From the IMG/VR virus record IMGVR_UViG_3300010233_000019, positions 1 to 54,940 of that record: DNA of 54,940 nucleotides; one strand, written 5' to 3'. The first letter of the stretch is position 1, and each line of letters opens with the position of its first letter. Below are positions 1-54,940 of this stretch, piece by piece. This DNA comes from a virus. Made by a program: the position numbers and the translations under genes. The notes beneath the pieces were generated by a model that did not search any database, was not told the origin of the DNA, and saw only the letters and a program-made list of their open reading frames with translations.

Positions 1-33
1 ACCCGCCTTGCGTGCCAAGGCACTGACAATGGC
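1..33. repeat. 33-bp inverted copy of 1643-1675 at window start
   Basis: The first 33 bases are the exact reverse complement of positions 1643-1675, the 3' end of the gene at 1235-1687. The match stops at base 34. A perfect inverted match that begins at the very first base of the window could be an assembly-graph overlap at a contig end, or a true inverted repeat at a genome end. Confidence 0.9.
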
Positions 34-265
34 AATGACCTGGAAAGCGTTGATTCTGCGAGACCTACCCCCCTAGCCATGCCGGGGGCTATGTCGATCA
101 ATGCACCTCCGCGCGCGTCGTGGGCTAGGGCCATGGTCTCACCCCATCTCCCAGATTCCAAACGACTTAAAAAAATTTTAAAAACCAAAAATCCCTTCAA
201 AACAAGGCAAAACCCCCATTTCAAAATAACTCCCCTGCGACTTGGCCATGGTTGAGGGGGAAGTC

Positions 266-295
266 TTGACATTTGTAGTAGATATATGGTACAAT
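266..295 (+). promoter_or_regulatory. sigma70-like promoter for the left-end operon
   Basis: TTGACA at 266-271 and TACAAT at 290-295 are separated by 18 bp, with a TG extended -10 element just upstream of the hexamer. Transcription should start around 301-303, directly at the ATG at 304, so the first mRNA would be leaderless or nearly so. Upstream, 1-265 holds no gene. It has a C/G-rich hairpin around 69-95 and an A-rich tract around 160-235. Confidence 0.7.
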
Positions 296-303
296 GCAAC
301 AAG

Positions 304-675
304 ATGGAAATTGAAAATAACTCTCCCAAAACTCCCCCCGCAGAGGGCAAGGCCCTTTCAGAACCGGAATTTACCTTCCCCGTCGAGAAAGTGGTCTCGC
401 CCTGCTCGTGGGCAGAGTGTGGGTCTGGCCATCGATGGAAGCCAACCTTCGCGTTGGTCCAATGCCAAGGGTGTCAGGCTCCGGCATTGATGGGGAAAAT
501 GGAAAATTGCCCCTTCTGCAACGAACCCATGATCTCAGTGACACTACGCCATGACCATGTCCCGAAGGGTGGAGGAGTGGCAAAGAGGTGTCTTGGGGAG
601 AAACCCTATGGGGAAAGCGTGGATGTGATCTTGCAGAGGGCTCATTGGACTGAGGTGGAGGGCAAAACGGAATGA
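304..675 (+). CDS. zinc-finger-like hypothetical protein
   Basis: A 123-aa protein that I do not recognise. The central part has paired cysteines (CQGC and CPFC, spaced about 14 residues) plus upstream Cys and His residues, which fits a small zinc-binding domain. The ATG at 304 is chosen because an upstream in-frame ATG at 286 lies inside the promoter spacer. That leaves almost no 5' leader, so translation would be leaderless. Its TGA overlaps the ATG of the holin-like gene (ATGA), so the two are probably coupled. Confidence 0.6.
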   Translation: MEIENNSPKTPPAEGKALSEPEFTFPVEKVVSPCSWAECGSGHRWKPTFALVQCQGCQAPALMGKMENCPFCNEPMISVTLRHDHVPKGGGVAKRCLGEKPYGESVDVILQRAHWTEVEGKTE

Positions 676-881
676 GAAACTGGAAAACAACCACGTGCGC
701 TGGAATCAGTGCATTCTTCATGTTTGTGCTTTTCTCTCCGAATCTCTTCCTGCCCTGGCCATGGGTGGTGGAAGTAGCGAAGTTTGCCTCAATTGGGGGA
801 CTCTTGGCTTTTGGCATTGCGGCGAAGGATTACAATGTGAGTGGGCAAAATCCCTCCAATCGTGATAACGCATCGAAATAG
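672..881 (+). CDS. holin-like small membrane protein
   Basis: A 69-aa protein beginning MRNWKTT, with one or two hydrophobic segments (about residues 8-27 and 35-50). It ends in a polar tail with AAKDYNVSGQ. Phage proteins with a K-N-W-K-T-T start, hydrophobic core and A-K-D-x-N-V-[ST]-G end are common and usually annotated as holin-like, although few have been tested. It would sit in the inner membrane and time lysis. No endolysin lies next to it, so the assignment rests on sequence style alone. Confidence 0.55.
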   Translation: MRNWKTTTCAGISAFFMFVLFSPNLFLPWPWVVEVAKFASIGGLLAFGIAAKDYNVSGQNPSNRDNASK

Positions 882-896
882 ACCCAAGGAGACCTC

Positions 897-1223
897 ATGG
901 CAGAGAGATCTAAAAAGGCAGTGAACGCATTCCTCAAGAGTTGGGCAACGCGGGAGGCTTCGTCAAGGCCCCAGATTGTGAAGGTTTCATGGCTTGATGC
1001 GTGTATTCATCAGGGTGGGAGTTTGTATGTCCAACCTGGGTGGCGAGATGGGTACCAGAGTGGTGTGTTCATGGAAACCGTGGGATACCTTCTCAGTGCG
1101 GATAAGGATTGGATCACCGTGGCAATGGAGAGGAATGGAGAGACCAGCCAGCAATTCCGAGATTGGCAGGATATCCCAAGGTATAGCATCGCGGAGATCA
1201 AGGTTTTGGATAAGGGCAAATAG
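897..1223 (+). CDS. small beta-barrel-like hypothetical protein
   Basis: A 108-aa protein of unknown function with a good ribosome site (AGGAG) before the ATG. Its core is V-x-W-x-D-A-C, then ETVGYLLSADKD-x-ITVA, then IPRYSIAEIKVLD. The same pattern occurs in the leftward gene at 36268-36540, so the phage carries two paralogues. The alternating hydrophobic strands suggest a compact beta-barrel, and similar small proteins are frequent in phage genomes without assigned function. Confidence 0.65.
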   Translation: MAERSKKAVNAFLKSWATREASSRPQIVKVSWLDACIHQGGSLYVQPGWRDGYQSGVFMETVGYLLSADKDWITVAMERNGETSQQFRDWQDIPRYSIAEIKVLDKGK

Positions 1224-1234
1224 GGAGAGACAAG

Positions 1235-1687
1235 ATGATCCAATACGCAGATGATGGATTGACCTTAGAGTACACAGGCCCGGATGGTAAGAAGACCTCC
1301 AAGAGTTGGATGCAGGCGGGATATGGAGCGATGCTTGTGGTGATGGCTGCTCAGGGTCAGGCGCAGAGGGAGAATGTGAATGCCAAGGCCCTATATGAAG
1401 GGGCTCTGGCCAATGCCCAACAGAATGTGGATTCAGGCCATCAGGTCCTCGCTCCGACAAAGCCACTCATGAAGCTCGTGGCGGATGATGCGGTTCCAGT
1501 GAATGGAGTGGTCCCGGCAACGATGGTGGTGTTTGATCCCCCGCTGGCGGATTTGGTGCTTCCCCCGGTTCAGGTGCTGGTGGATGCCAATGCGATTCTG
1601 GCTGCCAGGGCAGCGTTGCCCTCGAATGAGGAAAAGATCCTAGCCATTGTCAGTGCCTTGGCACGCAAGGCGGGTATTGCAGTATAA
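1235..1687 (+). CDS. hypothetical protein
   Basis: A 150-aa protein that I do not recognise. It begins MIQYADDG and has an alanine/glutamine-rich, probably helical middle (about residues 35-70). A proline/valine-rich region (about 85-120) and a helical C-terminus follow. A GGGAGAGACAAG ribosome site precedes the ATG, and the gene sits in the left-end operon with short spacing. Its last 33 coding bases before the end match the start of the window in inverted orientation. Confidence 0.6.
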   Translation: MIQYADDGLTLEYTGPDGKKTSKSWMQAGYGAMLVVMAAQGQAQRENVNAKALYEGALANAQQNVDSGHQVLAPTKPLMKLVADDAVPVNGVVPATMVVFDPPLADLVLPPVQVLVDANAILAARAALPSNEEKILAIVSALARKAGIAV

Positions 1688-1693
1688 AGGAAA

Positions 1694-1936
1694 ATGGAGT
1701 CTATGACGAGTATCAAGAGAATTAGCTACGCATACAACTCCGTCCTTGAGGAAGGTGGGCAAGATGCGTATTTTCTTGATGCCATGGACTTCGAGGATGG
1801 CGAGACGGTGGTGGATGTGCATAAGACATATCGGACAAAGGGGGAGTTTATGGATGGGGTATTGGCCCTTCTCCCTCTCTTCGAATGTGCCGAGGATGGC
1901 AGCGATAGCAGCGGTGGCACATCCGCACTCATTTAA
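1694..1936 (+). CDS. small acidic hypothetical protein
   Basis: An 80-aa acidic protein with no recognised domain. An AAAGGA ribosome site lies almost against the first ATG. A second ATG three codons later is an alternative start. It follows the previous gene by six bases in the same operon. Confidence 0.5.
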   Translation: MESMTSIKRISYAYNSVLEEGGQDAYFLDAMDFEDGETVVDVHKTYRTKGEFMDGVLALLPLFECAEDGSDSSGGTSALI

Positions 1937-1959
1937 TATATAGGAGGTCAAGGAAGAGG

Positions 1960-2100
1960 ATGAAGATTGGAAAGACCAAACTCAAGATGTCGGATGGCAC
2001 CGTGAAGACCTTCGCCTCCGAAAAGAAACGAGACAACTTCGAGCGCGTGGCGGAGGCTTACAAACACGGTTGGCACCCCACGGGCAAAGGGAAGGGCTAA
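1960..2100 (+). CDS. very small basic protein
   Basis: A 46-aa basic protein beginning MKIGKTKLKM and ending in HGWHPTGKGKG. The motif F-x-S-x-K-K-R-[DE]-N-[FY]-E-R-V resembles short phage-encoded proteins of unknown role. A strong ribosome site (TAGGAGG / GGAAGAGG) precedes the ATG, and the stop abuts the next start codon. The spacing, Shine-Dalgarno and composition make it a likely real gene. Confidence 0.6.
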   Translation: MKIGKTKLKMSDGTVKTFASEKKRDNFERVAEAYKHGWHPTGKGKG

Positions 2101-2445
2101 ATGGCATTGCATGGTGGAGAGATTCAAAAGAAACGTGGCCAGGACATTGTGACTGGCCCAACAAATAACCCCCTGGGCGACACGCCTAGTAACCCTGCGG
2201 ATACCCTGAGGACGGCAACGCTGCCAATTCGCCAGGCCCAGGGGGTGACCCTGTCTCGTCCGATGGAGAGACCCGTCCGGCTATTCCGCCGCGAGGATCC
2301 TGCTTCGAGCCCTGAGATGTATTGTGAACCGCTTCCGGAAGCGGTAGACCCGTCCGAGGGGAAGTTCGGCAAGGATCAAAACAAATACAGCAAAGGGCCT
2401 AACCAAGAAAAGACAGAGAATGGAGGTTTGGTGTACGGGACCTAA
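2101..2445 (+). CDS. hypothetical protein, probably disordered
   Basis: A 114-aa protein rich in Pro, Arg, Lys, Asn and Glu with no hydrophobic core, so it is probably disordered or nucleic-acid associated. It starts on the base after the previous stop, so translation probably depends on re-initiation. I recognise no family. It is followed by the AT-rich HNH gene. Confidence 0.5.
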   Translation: MALHGGEIQKKRGQDIVTGPTNNPLGDTPSNPADTLRTATLPIRQAQGVTLSRPMERPVRLFRREDPASSPEMYCEPLPEAVDPSEGKFGKDQNKYSKGPNQEKTENGGLVYGT

Positions 2446-2448
2446 AAT

Positions 2449-2901
2449 ATGCCCACTGGTATAGCTACTACTATAGTCGAGAAAGACTCTATATTATATA
2501 AGGTCTGCTCAGTTTGTAAAGAATTAAAACCTCTTTCAACTTTTAGGATAACAAGTAAAACTATAGGATATGCTGGTGGTGCATACCACGAGTGCCGTCT
2601 TTGTAATAACAAGCGAAAAGCTGAAGCAGGTAAACGTCTTAGGTTAGATGTGTTAACCCATTATAGCAGTGGCACTCCAAAGTGCGCTTGTTGTGGTGAG
2701 ACTATCCTTGAGTTTTTGGCCCTTGACCACATAAATGGTGGGGGTCAGATTCATAGGAAAGAAATTGGGTCTGGTCATTCCCTATCAAGATGGTTAATAC
2801 GCACAGGATATCCTGAGGGTTTTCAAATCCTTTGCCATAATTGTAATTGTGCTAAGGGTTTTTATGGCCAATGCCCTCATCAAAGAAATAAGGAGATATA
2901 A
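2449..2901 (+). CDS. HNH-type endonuclease
   Basis: A 150-aa protein with two zinc-knuckle regions. The first is CSVCKELKPLSTF near residue 20 and CRLCNNKRK near 50. The second is CACCGE, then LDHINGGG-x-x-H, then CHNCNCAKG and CPH at the C-terminus. The D-H-I-N-G-G-G plus C-x-N-C-N arrangement is the usual HNH active-site signature of phage free-standing nucleases. The gene is clearly more AT-rich than its neighbours and fits between two tightly spaced genes, which is typical of a mobile homing nuclease. It presumably cuts DNA of related phages. Confidence 0.8.
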   Translation: MPTGIATTIVEKDSILYKVCSVCKELKPLSTFRITSKTIGYAGGAYHECRLCNNKRKAEAGKRLRLDVLTHYSSGTPKCACCGETILEFLALDHINGGGQIHRKEIGSGHSLSRWLIRTGYPEGFQILCHNCNCAKGFYGQCPHQRNKEI

Positions 2902-2904
2902 AAC

Positions 2905-3135
2905 ATGGCAAAGAATGTAACCAAAGTTGACGGTGGAGAACGTGGTGTGGAGCATCCCAAGTCGATGGATGCGGCGTTGATTGGGGATACCCGTCATCGT
3001 CTGCACACGGCTTCCCTGTCCAAAGCAATCCATATGGGTGGCACCGCCAAGCATTCCCAGAGCGGTGGCCCGGATTCGAATATGCTTCGCTACGACGATG
3101 GCATGGGGACTGGTGAAGCGGACGATAATTGCTAA
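2905..3135 (+). CDS. small hypothetical protein
   Basis: A 76-aa polar protein with no recognised domain and many Gly, His and Asp residues. A strong AAGGAGAT ribosome site lies before the ATG, inside the end of the HNH gene. It probably belonged directly behind the gene at 2101-2445 before the HNH insertion. Confidence 0.5.
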   Translation: MAKNVTKVDGGERGVEHPKSMDAALIGDTRHRLHTASLSKAIHMGGTAKHSQSGGPDSNMLRYDDGMGTGEADDNC

Positions 3136-3161
3136 GTTGGCTTAGGCCATATTGAGGACCG

Positions 3162-3404
3162 ATGAAGAAACGAATGGTGATTTGCGACATTGACTCCATA
3201 TGTCGTTTGTTGAAGGATTATTGTGGTCAGGTGGGATTCCCCGAGGATGGTCAGGCTGTAAAGTTAATGCTCAACCCACAAGAGCATAAGCTGGCGATCA
3301 TCGTGGAGAGTTCCACCTGGGCCACGCCGCAGGCGGCGGAGCTTGTGAAGTTTGATATCCAACGCTTCTATGGACTTGGCCAAAGCCAAGGAACGGTGAG
3401 TTAG
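3162..3404 (+). CDS. hypothetical protein, paralogue 1 of a tandem pair
   Basis: An 80-aa protein. It aligns along most of its length with the next gene: both have an N-terminal helix containing L-x-x-x-C-x-x, an aromatic or proline turn, V-x-x-M-x-N-P, then a strand ending in V-E-S with a tryptophan and a C-terminal F-x-G/W. They look like old tandem duplicates. A GAGGACC ribosome site precedes the ATG. Function is unknown. Confidence 0.55.
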   Translation: MKKRMVICDIDSICRLLKDYCGQVGFPEDGQAVKLMLNPQEHKLAIIVESSTWATPQAAELVKFDIQRFYGLGQSQGTVS

Positions 3405-3406
3405 AG

Positions 3407-3679
3407 ATGGCCCAGAAAGCATTCATCCTCGAGCCCCATGACCTGTTGATGCTATGGTGTCACTATACAGATGGAGAGGTCCCCTTGAATGGTGAGGTCA
3501 AGAGTGTCGGGGTAAACCCGATGCTTCAGCGGTTTGTTGGCCTTGAGGTGGAGAGTGACGAGTGGGAAACTCTCGAGCCCTTGCAGCTTCGCTACGAAGG
3601 CAAGAAAGTCTTCTCCTGGTCAAAAGGGGAAGGAGAAAAACCATGGACTCAATCAAACGAAACCCCAACTCGCCAGTAG
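3407..3679 (+). CDS. hypothetical protein, paralogue 2 of a tandem pair
   Basis: A 90-aa protein related to the gene just upstream (shared VNPM/LNPQ and VES-x-x-W positions), with an extra charged tail of about 20 residues. The tail overlaps the start of the next gene. Function is unknown. Confidence 0.55.
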   Translation: MAQKAFILEPHDLLMLWCHYTDGEVPLNGEVKSVGVNPMLQRFVGLEVESDEWETLEPLQLRYEGKKVFSWSKGEGEKPWTQSNETPTRQ

Positions 3680-3798
3680 TCCCCGAGACATATGCCCTCG
3701 TGGAGAGCACTTGGCCTAGCACATGGCCACTCTTTGTGTGGGCCAAACCTCGCTACACTGGAACCGAAGATCTCTCTGAAGAGGATCTACCCTTTTAA
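3643..3798 (+). CDS. very small hypothetical protein
   Basis: A 51-aa protein beginning MDSIKRNPN, with three tryptophans in its second half and an acidic end. The ATG at 3643 is chosen because AAGGGGAAGGAG lies just upstream. A longer in-frame reading from 3562 has no ribosome site. It overlaps the 3' end of the previous gene by 37 bases. Confidence 0.5.
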   Translation: MDSIKRNPNSPVVPETYALVESTWPSTWPLFVWAKPRYTGTEDLSEEDLPF

Positions 3799-3813
3799 AA
3801 GGAACCCAACCCT

Positions 3814-4587
3814 ATGCGAATTCTAGTTCTTGGAGATGGCTTCACAGATCGATACCATCTCGCCACATCCTCAAAGCTCAGTGCGGAGGTGCCCATCCCC
3901 ATTTGCAAGATAGAGGGCATTGTGGACCTCCCCGGTGGAGCCCTGAATGTCCGCGAGAATCTCCGATCCCTTGCAGTGGATGGTCGCTTCCTGGTCCCAT
4001 CGGGGGAGCTTAATTTGCCCATCAAGAACCGTCTCATGGTTGGCGACCACCAAATCGCCCGATGGGACGAGAAGGACTGGTGTACACCATATATCCCAGC
4101 GGATCTCTTGGTCCTCCTTGAGGACTGGGATGCGATTATTGTGAGCGATTATGGCAAGGGTTCAGTTTCAAAGGAGGTGATCCAGATTCTACGGGACCTT
4201 ACGATCCCGGTCTTTGTTGACACGAAGTGCGATCCCACTCCGTGGATCGGCTCGGAGGCAGTGATGTTTCCGAACTTGGCCGAATACAAGCAATACGAAC
4301 AAGCATATGAGTGGTTTGGAAAGGTACTCCTCAAACGTGGCAAGGATGGCCTTGCGATGGTGGAGTATGGAAATGTGGTCCTGACGCGGCCAAGTGTGGC
4401 ATCCTACGTACGAAGTGTGAATGGTGCGGGGGATACAACCCTTGCAGCGTTTGTGGTTGCCGTGATGAGTGGGGGCACATTGGATTATTGTATGAAATAC
4501 GCCATGGCTGCAGCGGCAGTGAGCGTGGAGAATCCCCTAACCTACGCCCCCACTGAGGCTGAGGTCTCACAGAAACTCTTTGTCTAA
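3814..4587 (+). CDS. PfkB-family sugar kinase, heptose-7-phosphate kinase-like
   Basis: A 257-aa ribokinase/PfkB-fold protein. The N-terminus (V-L-G-D-x-x-x-D-R-Y, then L-S-A-E-V-P-I-P, then P-G-G-A-L-N-V near residues 42-48) follows the kinase half of HldE (RfaE). A P-x-K-x-R-L...Q-x-A-R-W-D region and IIVSDYGKG near 108-116 also match. The catalytic NGAGDTT loop is present near residue 205. HldE phosphorylates D-glycero-D-manno-heptose 7-phosphate at C1 for ADP-heptose synthesis. The C-terminal adenylyltransferase half of HldE is absent, and the protein is shorter than usual. GmhA at 49.1-49.6 kb and a GT9 protein at 20.9 kb support a heptose role. AAAAGGAAC precedes the ATG. Confidence 0.75.
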   Translation: MRILVLGDGFTDRYHLATSSKLSAEVPIPICKIEGIVDLPGGALNVRENLRSLAVDGRFLVPSGELNLPIKNRLMVGDHQIARWDEKDWCTPYIPADLLVLLEDWDAIIVSDYGKGSVSKEVIQILRDLTIPVFVDTKCDPTPWIGSEAVMFPNLAEYKQYEQAYEWFGKVLLKRGKDGLAMVEYGNVVLTRPSVASYVRSVNGAGDTTLAAFVVAVMSGGTLDYCMKYAMAAAAVSVENPLTYAPTEAEVSQKLFV

Positions 4588-5452
4588 CTACTACCAACTC
4601 ACGGAGGAGGTTCTGGAGGGACTCAAATGGGTCTCTCCAAAGTCCGCGAGGGAAGCCCTTGGTATCATTGGTAAGTATGAGTACGACCACTGTGCGGATG
4701 ACCCCATATACTGGCTCGATCAGACCCAACATGTGAAGACCAAGACCTGGCCAAAAGGGCTCCCCTATGTCTTCACAAAGGATCCGCATATTCTTTACTC
4801 TTGCAAGACATGCGGGGTGGAGATCTTTGGAGACAAGCGAGGACTCCATCTGGAGATGTCCCATAAGATCCTCGCCAAATCCATTCGGGAACTTGGAGAA
4901 CAATTTGAAGAACTCAACCCCACCCGACCCTTCACAGTGATTGAGTACATGCCTCCAATCGCCAGAGCGTGGCTTGATTCTCAATTCTTTGTGCTGGAGA
5001 AATCCCGCGACATGATGGCCACTTGGTTGATGGTGGCACTCTTCACGTGGGATGCCCTCTTCCACAAGGGGCGACAACATATCTTCCAATCCCAAGACGC
5101 GGGAAAAACCCTCGAGCTTGTCCAACGCTCAAAGATCATCTACGATAACACCCCAAAGTTCCTGAAGGACACCATCGGACCCGTGATGTTTGGGAAGGGC
5201 AATTCCAAATCCGGGGAGTTCTTTATCCTTCGCCAAGAGAGCGAGATTCTGGGGTTCCCCCAAGGACCCGATCAGATCCGCCAGTTCCACCCTTCAGGGG
5301 TCTTCACAGATGAAACGGCCTTCCAGGTCGAAGCAGCATCCAGCTTCGCGGCCATCAAACCCGCCATCCAACAAGGTGGCAAATACGTGGGGATCTCCTC
5401 AGCCAATCGAAGCTACTTTGAACTCCTCTGCCGAGATCGGAGTGACGGATGA
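4580..5452 (+). CDS. terL: large terminase, ATPase half of a split gene
   Basis: A 290-aa protein with the N-terminal half of a large terminase, the packaging motor. A deviant Walker A (EKSRDMMATW) is near residue 143. Walker B (VFTDETAF) is near 243 and the coupling motif (GISSANRSYF) near 273. The protein stops right after this, where a normal TerL continues into its nuclease. The nuclease half is encoded separately at 9238-10146. The N-terminus also has a C-x2-C-x11-H-x4-H zinc-finger pattern near residues 80-100. The only plausible start I see is TTG at 4580, overlapping the kinase stop. No good ribosome site is visible. Confidence 0.85.
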   Translation: MSNYYQLTEEVLEGLKWVSPKSAREALGIIGKYEYDHCADDPIYWLDQTQHVKTKTWPKGLPYVFTKDPHILYSCKTCGVEIFGDKRGLHLEMSHKILAKSIRELGEQFEELNPTRPFTVIEYMPPIARAWLDSQFFVLEKSRDMMATWLMVALFTWDALFHKGRQHIFQSQDAGKTLELVQRSKIIYDNTPKFLKDTIGPVMFGKGNSKSGEFFILRQESEILGFPQGPDQIRQFHPSGVFTDETAFQVEAASSFAAIKPAIQQGGKYVGISSANRSYFELLCRDRSDG

Positions 5453-6015
5453 TAACCCCCCTCACAGGTCGCCGCTTCATGGGAAACTGGGACACAGTCT
5501 TCCAGTCTATCATGGAGACCCAAAATGAACTCCAGGTCCCCGGAGAGATCGCGGAGTTTGGTGTCTTTGAAGGCGGGAATACCTTGAAACTTGCCCAATA
5601 TGGCCGGAAGGTTTGGGCGTTTGACACCTACGAAGGAATCCCCAAGGAGGACTTTGATCCAGAGGTGGACAAGGATCTCCCAGGAAAGTTTACTCCCCAG
5701 TGGTCCATCGCGGATCTCTTTCGGGGGTACCCCCAGGTGATCCCCGTGAAGGGTCGGTTTGCAGAGACCCTCCCCACAATCGCCCCGAGTTTGAAGTTTT
5801 GTTTTGTCTTTTTGGATTGTGATCTGTACTCCTCCCACAAACAAGTCCTCTCGTGGTTGCCTTCTCATATGTCTCGGAATGGAGTGATTCTCTTTGAAGA
5901 CTACTACCTCCTCCCTGCAGCAAAACAAGCTGCAGAGGAATTCAAACTCGAACAAGGTTTCGGGGATCAGGGAGTTCCTGCGAATCTTGTGGTATGGAAA
6001 GACTCCCATGTGTAA
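5449..6015 (+). CDS. TylF/macrocin-O-methyltransferase-like methyltransferase
   Basis: A 188-aa SAM-dependent methyltransferase-like protein. The GEIAEFGVFEGGNTLKLAQY segment near residues 33-52 is the SAM-binding loop of the TylF/MycF family. It is followed by VWAFDTYEGIP and, later, FVFLDCDLYSSHKQVLSWL and NGVILFEDYY. The acidic pair near FLDCDLY corresponds to metal-binding positions in these sugar O-methyltransferases. The ATG overlaps the terminase stop (ATGA) with GGAG upstream. It is the first gene of the cassette that splits the terminase and may decorate a sugar made by the phage or host. Confidence 0.75.
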   Translation: MITPLTGRRFMGNWDTVFQSIMETQNELQVPGEIAEFGVFEGGNTLKLAQYGRKVWAFDTYEGIPKEDFDPEVDKDLPGKFTPQWSIADLFRGYPQVIPVKGRFAETLPTIAPSLKFCFVFLDCDLYSSHKQVLSWLPSHMSRNGVILFEDYYLLPAAKQAAEEFKLEQGFGDQGVPANLVVWKDSHV

Positions 6016-6172
6016 GGTCCTCGAAGCCTACAAGGAACTCGTCTGGTGGCAAAACAATGAACTCTACTCCGGAGACGATCCCCCGGGGTGGGAACGAAGA
6101 TATAGCCCGAAAGAATTTGCTGAGGCCAAACGCCTCTTGGAGAAAAAACAATGCGACTTGATGAACTTGTAG
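6008..6172 (+). CDS. very small hypothetical protein
   Basis: A 54-aa charged, probably helical protein with a WW pair near residue 13 and a P-K-E-F-A-E-A-K-R helix near the end. It overlaps the methyltransferase stop by eight bases. It has no recognised family and lies in the terminase-splitting cassette. Confidence 0.5.
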   Translation: MCKVLEAYKELVWWQNNELYSGDDPPGWERRYSPKEFAEAKRLLEKKQCDLMNL

Positions 6173-6294
6173 ACTTGATGCTTCAGCCCCAGCAGGATCA
6201 GGAAGTAGTAGTTGAAGTAGGTGGACAACTTTTAGAAATGGAAATCTCCCCAAATCATCCTTCGGGAAAATTTGTCCTTAAAACAAAGGGTTAA
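6151..6294 (+). CDS. very small hypothetical protein
   Basis: A 47-aa protein beginning MRLDELVDLM, with a valine-rich strand in the middle. CTTGGAG lies about nine bases before the ATG. It overlaps the previous gene by 22 bases. Function is unknown. Confidence 0.45.
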   Translation: MRLDELVDLMLQPQQDQEVVVEVGGQLLEMEISPNHPSGKFVLKTKG

Positions 6295-6297
6295 AAT

Positions 6298-6990
6298 ATG
6301 AAAAAACTTCTTTTTCTCTTTCTCCTAATCCTCCTCCCAAGTCCTGCTCAGCAAATGACGTATTATACAGGGCTTTTTTGGGAAAATGGCTCTAGTGTTC
6401 CTGGCACTTGTACGGCTCCAGCATTTTATTACCACATCCCTACAACTACATTATATGCGTGTAGTAATGCTACGAAAACATTTGTCCAGGCGGGGGGCGG
6501 CTCGATGGTCTACCCATCCGGTACTGGCGTGGCTGTAGTCGCTAGTGGCGCAGCCTGGGCCACGACGCTCCCCACGTCCACCACAGTCAACGGGCAGACG
6601 TGTGCGCTGGGGTCATCTTGCACAATCGCAGCGGGTGGAACCGTCACCGCCACATTCCTGCTCTGCGCTGGCCCGTGCGTGGCAAACGAAACGAGCAACT
6701 GGAAGTGGTCCGCGCCCGCAGCGGTGGCCGTGGCGGGGTGCATCGTGGATGCCCAGACCTATCCGACAGGCGCGGCGGTAACCGTGGATCTACTCAAGGG
6801 TGGGACTACCACGGTGTTTACCTCCACGGTGCCGACTCTCGCGGCTGGCTCCAGCGCCTACAACGAGCAAACTGGGATGGCGGCAGCGGCAACGCTGGCA
6901 AAAGGAGACTTCCTGGTTGCTAAAGTGCTCACGGTGGGCAGCACCATTGCGGGTCAGTTTGTGAATCTCGTTTGCCGGTTGACCTACTAG
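6298..6990 (+). CDS. secreted fibre-like protein with Sec signal peptide
   Basis: A 230-aa protein that starts with a Sec signal (MKK, then a leucine-rich core and a likely cut after PSPAQ near residue 18). Next comes a short domain Y-Y-T-G-L-F-W-x-N-G-x-S-x-P-G-T-C. The remainder is Thr/Ala/Gly-rich with regular beta-strand patterns, as in fibre or decoration proteins. The N-terminal domain recurs in the gene at 14400-15455. Composition becomes G+C-rich from about 6480 onward. Export signals are unusual for virion proteins, so it may act at the host surface. The target is unknown. Confidence 0.6.
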   Translation: MKKLLFLFLLILLPSPAQQMTYYTGLFWENGSSVPGTCTAPAFYYHIPTTTLYACSNATKTFVQAGGGSMVYPSGTGVAVVASGAAWATTLPTSTTVNGQTCALGSSCTIAAGGTVTATFLLCAGPCVANETSNWKWSAPAAVAVAGCIVDAQTYPTGAAVTVDLLKGGTTTVFTSTVPTLAAGSSAYNEQTGMAAAATLAKGDFLVAKVLTVGSTIAGQFVNLVCRLTY

Positions 6991-6998
6991 GAGACTCC

Positions 6999-8840
6999 AT
7001 GCGCTATCTGATGATCTTGATTCTCGCGTCCGTAACAGCGTGGGGCGCAACCTGCACCGCAACACAGAACGGCAACTGGACTACAGCCGCGACGTGGGGC
7101 GGAACGTGTGCCGGAAGCGGAACCAACTCCACCCCTGCGACGGGCGACATTGCGGCGATTGCGGCGAAGACGGTCACGGTGGACGCCAATGTTACGGTGG
7201 GCACCTCGCCCAACGATGCGACCACTGCCGTTATCACTTCCACTACCACGGGAAGGCTCAATGTTGCGGCGGGTGTGACACTCATCGTCAAAGGCAATAT
7301 GAGCTTCGGCAACGGCGGAACGCTCGACCTGGAGGCAGGGGCAACGCTCACCTTCGACAATTCCTCCAGCGGTGGAAGTCCCGTTTACCAACTCATCAAC
7401 ATCGGGAGCCAGACCTACATCTTCAACGGCACAGCGCAGGCCAGGGCGACGTTCCAGGCCATCGCTGGGCAGAGCTTCATCATCGGGCGACCCTGGACTT
7501 CGTTCACCGCTTCCTACACCGACTTCTACCGTGGTTCGGTGATCTCTGGCTCTCTGAGCGTGCCGGGTGATATATCTATCACCAATTGCACCTTTACTTC
7601 GTGGGGTCCAATCGCTCCCACCAATAGCAGCGCGACGGTGAACGTGATCGTGCGGAACAACGTCTGGACAAGCGGCACGGGCGCGAATGATTTCAAGCCG
7701 TCCTACTCCAGTGCAACTTTCACTAGCGGAACGCGAGAGATCAGCGGGAATGTGTTCAGCACTCTGTTTGCATACGACAGCACTTTGGGATTCTCGATCT
7801 TCAACAACTACTTCGGCAACTCTGTAAACTCCACCTCACAGAGCACGAAACTGTGGACGACATTCCATGACAATTTCGTCAATGGAGGAAGCGGCACCCC
7901 GGCAACTGGACAAATCTTCGTTGGCCCTACCTCGCACAACTATTTCGTGCAGACTACCGCCATCGGCAATCCTCACTTCATTGCCCCGGTTGCGGTGGCT
8001 GCTGCCACCACCTACGAGCAGAACATCTTTGAGTCCCAATCCATCGACGCGATAGACACTGGAGATGCGATCCTTATCAACGCTGGCGCGGGAACCACGT
8101 TCTCGATCACTCTCCAGAACAACATCGTGCTGCCAGATCCACTGGCGGGCGCGAACTACGTTGCGAGTGGTACTATGGCTACGATCTTTTCCAATTCCAC
8201 CACGACGAGCAACTGGAACAAAAACACCTTCAATACCAATAAGTCTGCGGCAACGGTACTGCGCGGCGGCATCGCTTATGAGGAGGGCGGGGGTGGATTC
8301 GCGGGGCAGATCGCGCAGATGAAAAGCAATCTCGCTTGGGGGTCAACGAGCGGACAGGGCGCACTGGCGGAACAGAACAGCGGCACCACGTTGGATGTGA
8401 TTCTCCCGGCTGGCGCTGACTACAACTGGACCTGGAACACGGACGCCGGGAACAACGGGCGCAGCTATAACTACAAAACGGGCGGCACGTTTATGTGGAG
8501 CGGCAGCCAGAACGCCGCTGCGGCTGGTGTGGATAATCATCAGGGAACGGGCGATCCGCGATTTCTGGACTCTACCCGGTGTGCGGCAAAGTGGGCCGCT
8601 GCGCGCGGTTACGGATCGACATTCGCGGACGCGCAGACTGCCCTGAAGGCGAACCCGGCTCGGGTGTCCGACCTAATCGACTATGTGCGGCAAGGCTACA
8701 TCCCTACCAGCCTTTCGCTCAAGGGGAAGGCACACGATGGCACCGACCCCGGAGCGGTGGTCATCACCGTGTTCGGCAGTGCGGGGGCCAATATGAGCAC
8801 GTCGCTGGCAACCACGTTCAGTGGGGGGGTGGCGTTCTAA
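6999..8840 (+). CDS. secreted G8-like / parallel beta-helix protein
   Basis: A 613-aa protein with an N-terminal signal peptide (MRYLMILILASVTAWGA). A G8-like start follows (N-W-T-x-x-A-T-W-G-G and later T-V-D-A-N-V-T-V near residue 60). Long runs of short beta strands and N-x-F/N-x-I ladders are typical of right-handed beta-helix adhesins and polysaccharide-binding spikes. The ATG at 6999 has TAGGAG five bases upstream and is preferred to an upstream in-frame ATG at 6972. The gene is more G+C-rich than the packaging genes. It may bind or depolymerise surface glycans, but no catalytic residues are recognisable. Confidence 0.65.
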   Translation: MRYLMILILASVTAWGATCTATQNGNWTTAATWGGTCAGSGTNSTPATGDIAAIAAKTVTVDANVTVGTSPNDATTAVITSTTTGRLNVAAGVTLIVKGNMSFGNGGTLDLEAGATLTFDNSSSGGSPVYQLINIGSQTYIFNGTAQARATFQAIAGQSFIIGRPWTSFTASYTDFYRGSVISGSLSVPGDISITNCTFTSWGPIAPTNSSATVNVIVRNNVWTSGTGANDFKPSYSSATFTSGTREISGNVFSTLFAYDSTLGFSIFNNYFGNSVNSTSQSTKLWTTFHDNFVNGGSGTPATGQIFVGPTSHNYFVQTTAIGNPHFIAPVAVAAATTYEQNIFESQSIDAIDTGDAILINAGAGTTFSITLQNNIVLPDPLAGANYVASGTMATIFSNSTTTSNWNKNTFNTNKSAATVLRGGIAYEEGGGGFAGQIAQMKSNLAWGSTSGQGALAEQNSGTTLDVILPAGADYNWTWNTDAGNNGRSYNYKTGGTFMWSGSQNAAAAGVDNHQGTGDPRFLDSTRCAAKWAAARGYGSTFADAQTALKANPARVSDLIDYVRQGYIPTSLSLKGKAHDGTDPGAVVITVFGSAGANMSTSLATTFSGGVAF

Positions 8841-8998
8841 TGAGACGACTGCTGCTGCTTCTCGCTCTTACTTTGCCCGCCATCACGAATGGAGCCACCC
8901 CCTCGGGGACGAATCTATCCCTCACCACCAAGGGCAATGGGACTAACAACATCAATGTCCTCGCCAACTCTTGGTGCTCCCTGGTGCAGATGAACTAG
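8840..8998 (+). CDS. very small secreted peptide
   Basis: A 52-aa product, nearly half of which is a signal peptide (MRRLLLLLALTLPAITNGA). The mature remainder of about 33 residues is Thr/Asn-rich. It overlaps the previous stop (TAATG). The gene could be the truncated 5' end of a former fibre gene like its neighbours, with the 3' part lost. Confidence 0.5.
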   Translation: MRRLLLLLALTLPAITNGATPSGTNLSLTTKGNGTNNINVLANSWCSLVQMN

Positions 8999-9004
8999 AT
9001 CCCC

Positions 9005-9238
9005 ATGTCCTATCCCATCCCATTTGATCCACATAATTGCCTGGTCTATGTCCTCACCTTGTGGGTTCTATATCGGGGGAAGATCATCCTCCGAAAGTCC
9101 CCTCGGGGTTGGTGGTTCCATGCATGGTGGACAAAGGATGGAAAGGACCTCTATGAGTATACTCCTCTAGATCCAAGGTATGATCTCATCTCTCCTCCGA
9201 TGTTCTATAAGGGATACATCAAAACAACCCATCTCTAA
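9005..9238 (+). CDS. small aromatic-rich hypothetical protein
   Basis: A 77-aa protein with a hydrophobic segment near residues 12-30 and an unusual cluster of aromatics (GWWFHAWW) near 36-43. Its TAA overlaps the ATG of the terminase nuclease gene (TAATG), so translation of the nuclease half may be coupled to it. No family is recognised. Confidence 0.55.
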   Translation: MSYPIPFDPHNCLVYVLTLWVLYRGKIILRKSPRGWWFHAWWTKDGKDLYEYTPLDPRYDLISPPMFYKGYIKTTHL

Positions 9239-10146
9239 TGCCCACTCTCCTCCATCAACAGCAAGGACTGACCATTGTGAAGAACGACAAGAACGGCTTC
9301 ACAGTGTGCACACTTCACTTCACTGCGGATCCAAAGAAACGCAGCCCCGAGTGGAAACGCGAAGCCTCACAGGGTCTCTCCAAGGCCAAGTTCGAACAAG
9401 AATACGAGATCTCCTATGATGCGTTGATGGGGGAGAGGGTCTTCCCAGAGATCAAAGATCGCCAGGATGAAATCATCTATGCCGAAGGCCCCTTCCTGGA
9501 GGATCATTGGCCCTCCGATCTCCCCATGTGGGGAGGCTTTGATTATGGGGCTCGAAACCCCTCGTCCTTCCACATCTACACCATCTACGATAAGGTGATG
9601 TATGCTTTGTGGGAACTGTATGAGCCTTGCAAGAATATCTTGGACTTTGCCCAACGCATGAAGGATTGCCCGTATTGGGGGCAACTCCGCTACATCGCAG
9701 CGGATCCAGACATATTCAACCTCAAGCAACGCGACATGCGGACGGGACTCCCCATCAGTGTGGAGTCACAATTCCGTAGCCTCGGAGTGAACAAACTCCT
9801 CCAAGGAAACACCGATGAGGCGGGGTGGATTGCCCAGGTCCAACGTCGCTGGCAGGGGCCGGAGATCACCTTCAAGATCCACGCCTCATGTCGAAACATG
9901 ATCAACGAATTTGGCGAAGCCACCTACGTCTCCATGAGTGATCGCCAACTTGAAACCTCCAACTACCGAGAAGCAATGGTAGACAAGAAAAACCACTCCC
10001 TGGATGATTGTAAATACTTCATGAACTCATGTCCCTCGGGAGGACTCAGAAAGGGAAAGCTTCCCTCGCTCGTGTCAAACTACAGCCCCTGGACCTCGCA
10101 ACGCGAAACGGGAAGTCTCTATGATTGGAGTAAAAAGGAATTCTAA
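9238..10146 (+). CDS. terL: large terminase, nuclease half of a split gene
   Basis: A 302-aa protein that matches the C-terminal half of large terminases. It opens with the linker usually found after the ATPase (K-N-G-F-T-V-x-x-L-H-F-T-A-D-P, then a helix and Y-E-I-S-Y-D-A-L-x-G-x-R-V-F-P). The RNase-H-like nuclease follows: GGFDYG near residue 100, AADPD near 157 and KKNHSLDDCKYF near 260 provide the acidic metal ligands. It cuts the concatemer during packaging. It should assemble with the ATPase half encoded 3.8 kb upstream. The portal gene follows four bases later. Confidence 0.85.
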   Translation: MPTLLHQQQGLTIVKNDKNGFTVCTLHFTADPKKRSPEWKREASQGLSKAKFEQEYEISYDALMGERVFPEIKDRQDEIIYAEGPFLEDHWPSDLPMWGGFDYGARNPSSFHIYTIYDKVMYALWELYEPCKNILDFAQRMKDCPYWGQLRYIAADPDIFNLKQRDMRTGLPISVESQFRSLGVNKLLQGNTDEAGWIAQVQRRWQGPEITFKIHASCRNMINEFGEATYVSMSDRQLETSNYREAMVDKKNHSLDDCKYFMNSCPSGGLRKGKLPSLVSNYSPWTSQRETGSLYDWSKKEF

Positions 10147-10149
10147 CCT

Positions 10150-12438
10150 ATGGCCATAGTTCCGTATGAACATTCATTTCCGGTAGACTTTGCACAGGGG
10201 GAGAACAAAGCCTCCCAACGAGCGGGATCCAATGAGGACGAGGCCCGCATTGCGGGATTCATCACCACATGGAGATCCCAACTTCGCTCTACATTCATCA
10301 CCCGCCGAAACATCTGGGACGATTGCTGGAAGCTCTATCGAGGGCTGGATGATTGGTCGAATAGGGAGGATTGGCAATCCAAGATTGTCCTTCCCAAGAG
10401 TTGGGCCTCCGTCAAGATGGCCACCAACACGATCAAGAGGCTCCTCTCCACTGCAAAGCGGCCCTATACAATTGAGTCGATCAACCCGGATGATCTTCTG
10501 ACTACCCTCCGGGCGGAGCAGATGACGGATCTCACCCGGGTCTTCCTGGACAAAGCTCACTTTCTTCAAGAATTCACTGAGGGCCTTGAGTGTGGGTTCA
10601 TCTTGGGCCTGGGAGTGTGGAAACTCTGGTGGGGTCTCGTCCCGCGCAAGAGGACCCGAGTTGAGACCCAAATGATGCAGATCCCCTATGGGGCTCCCGG
10701 GCAGTTCGGCCAAGGTGGCCAAGGCCCACAAGACATCCTCCAACACGAACCTGGCAAGGATGTGATGCCAGCCTTTGCCCAAGGCATGAAAGCCTATGGT
10801 GCTCAGGATGCTTCACAATACCCCACCCAACTCCCGCAGGAAGCATTGTCCCCACAGGGTTGGGGAGGTTTGGGGCTCGGCAACTTCGCCCCTCCCTCGA
10901 TGCTTTCCATCCCTCAGAAAAAGGTCATCCAAGAGGAAGTCCTCGAGGGGCAACTCTTTCTGCGTGCCGTGGATCCATACAACTTCCACTGGCTCCCCGG
11001 ATCAAAGCTCAACCGCTGGGTCGGAACGATGGAGGATGTGGAAATCCCCAAGTGGGAACTCATCAAGATGGCCGAAGCAGGACTCTTCCCGATGGAAAAG
11101 GTCAAGGCCATTCAACCCAAGCGAATTGATGAGCGGTACCTCATGCGGACCCTCCGATTCTCCGAGACAGTGCTGACCCAGAATGGCCCGAACTCCGACA
11201 CGGCAGTCTGCCAACTCACGGAGTACTTTGGTCCACTCATCTTTGATGGCAAGATCTGGGATGAAAATGCTCACGTAATCCTAGCTAACGACTCCACGGT
11301 TCTGCTCTACCAGCATAATCCCTTCTGGCATGGCAAGTCCCCATACATTGCATTCTCCCCATTGTCCCTGCCCTTCCGAACCGAAGGTGTGGGGCTCGTG
11401 GAGATGGTCCGGAATATTGACAAAGCTCTCTCCCAGCTTGCCAATCTTTCTGTGGATACTTTGATGTTTCGGCTTCTGCCACTCTTTGAGGTAGCTACAG
11501 ATGCTTTTGAGAATCCTGAAGATCTTGAAACTGGCATCACGCCTGGAAAGATGCTGCGTAAGAATCTTGGCTCGGCTGGGGTGGAAGGCATCCGGCCCGT
11601 ACGTTTCGAGGATGTCTCCTCGGGTACCGTCCAAGTCGCCGGACTCCTGGATCGTTCTCATCAGGAAGGTGCGCTGATCTCGGATGTCGCGGAGGGGATC
11701 CCTCGATGGAGGGGACAGCAAACCGCAACGGAAACCCAAGCCTTACAGCAACAAAGTGAGAGCTTCATGGGATCCATGGCGGGGGACATCGAGAGTCAGG
11801 CCTTGCAGCCCCTCGTGCAGATGGCGATGGATCTGATCTTTCAGTTCATTGATACCGCGAATGATCCCCGGATTGCATCGATCCTGGGCGTTGGTGCGGA
11901 TTCCCTCGCTGCGATGAGCCGAGAAGAGATTATGGAAATGATCCAGGGGGAGTACAAAGTGAAGGCCCTTGGCATCACAGGCCAGCTCCAGAAGGCCGAC
12001 ATGCTTCAGAATCTGGTCCAATTCATGAACCTCATCGGCCAGAATCCCCAAGCGTGGCTCCCGTATATCAACCAGGATGCGTTGCTGCGGAGAGTTCTTG
12101 AGGCCTTCCGCCCAACGATCCATGACATTGAGGATATCATCTCTGATCCGGCTCTGGCTGAGGCCAAAAAGGCTGAGATGCAGCAGAATGAAATCACCCC
12201 GGATCTGATCCGGCTCCTTCCGCAGCTTGCATCGATGGCTCAGGGCCAGCAACAGACTCAGCATGATCAGTCCTTGGATCTCCAGCGGATGCAACACGAA
12301 CGGGAATCCACCTTAATGGATCAACACATCCAGACCGCTCAGATGATGGCCCAACATGCCCAGCAAATGGGGGCCCAACAGATCCAGCAACAACAGGTCC
12401 AACAGCAAGCTGCCCCGCAGGGCCAGGGAGGTCAGTAA
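10150..12438 (+). CDS. portal protein
   Basis: A 762-aa protein located directly after the terminase, as portals usually are. It has W-x-x-x-Y-R-G-L-D-D-W near residue 60 and a Gly/Gln-rich insert near 175-250. It then continues with L-R-A-V-D-P-Y-N-F near 275, YQHNPFWHGKSPY-x-A-F-S near 385-405 and a helical clip/wing region. The long Gln/Met-rich helical tail (after about residue 690) fits the barrel extension of podoviral portals. Length is at the upper end for portals and close to N4-like ones. It forms the dodecameric DNA gate at the capsid vertex. Confidence 0.85.
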   Translation: MAIVPYEHSFPVDFAQGENKASQRAGSNEDEARIAGFITTWRSQLRSTFITRRNIWDDCWKLYRGLDDWSNREDWQSKIVLPKSWASVKMATNTIKRLLSTAKRPYTIESINPDDLLTTLRAEQMTDLTRVFLDKAHFLQEFTEGLECGFILGLGVWKLWWGLVPRKRTRVETQMMQIPYGAPGQFGQGGQGPQDILQHEPGKDVMPAFAQGMKAYGAQDASQYPTQLPQEALSPQGWGGLGLGNFAPPSMLSIPQKKVIQEEVLEGQLFLRAVDPYNFHWLPGSKLNRWVGTMEDVEIPKWELIKMAEAGLFPMEKVKAIQPKRIDERYLMRTLRFSETVLTQNGPNSDTAVCQLTEYFGPLIFDGKIWDENAHVILANDSTVLLYQHNPFWHGKSPYIAFSPLSLPFRTEGVGLVEMVRNIDKALSQLANLSVDTLMFRLLPLFEVATDAFENPEDLETGITPGKMLRKNLGSAGVEGIRPVRFEDVSSGTVQVAGLLDRSHQEGALISDVAEGIPRWRGQQTATETQALQQQSESFMGSMAGDIESQALQPLVQMAMDLIFQFIDTANDPRIASILGVGADSLAAMSREEIMEMIQGEYKVKALGITGQLQKADMLQNLVQFMNLIGQNPQAWLPYINQDALLRRVLEAFRPTIHDIEDIISDPALAEAKKAEMQQNEITPDLIRLLPQLASMAQGQQQTQHDQSLDLQRMQHERESTLMDQHIQTAQMMAQHAQQMGAQQIQQQQVQQQAAPQGQGGQ

Positions 12439-12439
12439 G

Positions 12440-13105
12440 ATGCCAGTCGATACCATCCGAGGTTCCTCAGATCTCCCTCTCTCTGGGGAGGGCCATGACC
12501 AGGCGAATGTGGTGGGAATGCAATTCGCCCAGAAGGGAGGGCTGGATCGAATCCATAGTTCCAGCCTTACCCGGGCCGTGCAGACCGCCAAGGCCATCTC
12601 CCGCCACACCCACGCACCGATCACCAAGGTCAGTGAGGATCTTCATCCTTGGCATCTTGGGGGCCTGGAGGGAAGGCCAACCACTGAGGTCCTCCCTGAG
12701 ATGGATCGCCTCATTGGAGAGGCTCCCGATGAACCTGCCCCTGGGATGGGCCCAGAATCCACCGCGCAGGGGGAATCCTTCAATGACTTCAAACGTCGTG
12801 GCCTCGCGGGACTGAAGATGCTCCTTGCAGAGCACACAGCAGATCCCTCTGCCAAGATCGGAGCGGTCACCCACTACCGCAATGTCCGTCTGGCTAACGC
12901 CTGGGCGAAGGAGGGGGGAGTGGGAAATGACCGTGTGAAGCCCTCTGAAATGCACGATGACACCTCTGGACCCACGAGTGTGTGGAGGTTTGCCACGGGG
13001 CAGAAGGAAACTCCTCAGCTCACCAAAATCGACATGGGCTCCCCCGACCCCCTGGATGGTGGGGTATATCTCATCCGACATGGCGCAACGGATTGGAATG
13101 GTTAA
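12440..13105 (+). CDS. circularly permuted histidine-phosphatase-like protein
   Basis: A 221-aa protein built from histidine phosphatase (phosphoglycerate-mutase-like) motifs in permuted order. It starts with T-I-R-G-S-S-D-L-P-L-S-x-x-G and IHSSSLTRAVQTAKAI. These normally follow the catalytic RHG motif. It ends with VYLIRHGATDWNG, which normally opens the fold. The C-terminal motif would join the N-terminal one exactly at the usual loop. GAVTHYRNVR near residue 145 carries the second histidine. ATG at 12440 follows the portal stop and has GGGAGG upstream. It may be a virion or cytosolic phosphatase of unknown substrate. Confidence 0.75.
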   Translation: MPVDTIRGSSDLPLSGEGHDQANVVGMQFAQKGGLDRIHSSSLTRAVQTAKAISRHTHAPITKVSEDLHPWHLGGLEGRPTTEVLPEMDRLIGEAPDEPAPGMGPESTAQGESFNDFKRRGLAGLKMLLAEHTADPSAKIGAVTHYRNVRLANAWAKEGGVGNDRVKPSEMHDDTSGPTSVWRFATGQKETPQLTKIDMGSPDPLDGGVYLIRHGATDWNG

Positions 13106-13117
13106 GGAGATACAGAA

Positions 13118-14392
13118 ATGGCAGATCCCGTAAGACTAGTCGAAGGCCCAAATGACACTGCAGTGGGGAATCCCTCCAATCCCATGGAGATCTCTGTGGT
13201 GGGACCCACCGATGCATTCTCCCGAATGAGGACCTCGAGTCCAGTCACACTATTTGACTCCCAGTTGCAATATGACTTGCACCCTCTTCTTTGGGAGAGT
13301 ATCCTCACTGCAACGGGCACGGTAACCCATCTCCCAAATGAATCCTCCGCGCAGTTAACCGTGGTGACCTCTGGGGACAAGGTAATCCGCCAGAGTCATG
13401 GGTACTTTCGATACCAACCTGGGAAGTCCCAACTCATTGCCCAGACATTTGTATTTGGAAGTGCCACAACAAATATCCGCCGAAGACTGGGGTACTTCGA
13501 TGTGGACAATGGGATCTTCCTCGAGCAAGTCTCCACGGGTGCGAGTATTGTGCGTCGCACCAAAACCTCCGGGGTGGCAGTGGACACTGCCGTGGCCCAA
13601 ACCAATTGGAATCTTGACAAGCTTGATGGATCCGGAACTTCTGGGATAACCTTGGATCTCTCCAAAGCCCAGATCTTAGTGATAGATCTCCAATGGTTGG
13701 GCACCGGACGGGTGAGGGTGGGATTTGACATTGGAGGGACCATCATCTATGCCCATCAATTCCTCAACTCCAACTCCATCACCACGGTCTACATGACCAC
13801 TGCAAATCTCCCCCTTCGATATGAACTTGAAGCCACTGGGGCGATTGGGGCTTCCACCACGATGAAGCAGATCTGTTCCAGTGTGATCTCCGAGGGGGGA
13901 TTTGAGGAAGGCCGAGGTCTGAGTTTCTCCGCGTCGAATCCCCTCGCAGGGAAGGCCATCACCACCCGGGCAGCGGTGATTACGATTCGGCCAAAATCCA
14001 CTTTCAACTCCATCCCCAATCGAGGCCAGATCATTCTGGACCATCTTGATACCATGGTTGTTACGAATAATGCTTTCTATGAAATCGTGTATAACGGCAC
14101 CCTTGGAGGAACCGCAACATACACCTCGGTTGATGCCAATTCCCTTGTGGAGTTTGACACCGCATCTACGACGGTCAGTGGTGGAACCGTGATTGAGAGT
14201 GGGTACCTTGCAGCAGGTGCGGGAAATGGAGCCAATGCAGTCTCCCAGGTCTCTGAAGTAGGGTTAAATTCTCGTCTCGCAATTGCCCTAAACGCTGCAG
14301 GGAATATTGCCGACACGATAACCTTTGTTGCCACAGCTCAAACTGGTACCTCCACAGTAAATGCAACCTTTGAATGGAAGGAAATCCGATAG
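13118..14392 (+). CDS. virion structural protein
   Basis: A 424-aa protein, mostly beta strand by pattern, with [19 protein letters not shown] near residue 36 and [13 protein letters not shown] near 93. This pair of motifs is familiar from large structural proteins in tailed-phage genomes and is probably a head-decoration or fibre-base domain. TAAGGAG precedes the ATG. It lies between the portal block and the exported fibre-like genes. The assignment to the virion is from family resemblance and position. Confidence 0.6.
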
Positions 14393-14399
14393 GAGATTT

Positions 14400-15455
14400 A
14401 TGAAACAACTTTTGCGTTTGGCAATGGTACTTTTAGGGCTGGGCCTCCTTGGCCATGCCCAGACTCCCACATGGTATGGGGGGATCTACTATGATGCGGG
14501 GACTTCCACCCCGGGGAGTTGTAGCCCTCCCGCGATGTTCTATCGCACGGATCAGATTATATTCTACATGTGTGGGAAGGATGGAACCTACCACTCTGCG
14601 GGGAGTGGGGGTGGGAGTAATGCAAGTGTCGTGGCAACCTTCAATACCTCTACGAGTAGTTGTAGTTTGGCGGTGGGGGCTCCGGTGGGAGCCACCTGTG
14701 TTGCTGCAACTGGGGCTTCACCAAAAGTAACTGTCACTCATAAACTCAACAATGCCCACGTAAGTGGGTGGGTGGATGATGCAAATGGAATTGTGGGAAG
14801 CAACATCCTTACTGCCAAGGCCACCTCTGCGGATATATTCGTGTGGACATTTGTCTCTGACCAAACCGGAACGGCGACTATTGACACCGGAGGTGTTGGC
14901 CCTCCGGGACCTACGGGTAGTGCGGGTGCAACGGGGGCTACTGGTCCTACAGGTGCAACGGGTCCCACCGGACCCACGGGCCCGACTGGCTTAACTGGTC
15001 CTGCCGGACCTGCAGGATCTGGTGCGGGGGATGTCCTTGGCCCCGCTACAAATCATGATGGGTGGATCCCAGAGTGGAATGGAGCAAATAGCAAGACCCT
15101 AAAGGATGGTATTGACCCGGCAACGCTCCTCACAACTAGTTCCGGAGCAACCATAACCATTGCAACTGGGACAGCGGCTCTGGGCACCGGGGCACTTGCA
15201 GCCAATACTTGTGCATCTGAGGTGCAACCCACAGCGGCAACGGGGAGTCTCTCAACCATTGCCACTACAGATATCATCAGTTGGACTCCAAACGCAGACT
15301 GGAGTGGGTTGGTGGGATATGGAAAGGCGAGCACAGACGGTCTAATTGTGTACCCGAAGCCCTCTTCGGCCCATGTGGGGTTTATCGTCTGCAACGCGAC
15401 GGGCACGAGCATCACAGTACCAGCGGCAACCGTGAACTGGGCGGTGAGGAGATGA
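14400..15455 (+). CDS. secreted fibre-like protein with collagen-like repeats
   Basis: A 351-aa protein with a signal peptide ([20 protein letters not shown]). [11 protein letters not shown]-x-S-T-P-G-S-C domain shared with the gene at 6298 follows. Then comes a beta-rich region and a collagen-like stretch of about 14 G-x-y triplets (GPPGPTG, GATGATG, GPTGPTG; about residues 166-208). The C-terminal domain is a small beta fold. Collagen-like triplets form triple-helical fibre shafts in phages. TAGGAG precedes ATG 14400. The stop overlaps the next ATG (ATGA). Confidence 0.65.
14893..15020 (+). repeat. collagen-like G-x-y coding repeat
   Basis: Imperfect tandem nine-base units (G-P-T / G-A-T codons, mostly GGNCCNACN and GGNGCNACN) encode the collagen-like shaft of the fibre protein. 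Such repeats change length readily by slippage or recombination. Confidence 0.7.
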
Positions 15456-16225
15456 TACGTAGGCTAATACTTATTACATTCCTAGCCACATCGGGAGCTT
15501 TTGCCGCTATCGCCTTGGTAGACCATACGGCAGGCGGTCCAGTAACCGCTGGAACTCCATTCACCACCACAGCCATCAATACCACCGGGGCCACGCTTCT
15601 GGTGGTTGTGAGAGTAGACAACACCGGGAACACCTTGAGCACCGGGATTTCCTTTGACGACAAGGTTGGTGGAATCAGCACGGGTAACATCTGGCGCTAC
15701 CTAACCGCGCAGACCACCGGATCTCCTGGCACTCAGGTGCTAATCTCCTATTCCTACAACAGCGCAGGCGGGGCGTTGGTGGTAGGGGCAAACCATACCT
15801 TTTTCGGTAATCCTGGCGGTAACACCCTCAGCATGGCCGCATCTGCATGGTCAGGCACAAAAACCTCCGCAGATCCCTTTGCCAGTGTGCAGAACGGCGC
15901 TCATACTGCCGCCTCTCCAGGTGGGGCTAGTAGCTTGGCGACGGGAAACATTACCCCGCCTAGTGATGGTTGTTTGATTATTTCTGGCACGGGAGTTAGG
16001 TCTGGAACTAGCTATACATCCACATTGACATTACTTGATGCTGTGGATTGGATCACTGGGCAAAGAACTGGCATTGCTCATTCCTATCAAATCCAAACTA
16101 CAGCAACAATAGTTGGCACGACTTGGACCATTGGTTCTGGTGGCACGGACCAGATATCCGTTGCCATCGCGGCCTTTCTACCAGCCGCTGGATCCACTAT
16201 TCGTAGAAGGTGGTATGGCCAATGA
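15452..16225 (+). CDS. secreted beta-sandwich protein
   Basis: A 257-aa protein with an N-terminal signal ([18 protein letters not shown]). A single beta-rich domain follows: T-x-A-I-N-T-T-G-A-x-L-L-V-V near residue 35, an ISFDDKVGG strand, [18 protein letters not shown] and [10 protein letters not shown]. Proteins of this style are common as secreted or fibre-attached domains in bacteria and in phage fibre operons. ATG 15452 overlaps the previous stop (ATGA) with GAGGAG upstream, and its own TGA overlaps the next ATG. Function is unknown; host-surface contact is a reasonable guess. Confidence 0.6.
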
Positions 16226-17481
16226 TAAATCGATTTGCATGTCTCCCGCGCAAAATCACCCGTCGCAAGTTTGGAAAGTTTGCAATGGGACTAGGCGCTG
16301 CCACGGGTGCTGAACTTCTGTCTACGCGCAAGGCATGGGCAGCGGGTACCCCATTCACCATCGCCTTGGTACCTGACCCACAATACCTAGCAGGAGATCA
16401 GGTGTCCTCCAGCGCCCAGGCCTACAATGCTCTGATCCAGTGGGGCATCACCAACAGGAATCTCAGCGTCACCGGAACTCCCCTCAACATCAAAGGGTTC
16501 CTCCAGGTTGGTGACTGTGTGAACACTGTCAGTGCGACAACCTTTGACGCGCAACAGCAGATCAGTGCGAATGCCTATGCCCTAGCCGAAGCCACCAACC
16601 CAAGAATGTTTGTGGCTAGGTGCGTGGGAAATCATGACTATGTTGGCGGGTCCGGTGCGATTGACCGTGCCACCCTTGGCTACATGTTCCGCGATGATAA
16701 GGCAGGAGTATGGAGCCCTACCAACGTAGCCTCGATCTACTCTGGCGGGATGGACCTGGGCGCTGGAGACTCGGCAGTGTTTGGGGGAGTCTACCCTGAT
16801 CCGACATTCCCGGTGAGTACCGCCAATAACTACATGAGGTTGAATATCCAGGGAATGAAGATAGGTATCATGTCCTTGGAGTTCTACCCTCGCACCGCTG
16901 TGGTTAGTTGGGCATTGAACCTTATCAGGTCCTATCCGACTCATCAATGGTGGATTACTACCCATGGCTATATGGACACCCTTGGTGCTCTCGCCACGCG
17001 GGGAAGCGCCTTTGGTCCAGCAACATATTCCCTGGCTGCTGGAGGGGCCAGCAACAGTGGAGACGAACTTCAGGCCCTGGTGCTTGCTGAGCCCAACCTG
17101 ACCGGAATCTTCTGCGGACATTGGATAGATGGCTATGGTGGTGGATCAAATTGGGTTTGGCAAAGGCTTCCAGCAACCAGCACAAGCCCTAAGGCCCAGA
17201 CAATCCAGCAGGTACTTTGCAACTGCCAGGGAGCTGCGGGAACCGGAGATGTAATCAACTTTGGAATTCCCCCTAATGGAACCTCCGATGTGATGCATCT
17301 GATGCTGCTCCGTATCACACCCGCGACCCAGATGATGGAGAGTTTCCTAGTCAGCACTAACAACGGGAAGTGGACAGGAGCCCTTGGCAGTCTCAACAAC
17401 GCTAATCCCGTGCAACTTTTCAATGTCAGTATGGCCCAACCCCCGGGTCTGTATTGGATGCCAAGCCCAGTTAATAGATAA
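16222..17481 (+). CDS. Tat-exported calcineurin-like phosphoesterase
   Basis: A 419-aa protein. The N-terminus carries a twin-arginine signal (T-R-R-K-F-G-K-F-A-M-G followed by a weakly hydrophobic stretch and an A-W-A cut site near residue 40), so the folded protein should be exported by Tat. The metallophosphoesterase core has VPDPQY near 50, QVGDCVN near 95, VGNHD near 135, THGY near 250 and CGHW near 298. The signature is slightly degenerate (D-P-Q for the usual D-x-H). It may act on envelope glycans or lipids. ATG 16222 overlaps the upstream stop. Confidence 0.7.
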   Translation: MINRFACLPRKITRRKFGKFAMGLGAATGAELLSTRKAWAAGTPFTIALVPDPQYLAGDQVSSSAQAYNALIQWGITNRNLSVTGTPLNIKGFLQVGDCVNTVSATTFDAQQQISANAYALAEATNPRMFVARCVGNHDYVGGSGAIDRATLGYMFRDDKAGVWSPTNVASIYSGGMDLGAGDSAVFGGVYPDPTFPVSTANNYMRLNIQGMKIGIMSLEFYPRTAVVSWALNLIRSYPTHQWWITTHGYMDTLGALATRGSAFGPATYSLAAGGASNSGDELQALVLAEPNLTGIFCGHWIDGYGGGSNWVWQRLPATSTSPKAQTIQQVLCNCQGAAGTGDVINFGIPPNGTSDVMHLMLLRITPATQMMESFLVSTNNGKWTGALGSLNNANPVQLFNVSMAQPPGLYWMPSPVNR

Positions 17482-17498
17482 CCCCCAAAAGGAGCCCT

Positions 17499-17738
17499 AT
17501 GTCCGATTCAATCGTCACCATCAGTACCCCCATAGCCACTATCGTGGACGCCAGTTCCAAGGTCTTCGCCTCAATCATGGCCTACGCAGAGAAGGTCCGC
17601 GAGACGGAGTCCCCCCTCTCCCGAGACGAGGAGGACCATATCCGCTTCCAGGCATACTGGGACTGGCGAGGGGTCTTGCAGTTCTGCAAGATCGTGGGAG
17701 ACCCTCTTCCTTGGCCCCCCTCTGGGCCCCCTAAGTAG
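17499..17738 (+). CDS. small hypothetical protein
   Basis: A 79-aa protein with a helical N-terminus (MSDSIVTISTPIATIVDAS) and a W-D-W-R-G-V-L-Q-F-C segment near residue 54. It ends in a proline-rich tail. AAAAGGAG precedes the ATG. It closes the fibre block just before a strong promoter. Function is unknown. Confidence 0.5.
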   Translation: MSDSIVTISTPIATIVDASSKVFASIMAYAEKVRETESPLSRDEEDHIRFQAYWDWRGVLQFCKIVGDPLPWPPSGPPK

Positions 17739-17742
17739 CGAG

Positions 17743-17772
17743 TTGACAAACACATAGCAACTATGCTATAAT
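17743..17772 (+). promoter_or_regulatory. sigma70 promoter for the capsid operon
   Basis: A consensus TTGACA (17743-17748) and TATAAT (17767-17772) are spaced 18 bp apart, with a TG extended -10. The predicted start of transcription near 17779 leaves only about six bases before the ATG at 17786, so the first message is essentially leaderless. It sits just before the scaffold and capsid genes, which need high expression. Confidence 0.85.
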
Positions 17773-17785
17773 GTCCCTATAAACT

Positions 17786-18085
17786 ATGTCCTACGAGTCA
17801 AAACTCCTTGCAGTGGCCCAGGCAGAGGATACTTTCAACCTCTCCCAACACATTGCATGGACTGATGTTATCCGTCCCAGGCTGGAAGCCAAGGCCTCGG
17901 TGTACTCTAAGATGCTTGTTTCCCATCTCTTAGGGGGACAACTCCCCGGAAATCTCACCAAAGAACAAGTCGCAGGGAAGATTTACGGAATCCAAGAAAT
18001 CATATCCACCTTTGAGCAAGTTCTTGCTCAAGGGAAGAAAGCCCTCGAGGATATCGAATCCTCCGGGGTATCACTCCAACTCTAG
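17786..18085 (+). CDS. small helical protein upstream of scaffold
   Basis: A 99-aa, mostly helical protein with no recognised domain. It begins MSYESKLLAVAQAEDTFNL and has a GNLTKEQVAGKIYGIQEII segment near residue 52. It is the first gene behind the promoter at 17743-17772 and has no room for a ribosome site, so it should be translated as a leaderless message. Position just before the scaffold suggests a head-assembly role. Confidence 0.6.
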   Translation: MSYESKLLAVAQAEDTFNLSQHIAWTDVIRPRLEAKASVYSKMLVSHLLGGQLPGNLTKEQVAGKIYGIQEIISTFEQVLAQGKKALEDIESSGVSLQL

Positions 18086-18097
18086 AGGAAACACATC

Positions 18098-18856
18098 ATG
18101 GCACCAGATCCCACAGTTCAGACCACGCCCCCCGAGGGGGAAACTGCAGAACAGAAATACGCCCGACTCTACGAAGCAACGCCTCCGGCACCACCTGCTC
18201 CCCCGGCTCCAGATCCCAATGCGGCATTGATGGAATCCGTTCAGGCGCTACGCCAGGAAATGGCAGGGCTTCGCCAAACAGTTCAAACTCCGCCTCCGAC
18301 CCCCCAAGTTCCCCAAACCCCAACCACACAGTGGTTCGATCATCTCCGTGCAGGGGAATGGGAAAAGGCCGAGGAGGATCTCATTAACCGAGTTCGTGGC
18401 AAGGTTCTGGCAGAGGCCGAGACCGCCGCCTCAACCAAGGCCTACGAGGCTATGACAGTTCAATTGGAGGTTGATCGATACCTCCAGGATCTCCGTTCTA
18501 AGAACCCCGACATCATCCCGATGGAAGGGTACCTACATGCACCTGTACAGAACCGAATTGAAAGTCTCAAGCGAGAAGGACGTATTCAGTCCAATGCTGA
18601 CTTCATTCGGGAATACAAAAGTGTTGTAGAAGATGAAGTTACAAAACTACGAAAAATCACCGGACAGTATCGTGCTGCTGGAACAAATGAGGCTCGAACG
18701 AGACAGCAGGAAGTCTCCTCTTCGACGCCCCTTCAACCCCAAAGTGTCAGTTCCCTCCAAGAAGGATCCCCGCAAGCTTCTCCCCCCGACGTAAGTACGG
18801 AAAGCTATTTTGACCGTCGGAAGAAGATTGAGGCGCTCCGTCGTGGGATGGGCTAG
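18098..18856 (+). CDS. capsid scaffold protein
   Basis: A 252-aa acidic, highly charged helical protein. It has a proline-rich linker (about residues 28-45), coiled-coil-like stretches (about 45-65 and 100-190) and a Ser/Pro/Gln linker. The short basic C-terminus (SYFDRRKKIEALRRGMG) would bind capsid subunits. This composition and its place directly before the major capsid gene are typical of scaffolds, which guide procapsid assembly and leave before packaging. GAGGAAA precedes the ATG. Confidence 0.75.
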   Translation: MAPDPTVQTTPPEGETAEQKYARLYEATPPAPPAPPAPDPNAALMESVQALRQEMAGLRQTVQTPPPTPQVPQTPTTQWFDHLRAGEWEKAEEDLINRVRGKVLAEAETAASTKAYEAMTVQLEVDRYLQDLRSKNPDIIPMEGYLHAPVQNRIESLKREGRIQSNADFIREYKSVVEDEVTKLRKITGQYRAAGTNEARTRQQEVSSSTPLQPQSVSSLQEGSPQASPPDVSTESYFDRRKKIEALRRGMG

Positions 18857-18894
18857 CCCCTTGGGGACCAGCTAAAACACAGGAGATTTAACGT

Positions 18895-19848
18895 ATGGCA
18901 GGTCAACAGTATTCCACCGGATCCCTTGGTGGATTTCTATCTCAGCCCTTCCTGACTCAGCGTCTCCGCGCAGTTGCACAGCCGCAGTTCCGGTTCCGTC
19001 AGTTCACTGACGTGAAGGAAGCCATTGGTAAAAACCGTGGTGACACGTGGCTGTTTGACAAGCGTGGAAATGTCTCGACTCAGGGTACGGTGCTTTCGGA
19101 AACCAACACCATTCCCCAGACCAACTTTGTCGTAGGTCAGGGAACGGGCCAGATTGTAGAGTACGCGAATAGCGTGCCGTATACTGGCAAGCTCGAAGCT
19201 CTCGGCCAGATCATGATCGAACCCGCAGTGGAGCAGTCCCTGCGAGATGACATGGTCAAGACCCTCGAGTCCGCGTGCGGGAATGAGTTTGTAAAGACAG
19301 ACTTTGTTGCCGTGTGTTCGCAGACGAATTCGGTGGCTTTCACCACGAACTCGACTCCCGCTGCGACGGCCAGTGCTGATTTGACTGGCTTCAATGTCCG
19401 CTCGATTGTGGACTTCATGAAGAAGAAGCTCATTCCGAAGTTTGACGGGGCTTCCTATATCTGCATCGCCTCCACCGCTGCGCTCTCGGGTATGTTCTCG
19501 GATACCGCGGCGGGTGGTTGGGTAGATGTGTCCAAGTACACCGTGGAGTATGCGAAGAACATCTTCAACGGGGAGATCGGCAAGTACTACAATGTCCGCT
19601 TTGTGGAGGAAACTGGGTACCTGTCCAACTCCATCGGTTCGGGTAGCACCCATGGTGCGGCTCTGTTCTTTGGCGCGGACAATGTCTACGAGGCCGTAAC
19701 GGTCCCCGAGGAAATTCGCGTGAAGGTCTCTCTCGACTACGGTCGTGATCAGGGTCTCGCGTGGTACTTCCTGGGTGGGTTCAAAATGGTGTGGAGCTTC
19801 GCGGTAACCCCCGCTGAGCAGCACATCGTGTATGTCACCAGTGCGTAA
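18895..19848 (+). CDS. major capsid protein (N4gp56-like HK97 fold)
   Basis: A 317-aa protein. It has an N-arm, then RFRQFTDVKEAIGKNRGDTWLFDKRGN near residues 31-57, a long helix (EQSLRDDMVKTLESACGNEF near 115-134) and DFMKKKLIPKFDGASYICIAS near 172. It ends with PEEIRVKVSLDYGRDQGLAWYFLGGFK near 275. These follow the N4gp56-family capsid pattern seen in many podoviruses. It forms the icosahedral shell. CAGGAGAT precedes the ATG. It is the second gene after the scaffold, behind the strong promoter. Confidence 0.85.
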   Translation: MAGQQYSTGSLGGFLSQPFLTQRLRAVAQPQFRFRQFTDVKEAIGKNRGDTWLFDKRGNVSTQGTVLSETNTIPQTNFVVGQGTGQIVEYANSVPYTGKLEALGQIMIEPAVEQSLRDDMVKTLESACGNEFVKTDFVAVCSQTNSVAFTTNSTPAATASADLTGFNVRSIVDFMKKKLIPKFDGASYICIASTAALSGMFSDTAAGGWVDVSKYTVEYAKNIFNGEIGKYYNVRFVEETGYLSNSIGSGSTHGAALFFGADNVYEAVTVPEEIRVKVSLDYGRDQGLAWYFLGGFKMVWSFAVTPAEQHIVYVTSA

Positions 19849-19861
19849 TTAGGAGAAAATC

Positions 19862-20353
19862 ATGGCATACGTTGATCCGACTTATAACAGCAATGACACG
19901 GTGAATCTCGTAGCCACGGTCTCTGCACCGCTGGCTCTCGGCACTGTCTCCACCGCAGGTGGGGGCACGGATACTTACACTGGAGTGGGTACCGCCAGCA
20001 TCAACGGCGCGTACGCGTTCCAGAAGTTCTTCAAACCGACGGTTATCTCGAATATCAAGGTATTCATTGGTACCGCTCCGGGTGGTGGTGTGACGAATGA
20101 GACGTTCATCTTTTTGAACGGTACCAGCACGGTGGGAACTGTGGTTATTGGAACCCACACTGCGGGTGAATTCCTCGATGTCACGATGGCCACGGTGACG
20201 GTTGGCTCTACAGGTCTGGGCACCAATGGTGCTGCATTCACGTCGAGCAATGGCCAGCTCACTATGAAGGTCACCAACACCAACACTGCAACCGCTTCGA
20301 CTCTTGGGTCCTACGCGATCTATGCTGAACTGCATGATCTGTTTACGGTCTAA
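19862..20353 (+). CDS. capsid decoration-like protein
   Basis: A 163-aa beta-rich protein rich in Thr, Gly and Val with few charges, beginning MAYVDPTYNSND. It lies 13 bases after the capsid gene with a TAGGAG ribosome site, where decoration proteins usually sit. I do not recognise the family; the role is from position and composition. It is followed by a strong hairpin that probably limits read-through. Confidence 0.6.
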   Translation: MAYVDPTYNSNDTVNLVATVSAPLALGTVSTAGGGTDTYTGVGTASINGAYAFQKFFKPTVISNIKVFIGTAPGGGVTNETFIFLNGTSTVGTVVIGTHTAGEFLDVTMATVTVGSTGLGTNGAAFTSSNGQLTMKVTNTNTATASTLGSYAIYAELHDLFTV

Positions 20354-20372
20354 GTAAGGCGAAGTTTCAAGC

Positions 20373-20400
20373 CAAGGAGGGGTACCCACTCCCCTCCTTG
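20373..20400 (+). terminator. strong hairpin after the decoration gene
   Basis: A perfect 10-bp stem CAAGGAGGGG / CCCCTCCTTG closes an 8-base loop. No long T run follows, so it could be an imperfect terminator or an mRNA-stabilising hairpin that keeps capsid message more abundant than downstream genes. Confidence 0.65.
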
Positions 20401-20438
20401 ATTCTCAACCCAGGGCAAGGCCCTGAGAGGAGTTTTAA

Positions 20439-20930
20439 ATGAGTCTTGTAAAACGTAAAAAGAAAATCATCTCCCCCGAGGGAGACCAGGTGGAGATTGA
20501 ATCGAATTCAGCCACCCCTTGGGAAAATCTCTATGAGGGTTCCCTCATTCCGATTCGAGTGACTTGCCAGGATTACCAACCCATCCACCCTGCGGATATG
20601 AGTTGTCACACAAATCTCCCCATCTCGAGTAAGGTGATTTTGAATCACATGGCCCCAGAACATGGTGCGGGGGGAGGGTTTCTCTTCCAGCTTCGCAATC
20701 GCCCGGGTCAGAAATCCGAGCTTTGGAAAGAACTCGCTGAGGCGGGAGTGGAGGTTCATGACTTGCGATGTGATGTGTGTGATGAGCAACTCCCGATGGT
20801 GCCTCGACGGCTGATCCGCCATATCTCCGCACATGCGGGGAAGTTTCGCTCGGCTAGAGCTGGTGGGGGATTTTGGATGACCCTCAAATTTGAAAGCCCC
20901 GAGGATTCCGGAGATGAGTACCAGGATTAA
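20439..20930 (+). CDS. hypothetical protein with C2H2-like motif
   Basis: A 163-aa protein. The C-terminal half has CDVCDE followed by R-H-I-S-A-H (a C-x2-C-x13-H-x3-H spacing near residues 110-131), which suggests a zinc-binding site. GAGAGGAG precedes the ATG. It lies between the capsid block and the glycosyltransferase, so it could be a head or neck component. No family is recognised. Confidence 0.55.
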   Translation: MSLVKRKKKIISPEGDQVEIESNSATPWENLYEGSLIPIRVTCQDYQPIHPADMSCHTNLPISSKVILNHMAPEHGAGGGFLFQLRNRPGQKSELWKELAEAGVEVHDLRCDVCDEQLPMVPRRLIRHISAHAGKFRSARAGGGFWMTLKFESPEDSGDEYQD

Positions 20931-20933
20931 GAC

Positions 20934-22430
20934 ATGGAAAATTGGGTTCTCTACAAGTCCGTAGCTTACCTTCGAGGTCGGGGAGCTTCCTTTGGCGGCT
21001 CCCTGCTCCCGCCACAAGCGTTGGCGGATAGGGTTTTCTCCATCCAGATCGACCCGATTAATACACCCCAAAGTGATGGAGTGGATCATGGGATTGAACT
21101 CTTCGCGGAGGGCTCCCTAGATCATGTGTATATCGGCCCGCGAGTAGAACTCCTCCAGGAAAAGGACCTCACCAAGCTTCTCCAAGACGCATCGGCCAAA
21201 CTCAAGGATGGGGGGCATTTGATTGTCTTCTGCCGGATTGGCCACAATGAGGGAGGTGTGTTGGAACTCTACCCTGCCCAACTCGAAGGTCTCATTTCGG
21301 CTTCGGGGAAATGGCAAAAGAAAGCCCACCACGAACAAGATGAGGGGTTCCTTGGGATCTACAAGAAACTCCCTGGCAAGAGGGGGATCCTGCCGATTCG
21401 GCCCACTCCCGAGGGCAAGCGAGTCTGTGTGGTCCGGTACGGGGCAATCGGAGATGGCATCATCATCACCCCGTTGCTTCGCCAACTCAAGAAGGATGGC
21501 TACCACATCACCCTGAATATCAACCCCTACTGCAAGGAAGTCTTCAAGCATAACCCCCATGTGGATAATCTCCTCATCCAAGAACGAGAGTCCATCCCCA
21601 ACGCCATGCTCTCGGGGTATTGGAAGTATTGGGAACTCAAATACGACAAGTACATCAACCTCTCTGAAAGTCTCGAGGGGGATCTCCTCATGGTCGAGGG
21701 GCGAAAGGAATACTTCACCTCCAAGACCTGGCGACAGAAGAAGGCCTCTTGGAACTACTATGACTATGCCCTCCATCGTGCGGGGTATGGGCCGGAGACC
21801 TTTGGCCAAAATGGGGAACTCTTCTTCACCGAAGCTGAGGAGCGTCGGGCGAAACGATGGTTCGCAGAGCTTGCCAAGGACGGCCCAAGATTCATCATCC
21901 AGTGGGCCTTGAATGGCTCCTCCCATCACAAGGTCTACCCGTTGATGGAGAGTGTGCTGAGGGAGTGGTTCTCTCGCCATCCGGACTCCCTAGCCATAAC
22001 CACAGGGGATTACATGGCCAGACTCTTGGAATTCGAACATCCCCAACTCATCGAGAAAGCCGGAACATGGCTCCTTCGGGAGTCCCTCTTGGCCACGAAG
22101 TATGCCAACCTTGTGATTGGCCCAGAAACCGGAGTGACCAATGCCTCGGGGTGTTGGGACACTCCCAAGATCGTCCTCCTCTCCCATAGTACAAAGGAGA
22201 ATATGACGAAGTACTTCGTGAATGATTTCTCCCTCGAGCCGGATGTTTCCCTCGCGCCATGTTGGCCGTGTCATCAACTCCACTACACCCGGGAGTCCTG
22301 CCCAGAGGGAGTCATTCTGGATACATCCTCAAATGAGGAACTCGGAAAGGCTCCGATTTGTTCTATCTCCATCACACCCTCGAAGCTTCTTGAGCAGATG
22401 GAAAAGATCTACCAAATCTGGAAGGTATAA
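20934..22430 (+). CDS. GT9 heptosyltransferase-like protein with methyltransferase-like N-terminus
   Basis: A 498-aa protein with two parts. Residues 1-140 resemble a degenerate class-I methyltransferase: D-P-I-N near 40, then SLDHVYIGPRVELL and KLKDGGHLIVF. Residues 160-495 have the GT9 (ADP-heptose:LPS heptosyltransferase) layout: V-V-R-Y-G-A-I-G-D-G-I-I-I-T-P-L-L-R-Q-L near 165 and VIGPETGVTNASGCWDTPKIVLL near 395. GT9 enzymes transfer heptose from ADP-heptose. Together with GmhA and the kinase it suggests heptose transfer to a phage or host target. Being inside the structural operon is unusual. Confidence 0.75.
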   Translation: MENWVLYKSVAYLRGRGASFGGSLLPPQALADRVFSIQIDPINTPQSDGVDHGIELFAEGSLDHVYIGPRVELLQEKDLTKLLQDASAKLKDGGHLIVFCRIGHNEGGVLELYPAQLEGLISASGKWQKKAHHEQDEGFLGIYKKLPGKRGILPIRPTPEGKRVCVVRYGAIGDGIIITPLLRQLKKDGYHITLNINPYCKEVFKHNPHVDNLLIQERESIPNAMLSGYWKYWELKYDKYINLSESLEGDLLMVEGRKEYFTSKTWRQKKASWNYYDYALHRAGYGPETFGQNGELFFTEAEERRAKRWFAELAKDGPRFIIQWALNGSSHHKVYPLMESVLREWFSRHPDSLAITTGDYMARLLEFEHPQLIEKAGTWLLRESLLATKYANLVIGPETGVTNASGCWDTPKIVLLSHSTKENMTKYFVNDFSLEPDVSLAPCWPCHQLHYTRESCPEGVILDTSSNEELGKAPICSISITPSKLLEQMEKIYQIWKV

Positions 22431-22433
22431 GCG

Positions 22434-23384
22434 ATGCCAAGTGCGTATCAAAACTGGACCCTTGCCCAAACCCGCCAAATCATCCGAAGGGACCTTATGG
22501 ACCCCTCGGGGAAGTGGTGGTCAGATGAGTTTCTAGATCTCCAAATCAACCAATGGCAAAACTCCCTCCAACAAGAGTATGAACTTGTTTGGGGCTCCGC
22601 AACAATCACCACCGCACTCAACACGATTACCCTCTCCTCCATCTCCCCGCCCATGCATAGGCTTGATGCGGTGTATTTTATTGGCACCTCCTCGGGGGAT
22701 CGGGGGTGTCGACTCGCTGGGAGACTCTTACAAGATCTGGAAATTTACAACCTCACCTGGAGAGATGCAACAGCGGACACTCCCCGAGAGATCATCCAAT
22801 ATGACTCCACCCAAATGATCGTCTGGCCACCCTTGATGCAGAGTGGGACGTTTGTGTTTGAGTACCCTAGGCTTCTAAGTGTAGCAGGAGATGGGGACTT
22901 CCTCTCCCTTCCCCCATGGGCTCAATGGTCGGTTAAACCCTATGTCTGCGCAAAGGCCTACCTCCAACCCGGGCCAGTAAATGACATCCAAAAAGCTCTC
23001 CGCTATAAGAAACTCTACGATGCCGAGAAGGCTCGGATCCATCTCTTATGGGATAATTGGTTTCCCGAGAGATACCGCCGCCTCAAACCTATGGGGAATT
23101 ACGAGAAGGATATCCTCAAACCTCCTCCTGCATGGAGTGCGCCATCCACAGCAGGGGGAATTCCGGATGTATACAAAACCTTCCTCCCTTCAGGGAGTGT
23201 GGATGGAGTCAATAAGGTATTCTCTATTCCCATTGTTCCCACCTCCGCAAAGGTCTTTTTGGATGGACTTCTCCAGGCGGATGGTGGGGTGGATTATACC
23301 CTGAGTGGTTCGACATTTACCTTTGTCTCACCCCCCGAAGTGGGTGCGGAGATTGTGATCTGGACGTTTATCTTTGGAGGCTAG
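22434..23384 (+). CDS. head-tail adaptor (neck) protein, paralogue 1
   Basis: A 316-aa protein. The N-terminal 230 residues (A-Q-T-R-Q-I-I-R-R-D-L-x-D, W-W-S-D-E-F-L-D-L-Q-I-N-Q-W) have the helical layout of podoviral adaptor proteins that bind below the portal. The gene at 25434 is a distant paralogue. The last 75 residues form an extra beta domain (S-V-D-G-V-N-K-V-F-S, then D-Y-T-L-S-G-S-T-F-T-F) that is repeated as the whole of the next gene. The role is inferred from family style and position between capsid and tail genes. Confidence 0.6.
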   Translation: MPSAYQNWTLAQTRQIIRRDLMDPSGKWWSDEFLDLQINQWQNSLQQEYELVWGSATITTALNTITLSSISPPMHRLDAVYFIGTSSGDRGCRLAGRLLQDLEIYNLTWRDATADTPREIIQYDSTQMIVWPPLMQSGTFVFEYPRLLSVAGDGDFLSLPPWAQWSVKPYVCAKAYLQPGPVNDIQKALRYKKLYDAEKARIHLLWDNWFPERYRRLKPMGNYEKDILKPPPAWSAPSTAGGIPDVYKTFLPSGSVDGVNKVFSIPIVPTSAKVFLDGLLQADGGVDYTLSGSTFTFVSPPEVGAEIVIWTFIFGG

Positions 23385-23612
23385 ATGAGTACCTTTGCTA
23401 AGTATCCTCTCACTGGGGCGGTGGATGGAGTGAATACCCTCTTCACCACACCCCTTCTCCCCACCACACTAGAGGTCTACAAGAATGGATTGATCCAAGA
23501 TCCCACCGCAGGGGACTACACCCTAGGGACTAACACAGCTACTGCTACAGTGACTTTTGCCATCCCCCCTTCTCCCGGGGATCTCTTGGCTGCTTGGGTG
23601 TTTAACCAATAA
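23385..23612 (+). CDS. small beta domain protein duplicated from neck C-terminus
   Basis: A 75-aa protein that repeats the C-terminal domain of the gene just before it (G-A-V-D-G-V-N-T-L-F-T, Y-K-N-G-L-I-Q, D-Y-T-L-G). GGAGG within the end of that gene serves as ribosome site. It starts on the base after the upstream stop. It looks like a fission or duplication of a fused module, probably a virion attachment domain. Confidence 0.6.
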   Translation: MSTFAKYPLTGAVDGVNTLFTTPLLPTTLEVYKNGLIQDPTAGDYTLGTNTATATVTFAIPPSPGDLLAAWVFNQ

Positions 23613-23621
23613 AGGAACCTC

Positions 23622-25424
23622 ATGTCCACACAAATTGATCTAACTCGACAAGTAAAAGGGGCGCTACCCATCGCCAATGGTGGGACCTCATCCACCACTG
23701 CCCCTGCTGCGAGGTTGGCCTTAGGAGTTGTAGCCTCTTCGGATTACATCATCTCCTCGTTGTATAACTTCTCCCCGCAAAGTCCTGGGGGGTCCTTAGG
23801 GATTGGGGCCAACACCATCACACTCTCTCCCATGCCTGCGGGGGTTTCAACAGGGTCCATTGGGAAGGGCTTTCTGTATATCTCTGGAGGTTCGGGAAGT
23901 GCAGAGCCCGTGCCAATCGTTGGGTGGACTTCCACCACGGTTACCGTGACTTGTGGGAATACCCACTCCGGAGGATGGACAATCCAAAGTGCCACGCAGG
24001 GAATCCAAGAAGCCATCATCGCCCAGAGTGCTCCTTGTGAGATTCACCTCCCCGCAGGGACCTTGGCGATAGTTGGGCCAATCTATGTCCCCCTTGGAGG
24101 GTGGGTGATCTCGGGAGAGGGCACCACAAATACAACCCTCACTGTGGATAGTACCTATCCGGTTGGAAATGGAGCTATCCTTGGGGCCCCATTTGTGTTG
24201 CAGGGTGGTGTGAATCGAGCGGAGTTCAGAGAGTTCCAAGTGAACTACACTCAACCGGACTCGGCGGTGCTTGTGGCGTATGTTCACTATCAACCAACAT
24301 TCTATGGAGTGGGTGCATCCTATGTGAGGATCCACCATGTCAACACCAACCTCGCGTGGGTGAGTGGGGATTTTCGTTCGAATGGTTCGGGCTTGCATTG
24401 GAGTGATTCCTACATCTCGGGCTACGACACCGCACTCAAAGTGGCGGGCAACGGCGACACTTACCGGCTCACGAACGTGGTCACCTTTGCGGGCTATGGC
24501 GCCACGGCAAACCAAGGCACGGTCTACACGAGCAATGCCATCGGCTTCAGCGCGGTTGGATCGTTCCTGATGGTGTATGGCTGCCTTTCTCTCGGCAAGA
24601 CGGGGTGGGTGATCGACGGCAATGGCGGCGGCGAGTTTTCGCAGTTTGCAAACTGCGGCTTTGACACCAGCAACGGTCTGAGCCTGTCCAACTTCGCCCT
24701 GGTGCACATCGTGAACTCGTACTTCACGCCGGGCTTGTTGTCAACATTCTGGATCAATTCGGCCGACTGCAATGTGCTTGTGGAGAATTGCTATTTTTCT
24801 CCGAATGGATCGAGCGCCACTCCGCTGATTACAGCCACCAACGGCAACGTATTTATCAGGAACTCGATTTTCAACCTAGCAGGAATGGATGTGCCGCTGG
24901 TCAATCACACGGGTTCCGGAAACTTTGCGTTCACCGACAACACGCTCGGCGGGATCGACCAGACCTTCACGCGCTCTCGCCTGACCATCGGCAATGGGAT
25001 CGTTTCAACGATCCAAGGCAACATACTTTCGGCGCTATTCGGCGCTCACACGGGAACTTTCGTTACGTTTACTGGGGGGAACAGTGGCCCATCGGTGATG
25101 ACCGGGAATAATCTCATCGGCGGTAACGGAACGAATGCGTGGGCCATTGCGGGAGCGTCCTTGCTGATCTCTGGCGTCATCAAAGACAACATCGGCTACA
25201 ACCCGGTGGGACTCTCGGCAATCACCGTGGGGGCCAGCCCGTTCACTTACACCGCTGGATCCACCTCCGAGACGGTATATATCTCTGGAGGTACTGTGTC
25301 CTTAGTCAAACGGGGAGCCACCACTGTGGCCTCAGCCAGTCCCTCAACAGTGGAACTTCCCCCATTTGGAACCGTCCAGGTGACCTACTCCGTGCTACCC
25401 ACGATGGTTAAAGATATCCACTAA
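23622..25424 (+). CDS. tailspike-like parallel beta-helix protein
   Basis: A 600-aa protein. The short N-terminus (L-P-I-A-N-G-G-T-S-S-T-T-A) resembles the virion-binding end of tail fibres. Residues about 100-520 show the repeating strand pattern of a right-handed beta-helix (N-x-F-x-x-x, F-I-R-N-S-I-F-N, N-V-L-V-E-N-C-Y-F) typical of tailspikes that bind or cleave surface polysaccharide. The part from about 24420 to 25260 is distinctly G+C-rich with different codon use, so the receptor-facing domain may have been swapped. AAAGGAAC precedes the ATG. Confidence 0.7.
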   Translation: MSTQIDLTRQVKGALPIANGGTSSTTAPAARLALGVVASSDYIISSLYNFSPQSPGGSLGIGANTITLSPMPAGVSTGSIGKGFLYISGGSGSAEPVPIVGWTSTTVTVTCGNTHSGGWTIQSATQGIQEAIIAQSAPCEIHLPAGTLAIVGPIYVPLGGWVISGEGTTNTTLTVDSTYPVGNGAILGAPFVLQGGVNRAEFREFQVNYTQPDSAVLVAYVHYQPTFYGVGASYVRIHHVNTNLAWVSGDFRSNGSGLHWSDSYISGYDTALKVAGNGDTYRLTNVVTFAGYGATANQGTVYTSNAIGFSAVGSFLMVYGCLSLGKTGWVIDGNGGGEFSQFANCGFDTSNGLSLSNFALVHIVNSYFTPGLLSTFWINSADCNVLVENCYFSPNGSSATPLITATNGNVFIRNSIFNLAGMDVPLVNHTGSGNFAFTDNTLGGIDQTFTRSRLTIGNGIVSTIQGNILSALFGAHTGTFVTFTGGNSGPSVMTGNNLIGGNGTNAWAIAGASLLISGVIKDNIGYNPVGLSAITVGASPFTYTAGSTSETVYISGGTVSLVKRGATTVASASPSTVELPPFGTVQVTYSVLPTMVKDIH

Positions 25425-25433
25425 ACGTGCCTT

Positions 25434-26144
25434 ATGGGAATCCTCCACACAATTCAGGTACTTCTAAATGACTCCGGAGTGTTTTGGCCACAAGCCCAAA
25501 TCCTCGATGCAGTGAATGAGGCCCAGCTCTGGGGGTTTGCCCAGACCAAGTGGTCCCGAAAGTCCTGGGCAATCACCCTTCCCAAGGGGACGGATATATT
25601 CCCCGTCCCTTCGGATCTCCTGGTTCCTGGGTGGATGGAGAGTCAGAACACCCTTGTGGATGGCTCGGTGTCCCACATGAGAGCCTTCCCCACCACACAC
25701 CGGGAGCTAGAACATTTCCTCCGGACTTGGCGCAGCGCGGGATTGGATGCTCCACAGTATTTTGTGATTTGGGATGCATTCAACTTTCGATGCTACCCTC
25801 GCCCGGATAAGGAGTATCTCTACACCCTCTGGGGAGTGGGGTATCCAGTGGAGATTGTGGACTCCCTTGGAGACTTTGCAGGACCTGTGGTTTACACCGA
25901 GGCTCTGCAGCATTTCTCTCTCTCGTTGCTTCTAAGTGCAACTCGCCCGGATCTTGCAGAGATGTATATGTCCCTTGCAGAGAGAGGGATTGTGGAGTTT
26001 AAAAAGCAACTCCGCAACCAGCAAAGCCATAATATCCGGAGACTTGCCCCAGCCACGGGGAGGTTGCAGATCCAACAAGGTGGGGCGGTTCGGGCATTGC
26101 CAGTGTATTACCCTATGGAATCCAGTGCGGGAGGATCAGCGTAA
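25434..26144 (+). CDS. head-tail adaptor (neck) protein, paralogue 2
   Basis: A 236-aa protein with the same order of helices as the first 230 residues of the 22434 gene (I-Q-V-L-L-N-D-S-G-V-F-W-P, D-A-V-N-E-A-Q-L-W). A strand region follows with LPKGTDIFPVPSDLLVPGWM and a late helix (F-S-L-S-L-L-L-S-A-T-R-P-D-L-A-E). Two adaptor-like rings in series are known in short-tailed phages. The stop overlaps the start of the nozzle-like gene. Confidence 0.6.
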   Translation: MGILHTIQVLLNDSGVFWPQAQILDAVNEAQLWGFAQTKWSRKSWAITLPKGTDIFPVPSDLLVPGWMESQNTLVDGSVSHMRAFPTTHRELEHFLRTWRSAGLDAPQYFVIWDAFNFRCYPRPDKEYLYTLWGVGYPVEIVDSLGDFAGPVVYTEALQHFSLSLLLSATRPDLAEMYMSLAERGIVEFKKQLRNQQSHNIRRLAPATGRLQIQQGGAVRALPVYYPMESSAGGSA

Positions 26145-29100
26145 TGCCGATTGGAACCCAGACTAGTGTGAATTTTGGCCTTGGTCTCAACGCCGTGGTG
26201 GCTCCACATCTTTGCCAAGAAGGCGAGGTCCCAGCGGCAGCGGATGTGGATTTCTCTCTCGAGAATGGTGCGGCCACGGCCCGGCGTGGATCGATTGTGG
26301 TTATGTCTTCCACGGCCACGGCTACGAATCTCAATGTGATCATCCGTCGATACAATGGAAGTAGTGCTTCTCTTGACCAGAGTCCGTGGTATTGGGTGTG
26401 TGCCTCGGGACCAATGTTCCGGGGGACTCTTACGGGATCCCTGATCACAGGGACAAATATCCGTACGATATTCTCTGGTGAGAGACCGAGTTTTGCAACG
26501 GCTTACCAAGACTGGGCGTATTTGGCAAATGGAGATGTTGCCATCCGAGATAATGGCTCCCAAACCTGGGATTGGATTATGGGAGCACCTACAAATCCCC
26601 CAATAACCGTACTCCCGGGGGGATCAACATTTACTGGATTTAATGCAGCCCTCGCTGCGGGAAGTGCAGGGACATTTGTGAGTTCTACGGGGTCCCCTGT
26701 GTTGAGTACCTTTACTACAGGTTCCTCTACTGGGATTGTTGCCACAGGAACAGTGACCAATACGAATTGGGAAAATCCCACTGTCTCCACCTTCACTGAG
26801 GGTTCCCATACGGGGACCAATACATATACCATTGGGGCCTTTGGGGTGGATTATTTCCTCCTAGGCCTCACCAATCCCTCGGTGGTGACACGGGTCTCGA
26901 GAGATGCATCGATTGGGGACACCTCATTCACCAACTACTGGCACGCTGAGACGACGCTAGATGAGATTGCAAACAATCCTGCAGACTCCATCGCTCAGAC
27001 CCTCCAAGTCACAGCAACATCGCAACTTCAGAATCTCCAACGCTCCACGGCCATCCGGCAACCTCAGCTTGGGGTTATCTCGAAAAGCCAACTTCTTTCC
27101 TTTCCACACCTCGTGGGTGGAGTGATGGCGTGGAAGGTAAATCGTACAGACTATCAACTTGTAGGCTCCACAATCGCCACCCCGGATTGGACGAATATCA
27201 AGGCTGTTCGTATTGTAATTGAAACTACTGGCCAATGCACAGCGGTTCTTGGAAGTTGGCAAACCTTTGGAGATGCGGGGTTTTGCCTTTCAGATACAAC
27301 CACAGGGTACTCATATTGCTATACTCTTGCAAGACTTGAGAATGGTCTCCCAGTAGCAGAGGGAGGGCCAAGTCCATTTTCAAGCCCAAAAAAATGCCAA
27401 GGGGCAGCGGCGGGCCTGACGATTGGGTTTATTGGGGCTCCCTACACGAATCTCCAAGGGGTGACACATTATGGTATCTACCGCCAAGGCGGGGTGTTGA
27501 ATGATGCGTATCTGGTGGATTACTTTGCCATCAACAACCAAGGGATATCTAACGCGATTTATTCAGATTATAGTTACTCCGATGCGGAGATTATTAACAA
27601 TCCCTCTCTAACTCGAAACCTCTGGACTTCCTGGCCAACCGCTGGGGTCAATGCAGTCTCCGAGCCCTGGCAGGATAGGGTCTTTCTGGGCACTGGGAAT
27701 CAACTCTTCTGGTCTCTCCCCGGACAGCCGAATACGATTCAGCAAGAAAGCCAAACCACAGTATCCAACACGGGGGATCCCATTCAGGGGTTCTCTGCTT
27801 GGGGACCATTGGTGATTGTGAATCAGAACTCCGTCTACGAGATGGACGGCACAGTCTTTGAGGGACCCGCGCAGGATTGGACACTCCGCAAGTCCGGAAG
27901 CCGCAGAGGCTCCGCCGCATCCAAGACCATCATCAAAACCCCCAAGGGGATTTTGCTCTTTGGGTATGATGGGATGTCCTTGTATTATCCCGGCTATGGA
28001 GTTGACACGCCCTTGGATTGGGTGTATAATAAGATAGGTGATGCTTGGAAGGGAACTTCGGTTTTGGACCCCGCAGCCCAAAAGGGATACCGAGTCCCGG
28101 CGTTTAATATCCCTCTCCTCGGCCAGGCTTGTGCGACGTATGGGGATGGGAAGATTTATCTGGCCGCCCCGACCTTCAAGAGCTTTGGGGATCCCACCTT
28201 GAATAACACGGTATTTGTGTTTGATCTGGTATTGGAAAGAGTGTGGTATTATGAGTATCCCTACACTATTAATTCCCTCTTTTGGGACTTCGTGAATAAC
28301 CGCCTCGTCGCGGGACTCATGGATGGGCGGATCGTACAACTTGAACAAGGCCTAACCGATCCGAATGGATTTGTGCAATGGGGGTTCCGCACCAAGACTT
28401 GGGCCTCACCACTGGACATCCTCATTGAAGGGGCCTCAGTGGAGGCAGAAGCCTCAAATGGAATTGAAGTTCGAGGGTCCCTGGATAGTGTGTTAAACAC
28501 CATGGGAACTCTAACAAACACCACTCGTGGATGGACCCCCCAACCACTTGCAGGGCAGGTGGTGAATAATTTGGCATTTGAATTCTTCGGTACCCAAGAG
28601 GGGACCCTAGGGCAGAAAGTCTCGGGGCTACAATGGTCCGCGATTGTCCAACCTCCAAAAGTCACGTATTGGAGAACAGACTTTGATCCCTCGGGAGATC
28701 CATCTACAGAGAAGATTTGGGATTGCAACTTCACGGAGATTGCCATTCAAGGTTCGGCCCCAGTGATTGGGGTGACCTTTGTGGACAATGTCCCTGTGAT
28801 GACAAATACATACCCCGCCCCAAGTTCGGGGCAGAACTATGCATATGAAGGGAGAGCTTCGAATTTGGTAGGCCCAGTGACTCTCCCCAAGGCCTATCCA
28901 AATGAGATTCTAGGGAACATATCCTACACCACCTATACCGTGGGGAGTGGAGGGACCTTTCAGATCTTCAACTCCTGGAACCAAACCCGCCCAGAGCCAC
29001 CAAGGGTTCTACAGTATGTATCTTCCAAGATCAGCGCCCCGAGTGATTCCACAATCAAGACCTGGGTGAATGAGGTACATCCTCTACATGGAACCATCAC

Positions 29101-29623
29101 TGCGACTTTGATGGTGGATGGACATGCAGTGGCGATCAATACCATGACCGGGGATTTCCGAAAGAGTTATGAATTTGGAGAGCCCAATGTCACTGTGGGA
29201 AATACCGTTTGGGTGGTATACAATGCCTCCACTCCATTCAAGTGGTACAAGACGGACTTTGAACTAGAACCACGTCCCTTCAACAAGACCACCTGGGTCC
29301 TTACATATAAACGCCCCGGAGGCGTGACACAGTTGGATATGGCAAGGTTCAATTCCCTAGATCTCGAAGGATTCGGCACCGTTACTTCGACTTGGAGAGC
29401 TGATGGGGTTCCAGTTCTCACGAATACCGTAGTGGTCTCTGGAAGACAATTCTTTGATGTGCTCTCTTTCCCTCCAGGGATTCGGGGGTATCTCTTCGAG
29501 CAGGAACTCACATCTTCAGAACCCTTCCGAGTATGGAGATCAAATCTCGATATCGAGCGGATTGGCGTGAAGGGGTTCTCTCGAGTCACATATCATGGCA
29601 AACCCCAAGAGGTGGCGAGTTAG
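26144..29623 (+). CDS. large tail protein (nozzle / tubular B-like)
   Basis: A 1159-aa protein, the longest in the window. The N-terminus (FGLGLNAVVAPHLCQEGEVPAAADVDFS near residue 12 and A-A-T-A-R-R-G-S near 47) fits the beta-propeller nozzle proteins that follow adaptors in podoviruses. LFGYDGMSLYYPGYGVDTPLDWVYNKIGDAW near 605-635 also matches that style. The C-terminal third repeats a beta module with [YF]-x-W-[YR]-[KR]-T-D-F-[DE] and V-x-T-N-T. It would form the short tail tube. Confidence 0.65.
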   Translation: MPIGTQTSVNFGLGLNAVVAPHLCQEGEVPAAADVDFSLENGAATARRGSIVVMSSTATATNLNVIIRRYNGSSASLDQSPWYWVCASGPMFRGTLTGSLITGTNIRTIFSGERPSFATAYQDWAYLANGDVAIRDNGSQTWDWIMGAPTNPPITVLPGGSTFTGFNAALAAGSAGTFVSSTGSPVLSTFTTGSSTGIVATGTVTNTNWENPTVSTFTEGSHTGTNTYTIGAFGVDYFLLGLTNPSVVTRVSRDASIGDTSFTNYWHAETTLDEIANNPADSIAQTLQVTATSQLQNLQRSTAIRQPQLGVISKSQLLSFPHLVGGVMAWKVNRTDYQLVGSTIATPDWTNIKAVRIVIETTGQCTAVLGSWQTFGDAGFCLSDTTTGYSYCYTLARLENGLPVAEGGPSPFSSPKKCQGAAAGLTIGFIGAPYTNLQGVTHYGIYRQGGVLNDAYLVDYFAINNQGISNAIYSDYSYSDAEIINNPSLTRNLWTSWPTAGVNAVSEPWQDRVFLGTGNQLFWSLPGQPNTIQQESQTTVSNTGDPIQGFSAWGPLVIVNQNSVYEMDGTVFEGPAQDWTLRKSGSRRGSAASKTIIKTPKGILLFGYDGMSLYYPGYGVDTPLDWVYNKIGDAWKGTSVLDPAAQKGYRVPAFNIPLLGQACATYGDGKIYLAAPTFKSFGDPTLNNTVFVFDLVLERVWYYEYPYTINSLFWDFVNNRLVAGLMDGRIVQLEQGLTDPNGFVQWGFRTKTWASPLDILIEGASVEAEASNGIEVRGSLDSVLNTMGTLTNTTRGWTPQPLAGQVVNNLAFEFFGTQEGTLGQKVSGLQWSAIVQPPKVTYWRTDFDPSGDPSTEKIWDCNFTEIAIQGSAPVIGVTFVDNVPVMTNTYPAPSSGQNYAYEGRASNLVGPVTLPKAYPNEILGNISYTTYTVGSGGTFQIFNSWNQTRPEPPRVLQYVSSKISAPSDSTIKTWVNEVHPLHGTITATLMVDGHAVAINTMTGDFRKSYEFGEPNVTVGNTVWVVYNASTPFKWYKTDFELEPRPFNKTTWVLTYKRPGGVTQLDMARFNSLDLEGFGTVTSTWRADGVPVLTNTVVVSGRQFFDVLSFPPGIRGYLFEQELTSSEPFRVWRSNLDIERIGVKGFSRVTYHGKPQEVAS

Positions 29624-30235
29624 GTGAAGAAAACACAAATCGCCATTCCCCCATTCAAGGACTTCAATGAGGCGAGGAATGTGGTGCAAAATGCCCTCTC
29701 AGGTTTGGTCTCAACTTTGGTAGAGGATTCCAAGAATACCCAACTTGATGGTAAGGGTCTAACCGCGCAGCATCTCGCCACTCCAATTCTCCCTGATGAT
29801 GCAGCAACAAAGGAGTATGTGGATAGGGCTCTTCAAAGCGGACTTCCCCCAAAGAGTGTGGGGGTCCTGGGGGATTTTCAACTTGCCAACGCATCCTCTC
29901 AGTTATCCCTGACAGCGGGATTTCAAGATGTCCCTGGATGCGCGTTGACTTGCCAGAGGAGTGGGACGTATCTAATCCAAGGGAACTTTTTCTTCATCGC
30001 AAGTGGCACGAGTAGTCAAATCTTTGCGGGGGCACTTCTCGCAAATGGGGTTCAACCCACAGGGTTTGCTATAACCCAGGAGAATAGAAATGGATTCTAC
30101 AGTGCCGCCTCTCAACAGTGGCTTTTGCCTATGTTAGGGGGGCAGATTTTAAAACTCCAAGCACTCTCCCTTGCGGGAGTGGGAAAGACTGAAACTCCCC
30201 ATACAAGTATTACAATTTTATGGGTTGGACCCTAA
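29624..30235 (+). CDS. short tail-fibre-like protein
   Basis: A 203-aa protein that starts with GTG directly after the previous stop. GAGGTGGCGAG upstream can act as ribosome site. Residues 1-80 form a helical attachment region ending in L-P-D-D-A-A-T-K-E-Y-V-D, a phrase common in tail fibres. Residues 90-203 look like a C1q/TNF-like jelly-roll (GTYLIQGNFFF, FAGALLANG). It is probably a trimeric fibre tip. Confidence 0.6.
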   Translation: MKKTQIAIPPFKDFNEARNVVQNALSGLVSTLVEDSKNTQLDGKGLTAQHLATPILPDDAATKEYVDRALQSGLPPKSVGVLGDFQLANASSQLSLTAGFQDVPGCALTCQRSGTYLIQGNFFFIASGTSSQIFAGALLANGVQPTGFAITQENRNGFYSAASQQWLLPMLGGQILKLQALSLAGVGKTETPHTSITILWVGP

Positions 30236-30266
30236 ATCAACACTCGCCAAAGGAGGCGAAAACAAA

Positions 30267-31049
30267 ATGAATGTTATATCCGGACAAAATGTAGATCTCA
30301 TCTTCCCCTTTCCCCTATCGGAGGTGAAACGGACATATGGGTGGAATCATTGCTACCGCACACTCACGGAGACGGATGATACTCCGAGCACTCAGGAGGA
30401 TTTCATCACATGGATGGAGAGTGTGGTGCAGACCATCCCCACTTGGGGGATCATTGATAAGAATCATATCACCAATATCAAACACGAAGCTCCATTGATT
30501 GGGATTGGGGTCTTCGAACCCATTGTGTGTCTGCCGAAGGGTGTGATTCGAAATGGACTCTTTCATGTGGCTACGGCCCGAAAGGCCTGGCGGACGGGAT
30601 TGGTCGATGAAGCGGGGCTCCTTGTGATTAGGGCACTCTTTGAGGAGATCCCAACATTGCTCCGAGTGAGTGCGTCGATTATGGAAAAGAATTTTCCGGC
30701 CAAGGCTTTGGCCAAGAGAATGGGATTCAAGTTTGAAGGTCTCACGGAAGACGCGATTGTGAAGGGTGGGATAGCAGAAAATCTGGTCAACTTTGGCCTA
30801 ACAAGGAAGAGGTGGGAAGCATGTCAATGGGAACAACGAGTGGTGGCGGAGCCCCGGGAATCGGAAGTCTCCTCATGGGTCCCCTTGGAGGGGCACTTGG
30901 AGGCCTCTTCTCAAGTCTCCTTGGAGGAGGGAGCCAGACAAATACCACAAATAGCTCTGGAAGTTCCAACATGTCTGGATCCGCAAGTAGCGATACCAGC
31001 CAAAACTCCGGAGGTCAAACAAATCAAAATGTCTCCGGAACAAATGTAG
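30267..31049 (+). CDS. GNAT-family N-acetyltransferase-like protein
   Basis: A 260-aa open frame. Residues 1-185 have a GNAT layout: P-L-I-G-I-G-V-F-E-P, then F-H-V-A-T-A-R-K-A-W and a helix. The late L-R-V-S-A-S-I-M-E-K-N-F-P-A-K-A-L-A-K-R-M-G-F is a typical acetyl-CoA-fold C-terminal part. It may acylate a sugar or virion protein. AAAGGAGG (30250-30257) fixes the ATG. The last 75 residues overlap the next gene in another frame and may be read-through without function. Confidence 0.65.
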   Translation: MNVISGQNVDLIFPFPLSEVKRTYGWNHCYRTLTETDDTPSTQEDFITWMESVVQTIPTWGIIDKNHITNIKHEAPLIGIGVFEPIVCLPKGVIRNGLFHVATARKAWRTGLVDEAGLLVIRALFEEIPTLLRVSASIMEKNFPAKALAKRMGFKFEGLTEDAIVKGGIAENLVNFGLTRKRWEACQWEQRVVAEPRESEVSSWVPLEGHLEASSQVSLEEGARQIPQIALEVPTCLDPQVAIPAKTPEVKQIKMSPEQM

Positions 31050-31567
31050 CTACCACTACCCCGAATCTCTCCCCGGAGTATGCGGCGTTTCAAGCTTCAC
31101 TGCCCGGGAGGTTCAATCAGGGCTTCGCTCAGGCGTCAAAGCCATTGCTGGGGCAAGCACAGCAGACGGCCTTCACAGGGGGCCTCAATACAAACTACAA
31201 TCAAGCCTTGCAGGGGTTGATGGGGAACCTTGCCAAGAGAGGAGCCTTAAATTCCGGAGCCGCCGGAACTGCTCAGGCGGGGCTCCTCAATAACAAACTC
31301 AACTCCCAAAGCCAGTATCTTGCGCAGGCTCCGGTGCAGAATCGGCAATATGCGGATACACAGTTCCAGAATGTCCTGGGACAAGCGGGATCATACAAGC
31401 CGATCTTTGGCCAAACCACCCAAGGTGCAAACAACCAAACCTCCCTCACAGATATTAGTAATTGGCTGAGTTCGATGATGAATAGTAGCCAAAACCAAAA
31501 CACCTCCACCACCCAAAGCACCACAGAGAAGAAAGGTGGGACGGGGTTGCTGGGGAAATTGTTCTAA
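30821..31567 (+). CDS. probable internal virion protein (small)
   Basis: A 248-aa protein with a glycine-rich hydrophobic N-terminus (PGIGSLLMGPLGGALGGLF) that could insert in a membrane. A Ser/Thr/Asn-rich linker follows, then helical repeats rich in Gln and Ala. This layout is common for ejected internal proteins of podoviruses. ATG 30821 has GAGG nine bases upstream. It overlaps the acetyltransferase frame by about 229 bases. Two larger candidates for ejection proteins follow. Confidence 0.55.
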   Translation: MSMGTTSGGGAPGIGSLLMGPLGGALGGLFSSLLGGGSQTNTTNSSGSSNMSGSASSDTSQNSGGQTNQNVSGTNVATTTPNLSPEYAAFQASLPGRFNQGFAQASKPLLGQAQQTAFTGGLNTNYNQALQGLMGNLAKRGALNSGAAGTAQAGLLNNKLNSQSQYLAQAPVQNRQYADTQFQNVLGQAGSYKPIFGQTTQGANNQTSLTDISNWLSSMMNSSQNQNTSTTQSTTEKKGGTGLLGKLF

Positions 31568-31576
31568 GGAGCCCTG

Positions 31577-33397
31577 ATGAGCCCAGATTTGAATTCCCTC
31601 TATGACCTCCCCCAACAGGGGGAGCAAACCTTGGACCCTCGGGAGTTGCTAAGGCAGCAACTTCTGAAGTTCCAGGGGCAGGTATCCCCGCAGGCTTCGC
31701 CCAGTCCGATGCCGGATCTTGTGCAACGCGGGGCAGGACCAAAGCCCAACCCCACAGACTATGGGGCTCCGCCCCAAAAAGGAAATGCCGGGACCTTTCT
31801 TGAAGCGTTGCTGAATGGCTTTGCCGCGAAGAATAACCCAGAGTTCTTTCGGCAGACTCAGGAATCCTCTCGAGCGAGGGACATGCAGGATCAAGAGAGG
31901 ATCCGCCAAGCGGATCAATTCCGAAATCAGATGTTGCTGCATAACACCCTCTCGCCATATGAGAAGGCAATTCTCGAGGAACAAAAAGCAGCACAGCAAA
32001 ACAAGCAGCAAGAGGATCAACTCAAGTTGATGCAGATGGCCACACCGGAAGGGCCAGTGGCACTGGGGCAGGCTCCAAACTTACAGGGGATGGTCTCCCC
32101 CTCGGTTCAGGGAACCCCGGGGACTCCCGGACCCTCTCAGGGACTCGGGCCAAATCCCCAGAATGATTGGGGACAAACTCCCCCAGTTCCAGGACAAGCT
32201 CCAACACCAGGATTGGAGTTCCTCGGACCCACCTCAGCCAATGCGGCTGCACCGCCCTCGATGACGGGTACCATGGGAGGGATTCCTTTCCATCAAAATC
32301 CCGAGTATGATCCGAATGAGAAGAAGGCCAATCGCATCGCAATGCCTGCAGATTCGGAGATGGGTAAGGCCTATACCACGATGTTCAAAGGTGCGGTGCC
32401 GGATAAGGAGGGGAACTTCAATGTAGACCCGAGGGTCTTACCCTTCATCACGGAGAATGCCAAGGATCGGGCCAAGGCAGAGGAACAACACGCGGCGATG
32501 TTGGACTTGCAAAGCAATGCCAAGTCCCTTCATGGTCTGGTGGATAACTTTATTGCAAAGGCAGACCCTCCAACCGCAGCGATGTTTAAGAGTGAAATTG
32601 ACACCGCCCGAACCCCCCAGCAACTTGAGGGGGTCTCCGGGAGGATCATTGCATATCAGACCACGAATGGGCCCGAGGCTCGAAAAAGGAATCTTGAACT
32701 CGCTACGGCTGCGGCGGTGGCTACGGATAATGCCAAAGCCCAAGGGGTCATCAAACGCTCCGAAGCCATGGCGGATAGCATGTACGATGTGATGATGAAG
32801 ACTGGGATGCCTCCGGATGTTTTGATGAGAGGGAGGAATCCCGAAGAGAGAATGGCCATCACCGCGAAGTGGGTGAGAGATGGAAAGCAACTTCCAGTCT
32901 TTCTCACTCAGCAGGGTCAGAAGGCTCTGACGGAGATTGATTCAACTCTAGCCCTGGCCAAGGAAATCAAAGGGCTCCTCGAAGCCAAAGGTCCAGATGG
33001 AAAGGCCCTAAAGGATTCTTCCATGCCATTCAGTACACTCTTGCAATCTGCAGAGTACAAAGCAGGTATCAAACCCTTACAGGATAAATATATCAACCTC
33101 ACAAAGGTCTTCCAGACTCTGGCAGCGGGGCGTATTGCCAAAGCTTCGGGTTCCTCAACCGAGAAGATCCAAGAGGACCTTAAGGTGCATACACCATTTC
33201 CCGAAAAGGATTCCCTCGCCTTGGCGTATAGCAAACTTCTAAGTATCATTCATTACATTGAGGATAACCAGAGGAATGCGGTGATTCAAAACAACAACAA
33301 ATGGGGAGGGCTCATCGGGGCGGGAGTGATTGAGGACAAAGAAACGGGGAAAGAAGAAACCCCTCAAGAGAAAGCTGAAAGGCTTCTGGGGAAGTAA
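31577..33397 (+). CDS. internal virion (ejection) protein
   Basis: A 606-aa protein with a disordered Pro/Gln-rich N-terminal third and a long helical C-terminal part. It has no hydrophobic core or enzyme motif. An AAGGAG site precedes the ATG by few bases. Its place after the tail genes and its composition match ejection proteins, which leave the capsid with the DNA and form a channel. I infer the role from position and composition only. Confidence 0.6.
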   Translation: MSPDLNSLYDLPQQGEQTLDPRELLRQQLLKFQGQVSPQASPSPMPDLVQRGAGPKPNPTDYGAPPQKGNAGTFLEALLNGFAAKNNPEFFRQTQESSRARDMQDQERIRQADQFRNQMLLHNTLSPYEKAILEEQKAAQQNKQQEDQLKLMQMATPEGPVALGQAPNLQGMVSPSVQGTPGTPGPSQGLGPNPQNDWGQTPPVPGQAPTPGLEFLGPTSANAAAPPSMTGTMGGIPFHQNPEYDPNEKKANRIAMPADSEMGKAYTTMFKGAVPDKEGNFNVDPRVLPFITENAKDRAKAEEQHAAMLDLQSNAKSLHGLVDNFIAKADPPTAAMFKSEIDTARTPQQLEGVSGRIIAYQTTNGPEARKRNLELATAAAVATDNAKAQGVIKRSEAMADSMYDVMMKTGMPPDVLMRGRNPEERMAITAKWVRDGKQLPVFLTQQGQKALTEIDSTLALAKEIKGLLEAKGPDGKALKDSSMPFSTLLQSAEYKAGIKPLQDKYINLTKVFQTLAAGRIAKASGSSTEKIQEDLKVHTPFPEKDSLALAYSKLLSIIHYIEDNQRNAVIQNNNKWGGLIGAGVIEDKETGKEETPQEKAERLLGK

Positions 33398-33406
33398 GGA
33401 GAAACC

Positions 33407-35053
33407 ATGGCAGATCAAAGTCCAGCGGAACTAGCGGATCTGAAGGATCTGTATAACCAACGGGGCTCCTTGAAGTTGAGCCCCACACAGCAGATCAGAC
33501 TCACGGCTCTAGCCAAACAAAATGGGTGGGACAAGGCCACCCCCGGGACAAGTGGGGAGGACATCTCGGGTTCCCCATTCTTGCAGGCCTTGAAACTTGG
33601 TTGGGGTGCTACCAAGCAGGCCACTCAGAATGCAGTGGGGCGGTTTGGTGAGGCACTTGGCCAAGACTCCCAAGCCGTGGGCCAGATGTTACAGGATCAA
33701 CTAGGGAAACTCACGGGGTCCCATCCTCTCGAGGCAGTGACGGATACCGCCTCGGGTCTCATCGGAGCCCAGCAGCAGCAGCAGCAGCAAATGCAACAAG
33801 AGAATCCCATCCGAGCGGGACTTCGGCAGGGGATTAATTCCACCCCATTGGGAGCATTGGTCGGACCCCAAGTGAATCGGGCAATAGACCGCTTTACCTC
33901 GGGGGATCCGGCAGGGTCCATGTCTGATGTGGCACAGCTTGCACTGATGAATTCAGGTCCGGATATTGTGGAAGCAGCGGGAACTCCCCTTCGAAGGGTT
34001 GGGGAGTCTATGGTAAGGAATTCTCAGAGGGATCTTACGGATGTGGCGGGGGATTTCTTGCAGAAGAACAAGACAGAAAAGGATCTTGCAGTGGTGCCGA
34101 GGATTGATAGGGTGACGGGTAAGGCCCAACCTGGGCTGACGCCATTTGAGGAAATGCGGGGTCGTATCGAGTCAATGGATACTCAGCCAAGGCGAGGACG
34201 GGAGGCCACTCCCCAAGCAGAGCGAACCCAAGGGGTGATCGCCAAGGCCACGGAACTAAGGAATCAGCGGCTCCAAACTTCCCAGGCCCAGATGCCCATC
34301 TCCGATGTGTTGACTCCAGCGATGCAGTATATCCAGGAAAAACAAGCCGTAGGGGATTCTACGTCCTCGGCGGAGAGTGCTCTGGCCAACAAGATTGAAG
34401 CCCTCACTAAGATCCCCAAACTCGTGGATCCCCAAGGAAAACCTCTCGAGACGGATTGGCAATATGCCCAACGAGTCCAACAGGCCAACCCTACCGCAAC
34501 TCCGTGGAAATGGCAAGAACGAAAGGAAGCTTTGAAGGCCACCCAGACGGAACGGGAAGCCCAACGCAGCCAAGGAACCCTCGCGGAGACCAATCCCTCG
34601 GAGGATACCATTCGGGATTTGATGATCCATGGCATCAACGAGGGCCACTCGAGGATCGCTGGGGCAGAACCCGGGGAGTTTAATCGGACCATCCACCAAA
34701 CCATTGCCATCCAGGATGCGGTGAAGGAGATGGCCAAGACGAAGCCCCAGACCCTGATGCACGCGATGCAGTATGTCCTTGGTGGGGCAACCGTGGCGGG
34801 ACTCTCCACTCTGACAAATCTCGGTGGGGTGATCCCCATCGGTGCGGGGGCGGCAAGTCTTGGGGGTGGAGTTCTCGCAGCAGCGGCGGTTTTTGCACGG
34901 AAACTTGCCACAGACCCCATTGCTCGGGCAAAGTTTGGAGATTACCTTCGCCAGACAAATCTCCGAGGCGGGGCTGCTGCCCAAACGATTGGGGGGATTC
35001 CTAAGCTTCGAGCCCTAGTACCCACCCAACCAGCAACACAACCCCCGCAATAA
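33407..35053 (+). CDS. internal virion (ejection) protein with membrane segment
   Basis: A 548-aa protein, mostly helical and rich in Gln and Ala, with a polyglutamine run near residue 125. Towards the end there is a long hydrophobic stretch (about 450-500: L-G-G-A-T-V-A-G-L-S-T-L, I-G-A-G-A-A-S-L, V-L-A-A-A-A-V-F-A). This could cross a membrane once or twice. AAGGAGAAACC precedes the ATG. It is likely the membrane-inserting part of the ejection channel. Confidence 0.6.
   Translation: MADQSPAELADLKDLYNQRGSLKLSPTQQIRLTALAKQNGWDKATPGTSGEDISGSPFLQALKLGWGATKQATQNAVGRFGEALGQDSQAVGQMLQDQLGKLTGSHPLEAVTDTASGLIGAQQQQQQQMQQENPIRAGLRQGINSTPLGALVGPQVNRAIDRFTSGDPAGSMSDVAQLALMNSGPDIVEAAGTPLRRVGESMVRNSQRDLTDVAGDFLQKNKTEKDLAVVPRIDRVTGKAQPGLTPFEEMRGRIESMDTQPRRGREATPQAERTQGVIAKATELRNQRLQTSQAQMPISDVLTPAMQYIQEKQAVGDSTSSAESALANKIEALTKIPKLVDPQGKPLETDWQYAQRVQQANPTATPWKWQERKEALKATQTEREAQRSQGTLAETNPSEDTIRDLMIHGINEGHSRIAGAEPGEFNRTIHQTIAIQDAVKEMAKTKPQTLMHAMQYVLGGATVAGLSTLTNLGGVIPIGAGAASLGGGVLAAAAVFARKLATDPIARAKFGDYLRQTNLRGGAAAQTIGGIPKLRALVPTQPATQPPQ
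33770..33790 (+). repeat. CAG trinucleotide run
   Basis: Six CAG codons and one CAA encode a polyglutamine stretch within the ejection-protein gene. Such runs change length by slippage. Confidence 0.8.
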
Positions 35054-35101
35054 GTTGGGGGATACACCAAAGTAAAACTAGCCCTATAAGGATTTCCAAA
35101 G

Positions 35102-35377
35102 ATGATTACTCCTTTCCTTCAGTCTCAGCAGCCCCGGCCAGTGTCGGTAACCAGCCTGGTATGGCTCAGCATCACCACGTTGTTGGCATTGGTGCTAACC
35201 CTCGTCGGAGCATGGGGACAGAATACAAGCAAGCGTGTCGATCAGCAGAGTGAAACTCTGTCCAAGGTCGTGACCCAGCAAGCGGTGGATCAAGAGAGGT
35301 TCTCGGAGATTCAGAAATCCCTCCGAGAACAGAAGGCGATGATTCAAGTTTTGTTGGACATGCACACAAAAAAATAA
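35102..35377 (+). CDS. small membrane protein with coiled coil (spanin- or holin-like)
   Basis: A 91-aa protein with one transmembrane helix (about residues 17-39: S-L-V-W-L-S-I-T-T-L-L-A-L-V-L). A charged helix follows (about 45-90: D-Q-Q-S-E-T-L, S-E-I-Q-K-S-L-R-E-Q-K). This is the usual layout of an inner-membrane spanin or a class-III holin. AAGGATTTCC precedes the ATG. It would act in lysis, but no partner is recognisable. Confidence 0.55.
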   Translation: MITPFLQSQQPRPVSVTSLVWLSITTLLALVLTLVGAWGQNTSKRVDQQSETLSKVVTQQAVDQERFSEIQKSLREQKAMIQVLLDMHTKK

Positions 35378-35388
35378 CAGGGGGTCTC

Positions 35389-35985
35389 ATGGCGGATTTG
35401 AGGTCTATGTGGCAGGATTTGATGGCCCGGTGGAGAACCCCCGAGGATGTACCCCGGGTCGCGCAGGATAGGTACACACGGACTCCGGTGTTTTGGAATG
35501 AAACAGACCCTCGGATTGGGGGACAGTATAGGGCCAATGCGAATCCGGGTCAGATCTTACAGGACTCACCGGGAGGGCGAAGCCCAGATCTTGCGGGGTT
35601 GGTTCAGAATTGGAAAGCCAAGAAGGGAGCCATATCTTTGCAACCTTCGGGGTATGGGGCAAGTGGCCCGACCCTCGCCCACGAAGTGGCACATAGGATA
35701 TATGATGTGGGGGGACTCGCGGGACATGCAGAGGAACTCGCGGGACAGGTTCCCACTTCATCCCGAGATTATCTTCAGGCCTCTCCAGTGTATAATCGCC
35801 AAGAAAATGCAGGAAGCCCAAGGCAACTCTCTGATGAGGGCCTTGGGTTGGCATTCAACAATGCGTGGGATCCAAAGCCCCAAGAGGGATACGTCCAGGC
35901 AGCGGCCTCGAAGTTGCAAGATCCCTCCCTACGGGATGCGTTGCTACGGATGTGGCAGAACCGCAAGATGACAGCGAGGGAATAG
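35389..35985 (+). CDS. HExxH zinc-metalloprotease-like protein
   Basis: A 198-aa protein with LAHEVAHRIYD near residues 96-106, the zinc-binding H-E-x-x-H signature. Around it lie a strand (K-K-G-A-I-S-L-Q) and a later glutamate-rich helix (A-E-E-L-A-G), as in small gluzincin-like domains. It may process virion proteins, degrade a host barrier or act in lysis. AGGGGG precedes the ATG. It lies at the end of the structural operon next to the membrane protein. Confidence 0.6.
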   Translation: MADLRSMWQDLMARWRTPEDVPRVAQDRYTRTPVFWNETDPRIGGQYRANANPGQILQDSPGGRSPDLAGLVQNWKAKKGAISLQPSGYGASGPTLAHEVAHRIYDVGGLAGHAEELAGQVPTSSRDYLQASPVYNRQENAGSPRQLSDEGLGLAFNNAWDPKPQEGYVQAAASKLQDPSLRDALLRMWQNRKMTARE

Positions 35986-36278
35986 ATGGCATCAACTCTG
36001 AGTGCGAACGTCGCACGCATGGAAGTACCCCAGTTCCAAACAACGCCATCAAAGGCCTCTACGTGAATACTAAAGGAATGGATCCAGCAAATCTCGCGCA
36101 GATTGAGAAGATTGCCCACGACATGGGGCTTCCAGTTAGGAAATTCAGGGGCACCAAGGCCTTCTCCCAAGCTCGAGCATCAATGCAGAAGATTGCCACA
36201 GGGGCGAAGGTCTTCGGAGGTGCCGGACTTGCAGCTCTCGGAGCAATGGCCCCCTCGCGGGACAAGTCTACCCAATGA
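35952..36278 (+). CDS. hypothetical protein, start uncertain
   Basis: An up-to-108-aa frame with coding character from about residue 30 (N-N-A-I-K-G-L-Y-V-N-T-K-G-M-D-P, then a helix and a small hydrophobic end, G-G-A-G-L-A-A-L-G-A-M-A). Possible starts are GTG 35952 (used here, overlapping the protease gene), GTG 36063 or ATG 36078 with AAAGGA. It is the last rightward gene, and its end overlaps the end of the first convergent leftward gene by 11 bases. Function is unknown. Confidence 0.45.
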   Translation: MAEPQDDSEGIDGINSECERRTHGSTPVPNNAIKGLYVNTKGMDPANLAQIEKIAHDMGLPVRKFRGTKAFSQARASMQKIATGAKVFGGAGLAALGAMAPSRDKSTQ

Positions 36279-36540
36279 CCTTGCTGCGTTTGGGAAGGGC
36301 CCGAGGGAGATCCAGGACCCTCATCTCCACGATGGAATGGCGGGGGATGGAAAGACGCCACCGCCCCGGAGAAGTCTCGGGATTCCCATGGAGTTCCATT
36401 GTGATCATCACGGCCTCGGAGTTTTCATCCGCGAGGAACCCCACCTCTTCGAGTTCCACGAGGGCTGCGACGTTGGGGCCTGTGTCGGATTCATCGGAGC
36501 AGGCATCTTTCCAGCGGATGTAGCAGATCTGTGGGGTCAT
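36268..36540 (-). CDS. small beta-barrel-like protein, paralogue of 897-1223
   Basis: A 90-aa protein with I-x-W-K-D-A-C, V-E-L-E-E-V-G-F-L-A-D-E-N, V-M-I-T-M-E and IPRHSIVEMRVLD. The order and spacing match the gene at 897-1223, so the phage has one copy at each end of its map. TGAGGCC precedes the ATG. Function is unknown. Confidence 0.65.
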   Translation of the reverse strand: MTPQICYIRWKDACSDESDTGPNVAALVELEEVGFLADENSEAVMITMELHGNPETSPGRWRLSIPRHSIVEMRVLDLPRALPKRSKVIG

Positions 36541-36552
36541 CTTGGCCTCATT

Positions 36553-36744
36553 TCAAACATTATATTCCTCATTGATTCCCAGATAGGTCAGCAGGGAGAC
36601 CATATGGTCATGGGCTTTGGCCCATGCCTTGCGGAGGGTGGGGTCATCGATCTTTGAGGAGGGGAGTTCATCTAGTAGGGCATGATCCAGGCCATGTTCG
36701 AAGACGAATTTAACCACACTCTCATTGCACAGGCGTCTTGCCAT
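36553..36744 (-). CDS. small helical hypothetical protein
   Basis: A 63-aa, probably all-helical protein beginning MARRLCNES, with L-R-K-A-W-A-K-A-H-D-H near residue 38. It overlaps the upstream gene by 23 bases and has AGAGG upstream. No family is recognised. Confidence 0.5.
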   Translation of the reverse strand: MARRLCNESVVKFVFEHGLDHALLDELPSSKIDDPTLRKAWAKAHDHMVSLLTYLGINEEYNV

Positions 36745-37072
36745 TTTTCAACCTCTCTCGTAGAAGGGTATCAAGGTACCCACTGGCGTTGAAGATCAAT
36801 GCACAGATGCTCTCTTCAAGGGCATCCTGGCCTGGCCAGCCTCGATGTTGGGTCCACCAGTCGAAGAAATGTCTCCAGGCACTCTTGATGTAGCAAGCCT
36901 TGGGGATTCCTTTTTGCCAGTTATCACTATCCCGAAGCTTGCCGTCTGCTTGTTTGCGGTGCTTGTGCATATATGCACCATAACGTTCCACTACAAGCGG
37001 GGAGAGAAATCCCTCATAGTCATACTTGTTCTCATCAGTGTCTCGGGTTGCTCCGGTGTCGAAGTTTCTCAT
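36722..37072 (-). CDS. dATP/dGTP diphosphohydrolase-like protein (DUF5664-type)
   Basis: A 116-aa protein. It begins FDTGATRDTDENKYDYEG, then L-S-P-L-V-V-E-R-Y-G-A-Y-M-H-K-H-R, L-R-D-S-D-N-W-Q-K-G-I-P and W-R-H-F-F-D-W-W. The helical order and acidic/His positions match the phage family annotated as dATP/dGTP diphosphohydrolase N-terminal (DUF5664). Relatives are thought to remove triphosphates from the nucleotide pool. GGAGATAAGAG precedes the ATG. No PurZ-like gene is seen, so a 2-aminoadenine genome is not supported. Confidence 0.65.
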   Translation of the reverse strand: MRNFDTGATRDTDENKYDYEGFLSPLVVERYGAYMHKHRKQADGKLRDSDNWQKGIPKACYIKSAWRHFFDWWTQHRGWPGQDALEESICALIFNASGYLDTLLRERLKNGKTPVQ

Positions 37073-37208
37073 CTCTTATCTCCAATCGGATTAAACATTC
37101 TTCAGCCATCCAATCACTCAAGCCAAGGAGACATCCTCCAGGATTGCGATGTCTCCCTGCCCTCACCTCTATTGCACAGCGATCTACTTCAAAAATACAT
37201 TGAGCCAG
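37035..37208 (-). CDS. possible small gene with non-standard start
   Basis: A coding-like frame of about 57 residues (A-Q-C-I-F-E-V-D-R-C-A-I-E-V, L-G-L-S-D-W-M-A-E-E-C-L-I-R-L-E) fills the space between the phosphoesterase stop and the diphosphohydrolase start. It has no ATG. CTG at 37208 with AAGGG upstream or GTG at 37166 are the possible starts. It could be a broken gene. Confidence 0.4.
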   Translation of the reverse strand: MAQCIFEVDRCAIEVRAGRHRNPGGCLLGLSDWMAEECLIRLEIRDEKLRHRSNPRH

Positions 37209-37212
37209 GGCT

Positions 37213-37986
37213 TTAACCCTTGTATAGTTTTCCCTCGGGAGATACAAAGCTGTGGTTGAAGATTGAGGTGGTGTAACGATTGAAGAATCCATTTGGTTGG
37301 AAGCGGAAGATTGAGATGGCTTGCTGCCATTTTGTGGCTCGGCCTTTGAGCCAGTACTGGCGATAATCACACACACATCCGAGAGAGGCGGCTTCATATT
37401 TGAGGTTATCCCCTTCCCGTTCTACGGTGTAGTTTTGGATGTCGTGAAGGTGACCGTAGAAAAAATTCCGTCCGTACCGAGTCGCATGTTTTTCAGCGTG
37501 ATATTTATTTGTGTATCTTCCATGCCCGAAGCTTGCTTTGCCAAGATCAAGGACTTTCCCAGTGGACCAGTAAGGTACCCAATTCCATCCACGTTCTGCA
37601 ATACGAAGTCCATTCTCTGCCTCCACGAGACCTGAAAGTTGGGGTTGGAACTGAGCAAGGAGAGTTCCACGGTAGTCGTGGTTTCCTTCGATAAGCCACT
37701 TCTCCGCATCGGGGGTGGCCTGTTCAAATTCATCTAGGTCCTTGTTGGCCTTGGTGTAATCCTTGAAGAGGGTCTCGCCCTCGACGTTTTTGATGTTCCC
37801 CTTGTTGTGGGAGGAGATGGAGTTGTGGTCCATCACATCACCAAGCCACACAACGTGGGACCAACGATGGTCATTTGCGTAGGTCTTGATGGCGTCGAGA
37901 GTTCGGCGATCCTCACCTCCTGCCTTTGCTCGATAGTGGACATCGGGGATCACAAGGACATTCGTAGGGGGTGTAGTACTTTTCAT
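37213..37986 (-). CDS. calcineurin-like metallophosphoesterase
   Basis: A 257-aa protein with all metallophosphoesterase motifs: P-D-V-H near residue 12, WLGDVMDHN near 46, EGNHDYR near 97, F-G-H-G near 150 and Y-G-H-L-H-D near 173. These bind two metal ions. Phage enzymes of this type act on phosphoproteins, nucleotides or RNA ends. The substrate here is unknown. ATG 37986 is preferred because GAGGTG upstream is its ribosome site, and GTG 37992 overlaps that site. A promoter lies directly upstream at 38005-38033. Confidence 0.8.
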   Translation of the reverse strand: MKSTTPPTNVLVIPDVHYRAKAGGEDRRTLDAIKTYANDHRWSHVVWLGDVMDHNSISSHNKGNIKNVEGETLFKDYTKANKDLDEFEQATPDAEKWLIEGNHDYRGTLLAQFQPQLSGLVEAENGLRIAERGWNWVPYWSTGKVLDLGKASFGHGRYTNKYHAEKHATRYGRNFFYGHLHDIQNYTVEREGDNLKYEAASLGCVCDYRQYWLKGRATKWQQAISIFRFQPNGFFNRYTTSIFNHSFVSPEGKLYKG

Positions 37987-38004
37987 TGGCACCTCACTTT
38001 TGGT

Positions 38005-38033
38005 ATTATAGCACGGATCTTCTTGAAAGTCAA
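38005..38033 (-). promoter_or_regulatory. sigma70-like promoter for the phosphoesterase operon
   Basis: On the minus strand TTGACT (38033-38028) and TATAAT (38010-38005) are spaced 17 bp apart, with TGC before the -10. Transcription should start near 37998, about a dozen bases before the ATG at 37986. It separates the replication genes upstream from the four small genes downstream. Confidence 0.75.
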
Positions 38034-38037
38034 GGGG

Positions 38038-39228
38038 TTAGAGACGGATCACCTTGTCATTCTTGTGGGCGATTTGGCAAGAGCCAAGTAGCAACGTCTC
38101 CGCACTTTGGAGGAGACGGATGTTGTACTTCCGGCCAAGTTCCTTGAGGATCTGTTTCCACTCACAAGGGAGCATCCCGAGGATATCCTTTGCGGCTTGA
38201 GCTTCGAGGGTGGGAGGGACCACTGCGTCATCAATGCGACTTGCCATTCCACTGAGGAGTTTTGTCCCGAAGCGCACATCCACTTCATCCACCCATCCCC
38301 AGTGTTCCCGAGTCAGAGCCATGAGCATCGCAAGACGAAGCACCGTGTCACGAGAGCGATTCGCGTAGGGGAAGGTTGCCTTGGAGAAGAGTTTGAACCG
38401 ATTGTGGTACCAGTTCTCGTAGGTGTGGACTGCATCCTCAGTGAGGATCATCTCTCCAACGTGGGATGCCTTGTTAATGAGCCGGACAATCATCTCATTC
38501 CATCGGGAGTTGGACTCACGGATTGAGGCCTTCTCGGCTTGGTCGCTTACTTCGTATTTGAGGAGAGGGACCTGTCTCCCCCCAAGGGACTCCACGATGA
38601 TGAGGAAGCGCCCCATGAAGCCCCCCTCAAGGGCTCCATCTGGCATGGCTTTGTGTAGCCACTCCACAGTGGATCCGCAATGCATGGTGATGGTGGGGCG
38701 TTTGATGATTTTGGGTCCCCCAAAGGCCAGGTCTCCCTTGGTGGAGATGTCCACACTTTCATTGCTGGACAAGAGATTTGTGATCTCCTGGGTCATGGAC
38801 TTCTGGTAGTCCTTGCCTCCAAGAAAGGAGGTTAGTTCCCCAATTGGGAGATAGGCCGCAGCAGGATCCCCAATAGTAATTAAACGCTGATAGATGGTTT
38901 CTATTGTCCGGCCCCCAATGATAGGTATTGTGCCAAGTTTCTCGAGTTGGCGTTGAACAAAGTTGATTGCAGTGTCCTTCCCGATCCCGGAAGGTCCCAC
39001 GAGCATCACACTTTGGTTTGGGTATACCTTCCATCCTACCCCTCCTACTGGTTGTTGATCGATCCAGATGTTTCTCTTACATAGGGCCCCAATGAGCGAG
39101 ATCCCACATGCCACCTGATAGGAGAAGGGAACTTCCGTAGTGGAGAGAACCCTACACCAATCCTGGAGGAGAGAGTCCTTAGGGAGGAGGGTCCAGTTCA
39201 AGTCTTTGCCTCCCGACAAAAGTAACAT
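38038..39228 (-). CDS. DUF3987-like P-loop ATPase (primase-helicase-associated)
   Basis: A 396-aa protein with a Walker A motif (LVGPSGIGKDT near residue 75), a likely Walker B/sensor region (A-Y-L-P-I-G-E-L near 120) and T-I-T-M-H-C-G-S-T near 180. A C-terminal helical domain follows. This matches DUF3987-type proteins, which sit in replication modules of phages and mobile elements and often follow primase domains. It probably moves or opens DNA at replication. ATG 39228 is chosen because GAAGGAG precedes it. Confidence 0.7.
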   Translation of the reverse strand: MLLLSGGKDLNWTLLPKDSLLQDWCRVLSTTEVPFSYQVACGISLIGALCKRNIWIDQQPVGGVGWKVYPNQSVMLVGPSGIGKDTAINFVQRQLEKLGTIPIIGGRTIETIYQRLITIGDPAAAYLPIGELTSFLGGKDYQKSMTQEITNLLSSNESVDISTKGDLAFGGPKIIKRPTITMHCGSTVEWLHKAMPDGALEGGFMGRFLIIVESLGGRQVPLLKYEVSDQAEKASIRESNSRWNEMIVRLINKASHVGEMILTEDAVHTYENWYHNRFKLFSKATFPYANRSRDTVLRLAMLMALTREHWGWVDEVDVRFGTKLLSGMASRIDDAVVPPTLEAQAAKDILGMLPCEWKQILKELGRKYNIRLLQSAETLLLGSCQIAHKNDKVIRL

Positions 39229-39368
39229 AGCCACTCCTTCGAGACGGGGGAATGATGATAGAACGCCCCCTGGCAACACGGACATACTACATTTGTAGGA
39301 AGAGTATATTGATGCTCGTAGGTCCGGCCATGGATGCAGCGATCTCCAAAGTCTAGACAGTATTGCAT
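39198..39368 (-). CDS. very small zinc-ribbon protein
   Basis: A 56-aa protein with four cysteines in C-x2-C pairs (CPCC and C-Y-F-C, 17 residues apart) and extra Cys/His at the N-terminus, so a zinc ribbon is likely. GGGAGGACAAG lies before ATG 39368. It overlaps the DUF3987-like gene start by 31 bases and the previous small gene by 16. It may bind DNA or a replication partner. Confidence 0.6.
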   Translation of the reverse strand: MQYCLDFGDRCIHGRTYEHQYTLPTNVVCPCCQGAFYHHSPVSKEWLCYFCREAKT

Positions 39369-39517
39369 TCTTGTCCTCCCTTCAGGGCTCGAGCGAGGTG
39401 CTTGGGACACAAGGGACCTCCGGTTTTGTAGAGGCAGGCCTTGTATGGGCAGAATTTCTCGGGCGTGGTTTCCTTTTGGAGACGGAGTTGCATGGCAATG
39501 TGGTTGTGTGAGGCCAT
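39353..39517 (-). CDS. very small Cys-rich protein
   Basis: A 54-aa protein beginning MASHNHIAM, with C-P-Y-K-A-C, C-P-K-H and a final C-N-T-V. The Cys/His set could hold one zinc ion. It overlaps both neighbours (TGATG at its start), which suggests coupled translation. Function is unknown. Confidence 0.55.
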   Translation of the reverse strand: MASHNHIAMQLRLQKETTPEKFCPYKACLYKTGGPLCPKHLARALKGGQECNTV

Positions 39518-39708
39518 CAATCCGAGTCCTCGTAGGATCCCACTCCATTTGAAACAAGCTGGGAAGCTTGCTCTAGAAAGAGTTCCGCATCGGAGACTTC
39601 TAGATCTGTGAGTTCCACCCCCGAGTGGATGAAGTCATCCATCATCTCCACAAGTTCGAGGAGGGTTTCTTCCAAATCAGTAAGGTACAATTCTTCATTT
39701 ATGGTCAT
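39517..39708 (-). CDS. small acidic helical protein
   Basis: A 63-aa, strongly acidic protein (L-T-D-L-E-E-T-L-L-E-L-V-E-M-M-D-D). ATG 39708 is chosen because CGGGAGAAACG precedes it. An in-frame extension upstream is only a shadow of the next gene. It may mimic DNA or bind a basic partner, which cannot be told from sequence. Confidence 0.5.
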   Translation of the reverse strand: MTINEELYLTDLEETLLELVEMMDDFIHSGVELTDLEVSDAELFLEQASQLVSNGVGSYEDSD

Positions 39709-39827
39709 CGTTTCTCCCGTAATTCCTTTGCTTGCTCTGCGGCTTCTCGCTTGCGTTCCGAGAGACTTCCCCCTCGGAGGACCTTTACAAGATGGACATG
39801 CTCCTTGATGAAACTTGGTTTGGACAT
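39705..39827 (-). CDS. very small basic helical protein
   Basis: A 40-aa basic protein (K-V-L-R-G-G-S-L-S-E-R-K-R-E-A-A-E) that ends in an ATGA overlap with the acidic gene downstream. The tight overlap and opposite charge of the two products are suggestive of a coupled pair. The ribosome site is weak. Function is unknown. Confidence 0.45.
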   Translation of the reverse strand: MSKPSFIKEHVHLVKVLRGGSLSERKREAAEQAKELREKR

Positions 39828-39845
39828 GGTTATCTTTTTTGGCAT

Positions 39846-42521
39846 TTAGCCCTCCAATTTTAACTTCGAAACTTCTCCCCAACTCTTGGTGGAGTATTTG
39901 ATATCACACTCGAAGTGGAATCCATTGAGTTCTGGCCAGGGTTGGCACAAGATCGAAGCCGACTTCCGGGCTTGTTCCATGTGGCCGTCATGGGGACCCA
40001 TCAAGACAATCGAATCATGTACCTGTGCTGCCATTCTCCAGTCCCTGGCCATCTCATGAAAGACTCCCATCTTCCAGTGATCCACACTTGGCCAGATCCT
40101 GGGATCCGTTGGGAAGTGACAGAACATCATTCGTAAAACCATATCCGCCAAGGTGGATGCGGGTAAGAAGGCGAGGCTCTGTCCCGAAATATCTCTACTC
40201 TGAAACCATCTCTTGCGCCCAAACGGATTACACAGCCACCCTTGTTTCTGAGCAGTCTCAATCGTCCGTTGTTGCCACTTAGCAGTGCCAGCATTAAGCC
40301 CTTTCCAAATCTCCACAAACTCCTTAATGTCGGCCTCGGAGTAGTTAAACCCTTCCTCAACGAGAAACTCGCGTTGCTTTTTAACACCCATACCGTAGTT
40401 TCTGCCATGGTTGATTTTCTTTCCCACGTCTCGCCAGAGTTTGTCGTCTTTGGATTTGGAGATGGGACGGCCAAAGATTTTTGATGCCAGATCACAATGC
40501 TCATCGTAGCCGGGGGTTTTGAGACGTTCCCATCGATCCCAGTCCTCGGCTAGCCATGTGGTGAGGTAGTTTTCTGCTCCGGAGATATCCAAATTAAGAA
40601 TCCCCCAACCAGGATTGTCAGGAACGTAGATAATCCGGAACTCTTCCGGTTGGTTTTGAATATTGAGATCAATCCCTTCACGACGGCCCGAGCTTGCCAA
40701 GCGTCCCTCGGAAGTGCCGTGGACCTTGAGATTGAAGTACATTCGATCTTGGCCAAGCAATGAGTCCTTCGCAAAGTTATTTCGGAGAGTAATCTTTTCC
40801 TTAAGCTTGTCGAGGATGGAGAACTCCGGGTGATCCTTAGAGCCCCAGAGTTTCCGGGCTCTCTTGCCTGTTGTGATGTTTCCACTTTTGGTGTCCTTTA
40901 TGGTGCGAAGCCCTTGGCCCTGGGAGTATGCCTGGACTTGGGTGGTGGAGTTGTAAGGGACAATCCTCTCTATACGAGTTCCTTTGGTAATTTTTGCCTC
41001 CACCATTTTCCCACTGGTGAGTTTCTTACCACACTCGCAAGTATATTCTTGACCGAGGGATGTGAACTCGAAACGCTTTGGCGAGTGAGGATTGCGCGAA
41101 TTGCCTTTACAAGTCTTGAATTTGGGTCGTAGTGTTCCAGGAGCTGCGATGCAGTTACATGGGACTTTTTGTTCATAAGGTTTTAATCCCTCTGGAAGAA
41201 GGTCTTCGTATTCGATTATCTCTTTATCAAGAACCTCTCGTATCTCTCCAAGTCGAGACGTGTCAAGTTTGAAGCCTCGCTCTCCAATGTCTCGGCAGAT
41301 GAAGGCCGCAGGGACGGAGACGTGTCGATAGACAGCTTCAATGTCGAATCGTCGGAGAGCTTGAGAGAGGGGGATATTGATCTGGAACTCTGCATCAGTA
41401 TCTCGTGCGTTGTAGAGTCGGTAAGCTTCATCTCCACTTCGACAACCAAGATATCCCCCACTGTCCTTAGGGATACCGAGATCTGGAGAATCCCAGGTCT
41501 TCCATTGAATGTGACTGGGTACGAGGTTTCCGTCTTCATCTTCGATTTCTCCCCATTTTCCTTTCCAGAAGACTTTGTTCGTGAAGACCGAGGCCACGAA
41601 GCCAAGGTCATGTTTCATATCGGGTTGGACGAGGTGTTGCTTGAGCATCGTGTCTTCGATCACAGCTTTGGAGACATCCCATCCAAGCCGATCAAGATGG
41701 GCCATGTCTGCGTTGATGATGTTGTGGCCAATCAAACTCGTGGCGGACTCGAAGATCCTTTTAAGCTCAGGTATATAGGCACCAGCAAAAGGCACAACAA
41801 TAGCGCTATAAAACCTATCAGTGAGACCACACACAGTGATGTTACCGTCTCGATCCCATTCAAAATCGAACGCAAAATCCTTCGCATTCCAATCTTTCAC
41901 TTCCTGCAAGGTTGGGAAAAGATTGTATCGCTCCGGGGGGAGGACAAGGGACTTTTTGAGATCCCCCACTACCACGCTGAACATCTTGGCTTGCCTCATG
42001 AGGAAGGCGGGATGGAGAGTAGGGATCACACGGGGCTTGGCACTCGTATCACCCCGAAGGGGAAGGGGACTACCTCTCCATATGGTTATCCCTTTACGTG
42101 TGGTGAGGGCTTCGAGGGCATGGTCCCCAAGGGCGATGATTTTGGGCTTCCCACTCCTGGCCAAGGATGGGAGGAAGTGGTGTTTGCGGCAATACTCAAT
42201 CCCCACACGGGCAACGTCTTTACTGGTCCATCGCCACTTCGGATCCGCTGGAAAGACATTCTCCGGAGGGCGGCACCCAATGACATTCAATGTGGAGCAA
42301 TGATCAAATGGGATCCCCGCGCATTTGGTGAGATTGCGGAGCCACTGGCCTGCTCCGCCGACAAAGCCTCGACCCTGACGAGCCTCTTCCTCCCCTGCGG
42401 CCTCTCCAACGAGGAGATGCTGGCCATCACTTGAGAAGAGAGGGACATAGCCTTCTCCTGGGCCATTGCTGGTGAGATGGCCAATTGGGCATAACGCACA
42501 GTACGCTGGTTTAGCAATCAT
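39846..42521 (-). CDS. family A DNA polymerase fused to uracil-DNA glycosylase
   Basis: An 891-aa protein. Residues 1-195 form a family-4/5-type uracil-DNA glycosylase: CALC near 8, L-L-V-G-E-A-A-G-E-E-E near 37, GRGFVGGAG near 50 and T-L-H-P-A-F-L-M-R near 168. A 3'-5' exonuclease follows (A-F-D-F-E near 218, G-H-N-I-I-N-A-D near 265, Y-N-A-R-D-T-D near 372), then a Cys-rich zinc-like insert near 455-515. The polymerase has motif A (L-N-L-D-I-S-G-A-E), motif B (K-K-I-N-H-G-R-N-Y-G-M) and motif C (Q-V-H-D-S). Motif B has His where E. coli Pol I has Phe762, and motif C has Ser for the usual Glu. It is the main replicase. Confidence 0.85.
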   Translation of the reverse strand: MIAKPAYCALCPIGHLTSNGPGEGYVPLFSSDGQHLLVGEAAGEEEARQGRGFVGGAGQWLRNLTKCAGIPFDHCSTLNVIGCRPPENVFPADPKWRWTSKDVARVGIEYCRKHHFLPSLARSGKPKIIALGDHALEALTTRKGITIWRGSPLPLRGDTSAKPRVIPTLHPAFLMRQAKMFSVVVGDLKKSLVLPPERYNLFPTLQEVKDWNAKDFAFDFEWDRDGNITVCGLTDRFYSAIVVPFAGAYIPELKRIFESATSLIGHNIINADMAHLDRLGWDVSKAVIEDTMLKQHLVQPDMKHDLGFVASVFTNKVFWKGKWGEIEDEDGNLVPSHIQWKTWDSPDLGIPKDSGGYLGCRSGDEAYRLYNARDTDAEFQINIPLSQALRRFDIEAVYRHVSVPAAFICRDIGERGFKLDTSRLGEIREVLDKEIIEYEDLLPEGLKPYEQKVPCNCIAAPGTLRPKFKTCKGNSRNPHSPKRFEFTSLGQEYTCECGKKLTSGKMVEAKITKGTRIERIVPYNSTTQVQAYSQGQGLRTIKDTKSGNITTGKRARKLWGSKDHPEFSILDKLKEKITLRNNFAKDSLLGQDRMYFNLKVHGTSEGRLASSGRREGIDLNIQNQPEEFRIIYVPDNPGWGILNLDISGAENYLTTWLAEDWDRWERLKTPGYDEHCDLASKIFGRPISKSKDDKLWRDVGKKINHGRNYGMGVKKQREFLVEEGFNYSEADIKEFVEIWKGLNAGTAKWQQRTIETAQKQGWLCNPFGRKRWFQSRDISGQSLAFLPASTLADMVLRMMFCHFPTDPRIWPSVDHWKMGVFHEMARDWRMAAQVHDSIVLMGPHDGHMEQARKSASILCQPWPELNGFHFECDIKYSTKSWGEVSKLKLEG

Positions 42522-42940
42522 CTAGACTTCCTATAGGTCTTTAGATATTCTTTCATATATAGTTGCCTTGCTGGACGTAGGTGTCTAGGGATATTCCACT
42601 CTGGGCCTCTTACATGTAAGCTATGGTGGAGACCTTCTGGAAGTACTTCAAGATTGGATAGGGAATTATTTGTAAAATCTCCATCAATATGGTGAACATG
42701 TTCTTGTGGAGTTAGGGGATAGCCAAGATGGTGTTCCATTTTTCTTCGTGCGCGAAACCGGCAAGCCCTCCACTGAGGAGTTTGCGTAAGTTCTCTACCA
42801 AAAAGAGCATCTCGTTTTGAACGAAGAATTTCTTTACAAAGATAAGCTACCTGAGATTTACTTATACCCAAAGATGCTGCAACCTGACGAGTACTTAGAC
42901 CAGAGAGATACAAGTCTTGAACTTTTTGTGCGTCTATCAT
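42518..42940 (-). CDS. HNH endonuclease with N-terminal helix-turn-helix
   Basis: A 140-aa protein. Residues 1-40 hold a resolvase-type helix-turn-helix (S-T-R-Q-V-A-A-S-L-G-I-S-K-S-Q-V). Residues 85-115 hold the HNH_3 core (E-H-V-H-H-I-D-G-D-F-T-N-N, S-N-L-E-V-L). It is AT-rich relative to its neighbours and sits between the polymerase gene and 42940 with ATGA and TAATG overlaps. It is most likely a free-standing homing nuclease placed beside a conserved replication gene. Confidence 0.8.
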   Translation of the reverse strand: MIDAQKVQDLYLSGLSTRQVAASLGISKSQVAYLCKEILRSKRDALFGRELTQTPQWRACRFRARRKMEHHLGYPLTPQEHVHHIDGDFTNNSLSNLEVLPEGLHHSLHVRGPEWNIPRHLRPARQLYMKEYLKTYRKSR

Positions 42941-43167
42941 TAATCCTCAGAGTAGAATCGGGATTGCTTCTGGCCAGTATACATCTCCGCTCGGACATAG
43001 CCAAAACTCTGGAGCTTGGCCACGAATTCATTCATCAGGCCAAGAAGTTTTGGAAACTCCCGTGAATCAATGGAGAGATATGGTTGGTTAAGATCATAGG
43101 TGTTTAGAGTTTCCGGATCAAGTTGGATCTGGAAGGTTACTGGTGCGTGGTGAGTGGTGTGCTTCAT
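42940..43167 (-). CDS. small hypothetical protein
   Basis: A 75-aa protein beginning MKHTTHHAP, with a strand-rich start (V-T-F-Q-I-Q-L) and a later helix (L-L-G-L-M-N-E-F-V-A-K-L). Its end overlaps the HNH start. No family is recognised. Confidence 0.5.
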   Translation of the reverse strand: MKHTTHHAPVTFQIQLDPETLNTYDLNQPYLSIDSREFPKLLGLMNEFVAKLQSFGYVRAEMYTGQKQSRFYSED

Positions 43168-43172
43168 ATAGT

Positions 43173-43862
43173 TTAACTCCCTGTTTCAAATCCATGGTGA
43201 TCACTCCGGGTGTCTTCGGAGAATTTTGGCACATCCTTGAGGATCTCGTAGATCTCATCCCAACTCCAGGGGTAGAAGTTGTGGGTATCCACGCCGACAT
43301 CAAGGCTTCTATCGAGACGGGGCAAATTCCCATGGCAATGCCCATGGAGATGGAAGGATCCTTTGCCCTTACCCGACCAACTCCGCATGGGGTAGTGGAG
43401 GAGATGGCTGCGGATGGTGCCATGAGTGACACACTTGGTTTCCCCTACCCATTGGCAGTACTTGGCATACTCGGAGTGACGGAGCTTGTCGTGGTTTCCA
43501 ACGATAAGATGGACGGCTTTGGTGTTGAGGCGAGAGAAGAATTGGTTCAGATCATACGTAGACCATGCGAGGTCTCCGAGGTGGTAGAGGATATCTCCCC
43601 TTCGGAGGACCGAGTTGAATCGCTCGAGCATTATCTCCTCCATCTCGAGGTGATCAGAGAACGGGCGCTTGCAGTACTCGATGATCCGGTCGTGGCCAAG
43701 ATGGGTATCTGCGGTGAACCAACTTTGTGGGGGCATAAAAGATTGGTCACCAGTAGGCTTGCGAGGCCTGGCAGATCCCCCAACGCTGGTGAGTCCATCG
43801 AGGGAGCCTTGGTTAGGGCAGATCTTACGTCTTGGCCGTTTATTCTCCAAGTACTTAGACAT
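43173..43862 (-). CDS. calcineurin-like metallophosphoesterase, second copy
   Basis: A 229-aa protein from ATG 43862; the start is uncertain, and ATG 43736 would give the bare domain. Motifs: F-T-A-D-T-H-L-G-H near residue 50, Y-H-L-G-D-L near 95, L-I-V-G-N-H-D near 120, L-H-G-H-C-H-G near 172. The T-A-D-T-H-x-G-H start is typical of the phage/bacterial metallophosphoesterase group annotated as hydrolases of unknown substrate. It is not closely related to the copy at 37213. Confidence 0.75.
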   Translation of the reverse strand: MSKYLENKRPRRKICPNQGSLDGLTSVGGSARPRKPTGDQSFMPPQSWFTADTHLGHDRIIEYCKRPFSDHLEMEEIMLERFNSVLRRGDILYHLGDLAWSTYDLNQFFSRLNTKAVHLIVGNHDKLRHSEYAKYCQWVGETKCVTHGTIRSHLLHYPMRSWSGKGKGSFHLHGHCHGNLPRLDRSLDVGVDTHNFYPWSWDEIYEILKDVPKFSEDTRSDHHGFETGS

Positions 43863-43940
43863 ATTCACGGCTGTCCTAAAGAGGTACCCGGCTTTGCACC
43901 GGGATTGGGGGCTAAGGAATACCCCTACCAACGTCGAAGT

Positions 43941-44240
43941 TTACTTCTTATGGGCTATGGGTGTCCTCGGTGCCTTCGGAGCAGGAGGACGGGTAGAGAA
44001 TACAATCGGCCCACCACCTGGGAGGATGATGAAACCACTCTCATCAAGCTGTCCTCCACACCACTCGGGTGGCATCGGGGGACACTTGGGACTGGGAGGT
44101 GGCGGTGGCGGCGGTGGCCCACAAGGTGCCGGATCTTCCACACATGGATCCGGGGGGAACGTGGGTCCGTGATAGGGATCCTGGGCCATAAGACCCAGTC
44201 CCACAATTGAAGCGAAGAGGAGACCATAAAGTTTCTTCAT
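43941..44240 (-). CDS. secreted proline- and cysteine-rich protein
   Basis: A 99-aa protein with a signal peptide (MKKLYGLLFASIVGLGLMA). A mature part follows with an eight-proline run and four cysteines (DPCVEDPAPCG, KCPPMPPEWCGG). The cysteines could pair after export. It is the only exported product seen in the leftward arm. It may be a periplasmic or surface-acting factor. GAAGAG lies upstream of the ATG. Confidence 0.6.
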   Translation of the reverse strand: MKKLYGLLFASIVGLGLMAQDPYHGPTFPPDPCVEDPAPCGPPPPPPPPSPKCPPMPPEWCGGQLDESGFIILPGGGPIVFSTRPPAPKAPRTPIAHKK

Positions 44241-44255
44241 GGGGTTTCTCTTCGA

Positions 44256-44702
44256 TTAGACCGCCGCGATGGTGCGGAAGTCGATTTTATTCACATCAAC
44301 CACCTCCCCTGTCTGGTCAGGCTCTTTGACCACATCGACTTTGGCTTTGAAGTTGGGCTGGATTTGAGTGAGGCGACCCAGCCAATCTTCCAAGGACTCT
44401 CCGGGGTTCTGCACGACCCCTGTGCGATCTGCGATTTTGCGAAGCGCCTTCTGGTCATAGGGATTGTGAATCCAGAAGGTGTTGAAGAGGCGACGCCCCG
44501 AGAAGGTGGGATCTCCCGTGACAATGAAGGTCCCATTGATCATCAGGGTTTCTTGTCCTGCCATCTTGCCGGACTTGGGGATCTTCACTTGGCCCCCAAT
44601 CTTGGCAAGCTGAAGGGTATAGGTCCCCTGGTCAATGGGGCGGAAGGTCGGATCCACGTCCATGATATTGAAATATTGAAATTCCATGTAGTAACTCTCC
44701 AT
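44256..44702 (-). CDS. SSB-like single-strand DNA-binding protein (putative)
   Basis: A 148-aa beta-rich protein with an OB-fold-like strand pattern (G-T-Y-T-L-Q-L-A-K-I-G, T-L-M-I-N-G-T-F-I-V-T-G). A helix and an acidic end follow. It lies downstream of the Sak4-like ATPase, where many phages have an SSB or DUF669-like protein. ATG 44702 has AGGAG upstream, and ATG 44687 is an alternative. A promoter lies 72 bases upstream. The role is inferred from position and fold pattern. Confidence 0.5.
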   Translation of the reverse strand: MESYYMEFQYFNIMDVDPTFRPIDQGTYTLQLAKIGGQVKIPKSGKMAGQETLMINGTFIVTGDPTFSGRRLFNTFWIHNPYDQKALRKIADRTGVVQNPGESLEDWLGRLTQIQPNFKAKVDVVKEPDQTGEVVDVNKIDFRTIAAV

Positions 44703-44773
44703 TTCTTGGCACTCCTGCCAAGGTTTGTAGGTGATTGATTTAAAAGGCCTCAAGCGATCCTTGAGGTTCTCCT

Positions 44774-44802
44774 ATTGTACCACTCCGCAGGGGCTTTGTC
44801 AA
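44774..44802 (-). promoter_or_regulatory. sigma70-like promoter for the replication operon
   Basis: On the minus strand TTGACA (44802-44797) and TACAAT (44779-44774) are spaced 17 bp apart. It drives the SSB-like gene and probably the genes down to the polymerase and the DUF3987-like ATPase. Confidence 0.75.
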
Positions 44803-44803
44803 G

Positions 44804-44826
44804 GGGAAGGGCGGAGTTTCCTTCCC
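44804..44826 (-). terminator. hairpin between operons
   Basis: A 7-bp perfect stem (GGGAAGG / CCTTCCC) with a 9-base loop lies directly upstream of the promoter at 44774-44802 and behind the small gene at 44879. No T run is present. It may partly end transcription from the upstream operon. Confidence 0.4.
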
Positions 44827-44878
44827 TAAGCTACGTTCCTCCCGGTTGGAGCGGGTAGGTCGTGGCGTATCACCTCCT

Positions 44879-45019
44879 CTATGTGAAAGTTCGACGGTAG
44901 GCTAGTTTTAACCATTTTTCAAAACAAGGGAGACATCCACATCTAGGGCAGTAAACACCTTTGTATTTTGGGAAATCCTTACAAGGATTTAGTTGCTTAA
45001 TTTTAACAGGTTTGGGCAT
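44879..45019 (-). CDS. very small zinc-ribbon protein
   Basis: A 46-aa basic protein beginning MPKPVKIKQL, with N-P-C-K-D-F, Y-C-P-R-C-G-C and L-P-C-F. The cysteines fit one zinc site. GAGG lies before the ATG, which follows the ATPase stop by one base. It is more AT-rich than the ATPase gene. Confidence 0.5.
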   Translation of the reverse strand: MPKPVKIKQLNPCKDFPKYKGVYCPRCGCLPCFEKWLKLAYRRTFT

Positions 45020-45020
45020 T

Positions 45021-45902
45021 CTAGAACCTCGTCTCCGGTTCCGTGGGCAACGGCCCCATTTGGGGAAGCCAGAACTTCTCCCACATGTCACACAAGTCGA
45101 GGCCTTCAGGGTCATCATCTCGAAGCTTGAGCCGAGTGCCTTCCTTTGGGAAGATATCAAAGCGATCTTTGAGAGCCTTGGGGCCATCGGTTTCGGTTGT
45201 AAGGAAGCGGAGGTTGAGGCGTGTGCCCCCCACAACTGTGGGGCGAATGTCAATTGTCGCGGCGATTTGGAACATCGCAGCAGCACTGGCGGCCATTGCT
45301 CCGGGGAGGTCTGGTCCCCAGAAGGTCATCCGCCCCATCTCATCCTCAATAGTGCGGTCTGTGGCCGTGACTAGGACGTGTTTCTTCAAAGCCGGATCGG
45401 CCATCGCGGACATGTTGAGAAGACTCTGGAAGACCTGACGAGTGAGTTCTCCCATCACTTGGTAATCACTTCGACCTGGGATCCCAGCGGTGCGGAGTTG
45501 GCCTTGCACGGGACCTTTGTCGCGGCCAGGGTATGCGAGGGCTTTGGTTTTGACGAATTTCTTGACCATCTCTGTGGCTGAATCAAGCACGACGCCACCA
45601 AAGGTTCGATCATTCCGGAGGGCGGCTAGGGCCCGATCTAGCTCCTCCATGGAGTTAGGTACAAATAGGGGACCTTCATTCTTGCGAAGTGTTGCAGCTC
45701 CCCCACCCTCGCCACTTTCCACGGCAATGTAGAGGGTGGGCTTGTTGTTGAATTTCATAGTCAGGCGGTGCAGGGATCCGGCAAGTTTAGTCTTGCCCTT
45801 ACCCGACGCCGCCCAGAGAAGCATCGCTAGTTTTGTATCTGGGGATACAATGTCCTTTGTGTTGGTGAGAGTTACCCCCGGGAGGGAGTAGGTTGGATTC
45901 AT
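45021..45902 (-). CDS. Sak4-like / AAA_24 recombination ATPase
   Basis: A 293-aa RecA-like P-loop ATPase. Walker A (L-W-A-A-S-G-K-G-K-T-K) is near residue 30 and Walker B (G-G-V-V-L-D-S-A-T-E) near 100. VLVTATDR near 167 and a C-terminal charged region follow. The arrangement fits the AAA_24 (Sak4-type) phage proteins that promote single-strand annealing or recombination with an SSB partner. AAAAGGAG precedes the ATG, and the start overlaps the upstream stop. Confidence 0.75.
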   Translation of the reverse strand: MNPTYSLPGVTLTNTKDIVSPDTKLAMLLWAASGKGKTKLAGSLHRLTMKFNNKPTLYIAVESGEGGGAATLRKNEGPLFVPNSMEELDRALAALRNDRTFGGVVLDSATEMVKKFVKTKALAYPGRDKGPVQGQLRTAGIPGRSDYQVMGELTRQVFQSLLNMSAMADPALKKHVLVTATDRTIEDEMGRMTFWGPDLPGAMAASAAAMFQIAATIDIRPTVVGGTRLNLRFLTTETDGPKALKDRFDIFPKEGTRLKLRDDDPEGLDLCDMWEKFWLPQMGPLPTEPETRF

Positions 45903-46162
45903 TTGGGCTCCTTTTCTTTCTTACATGCAGTGCATCCAATGAAGGGTACAAATTGTGCTGGTACATGCCCGTGAGAGGGTTTCCAGAGTGGGCCTTGGCC
46001 GAAGTAGGTCTTTAGAAGTTCCTTTAGGGTGGCAAGTTCTGTACTGGGACTTGGGGGAAGACCTCTAAAGGTGTAATAATCTCCGTGGGTTGCACCACCT
46101 TTGTAGAGTCCTGGGTGGTCACTTGTGGAGTGAGAGGGGGAATTACAATGCCAACATTTCAT
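45899..46162 (-). CDS. small zinc-binding hypothetical protein
   Basis: An 87-aa protein with CWHC near the start and G-C-T-A-C-K-K at the end, plus several histidines (S-H-S-T-S-D-H). The two Cys pairs may form one zinc site that closes the chain. It overlaps both neighbours by ATGA. It lies in the recombination operon. Confidence 0.55.
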   Translation of the reverse strand: MKCWHCNSPSHSTSDHPGLYKGGATHGDYYTFRGLPPSPSTELATLKELLKTYFGQGPLWKPSHGHVPAQFVPFIGCTACKKEKEPK

Positions 46163-46443
46163 ATGGAGGCCCCATCCAGCGCCCCCCGGTGCTTCGCCAG
46201 CACGGCGGCGGCACGTCGCTGCAACTCCTCATTTGCTCTACGGTCTATCGCATCTACTGGGCACATGCGTACCCAAGACATCGCAGCGACTAGCAAGCGG
46301 AGGGCTTCGTCGCGCTCCGCACGTAGCGCCGCGAGGGCATCTCGCCGCTCAATACAGCCAGGGCACACATCCGCTGATGCCGGATGCTGCCCGCTGCACC
46401 CCGGAGTTTCGATCTGCTGCCGAACCACCTCGTAGTCTGTCAC
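46159..46443 (-). CDS. small coiled-coil protein of foreign composition
   Basis: A 94-aa protein from a GTG start (GTGA overlap with the nuclease stop). It has C-P-G-C-I-E-R near residue 27 and then an Ala/Arg/Glu-rich helix (R-A-E-R-D-E-A-L-R-L-L-V-A-A). The gene is strikingly G+C-rich and uses GCG/CGC codons, unlike both neighbours. It seems recently exchanged into the operon while keeping the overlapping junctions. Confidence 0.6.
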   Translation of the reverse strand: MTDYEVVRQQIETPGCSGQHPASADVCPGCIERRDALAALRAERDEALRLLVAAMSWVRMCPVDAIDRRANEELQRRAAAVLAKHRGALDGASI

Positions 46444-47468
46444 TTGGGTACCTCCTTCACGTAATCCTCAATCTCCACCATTGAGGGATCCTCCAATGTG
46501 GGCATTGCCCCATCGGGAATATGGTTGTTGAAGTACGGGCACTGCCGATTCATTCGAGGGTCAATGCACGCTTCAGTTTGCCACGGCACCGAGACAAGTC
46601 CCTCTTGTCGCATGTATGCCATGGATTGGGCGACTTTTAGAATATGCTCTCGATCTCGCTTAAGGCGATTTGGGGATCGTTGGACGACCATTCGGTAGTA
46701 TGCAGAGGCTTGCTCGACGGGATCGGTCTTGAGTTTTGCAACCTTCTGTACATTTCCACACACTGGGCAAGAGTAAGTTCCCTCTCCAGTAGGGATCCAT
46801 AAGTCAAAAGCGTACTGAGCCACGCACTGTTTGCATTTCCGTTTGGGTTCATAGATTTTGGGCTTCTCCAAGATGTTGACAAGCACTCCTTGGATTGTAT
46901 GGCGAGGGAGAAGATGACTGAGGGCGAGGATCTGGAAGGAAGCTTGCATATTGGATTCCCATTTCCTCATCCACATGCCCAGGTCAATGCCAGGGTCCTT
47001 GGTTTTGTACTCCTGAATCCAAAACCCAGGACTCAGGGTTAAGGTCTGACCGGGGATGCCACTTTCAACTTGGGTGAGGGTTTCCACATAGAAGTACATG
47101 TCGAGCTTGGCGAGGCCATCCAAAGCATCTTGCCCATCTTGTAGGGGAAACCTTAAAGGTTCCTCACATCTCACCAATGGCCAAGGCTCCTCGGGATAGG
47201 CCTGAGAGTATCCATATACCAAGGCATTACACATGTTGAGAGCTTCGGGTGTGGGGCCGATCTCCTCGATGGTGGTTTGGGGGATCTCAACTCGATGGGT
47301 GAGTTGCCAGGTTTCTAGGCCACTGTGGACCAGAGATCCAATGGCCAAAGCATCATCTCGTTGGCCCTCTCGGGGTTTGGGCTTGCGGTGAGATACGGAT
47401 TGCTCGTACCAAAATCCCGGACACTTTAGCCATGCGTAGTATTGGGAGTAGTCAATGAAAGGATTCAT
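46440..47468 (-). CDS. Cas4/AddB-like PD-(D/E)XK nuclease
   Basis: A 342-aa protein. Motifs of the Cas4/RecB nuclease family are visible: Y-A-W-L-K-C-P near residue 10, A-I-G-S-L-V-H-S near 39, D-A-L-D-G-L-A-K-L-D near 110, I-Q-E-Y-K-T-K-D near 145 and Q-A-S-F-Q-I-L near 168. There is a zinc ribbon (C-K-Q-C...C-P-V-C) near 205-235. C-terminal cysteines (A-C-I-D, Q-C-P-Y) with the first Cys could hold an Fe-S cluster. It probably processes DNA ends for recombination with the ATPase downstream. ATG 47468 matches the family start. Confidence 0.75.
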   Translation of the reverse strand: MNPFIDYSQYYAWLKCPGFWYEQSVSHRKPKPREGQRDDALAIGSLVHSGLETWQLTHRVEIPQTTIEEIGPTPEALNMCNALVYGYSQAYPEEPWPLVRCEEPLRFPLQDGQDALDGLAKLDMYFYVETLTQVESGIPGQTLTLSPGFWIQEYKTKDPGIDLGMWMRKWESNMQASFQILALSHLLPRHTIQGVLVNILEKPKIYEPKRKCKQCVAQYAFDLWIPTGEGTYSCPVCGNVQKVAKLKTDPVEQASAYYRMVVQRSPNRLKRDREHILKVAQSMAYMRQEGLVSVPWQTEACIDPRMNRQCPYFNNHIPDGAMPTLEDPSMVEIEDYVKEVPK

Positions 47469-47515
47469 CGAGTGGGGAGTCCTTGGGTGAGGAATGTGTA
47501 GCCTGCGGTGTTGGT

Positions 47516-48145
47516 TTAGGTAGTGGTGGTCTGACCGAGGGCTCCCTGCCACGGTGTTTGGGTAGTTGCTTGAATCTGCATACGTTGGATAGCATCTATG
47601 GCTTGTCTTGTCCAGACTGGTTCGGGGGCAGGGACCCCTCGCAAGGCTTCCTCGCGGGGAGGGGTAGCGTGATAGCGATCTCTACGACGCGGAGCCTTTT
47701 GTTGATGGATCTCTGCAATAGGCATATCCGCTGGGAGTCCTCTTGTCACAGCCCAGAGACGTTTCTGGGCAAGTTCCACAAGGGTCTCCGGGACTTTGGA
47801 ATCCGGGCGGAGGAAACTCTTTCCCCACTTTCGGGAAAGTCGGGTGTCGTTTTGCTTTGCCGCGACCCAAGTGTTGATGTCGATGAGGCGATCTCCGAAG
47901 GGCCACTTCCCAATCCCCTGGAGCATCCCCCCACTCAAGGCGGAGAACTCCCGTATTGTGGTGATCCCCACAAGGGTGCTTCGGAAGGAGAGAAGCCAGG
48001 TTTGGAAGGCCTCAAAGTTCTCGGGGGATGGCACACGTTCAAAGGTCTCCTCTCGGGCAATGGCCGCGAAGCGACTCATCCGGGGGAGGACCCCCGTGAA
48101 GTCAAGCTCTATCGCAAGGCCAACGTGGATTGTAGGTTTGGGCAT
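47516..48145 (-). CDS. hypothetical protein of the recombination operon
   Basis: A 209-aa protein with no recognised domain. The N-terminus (P-T-I-H-V-G-L-A-I-E-L-D-F-T-G) is strand-like, the middle helical and the last 60 residues basic and disordered. Its ATG follows the upstream stop by one base. The conserved-looking first half suggests a real, phage-specific protein. Confidence 0.55.
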   Translation of the reverse strand: MPKPTIHVGLAIELDFTGVLPRMSRFAAIAREETFERVPSPENFEAFQTWLLSFRSTLVGITTIREFSALSGGMLQGIGKWPFGDRLIDINTWVAAKQNDTRLSRKWGKSFLRPDSKVPETLVELAQKRLWAVTRGLPADMPIAEIHQQKAPRRRDRYHATPPREEALRGVPAPEPVWTRQAIDAIQRMQIQATTQTPWQGALGQTTTT

Positions 48146-48146
48146 T

Positions 48147-48422
48147 TTAGGTTACTTCTCCTGTGATAAGGCAAACTGTAGTGAGGTGGTCACGAAACCA
48201 CCGTTCCATGCCATACCTGTCGGTTAGACCTGGGACAATGGAGATCATGTGGGCACGATTCTCACGGGTTCGGGGGAATCCCCCACTCCCGGGGCAACTG
48301 AGTTCCAGATGGACATCGGGAGGGTCACAGTAGCAATAATCATCCTCTCCATGACCCCCCATGCAACCTCCTGTGACTTCGAGGGAAATGGACATTTCTA
48401 CATGGTGCTTTGGGCACATCAT
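48147..48422 (-). CDS. small zinc-binding hypothetical protein
   Basis: A 91-aa protein beginning MMCPKHH, with C-M-G-G-H and C-Y-C, suggesting a Cys/His zinc site in the first 35 residues. A more regular second half follows (R-E-N-R-A-H-M-I-S-I-V-P-G-L). It overlaps the stop of the upstream gene (ATGATG). Function is unknown. Confidence 0.55.
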   Translation of the reverse strand: MMCPKHHVEMSISLEVTGGCMGGHGEDDYCYCDPPDVHLELSCPGSGGFPRTRENRAHMISIVPGLTDRYGMERWFRDHLTTVCLITGEVT

Positions 48423-48577
48423 CTTTCTTGTACTCCTCGATTGTGGCGTTTAAAGCCTCTTTGCCGACATAGGATTTCACATTCCTGGCATACCCCAATG
48501 TCCTCTTCGTAGAGGCAGATCGAAATGAGTTCCTCCTCGGGGAACTCCCGAAGGCATACTTCACATTGGGGGTGCAT
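48419..48577 (-). CDS. very small double C-x2-C zinc protein
   Basis: A 52-aa protein with C-E-V-C near residue 5, C-Q-E-C near 31, and a basic end. The spacing is that of a short zinc ribbon. GAGG lies before the ATG, and the start is inside the last codons of WCK-11. Its stop overlaps the next ATG. Confidence 0.6.
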   Translation of the reverse strand: MHPQCEVCLREFPEEELISICLYEEDIGVCQECEILCRQRGFKRHNRGVQER

Positions 48578-48725
48578 TTAGGCCTCGTTGGAATTGGGTA
48601 GAACATAGTGGGTGGGATCTGTATTCGCAGATTTGAAGTAGTTCCAGGGCAAGAAGTTTACAAAGATAGTGTCCCCTAAGCACCCAAGGTTGAGTAGGGT
48701 TACATTGATGCCAAATTGTCCACAT
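48561..48725 (-). CDS. WCK small protein 11
   Basis: A 54-aa member of the window's WCK family. It starts M-W-T-I-W-H-Q-C and has the invariant C-K at residues 22-23 (Y-L-C-K-L-L-A). The loop between is 13 residues and carries a W-V-L. A first cysteine at residue 8 is shared with WCK-9 and WCK-10. Its ATG overlaps the stop of WCK-10 (TGATG), so translation is probably coupled. No known family is recognised. Confidence 0.7.
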   Translation of the reverse strand: MWTIWHQCNPTQPWVLRGHYLCKLLALELLQICEYRSHPLCSTQFQRGLNAPPM

Positions 48726-48892
48726 CAGGATTTTACCCATTCCACGGTGCAACATTCCTGGAGATAATCCAGGTGCTGGTGTTGGTAGACTAGAAGTCTA
48801 ACCTTACATGTATCCGAACCTCGAATTTCTCGGGGAATGATGCTATGCTGATACCGTCTACTGCCTACACAAGAGTACCAAATATTCCACAT
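48725..48892 (-). CDS. WCK small protein 10
   Basis: A 55-aa WCK protein beginning M-W-N-I-W-Y-S-C, with the invariant C-K at residues 29-30 (D-T-C-K-V-R). It ends in C-C-T-V-E-W-V-K. Its ATG overlaps the stop of WCK-9 (TGATG) and its stop overlaps WCK-11 (TGATG). The start M-W-x-I-W and extra Cys8 make it closest to WCK-11 and WCK-9. Confidence 0.7.
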   Translation of the reverse strand: MWNIWYSCVGSRRYQHSIIPREIRGSDTCKVRLLVYQHQHLDYLQECCTVEWVKS

Positions 48893-49074
48893 CAGCCACG
48901 CTCCAACCAAATCTTACAACACAAAGGGAAGTAGCGAACGCTGTATTCCCACAACTCTTTTTGGGCAAGAAGTTTACACCAAAACGTCTCCTGCACATAT
49001 GGGGTAACATATATATGGTTATTCACTGCTGTGAGGGAGGCATCACAACTGTACCAAAGCTTCCAACATCTCAT
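48892..49074 (-). CDS. WCK small protein 9
   Basis: A 60-aa WCK protein beginning M-R-C-W-K-L-W-Y-S-C, with the invariant C-K at residues 33-34 (F-W-C-K-L-L-A). Its ATG lies in the last codons of gmhA (ATGA), with GGAGGAG just upstream, which gives it one of the best ribosome sites in the array. The C-terminus has two adjacent cysteines. Confidence 0.7.
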   Translation of the reverse strand: MRCWKLWYSCDASLTAVNNHIYVTPYVQETFWCKLLAQKELWEYSVRYFPLCCKIWLERG

Positions 49075-49610
49075 AACTCCTCCATCAATCCATACACCAA
49101 AATATGGCTCAAGATGAGATGGCCATCCTCGCTGCGACCCATGTGCATCGCGGGGACAAGGAGGGTGTGATCTGCGAGATCCTTTGCATGCCCCCCATCA
49201 AAGCCAAGAACTGCAAGGGTTTCCATATCCTTCCCTCGTGCTGCGAGAAGGGCAGCGAGGATGTTGGGGGAGTTTCCACTCCCTGAGATCACAATAAGGA
49301 GATCCACAGGACTCCCGTACATCTCGAGTTGCCGAGAGAAGATGTGTTCGTAACCCTCATCGTTACCCAGGGCGGTGATCATGGCCAAGGACGTGAGACT
49401 TTGGGCCTTCACATGACATTGTTTGGTGAGATCCTGGGCAAAGTGATCCGCAAGGGAGGCACTGCCTCCGTTGCCACAGATCCATACCGTGCCACCTCGC
49501 TCTTGGCATTGGGTTAGGAGATCCCAAGCCTTGAGGATCTCCGGTTCGGAGATGGAGGCAAGATTCTTTTGCAAGGAGAGGAGATAGGTCTTGATGTATT
49601 TTGAGGTCAT
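49071..49610 (-). CDS. gmhA: sedoheptulose-7-phosphate isomerase-like SIS protein
   Basis: A 179-aa SIS-domain protein. V-W-I-C-G-N-G-G-S-A-S-L-A-D-H near residue 40 and V-I-S-G-S-G-N-S near 106 form the sugar-phosphate pocket. L-G-F-D-G-G near 133 and E-D-x-H-L-x-L-x-H near 160-168 supply the active-site helix. This is the GmhA layout, which turns sedoheptulose 7-phosphate into D-glycero-D-manno-heptose 7-phosphate, the first step of ADP-heptose synthesis. The usual Gln of the Q-E-x-x-H motif is replaced. ATG 49610 overlaps the stop of WCK-8, and its own stop overlaps WCK-9. Confidence 0.8.
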   Translation of the reverse strand: MTSKYIKTYLLSLQKNLASISEPEILKAWDLLTQCQERGGTVWICGNGGSASLADHFAQDLTKQCHVKAQSLTSLAMITALGNDEGYEHIFSRQLEMYGSPVDLLIVISGSGNSPNILAALLAARGKDMETLAVLGFDGGHAKDLADHTLLVPAMHMGRSEDGHLILSHILVYGLMEEL

Positions 49611-49762
49611 AGAGAGGACTCTGAGGGCTTTGGTTGTAGCATCCACATCCTACCAGGAGAGGTCTGGCATAAGTACTTAAGTTGAGAGGTAGCCCAAATC
49701 TTGCATGGATACGATGTCCATCTTAGGAACCTTCCATTCTTGAGGTACACTATTATCCACAT
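49607..49762 (-). CDS. WCK small protein 8
   Basis: A 51-aa WCK protein beginning M-W-I-I-V-Y, with the invariant C-K at residues 20-21 (S-Y-P-C-K-I-W-A) and a late M-W-M-L strand. ATG 49762 is chosen because it lies inside the end of WCK-7 and matches the family start. A longer in-frame reading upstream is a shadow of WCK-7. Its stop overlaps the ATG of gmhA. Confidence 0.65.
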   Translation of the reverse strand: MWIIVYLKNGRFLRWTSYPCKIWATSQLKYLCQTSPGRMWMLQPKPSESSL

Positions 49763-49908
49763 AGGGGTGCTTCGTGTTTGGTGAGTTTCCATGTCAAACG
49801 TGGGTAAACACGTTTGCAAGCCACATAAGCCCCAAGTGCAAAGAGCTTACATTCATACTCTGCCCAGGTTTTAACTACCCCTTCAGAGACCCAAGTGAGT
49901 TTCCACAT
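49753..49908 (-). CDS. WCK small protein 7
   Basis: A 51-aa WCK protein beginning M-W-K-L-T-W, with C-K at residues 20-21 (E-Y-E-C-K-L-F-A) and a third strand L-T-W-K-L-T near residue 40. With WCK-8 it has the shortest loop of the family (18 residues from Trp to Cys). No clear ribosome site is seen. A hairpin lies 14-37 bases upstream. Confidence 0.65.
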   Translation of the reverse strand: MWKLTWVSEGVVKTWAEYECKLFALGAYVACKRVYPRLTWKLTKHEAPLCG

Positions 49909-50124
49909 AAATTTGAACTATCCAGCCTGTTCCCGGCACGGCTGGTCTCCTGAAGGGGTCTGGCCACCATAGGGTCATAGACCCAGTACGACCAAGATAC
50001 CCAAAGCAGGAAGGATATATTATATGCCCTGCCTTGGCCCCTTCGCGTCCTACCCCCACTCCGTCACTGAGTTATGAGGGCACTGCCCACACAGGGGATT
50101 TGAACCCCTGCTGTGAGGTAGAAA
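49909..50124. other. gene-free spacer with two hairpins
   Basis: No coding frame is convincing here. A 6-bp stem CCAGCC / GGCTGG with inner pairing lies at 49922-49945. A second hairpin (50088-50115) has stem CAGGGG / CCCCTG around a 7-base loop that reads TTCAAAT on the minus strand, like a tRNA T-arm. Outer CACA / TGTG pairing lengthens it. No cloverleaf can be built around it. Confidence 0.5.
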
Positions 50125-50307
50125 TTAAACTTGCCGAAATCTCACCTCGTATCGGAGGAGGGGATGGTCAGGATTTCTTGCACCGCCCCTCGCGCACCTT
50201 GCAAGTGCAAGGATCTTGCAAGGGAAGGAAATGGCTTCTATATTACCATATGCTCGTAGAGGCTTCATCTCCCCGTAGTCATATGTATTCCACCAAACTT
50301 CCCACAT
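50125..50307 (-). CDS. WCK small protein 6
   Basis: A 60-aa WCK protein beginning M-W-E-V-W-W, with C-K at residues 30-31 (S-F-P-C-K-I-L-A-L-A) and a third strand Y-E-V-R-F near the end. AGGAGAG lies 11 bases before the ATG. It stands alone between two gene-free stretches, not overlapped by neighbours, so it is the clearest independent gene of the array. Confidence 0.7.
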   Translation of the reverse strand: MWEVWWNTYDYGEMKPLRAYGNIEAISFPCKILALARCARGGARNPDHPLLRYEVRFRQV

Positions 50308-50782
50308 TTCAGATGTGCTCTCCTAGAATTGGCTCCCCAGTACCAAGAGGGTTTCAGAACCCTCCTCGGCTCTATCACATCCCCCGCTGAGGAGCCAGGG
50401 GAAGCGGAGGCATTTCTGCCTCGGTGTGGTGGGGAATTTCACCCGCTGGACTGTGTTGAAGGCTTGGCAGAGCAAGGGCCTTTGCAATCAAACTCTCCCA
50501 AGGAAGACTCCTCTCAAAGGACACACATCCTTTGATTGGGAATGAGCTTTGGTGATTGGTCAGGACCTTTGGTGGCAAACCTAACAGCTACGCCTTTCAC
50601 GCCCACGTTTCTCCGTAAAGCTACAGAGAACAAAGAGGTCATATAGATTTACTCAAAGCAGATCTAGCAAGGCTTGCTAGATGGACTTCAATACATCCGA
50701 TCACTCCTTGGGCAACCGATGCCAAGCTCCAGATATCCTCTGGAGGGGTTTTAAACCCCGTGCAAAAAGGTAAGGCTACCCT
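50308..50782. ncRNA. candidate structured RNA region, gene-free
   Basis: This 475-bp stretch has no convincing coding frame on either strand but many perfect stems. These are GAGGGTT/AACCCTC (50347-50364), GAGGCA/TGCCTC (50407-50422), CAATCAAA/TTTGATTG (50485-50538) enclosing AAAGGA/TCCTTT, ATCTAGCAA/TTGCTAGAT (50662-50682) and CTCCAGA/TCTGGAG (50727-50745). At its high end TTTAAACCCCG (50750-50760) can pair with CGGGGTTTAAA (50790-50800) or with its own left side, which would be a switch. Strand and family are unknown. It could instead be decayed coding sequence. Confidence 0.35.
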
Positions 50783-50950
50783 TTAGGGGCGGGGTTTAAA
50801 GGTGAATTCCCAAGTGGGGTACCAATATTGCCATTTGGCTATCTGGATTGGGAAACGGAGTTTGCAATGCACATCATCGTTCTCGGGATGGGGCATCCAA
50901 TCTCTGTAAAGAGTCCCCTCTCGGCGTCGGGACCAGAGTTGCCAGGTCAT
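50783..50950 (-). CDS. WCK small protein 5
   Basis: A 55-aa WCK protein beginning M-T-W-Q-L-W-S, with C-K at residues 29-30 (V-H-C-K-L-R-F). A strongly aromatic third strand follows (K-W-Q-Y-W-Y-P-T-W-E-F). It starts in the stop of the upstream zinc protein (ATGA). Its end overlaps one arm of the inverted repeat at 50750-50800, so translation and RNA folding could affect each other. Confidence 0.7.
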   Translation of the reverse strand: MTWQLWSRRREGTLYRDWMPHPENDDVHCKLRFPIQIAKWQYWYPTWEFTFKPRP

Positions 50951-51435
50951 AACATATACCCCAGATGTCCATCCTTGTAAGCGTCAAAGACCTCATTGGG
51001 GTCATCCTCAAAGGATTTGGCCACCATCTCAAGGGTGGCTTGAGTGGGTTTGATGACCTCGGGTAAAGGCCAGAGGAGTTTCTTCCACCCATCAAAGAGG
51101 CGATTGAATTGTGGCCAAAGAACCGGGGTGTGTTGCATCCATCTCCACAGCCTCTCCCCATCACAGAGGTACACATTGTCGCTTTGGGAGAGGAGATTTC
51201 GGATGTGAGCTTCCAGTTCAATGGGGATGTGGTACTTCTCCGGCCAAAGGAGACCTCGGAATTTGTCATCAATGTAAACCCATGTCTGACAGGTCGAGGT
51301 GCGCTTCTCACAGTAGCGGCAGATGATACTTCGCCCATCCTGGGTCTCCGGAGAGGGGAGGAAGTTGAACTCGATCCCACTCGCGGTGATTGTGGAGAAG
51401 CCACAGAGAAGGCAGGTTTTGGAGATGGTACTCAT
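50947..51435 (-). CDS. zinc-binding hypothetical protein
   Basis: A 162-aa protein. The first 45 residues hold CLLCGF and C-R-Y-C-E-K, a zinc-ribbon pair 27 residues apart. The rest is helical and aromatic (L-W-R-W-M-Q, F-N-R-L-F-D-G-W-K-K-L-L-W-P). It starts in the stop of WCK-4 (TAATG) and ends in the start of WCK-5 (ATGA). Function is unknown. Confidence 0.55.
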   Translation of the reverse strand: MSTISKTCLLCGFSTITASGIEFNFLPSPETQDGRSIICRYCEKRTSTCQTWVYIDDKFRGLLWPEKYHIPIELEAHIRNLLSQSDNVYLCDGERLWRWMQHTPVLWPQFNRLFDGWKKLLWPLPEVIKPTQATLEMVAKSFEDDPNEVFDAYKDGHLGYML

Positions 51436-51620
51436 TAGAGTCGAGCCATGGTCATGGTTCTTGGGGAGGTGATGACCCGAAGATCCTCGGGGGCTGTGCC
51501 AGCTTCGAGGAGATCATTGTATGCCCAGCAAATCTTGAGTTTGCAAAGGGATGTTTGATAGGTATGCCATCTATCACTCCAAACATCCCTATATTGCAAC
51601 ACATATCGAAGTCTTCTCAT
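51435..51620 (-). CDS. WCK small protein 4
   Basis: A 61-aa WCK protein. It is the only member without the first Trp. M-R-R-L-R-Y-V-L-Q-Y takes its place, and W14 and W18 follow. C-K is at residues 26-27 (S-L-C-K-L-K). ATG 51620 overlaps the stop of WCK-3 (ATGA), and its TAA overlaps the ATG of the zinc protein. Confidence 0.6.
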   Translation of the reverse strand: MRRLRYVLQYRDVWSDRWHTYQTSLCKLKICWAYNDLLEAGTAPEDLRVITSPRTMTMARL

Positions 51621-51802
51621 CTGGGGACACTTTGAAAGCGGGCTCGGGGATATCGGTCTTGCCACTCCCGTAATACTGCGAGACTTTGGAGTCTACAGGA
51701 GCGGTCGGTGTTTTCGTTATATCGATGGGGGTACTGAGGATTATAAAGTTCCTTCCACTCAGGGGAGAGGTAGTCTTGCTGGAATAGGATTTTCCAAATC
51801 AT
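51617..51802 (-). CDS. WCK small protein 3
   Basis: A 61-aa WCK protein beginning M-I-W-K-I-L-F, with C-R at residues 36-37 (R-S-C-R-L-Q-S-L-A) and a 33-residue Trp-to-Cys interval. GGAGGCTTAGG lies before the ATG, in the end of the ATP-grasp gene. It is directly downstream of ATP-grasp and is coupled to WCK-4. Confidence 0.7.
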   Translation of the reverse strand: MIWKILFQQDYLSPEWKELYNPQYPHRYNENTDRSCRLQSLAVLREWQDRYPRARFQSVPR

Positions 51803-51805
51803 TTC

Positions 51806-52582
51806 CTAAGCCTCCTTCTGGGCCCATAAGGTGATTGCCCTCTTGTATGCTATGAGGGTATTCGCATCCTCCACGGACGGGGCGGAGTTTACCTCAAGGA
51901 TGACAAGGGTTCCGTCATCCTTTTCGAGGATGTCGCAAGCTCCATGAGTGTAGCCAAGGGCCCCCACCGCGGACTTGGCAACTTCCTTAAGCCTCTCGGG
52001 TCTTGGCCACTCCCCGTAGTTGAGATGCCACCCATTTCTGCGGCTCCGCACAAGGAGAGGAGAGATCCCAGGTTCTACTTTGACCTTCATCCCCGAGCGG
52101 ATGGCTTTGTCTCCGAAGATATGTTGGCGGTACTCGGCTTTGGAGGATACCACTTGCACCCAGAAGTCTCGTGAGAGCCATCGTTGGGAGAAGTGTTCTC
52201 CTCCGATGCGTTCGGGGGTTCCAGCTAGGATTCGAGGACGTTGGACTCGGTTACCTTTCTTGGTGATGATCCATCTCATCTCGGTTCGGCTTGGACTTGC
52301 GGGGACCCGGGTGAGTCTTTGGAATTCCGGACCCACAATGTCCCGGCCCTGAGTGTGATGGAGCTTACGGCCAAAGACTTCAATGCCATTCCGTACCCAT
52401 GCCTTAGCCACCTCCACATCCGTAGTGAACTCAGGACAAGCAAGTCCCGCAAGGCGAAATGCTTGGAGTTGTTCTAGGCCATTCTTGCCACCTTGGCCCC
52501 AATGGAAGGTAGGTCCGGGGGTGTCTTTGAGGGCTTCCTGCAATGCCCTCGTGGAAGGCCAATCTGGTCCGGTAATTTTCAT
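51806..52582 (-). CDS. ATP-grasp amidoligase-like protein
   Basis: A 258-aa protein with ATP-grasp motifs. F-G-R-K-L-H-H-T-Q-G-R-D near residue 70 is in the nucleotide lid. F-W-V-Q-V-V-S-S-K-A-E-Y-R-Q near 140 and ACDILEKDDGTLVILEVNSAPS near 218-238 supply the metal-binding Asp, Glu and Asn. Such ligases join a carboxylate to an amine through an acyl phosphate. Phage members occur with class-II amidotransferases and cyclotransferase-like proteins, as here. WCK-2 ends in its ATG (ATGA) and WCK-3 follows its stop. The substrate is unknown; a peptide or protein terminus is possible. Confidence 0.75.
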   Translation of the reverse strand: MKITGPDWPSTRALQEALKDTPGPTFHWGQGGKNGLEQLQAFRLAGLACPEFTTDVEVAKAWVRNGIEVFGRKLHHTQGRDIVGPEFQRLTRVPASPSRTEMRWIITKKGNRVQRPRILAGTPERIGGEHFSQRWLSRDFWVQVVSSKAEYRQHIFGDKAIRSGMKVKVEPGISPLLVRSRRNGWHLNYGEWPRPERLKEVAKSAVGALGYTHGACDILEKDDGTLVILEVNSAPSVEDANTLIAYKRAITLWAQKEA

Positions 52583-52737
52583 CTAGGGATCCCCCTAAAA
52601 AGAACGATTTTATACTCAAAGTCGGCCACTAGTCCACATCTTTGCTGTGCGAGAAGGCGGCAGGGGTATCTTTCAGATGTGGCAAACCCCCAAGGATAGT
52701 TTGGTCCCATTCGATACATCACTTTCCATCCCCTCAT
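52579..52737 (-). CDS. WCK small protein 2
   Basis: A 52-aa WCK protein beginning M-R-G-W-K-V-M-Y-R, with C-R at residues 26-27 (Y-P-C-R-L-L-A) and a third strand F-E-Y-K-I-V-L-F. Its start lies in the stop of the upstream zinc protein (ATGA), and its own stop lies in the ATG of ATP-grasp (ATGA). It is therefore exactly wedged between the two genes. Confidence 0.7.
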   Translation of the reverse strand: MRGWKVMYRMGPNYPWGFATSERYPCRLLAQQRCGLVADFEYKIVLFRGIPR

Positions 52738-53207
52738 CCCTTCGCCTCTTCCCGTTTCCTCATCACCGCCACATCAAAACATGTCTTGGCCGGGGAGAAG
52801 GAGCGGATTTTGATCTTGAGATGTCCAGGGATCCTGGACATCTTGTTGATCTGCACGGCGAGGTTCTTGAGCTGGGTGGGGACAAAGCGGGGATTCTTGT
52901 ATATCCCTCCCCCACAGATCTTGCAAACCAAGGACGAATCCTTCTTGAAAGGCCAATCCCTATCACACTCCGCGAGGATGTGATGGAAGAAGGCTTGTTT
53001 TTGCTTGTGCCCTCGGAGGGTGATTTGGATGTGTTTGTCTTTGTTGTCAACCATTGATGTGGTCCTTGGGGCGAGGGGTTTGATGGGGATTCCCTTCATG
53101 CCAATCTCCGCTCGATGTTTGTCAAAGCGGCACTGAGGGCACTCCCCATTGTAGGTGTAGATATTCCTGGCCCCACACAGAGCACATGTGATGAGGATAT
53201 CACTCAT
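52734..53207 (-). CDS. two-zinc-ribbon hypothetical protein
   Basis: A 157-aa protein with C-A-L-C-G and C-P-Q-C in the first 26 residues, and a second C-K-I-C-G-G-G near 95. The C-terminal half is basic and strand-rich (Q-L-K-N-L-A-V-Q-I-N-K, H-L-K-I-K-I-R-S-F). It might bind nucleic acid. It overlaps WCK-1 by eight bases at its start and WCK-2 at its end. Confidence 0.55.
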   Translation of the reverse strand: MSDILITCALCGARNIYTYNGECPQCRFDKHRAEIGMKGIPIKPLAPRTTSMVDNKDKHIQITLRGHKQKQAFFHHILAECDRDWPFKKDSSLVCKICGGGIYKNPRFVPTQLKNLAVQINKMSRIPGHLKIKIRSFSPAKTCFDVAVMRKREEAKG

Positions 53208-53406
53208 CTGGGGTCACTCCTGCGGGGACGATGATATATTCCCATTTTTCAAGATTATAGTTGGTGTACCGTTCGGATATAAGTTCGACCTTGCATGGCC
53301 ATACCCTTCGGCCAGCTTCTGGGGAACCCCAAAGGGGATACCATCTTGGGTATTGAATCTCCCCCCTCCAGGTGGAACGATTGCGAAACCACACCTCCCA
53401 TCCCAT
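53200..53406 (-). CDS. WCK small protein 1
   Basis: A 68-aa WCK protein, the longest of the family. It begins M-G-W-E-V-W-F-R, has a 35-residue aromatic loop and C-K at residues 38-39 (V-W-P-C-K-V-E-L). The third strand is K-W-E-Y-I-I-V. AAAGG lies just before the ATG. It overlaps the start of the two-ribbon zinc protein by eight bases. Confidence 0.7.
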   Translation of the reverse strand: MGWEVWFRNRSTWRGEIQYPRWYPLWGSPEAGRRVWPCKVELISERYTNYNLEKWEYIIVPAGVTPDE

Positions 53407-53410
53407 AGGG

Positions 53411-53731
53411 TTACCTTTGTTTCTTTCCCATCAAAAGCTCATCCATATCCAGCTCCTCTGGGACCTTTGCCTCAGCTTGGGCACCCTCGGTCATCACGAA
53501 CTTTGCGGATTGCTGGGCACTCTTGGTGAGGGTGTCGCTCATCTTGGCAAGAGTCTCAAGAGTCTGAAGACGCTCCTCGGGCGTAGCAAGCTCCCCGGTG
53601 AGCCTCTCCTTGAGATGCCCGAGTTGATCCTCAATGAGATCTCGGATTTGCTTGTGGAGCTTTAGGGTTTGTTTGAGATCAGTCTCCAAGAGGGAGAATG
53701 GAGTCTCCTTAGTGCCTTGGGGTCGAGCCAT
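53411..53731 (-). CDS. coiled-coil hypothetical protein
   Basis: A 106-aa, almost fully helical protein (L-L-E-T-D-L-K-Q-T-L, I-R-D-L-I-E-D-Q-L-G-H-L-K-E-R-L, L-E-T-L-A-K-M). It has a short acidic then basic end. Small terminases can look like this, but without a DNA-binding domain the call is not supported. It lies between the amidotransferase and WCK-1, and its ATG directly follows the upstream stop. Confidence 0.5.
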   Translation of the reverse strand: MARPQGTKETPFSLLETDLKQTLKLHKQIRDLIEDQLGHLKERLTGELATPEERLQTLETLAKMSDTLTKSAQQSAKFVMTEGAQAEAKVPEELDMDELLMGKKQR

Positions 53732-54649
53732 CTAGTTCACTCCTTCGGAGGTTTCCATCTTGAGAGAATCCAAAAACTCCTGCCATTGCAACTCCAAACA
53801 CGCAGGGCAGACGAGTTCTTTTTTGGTGTCCACCTTTGTGGTCCGGCAGATGTAGCAGATATCCGTGCTCATCCAATACCCAGTACCCACCGGACGAGAC
53901 GATGTGCTATTCCACGGTGGGTATGACCCAACTTCGCCAGAGTTCGAGTAGTCCGGATATAGGGTGACTTTTTTTTTGCTCGCTTCAAAGGGAAGGGTTT
54001 CGATTTTGAGAAGCGTGTCTCTCCCATCTTGGGTGGTGAGTTGATACTTCACAAACTCATCGATTTGCCAATTCGTTTTGATTGGGTTCCCAAGGATCCT
54101 AGCGATCTTACTGAGAGGAGTGTATGTGGAACAGAAAACAAGTTCTCCCCCCTCGAGGGTGGCTACGTGGAGATCTTGGGTTCCAAAGCGACAGAAGTTG
54201 AGTTGATCTTCTTCATACCACGCCAGGGCTCCATAGCCCTCGAGGCCTTCCACACCTTTGCCTTCCGCAAAGTTCGCATAGATATGCATCGAGTCCACTT
54301 CAAACTTGCGATTCCATCGGGTGTTCAGATCTGTGTGGGTCCGGATGATTCCATTGTGAATGCCAATCACCCGTCCACCATCGGCTTTGGGAAACTCGAA
54401 GGGATGTGCATTGTCCAGGAGCTTTGGAGAGCCATGTGAGGCACTTCGGGTGTGGAAGATCCCCCGATGTCCGGACCACTCTGGGGGACACTCAAAGGAA
54501 TCCACAATGGACCCAATGTGTTTGATGATGGTATAGCCATCCGAGGCTCCCCAAGAATCCGTGCCTCTCGCGGACATCTCAATCCCAAGATACGGAAGCA
54601 TTGCCCGAGTTGAAGGGGTGATGCGACTTACCCCAAATATTCCACACAT
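53732..54649 (-). CDS. class-II glutamine amidotransferase (Ntn hydrolase) with zinc ribbon
   Basis: A 305-aa protein. ATG 54649 is chosen because it puts the catalytic cysteine at residue 2 (M-C-G-I-F-G-V), as class-II amidotransferases need. G-I-F-H-T-R-S-A-S-H-G near 70, A-H-P-F-E-F near 85 and I-G-I-H-N-G near 96 fit the glutamine pocket. No synthetase domain follows. Instead, residues 265-290 form a C-x2-C...C-x2-C zinc ribbon. It would release ammonia from glutamine or act as an amidohydrolase on a glutamyl product. It sits beside ATP-grasp and cyclotransferase-like genes. Confidence 0.75.
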   Translation of the reverse strand: MCGIFGVSRITPSTRAMLPYLGIEMSARGTDSWGASDGYTIIKHIGSIVDSFECPPEWSGHRGIFHTRSASHGSPKLLDNAHPFEFPKADGGRVIGIHNGIIRTHTDLNTRWNRKFEVDSMHIYANFAEGKGVEGLEGYGALAWYEEDQLNFCRFGTQDLHVATLEGGELVFCSTYTPLSKIARILGNPIKTNWQIDEFVKYQLTTQDGRDTLLKIETLPFEASKKKVTLYPDYSNSGEVGSYPPWNSTSSRPVGTGYWMSTDICYICRTTKVDTKKELVCPACLELQWQEFLDSLKMETSEGVN

Positions 54650-54681
54650 GTAAGTTAAGTGTCCTTTTGGTTTAGATGGTG

Positions 54682-54940
54682 TTACTGAAGATTCCGAAGA
54701 TACTCCCGCCAATCCCCGGAGGGGATAAGTGGCTCTCCATCTCGATGGGGGAAGGTATATATTTCACACTTCCTGATAACTCCGTGGGTAACATCAAATA
54801 CGGAGGCTGTAAGTCTCCGATAAAGCCGTGGATGTCCCTCGATTTGATCAAGTAAGTGGAGAGTCCCTGGGGTAACTTGGTATATCTCCCCTCGGATGAT
54901 GTTAGTCCCGTCGAGGACAAGACTTACTCCCGGGACTTGG
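54682..54940 (-). CDS. gamma-glutamylcyclotransferase-like protein (5' end missing)
   Basis: At least 85 codons, open at the window end. I-x-x-G-x-[IV]-Y near the left end, then L-x-x-L-D-x-I-E-G-H-P-R-L-Y-R-R, V-x-V, C-E-I-Y-T-F and P-S-G-D-W-R-E-Y-L. This is the C-terminal two-thirds of the GGCT/AIG2-like fold. The catalytic Glu is probably the one in D-Q-I-E-G. Enzymes of this fold release gamma-glutamyl groups as 5-oxoproline. With ATP-grasp and amidotransferase it completes an amidoligase-type set. Confidence 0.7.
   Translation of the reverse strand, partial: QVPGVSLVLDGTNIIRGEIYQVTPGTLHLLDQIEGHPRLYRRLTASVFDVTHGVIRKCEIYTFPHRDGEPLIPSGDWREYLRNLQ

Follow-up and report, generated by a model that had tools for sequence, protein, structure and literature searches.

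The window, by which we mean the whole stretch of DNA analysed, comprises the 54,940 bases of a single IMG/VR virus record. Within it, an operon on the minus strand begins with a gamma-glutamyl cyclotransferase-like (GGCT-like) gene that is cut by the window end (54682-54939; Pfam GGACT, E=5.6e-13), followed by a class II glutamine amidotransferase (GATase_6; 53732-54649; Pfam, E=3.5e-6), the conserved small gene g534 (53411-53731), the mini-protein gene W11 (53200-53406), the conserved gene g527, which has CxxC motifs (52734-53207), W10 (52579-52737), a RimK-like ATP-grasp ligase (51806-52582; phrog_2599, E=3e-16), W09 (51617-51802), W08 (51435-51620), g509, also with CxxC motifs (50947-51435), and W07 (50783-50950). 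The order continues with a gap, W06 (50125-50307), a second gap, W05 (49753-49908), W04 (49607-49762), a SIS-domain (phosphosugar-binding) protein (49071-49610; Pfam SIS_2, E=1.7e-18), W03 (48892-49074), W02 (48725-48892) and W01 (48561-48725). Downstream of W01 lie g484, g481, g475 and the genes for an exonuclease, a Sak4-like annealing protein and a DNA polymerase.

The operon is of the known amidoligase/GATase-II/GGCT-like/ATP-grasp/SIS type, much as in LUZ24-like phages. GATase_6, GGACT and phrog_2599 are all matched in the window, and Amidoligase_2 adjoins the GATase gene in two related phages described below (G013 and G040); an amidoligase in the phage studied here, if present, would lie beyond the right end of the window. 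This class of amidoligase/GATase/ATP-grasp/GGCT gene sets was reportedly described by Iyer et al. in 2009. According to the available part of the report on phage UFV-P2 (PMC3890496), LUZ24-like phages group the same enzyme types, namely an amidoligase, GATase_6, ATP-grasp and an AIG2/GGCT-like gene, in an early module; unlike the operon studied here, the gene table in that part of the report contains no set of paralogous mini-proteins among the amidoligase and GATase genes. The SIS protein and GATase_6 resemble the separately encoded halves of glucosamine-6-phosphate synthase, and phrog_13807 matches both, the SIS protein weakly. Neither the SIS nor the ATP-grasp protein retrieved any related locus when used as a query, and the WCK alignment offers no block of sufficient conservation for a search of this kind.

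We refer to the small proteins threaded among these genes as WCK mini-proteins (W01, 54 aa; W02, 55; W03, 60; W04, 51; W05, 51; W06, 60; W07, 55; W08, 61; W09, 61; W10, 52; W11, 68). The initial annotation had proposed eleven such frames, and at its coordinates all eleven can be translated from an ATG start through to a stop codon. The C-[KR] pair that it assigned to every frame is present in 11 of 11. The N-terminal Trp, said to be missing in one, stands at residue 2-4 in ten and is absent from W08, and the distance from Trp to Cys, claimed as 18 to 35, was measured as 18-35. The W-x-[VIL]-[WYM] start proposed for the family is exact in seven of the eleven; the fourth position deviates in W04 (V), W05 (T) and W09 (L), and W08 has no Trp.

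Several lines of evidence indicate that most of these frames belong together. For each member in turn, a profile was built from the remaining ten, and the member's score was ranked among the 1294 frames of the window. In this leave-one-out test eight of the eleven ranked first (W01 with 27.3 bits, W02 with 15.9, W03 with 14.1, W09 with 22.4 and W10 with 18.0, as well as W05, W06 and W07), W04 ranked second, and W11, a weaker member, ranked third with 9.4 bits. The scores of these ten were reached by 0 to 9 of 1000 residue shuffles each (2 in the case of W11). W08 ranked 85th, and 255 of 1000 shuffles equalled its score, so its membership is not statistically supported; it keeps C-K-L, and its coding frame is supported. 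The proposed family of eleven is thus upheld for ten, with W08 as a doubtful member.

Within the size range of 45-75 aa, frames that match a strict form of the motif, M-x(0-2)-W-x-[VILMF]...C-[KR]-[LIV], number 10 in the family and 0 in the rest of the window. Their mean count in 400 second-order Markov simulations of positions 48401-53500 was 0.000, so the possibility raised at the outset, that such a pattern might arise equally often by chance, is not borne out. Three occurrences were found in 2.74 Mb of other fetched loci, one of them (L104) within a longer, unrelated 73-aa ORF. The WCK sequence family is real, with W01-W07 and W09-W11 as members, and the window yielded no additional copy.

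The annotated frame had the best codon log-likelihood of the six frames in nine of the eleven genes; W04 scored higher in the +2 frame of the same strand and W06 in one antisense frame. As had been claimed, ten of the eleven touch a neighbouring gene, with overlaps of 1-17 nt. The exception, W06, has 475 and 216 nt of non-coding DNA on its two sides. Ribosome-binding sites are clear for several of the genes (for example aaggagg before W09 and ggagtt before W03), whereas W01 and W02 have no clear site, and their start codons overlap the stop codon of the gene before them (TGATG), a pattern suggestive of termination-reinitiation. We considered that the frames might be mere coupling leaders and not proteins, and rejected this for ten of them because their residues are conserved. 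A strong hairpin that includes a T-arm-like GGTTCAAATCC lies in the non-coding stretch after W06 (50070-50120, minus strand); in the non-coding gaps of the region, ARAGORN called no tRNA gene and Rfam matched nothing above threshold.

Searches by sequence returned no relatives of the family. Pfam gave no match at E<=1 apart from one chance match to CRLF2-like_D2, and none to the DUF2188 or DUF1482 profiles; PHROGs, NCBIfam and PDB gave no sequence relative. There was no match at E<=1 to the PADLOC models either, a null that says little about an inhibitor role because PADLOC holds defence proteins rather than inhibitors. When five members were run by tblastn against 50,697 phage records, no match had an E below 3, and neither the 39 whole virus records of related phages nor the 43,072 frames in all fetched loci yielded anything convincing in profile searches. 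A degenerate DNA pattern for W..C[KR] found 25 stretches in IMG/VR, which we rejected as relatives: many reach a stop codon in 25 residues or fewer, those that stay open for longer do not resemble the family, and the most promising candidate, L104, is the unrelated longer frame mentioned above.

Structure prediction was more informative. The AlphaFold2 model of W05, built from an alignment of ten members, has a pLDDT of 93.2 and a pTM of 0.70, and consists of strands at residues 2-8 and 11-18, a helix at 21-34 and a strand at 39-44, a β-β-α-β order. The model of W10 has the same ββαβ order but is weaker (pLDDT 71.8). In the predicted fold the conserved Trp begins strand 1, the invariant Cys (residue 20 in W05, 26 in W10) directly precedes the helix, and most of the length differences among WCK proteins fall in the hairpin between strands 1 and 2.

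A Foldseek search with the W05 model matched dozens of phage proteins of 45-70 aa with a probability of about 1.0 and TM scores of 0.7-0.84. The best matches, with TM up to 0.84, superpose with an rmsd of 0.5-1.1 Å, whereas E was no better than 0.015 and sequence identity only 8-23%. Those with names include a DUF2188 protein and a DUF1482 protein. By element order and superposition, the W05 model fits the class of uncharacterised phage ββαβ mini-proteins (among them S-CBP1 A0A096VKD5 and S-RIP1 M4NNN5), which are like the WCK proteins in size and in their strand-strand-helix-strand order, yet have no detectable sequence relation to them. Upstream of the RNA polymerase gene, S-CBP1 and S-RIP1 have a set of small genes that includes those for proteins of 47 and 49 aa, which we take from their length to be two of the Foldseek matches. 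On these models the WCK fold is an ordinary one for tiny phage proteins, and the match is structural, not one of sequence. The statement that no such family is known therefore holds for the sequence but not for the fold. The proposal of a common scaffold with a variable loop gains support from the predicted ββαβ fold and the hairpin length variation; the binding role attached to it is one that we infer.

Eight related phages were found by way of their capsid, portal, polymerase and exonuclease proteins: G013 (65.8 kb, with an end repeat), G024, G027, G029, G031, G032, G036 and G040:C327. The last (locus L199) is a 63.6-kb phage contig whose capsid protein is 83% identical; it lies in a MAG labelled Thaumarchaeota (JAGWFS010000009.1), probably through contamination in binning. 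All eight keep the ATP-grasp gene, the GATase gene and most of the surrounding gene order. Relatives of g527 are present in G013, G027, G024, G031 and G040, and of g534 in G013, G027, G029 and G032; a weak relative of g509 was found in G040 (E=2.6e-4). Profile searches detected no WCK member in any of the eight, whose early proteins are mostly 30-60% identical to those of the window. The g527 and ATP-grasp genes lie no more than 12 nt apart in G013, G040, G027 and G031, so that W10, which stands between them here, looks inserted.

Two of these relatives carry small-gene repeats of their own in the same operon. In G036 (L091:4940-5855, minus strand) there are four tandem paralogues of 57-76 aa, coiled-coil-like, with Z up to 16; in G029 (L088:14759-15059, plus strand) two adjacent hydrophobic, membrane-like paralogues of 48-50 aa lie between the g534-like and ATP-grasp genes. 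The G036 proteins match phrog_4068 weakly. Both repeats resemble the WCK genes in being a lineage-restricted multiplication of small genes in this operon, but their proteins are unrelated to WCK. Small-gene amplification thus seems to have occurred in the operon at least three times, with different proteins.

Traces of duplication are visible within the family. Pairwise alignments scored against shuffles gave Z of 6.9 for W07-W09, 6.6 for W01-W03, 6.5 for W04-W05, 6.4 for W01-W10, 5.9 for W06-W10 and 4.8 for W02-W03; the neighbours W04 and W05 align without gaps over 42 residues. Genome neighbours have a mean Z of 2.86 versus 1.30 for other WCK pairs (permutation p=0.025), which fits tandem duplication, since that process predicts neighbours more alike than non-neighbours. 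At the nucleotide level, identity is kept in the CKLLA stretch and at the starts of the genes: W01 and W03 have an exact 16-nt stretch in common, TGTAAACTTCTTGCCC, and the 18-nt start region of W02 is 89% identical to that of W01.

About ten highly different copies of one tiny protein are therefore present in this uncultured phage. Both the sequence family and the way it has spread are new, and the literature on amplified small-protein families in phages yielded no close description. The reading that we favour, to which we assign a probability of roughly 45%, is that a generic ββαβ phage mini-protein underwent an amplification in the operon that is specific to this lineage, and that the copies diversified to bind several host targets. 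W01-W07 and W09-W11 would be diverged paralogues of one ββαβ mini-protein, whose ancestral gene would have been duplicated, partly in tandem. Copies would have been placed at junctions of the amidoligase/GATase/ATP-grasp/SIS operon and joined to it mostly by overlapping stop and start codons; read from these overlaps, the WCK genes would be co-transcribed and translationally coupled with the operon. A constant core, made up of the strand-1 Trp and the Cys/Lys helix start, may display the variable hairpin, and each copy may bind and block or redirect a different host protein, in host takeover or counter-defence. The content of the operon, which comprises metabolic and protein-modifying enzymes and no recognised anti-defence genes, counts against this reading.

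A precedent is offered by the AcrID1 paralogues of rudiviruses, 26 of 35 of which occur in four of these viruses (PMC11065993). They resemble the WCK proteins as several diverged small viral proteins encoded close together in one genome; they differ in having a known anti-CRISPR function and in belonging to archaeal viruses. Position, fold and the AcrID1 precedent suggest by analogy when the WCK copies may be expressed, that they may bind host targets and that they may differ in function. A more specific version strikes us as doubtful: the phage would hold a repertoire of mini-binders, one ββαβ scaffold present about tenfold and threaded through the operon with a different hairpin and host target in each copy, as one instance of a wider tendency, in this group of phages, to amplify small proteins specific to a lineage in the same operon.

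The divergence of the copies may instead reflect drift rather than selection. Duplications at gene junctions would then be merely tolerated, and most copies would have no function of their own apart from occupying junctions or maintaining translational coupling. In favour of this, the family is lineage-restricted and highly diverged, and the unrelated repeats of G036 and G029 point the same way, as does shared junction DNA: AGTG[TA]CCCCAGATGAG stands at the 3' ends of both W09 and W11 but is read in different frames. However, the paralogues have diverged to ~20-30% identity outside the Trp, Cys and Lys/Arg, which are nonetheless kept, and the frames are open in all copies. This indicates constraint on the protein, and we regard drift as an unlikely account of most copies.

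A role in nucleic-acid binding, on phage or host DNA or RNA, would suit proteins that are small, rich in Trp and Tyr and, in ten of eleven cases, net positive (0 to +6 over the set). We think it improbable, since the charge is not conserved (W11 = 0), no basic position is conserved beyond the single K/R beside the Cys, and no nucleic-acid-binding family is matched. The suggestion that the amidoligase, ATP-grasp and GATase enzymes nearby attach amino groups or peptides to the WCK proteins, which would serve them as substrates, carriers or adaptors, draws on the interleaving with GATase, ATP-grasp, GGCT-like and SIS genes, the Amidoligase_2 gene beside GATase in relatives and the one invariant Cys with its adjacent Lys or Arg, but found no support and is very improbable, as the enzymes are present in eight relatives that have no WCK gene, the C-termini have no residue pattern in common, and the Cys lies at the start of a folded helix in the model, not on a free tail.

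Few pools of genes that lack a known function are as large as that of tiny phage proteins, and a natural diversification series such as this one, in which a single genome carries the same scaffold in ten diverged copies, is unusual. The relatives that have the operon but no WCK genes show by comparison which gene junctions were invaded. If diversification for host-target binding is the correct reading, the copies could each lead to a host target, and the scaffold would offer protein engineers a compact frame.

Further features were noticed in the relative G013. ARAGORN made a tmRNA call there with a long tag (L028:9545-10081, marked with an asterisk), which may be false. In the non-coding gap before its SIS gene (L029:19594-19651) lies a tRNA-like element with an acceptor, T-arm and CCA and with the other arms reduced, which scores 18.4 bits, below the Rfam cut-off. 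Directly after its ATP-grasp gene (L029:17929-18402, plus strand), G013 encodes a 158-aa protein that matches nothing in Pfam or PHROGs and whose start reads like a ubiquitin-like fold.

Follow-up and report, generated by a model that had tools for sequence, protein, structure and literature searches.

We have found, close to one end of the window (the whole 54.9-kb stretch of DNA analysed here), a locus that we tentatively read as a contig-truncated member of the already known phage amidoligase cassette. Encoded on its minus strand are a RimK-like ATP-grasp ligase, a class-II glutamine amidotransferase (GATase II) and the C-terminal part of a GGCT/AIG2 protein, with WCK mini-proteins interspersed. 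Membership in the three enzyme families and conservation of the catalytic residues in the window are observed directly, as is the co-occurrence of these families with GS-like ligases in relatives. The original prediction had placed these enzymes here and had assigned them to a phage amidoligase-type (phiEco32-type) cassette. Both points were confirmed, the presence and coordinates of the enzymes by Pfam, PHROG and cassette HMM matches and by the catalytic residues, cassette membership by HMM, alignment and IMG/VR loci. The cassette now extends to a phage for which close relatives were not found: IMG/VR and phage records yielded none for the ATP-grasp, the DNA polymerase or the portal.

We propose, with somewhat less than even confidence, that the cassette-member ATP-grasp, GATase II and GGCT act on small phage acceptor proteins. 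The RimK/LysX-like ATP-grasp would most likely phosphorylate the carboxylate of a small phage-encoded acceptor protein and then couple an amino acid or amine to it. Glutamine-derived ammonia would come from the class-II amidotransferase and go to the ATP-grasp or to a partner ligase; gamma-glutamyl products would be cleared by the GGCT protein with release of 5-oxoproline. The acceptor would be a protein and not a free metabolite, and the small proteins whose genes lie between those of the cassette would serve as acceptors, because in relatives of the cassette unrelated small proteins have a common, phage-specific C-terminal tail. In the window the small-protein position is occupied by WCK proteins, which have no common tail. 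The genes are as follows.

54682..54939, minus strand: GGCT/AIG2-like protein, C-terminal 85 aa; 5' end off contig; Pfam PF06094 E=5.6e-13, PHROG 2520 E=2e-11
53732..54649, minus strand: class-II glutamine amidotransferase, N-terminal Cys, C-terminal zinc ribbon, 305 aa; start ATG at 54649; Pfam GATase_6 E=3.5e-6, cassette HMM E=6.5e-16, ribbon-inclusive alignment
53411..53731, minus strand: 106-aa protein, family unassigned; ORF with Shine-Dalgarno-like sequence, no Pfam/PHROG match
53200..53406, minus strand: WCK-1 mini-protein, 68 aa; pattern and alignment
52734..53207, minus strand: 157-aa protein with CxxC pairs, zinc-ribbon-like by sequence; zinc-finger matches (Pfam) sub-threshold only
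52579..52737, minus strand: WCK-2 mini-protein, 52 aa; pattern and alignment; stop overlaps ATP-grasp start (ATGA)
51806..52582, minus strand: RimK-like ATP-grasp ligase, 258 aa; PHROG 2599 ('ribosomal protein S6 glutaminyl transferase') E=3e-16, catalytic residues, AF2 model, PDB profile
51617..51802, minus strand: WCK-3 mini-protein, 61 aa; pattern and alignment
51435..51620, minus strand: WCK-4-like mini-protein, 61 aa, weaker match; alignment
50947..51435, minus strand: 162-aa protein with CxxC pairs; ORF, no Pfam/PHROG family
50783..50950, minus strand: WCK-5; pattern and alignment
50125..50307, minus strand: WCK-6; pattern and alignment
49753..49908, minus strand: WCK-7; pattern and alignment
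49607..49762, minus strand: WCK-8; pattern and alignment
48892..49074, minus strand: WCK-9; pattern and alignment; AF2 model beta-beta-alpha-beta, pLDDT 79
48725..48892, minus strand: WCK-10; pattern and alignment
48561..48725, minus strand: WCK-11; pattern and alignment

The ATP-grasp matches an HMM built from phage cassette ATP-grasps with E=4.9e-17, and its catalytic E150xR152, D217 and E230xN232 are invariant in an alignment of 32 sequences. A profile of the cassette ATP-grasps (32 sequences) has RimK as its top PDB matches (1.5e-8). RimK is the ribosomal protein S6 glutamate ligase and adds Glu to the protein C-terminus; the window enzyme shares its ATP-grasp fold and its ExR, D and ExN catalytic residues but differs in an insertion of about 40 aa, a shorter N-terminal domain and an identity of about 15% in the structural match. 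In a fold search the AF2 model of the window enzyme was nearest to PsnB, PruB and RimK, with LysX/ArgX also matched; each of these enzymes acts on a carboxylate that belongs to a peptide or a carrier protein. The graspetide ligases PsnB and MdnC are among its top structural neighbours, whereas the WCK proteins, as inspection of their alignment showed, are without the repeated Ser/Thr-Glu core peptide of graspetides. Cys2, the motifs NAHPF and HNG, and the CxxC/CxxC ribbon at the C-terminus of the GATase II line up with the cassette GATases of CVT22 and T5S1. Identity to the aligned cassette members is about 23-33% for the ATP-grasp and the GATase. The GGCT protein, its N-terminus missing off the contig, conserves the catalytic Glu of LDxxEG.

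The cassette is carried by the LUZ24-like phage UFV-P2 (PMC3890496). We found it also in Bjorn, CVT22, T5S1 and 80 IMG/VR loci; 312 records in one collection match the cassette ATP-grasp, and the cassette is spread across hundreds of phages. Among 36 IMG/VR loci with full flanks, COOH-NH2 ligase, Amidoligase_2 and GATase II are each present in 35, GATase I in 30 and GGCT in 15. The COOH-NH2 ligase and Amidoligase_2 genes are located between GATase II and ATP-grasp in 66 of the 80 loci, and in the relatives examined the cassette adjoins a DNA primase/helicase, an arrangement that is usual, not essential.

The window was compared with the cassettes of UFV-P2 (ORF21-29), Bjorn (gp45-50) and CVT22 (gp50-65), which are LUZ24-like, Zobellviridae and phiEco32-related phages. 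A RimK-like ATP-grasp, a zinc-ribbon class-II GATase, a GGCT and interspersed small genes are common to the window and these cassettes. In contrast to them, WCK genes lie between the window enzymes, and the locus is not beside a primase/helicase, the primase (38041-39285) being ~12 kb away from the ATP-grasp. GS-like ligases and GATase I were not seen: COOH-NH2 ligase (PF14395), Amidoligase_2 (PF12224) and GATase I (class-I GATase/peptidase C26-like) are absent from the 54.9 kb, but the contig stops within the cassette, and they may lie beyond its end. The interval from GATase II to ATP-grasp holds the 106-aa protein, WCK-1, the 157-aa protein and WCK-2, with no GS-like ligases. A circular contig with ends completing the GGCT gene was considered and rejected, as neither a YGTL motif nor an overlap of the termini was present.

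The WCK pattern has 10 matches in 8.9 kb versus 0.05 in shuffles, and one Trp and one Cys are invariant in an alignment of the 11 paralogues; the WCK ORFs exceed chance, and the proteins are a real family. The AF2 model predicts a compact fold with CK at the helix start. Its PDB fold search gave nothing at E < 0.1, comparison with Pfam and PHROGs gave chance-level matches only, and no WCK relatives were found. The C-termini differ among the paralogues. Coordinates bear out the prediction that WCK genes abut the ATP-grasp on both sides (the WCK-2 overlap, ATGA, and a 3-nt gap between the ATP-grasp stop and WCK-3). The predicted link between WCK genes and the cassette failed as a conserved one: a co-occurrence check of about 100 other cassette loci found no WCK cluster, only isolated chance matches. 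Cassettes without WCK genes in other phages are one half of what had been named as evidence against that link.

Candidate acceptors come from the relatives. About a dozen of the cassette phages each encode 5-17 small proteins, for the most part unrelated to one another (5-12 sequence clusters in each phage), that end in one phage-specific C-terminal tail, of the types LENE, LEND, LENK, LEDWL, GDTDEDI and FKGN. Shared tails were seen in 0/200 random viral loci and, with length matching, in 7/74 cassette versus 0/121 random loci (p=0.0009, an optimistic value); control loci were drawn with random 15-mers, and a PhoH scan yielded only six loci, phiEco32-like. The tails are present only in a minority of cassette phages, and protein tagging should therefore not be assumed for all. 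In the window phage no C-terminal tail is shared, WCK proteins included, the largest common group being two proteins. We found no description of these tails in the open-access library searched.

Two known systems offer a comparison. In pupylation (Pup, PafA) a GS-like ligase works at the C-terminus of a small protein; any likeness to the cassette would be in the working idea only, and the window is without a GS-like ligase. The residue of LysW to which LysX ligates is the Glu at the C-terminus, within the EDWGE motif (PMC10433800). LysX/ArgX with LysW have a RimK-family ATP-grasp working at a small-protein C-terminus, and proteins of the cassette relatives L002 and L006 end in LEDWM/LEDWL; unlike that system, the window has no tail, and the relatives' tails are on several unrelated proteins whereas LysW is one zinc carrier. 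It is a rather doubtful extension that the cassettes are protein-conjugation systems for unrelated, tail-marked small phage proteins, like LysX-LysW or pupylation, with up to a dozen-plus carriers per phage and the window WCK proteins in the same role via their common fold.

Could the tails matter at the DNA level alone, as ribosome-binding sites serving the gene that follows, and not as protein tags? We consider this very unlikely. The tail codons of CVT22, Klyazma and Pecta, TTG/CTG-GAG-AAT with GAG nearly fixed, do stand at Shine-Dalgarno spacing before the next start, so that for the LENE type a purely Shine-Dalgarno origin is partly true. For the other types it was rejected, since GDTDEDI, L(E/D)(D/E)WL and F(K/R)GN tails show synonymous codon variation; tails also persist with GAA/AAC codons without an overlapping downstream gene (e.g. 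Pecta 5331-5543, CW02 10010-10216), and the CVT22 cassette enzymes are tailless, even though a following gene abuts or overlaps some of theirs. The location of the common tails on phage proteins also speaks against the ATP-grasp and amidotransferase modifying a host protein (ribosomal protein, RNA polymerase), as RimK does S6, with phage small proteins not the substrate; RimK homology favours this, but two conserved GS-like ligases and often a GGCT suggest a multi-step product, and we hold it to be unlikely. That the window WCK proteins are the ligase substrates, recognised by the invariant Cys-Lys/Arg site or by the fold, is quite unlikely in our estimate: their genes flank the ATP-grasp and they make up a real family with a compact predicted fold, but they are missing from the other cassette loci, and their genes run 3 kb past the ATP-grasp; early phage operons are usually dense with small genes.

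More plausible, though not the reading we favour, is that the product of the cassette is a free peptide-like metabolite, or that the cassette alters the host envelope (e.g. versus superinfection), the small proteins being unrelated early host-takeover genes. GGCT and class-I/C26-type amidotransferases have gamma-glutamyl metabolites as substrates in other organisms, which agrees with this, as do the tailless majority of cassette phages and the cassette loci without WCK; the tails in cassette but not random phages are left unexplained. Cell wall modification or metabolite synthesis is also the role suggested for phiEco32-type sets in PMC10580990, citing Iyer 2009. Against the small-protein-acceptor proposal itself stand the lack of a GS-like ligase and GATase I in the 54.9 kb, with other genes in the ligase position, the differing WCK C-termini in a window without a common tail, and the restriction of tails to a minority of cassette phages. 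The literature searched held no biochemistry or functional test for any cassette member. The tails supply named candidate substrates (70-aa proteins) in the cultured phages CVT22, Klyazma, Pecta, CW02 and RHph_N3_13, and the role of the cassette is therefore open to experimental test.

The window record is linear (54,940 bases). Its phage is a tailed one, with genes for portal, major head protein, DNA polymerase, primase and a Sak4-like annealing protein. Three enzymes were found at its right end, where the original prediction had placed them, reading inwards from the contig end:

51806-52582, minus strand, ATP-grasp ligase matching phrog_2599 ('ribosomal protein S6 glutaminyl transferase', E=3e-16)
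53732-54649, minus strand, class-II amidotransferase (GATase II) with a C-terminal zinc ribbon, MCG start and class-II motifs kept
54682 onward, minus strand, GGCT protein cut at the contig end

Pfam gives the ATP-grasp a weak match (RimK, E=0.22), but its PHROG match is clear; aligned with 31 relatives, it shows no variation at residues E150, R152, D217, E230 and N232. The CVT22 and T5S1 cassettes encode amidotransferases whose C-termini carry the zinc ribbon too. The 85 residues left of the GGCT protein match PF06094 (E=5.6e-13) and retain the catalytic Glu. Profiles of the cassette proteins detect all three enzymes (ATP-grasp, 4.9e-17; GATase, 6.5e-16; GGCT, 9.8e-10); sequence similarity supports their assignment to the phage amidoligase cassette, a known kind of system. 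The closest GATase in phage records is that of MW202637 (ctUh1700; 31% over 224 aa), immediately upstream of which is a large amidoligase with Cys-rich stretches.

Annotated relatives (Bjorn, CVT22, T5S1, Klyazma, Pecta, O4, CW02, phiM6 and others) carry COOH-NH2 ligase, Amidoligase_2, GATase II and ATP-grasp, often with GATase I and GGCT; the LUZ24-like phage UFV-P2 also has the cassette (PMC3890496). A search of IMG/VR with a profile of ten phage ATP-grasps gave 531 relatives, 80 of which were retained. Of the 36 loci whose flanks are almost complete, 35 contain COOH-NH2 ligase, 35 Amidoligase_2, 35 GATase II, 30 GATase I and 15 GGCT. Neither the two GS-like ligases (COOH-NH2 ligase and Amidoligase_2) nor GATase I was matched by cassette profiles anywhere in the window, whose contig ends within the cassette. 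Among 80 loci containing all four core genes, a few isolates being present twice, 66 have the GS-like ligases placed between GATase II and ATP-grasp and eight have them upstream of GATase II. The corresponding interval of the window holds a 106-aa protein, WCK-1, a 157-aa CxxC protein and WCK-2 (WCK being a mini-protein family of the window). Since the absent ligases may be located past the contig end, we do not class the window as a reduced variant.

In several cassette relatives, 5-17 small proteins per phage, mostly unrelated in sequence and interspersed among the cassette genes, end in one phage-specific tail. We found no description of these tails in the open-access papers searched.

Shared C-terminal tails in cassette loci of phage and IMG/VR records
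CVT22: LENE, 17 ORFs
Klyazma: LENK, 10 ORFs
Pecta: LEND, 16 ORFs
CW02: LE(E/D)N plus one residue, nine ORFs
RHph_N3_13: mostly GDT(D/E)(D/E)DI, 13 ORFs
L007 (IMG/VR): mostly GDT(D/E)(D/E)DI, 15 ORFs
L006: L(E/D/K)(D/E)WL, seven ORFs
L002: LEDWM-like, nine ORFs
L075: F(K/R)GN, nine ORFs
L066, L080: acidic tails
L055: KGNK
L005/L069: ENE (given for L005)

With the tail removed, the tailed proteins of one phage form 5 to 12 clusters lacking phmmer-detectable similarity to each other, so duplication of one tailed gene does not by itself explain the tail. Some clusters contain 2 to 5 paralogues; more distant homology may link the clusters, and many of the proteins look like small beta-barrels. The CVT22 cassette enzymes themselves carry no tail. 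Three small ORFs of the Sinorhizobium phage phiM6 have an acidic EEETL end, perhaps a further tail type, an uncertain one because internal control positions score even higher.

The association was assessed by a rule, fixed throughout: a locus scores when three or more of its ORFs, each 45-200 aa long, end in the same four residues as written in a reduced alphabet. Of the cassette loci, cut to 10.5 kb, a median of 7/74 scored; of random IMG/VR loci with a length of 8 kb or more, 0/121 did (Fisher p=0.0009). This p-value is optimistic because one scoring locus (L094) is a low-complexity LF match, two others are CVT22 and CW02, the isolates where the tail was first noticed or confirmed, and cassette phages are not independent of each other. 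Overall, 0/200 random loci (1.78 Mb) scored. By this rule the window has no tail, its largest same-ending group being two.

The tails could be DNA-level ribosome-binding sites of the next gene. In the LENE type, GAG is almost fixed and the GAG-AAT codons are spaced from the following start codon as a Shine-Dalgarno sequence would be; therefore this pattern can in part be a ribosome-binding site. However, codons vary freely in the GDTDEDI, LEDWL and FKGN types, and LEND and LEEN are kept, with different codons, at sites without an overlapping next gene. As to the cassette product, it may be a free metabolite or an envelope change, an older suggestion mentioned in PMC10580990 with reference to Iyer 2009. 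The best reading is that the cassette ligases act on small phage proteins, which the tails would mark in some phages. RimK gives the best PDB matches to the cassette ATP-grasp profile (1.5e-8), and the window ATP-grasp model (mean pLDDT 75; low confidence at 92-127) is closest to graspetide ligases, RimK and LysX/ArgX, enzymes acting on protein or peptide carboxylates. In LysW, the C-terminal Glu to which LysX attaches its substrate belongs to an EDWGE motif (PMC10433800), which the LEDWL/LEDWM tails resemble. The tails make the long-standing question of the cassette substrate directly testable. For the window phage, small-protein modification is suggested by its relationship to the cassette phages.

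The strict WCK pattern occurs in ten ORFs within 48561-53406 versus 0.05 expected from mononucleotide shuffles, and an eleventh ORF was recognised by alignment. The only invariant residues are a single Trp and a single Cys, with Lys or Arg after the Cys. No Pfam or PHROG family matched WCK. WCK-9, modelled with AlphaFold2 from ten paralogues, has a predicted beta-beta-alpha-beta fold (mean pLDDT 79) with Cys-Lys at the helix start; the model gave no convincing PDB match. The proposed interleaving with the cassette was seen, with an ATGA overlap between WCK-2 and the ATP-grasp start and WCK-3 starting 3 nt past the ATP-grasp stop. The link is not a conserved one, however, as none of the other cassette loci has a WCK cluster; possibly it is confined to the window phage lineage.

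Two proteins of no known family with N-terminal CxxC pairs (50947-51435 and 52734-53207) lie amid the cassette and WCK genes. The sequence of window bases 1-33 is found again, inverted and without mismatch, 1.6 kb further in (1643-1675); the repeat may have arisen in assembly of the contig end. A SIS-domain (phosphoheptose-isomerase-like) protein within the WCK array (49071-49646) and a PfkB-type kinase (PHROG 8133) close to the left end (3814-4587) are jointly reminiscent of heptose metabolism.
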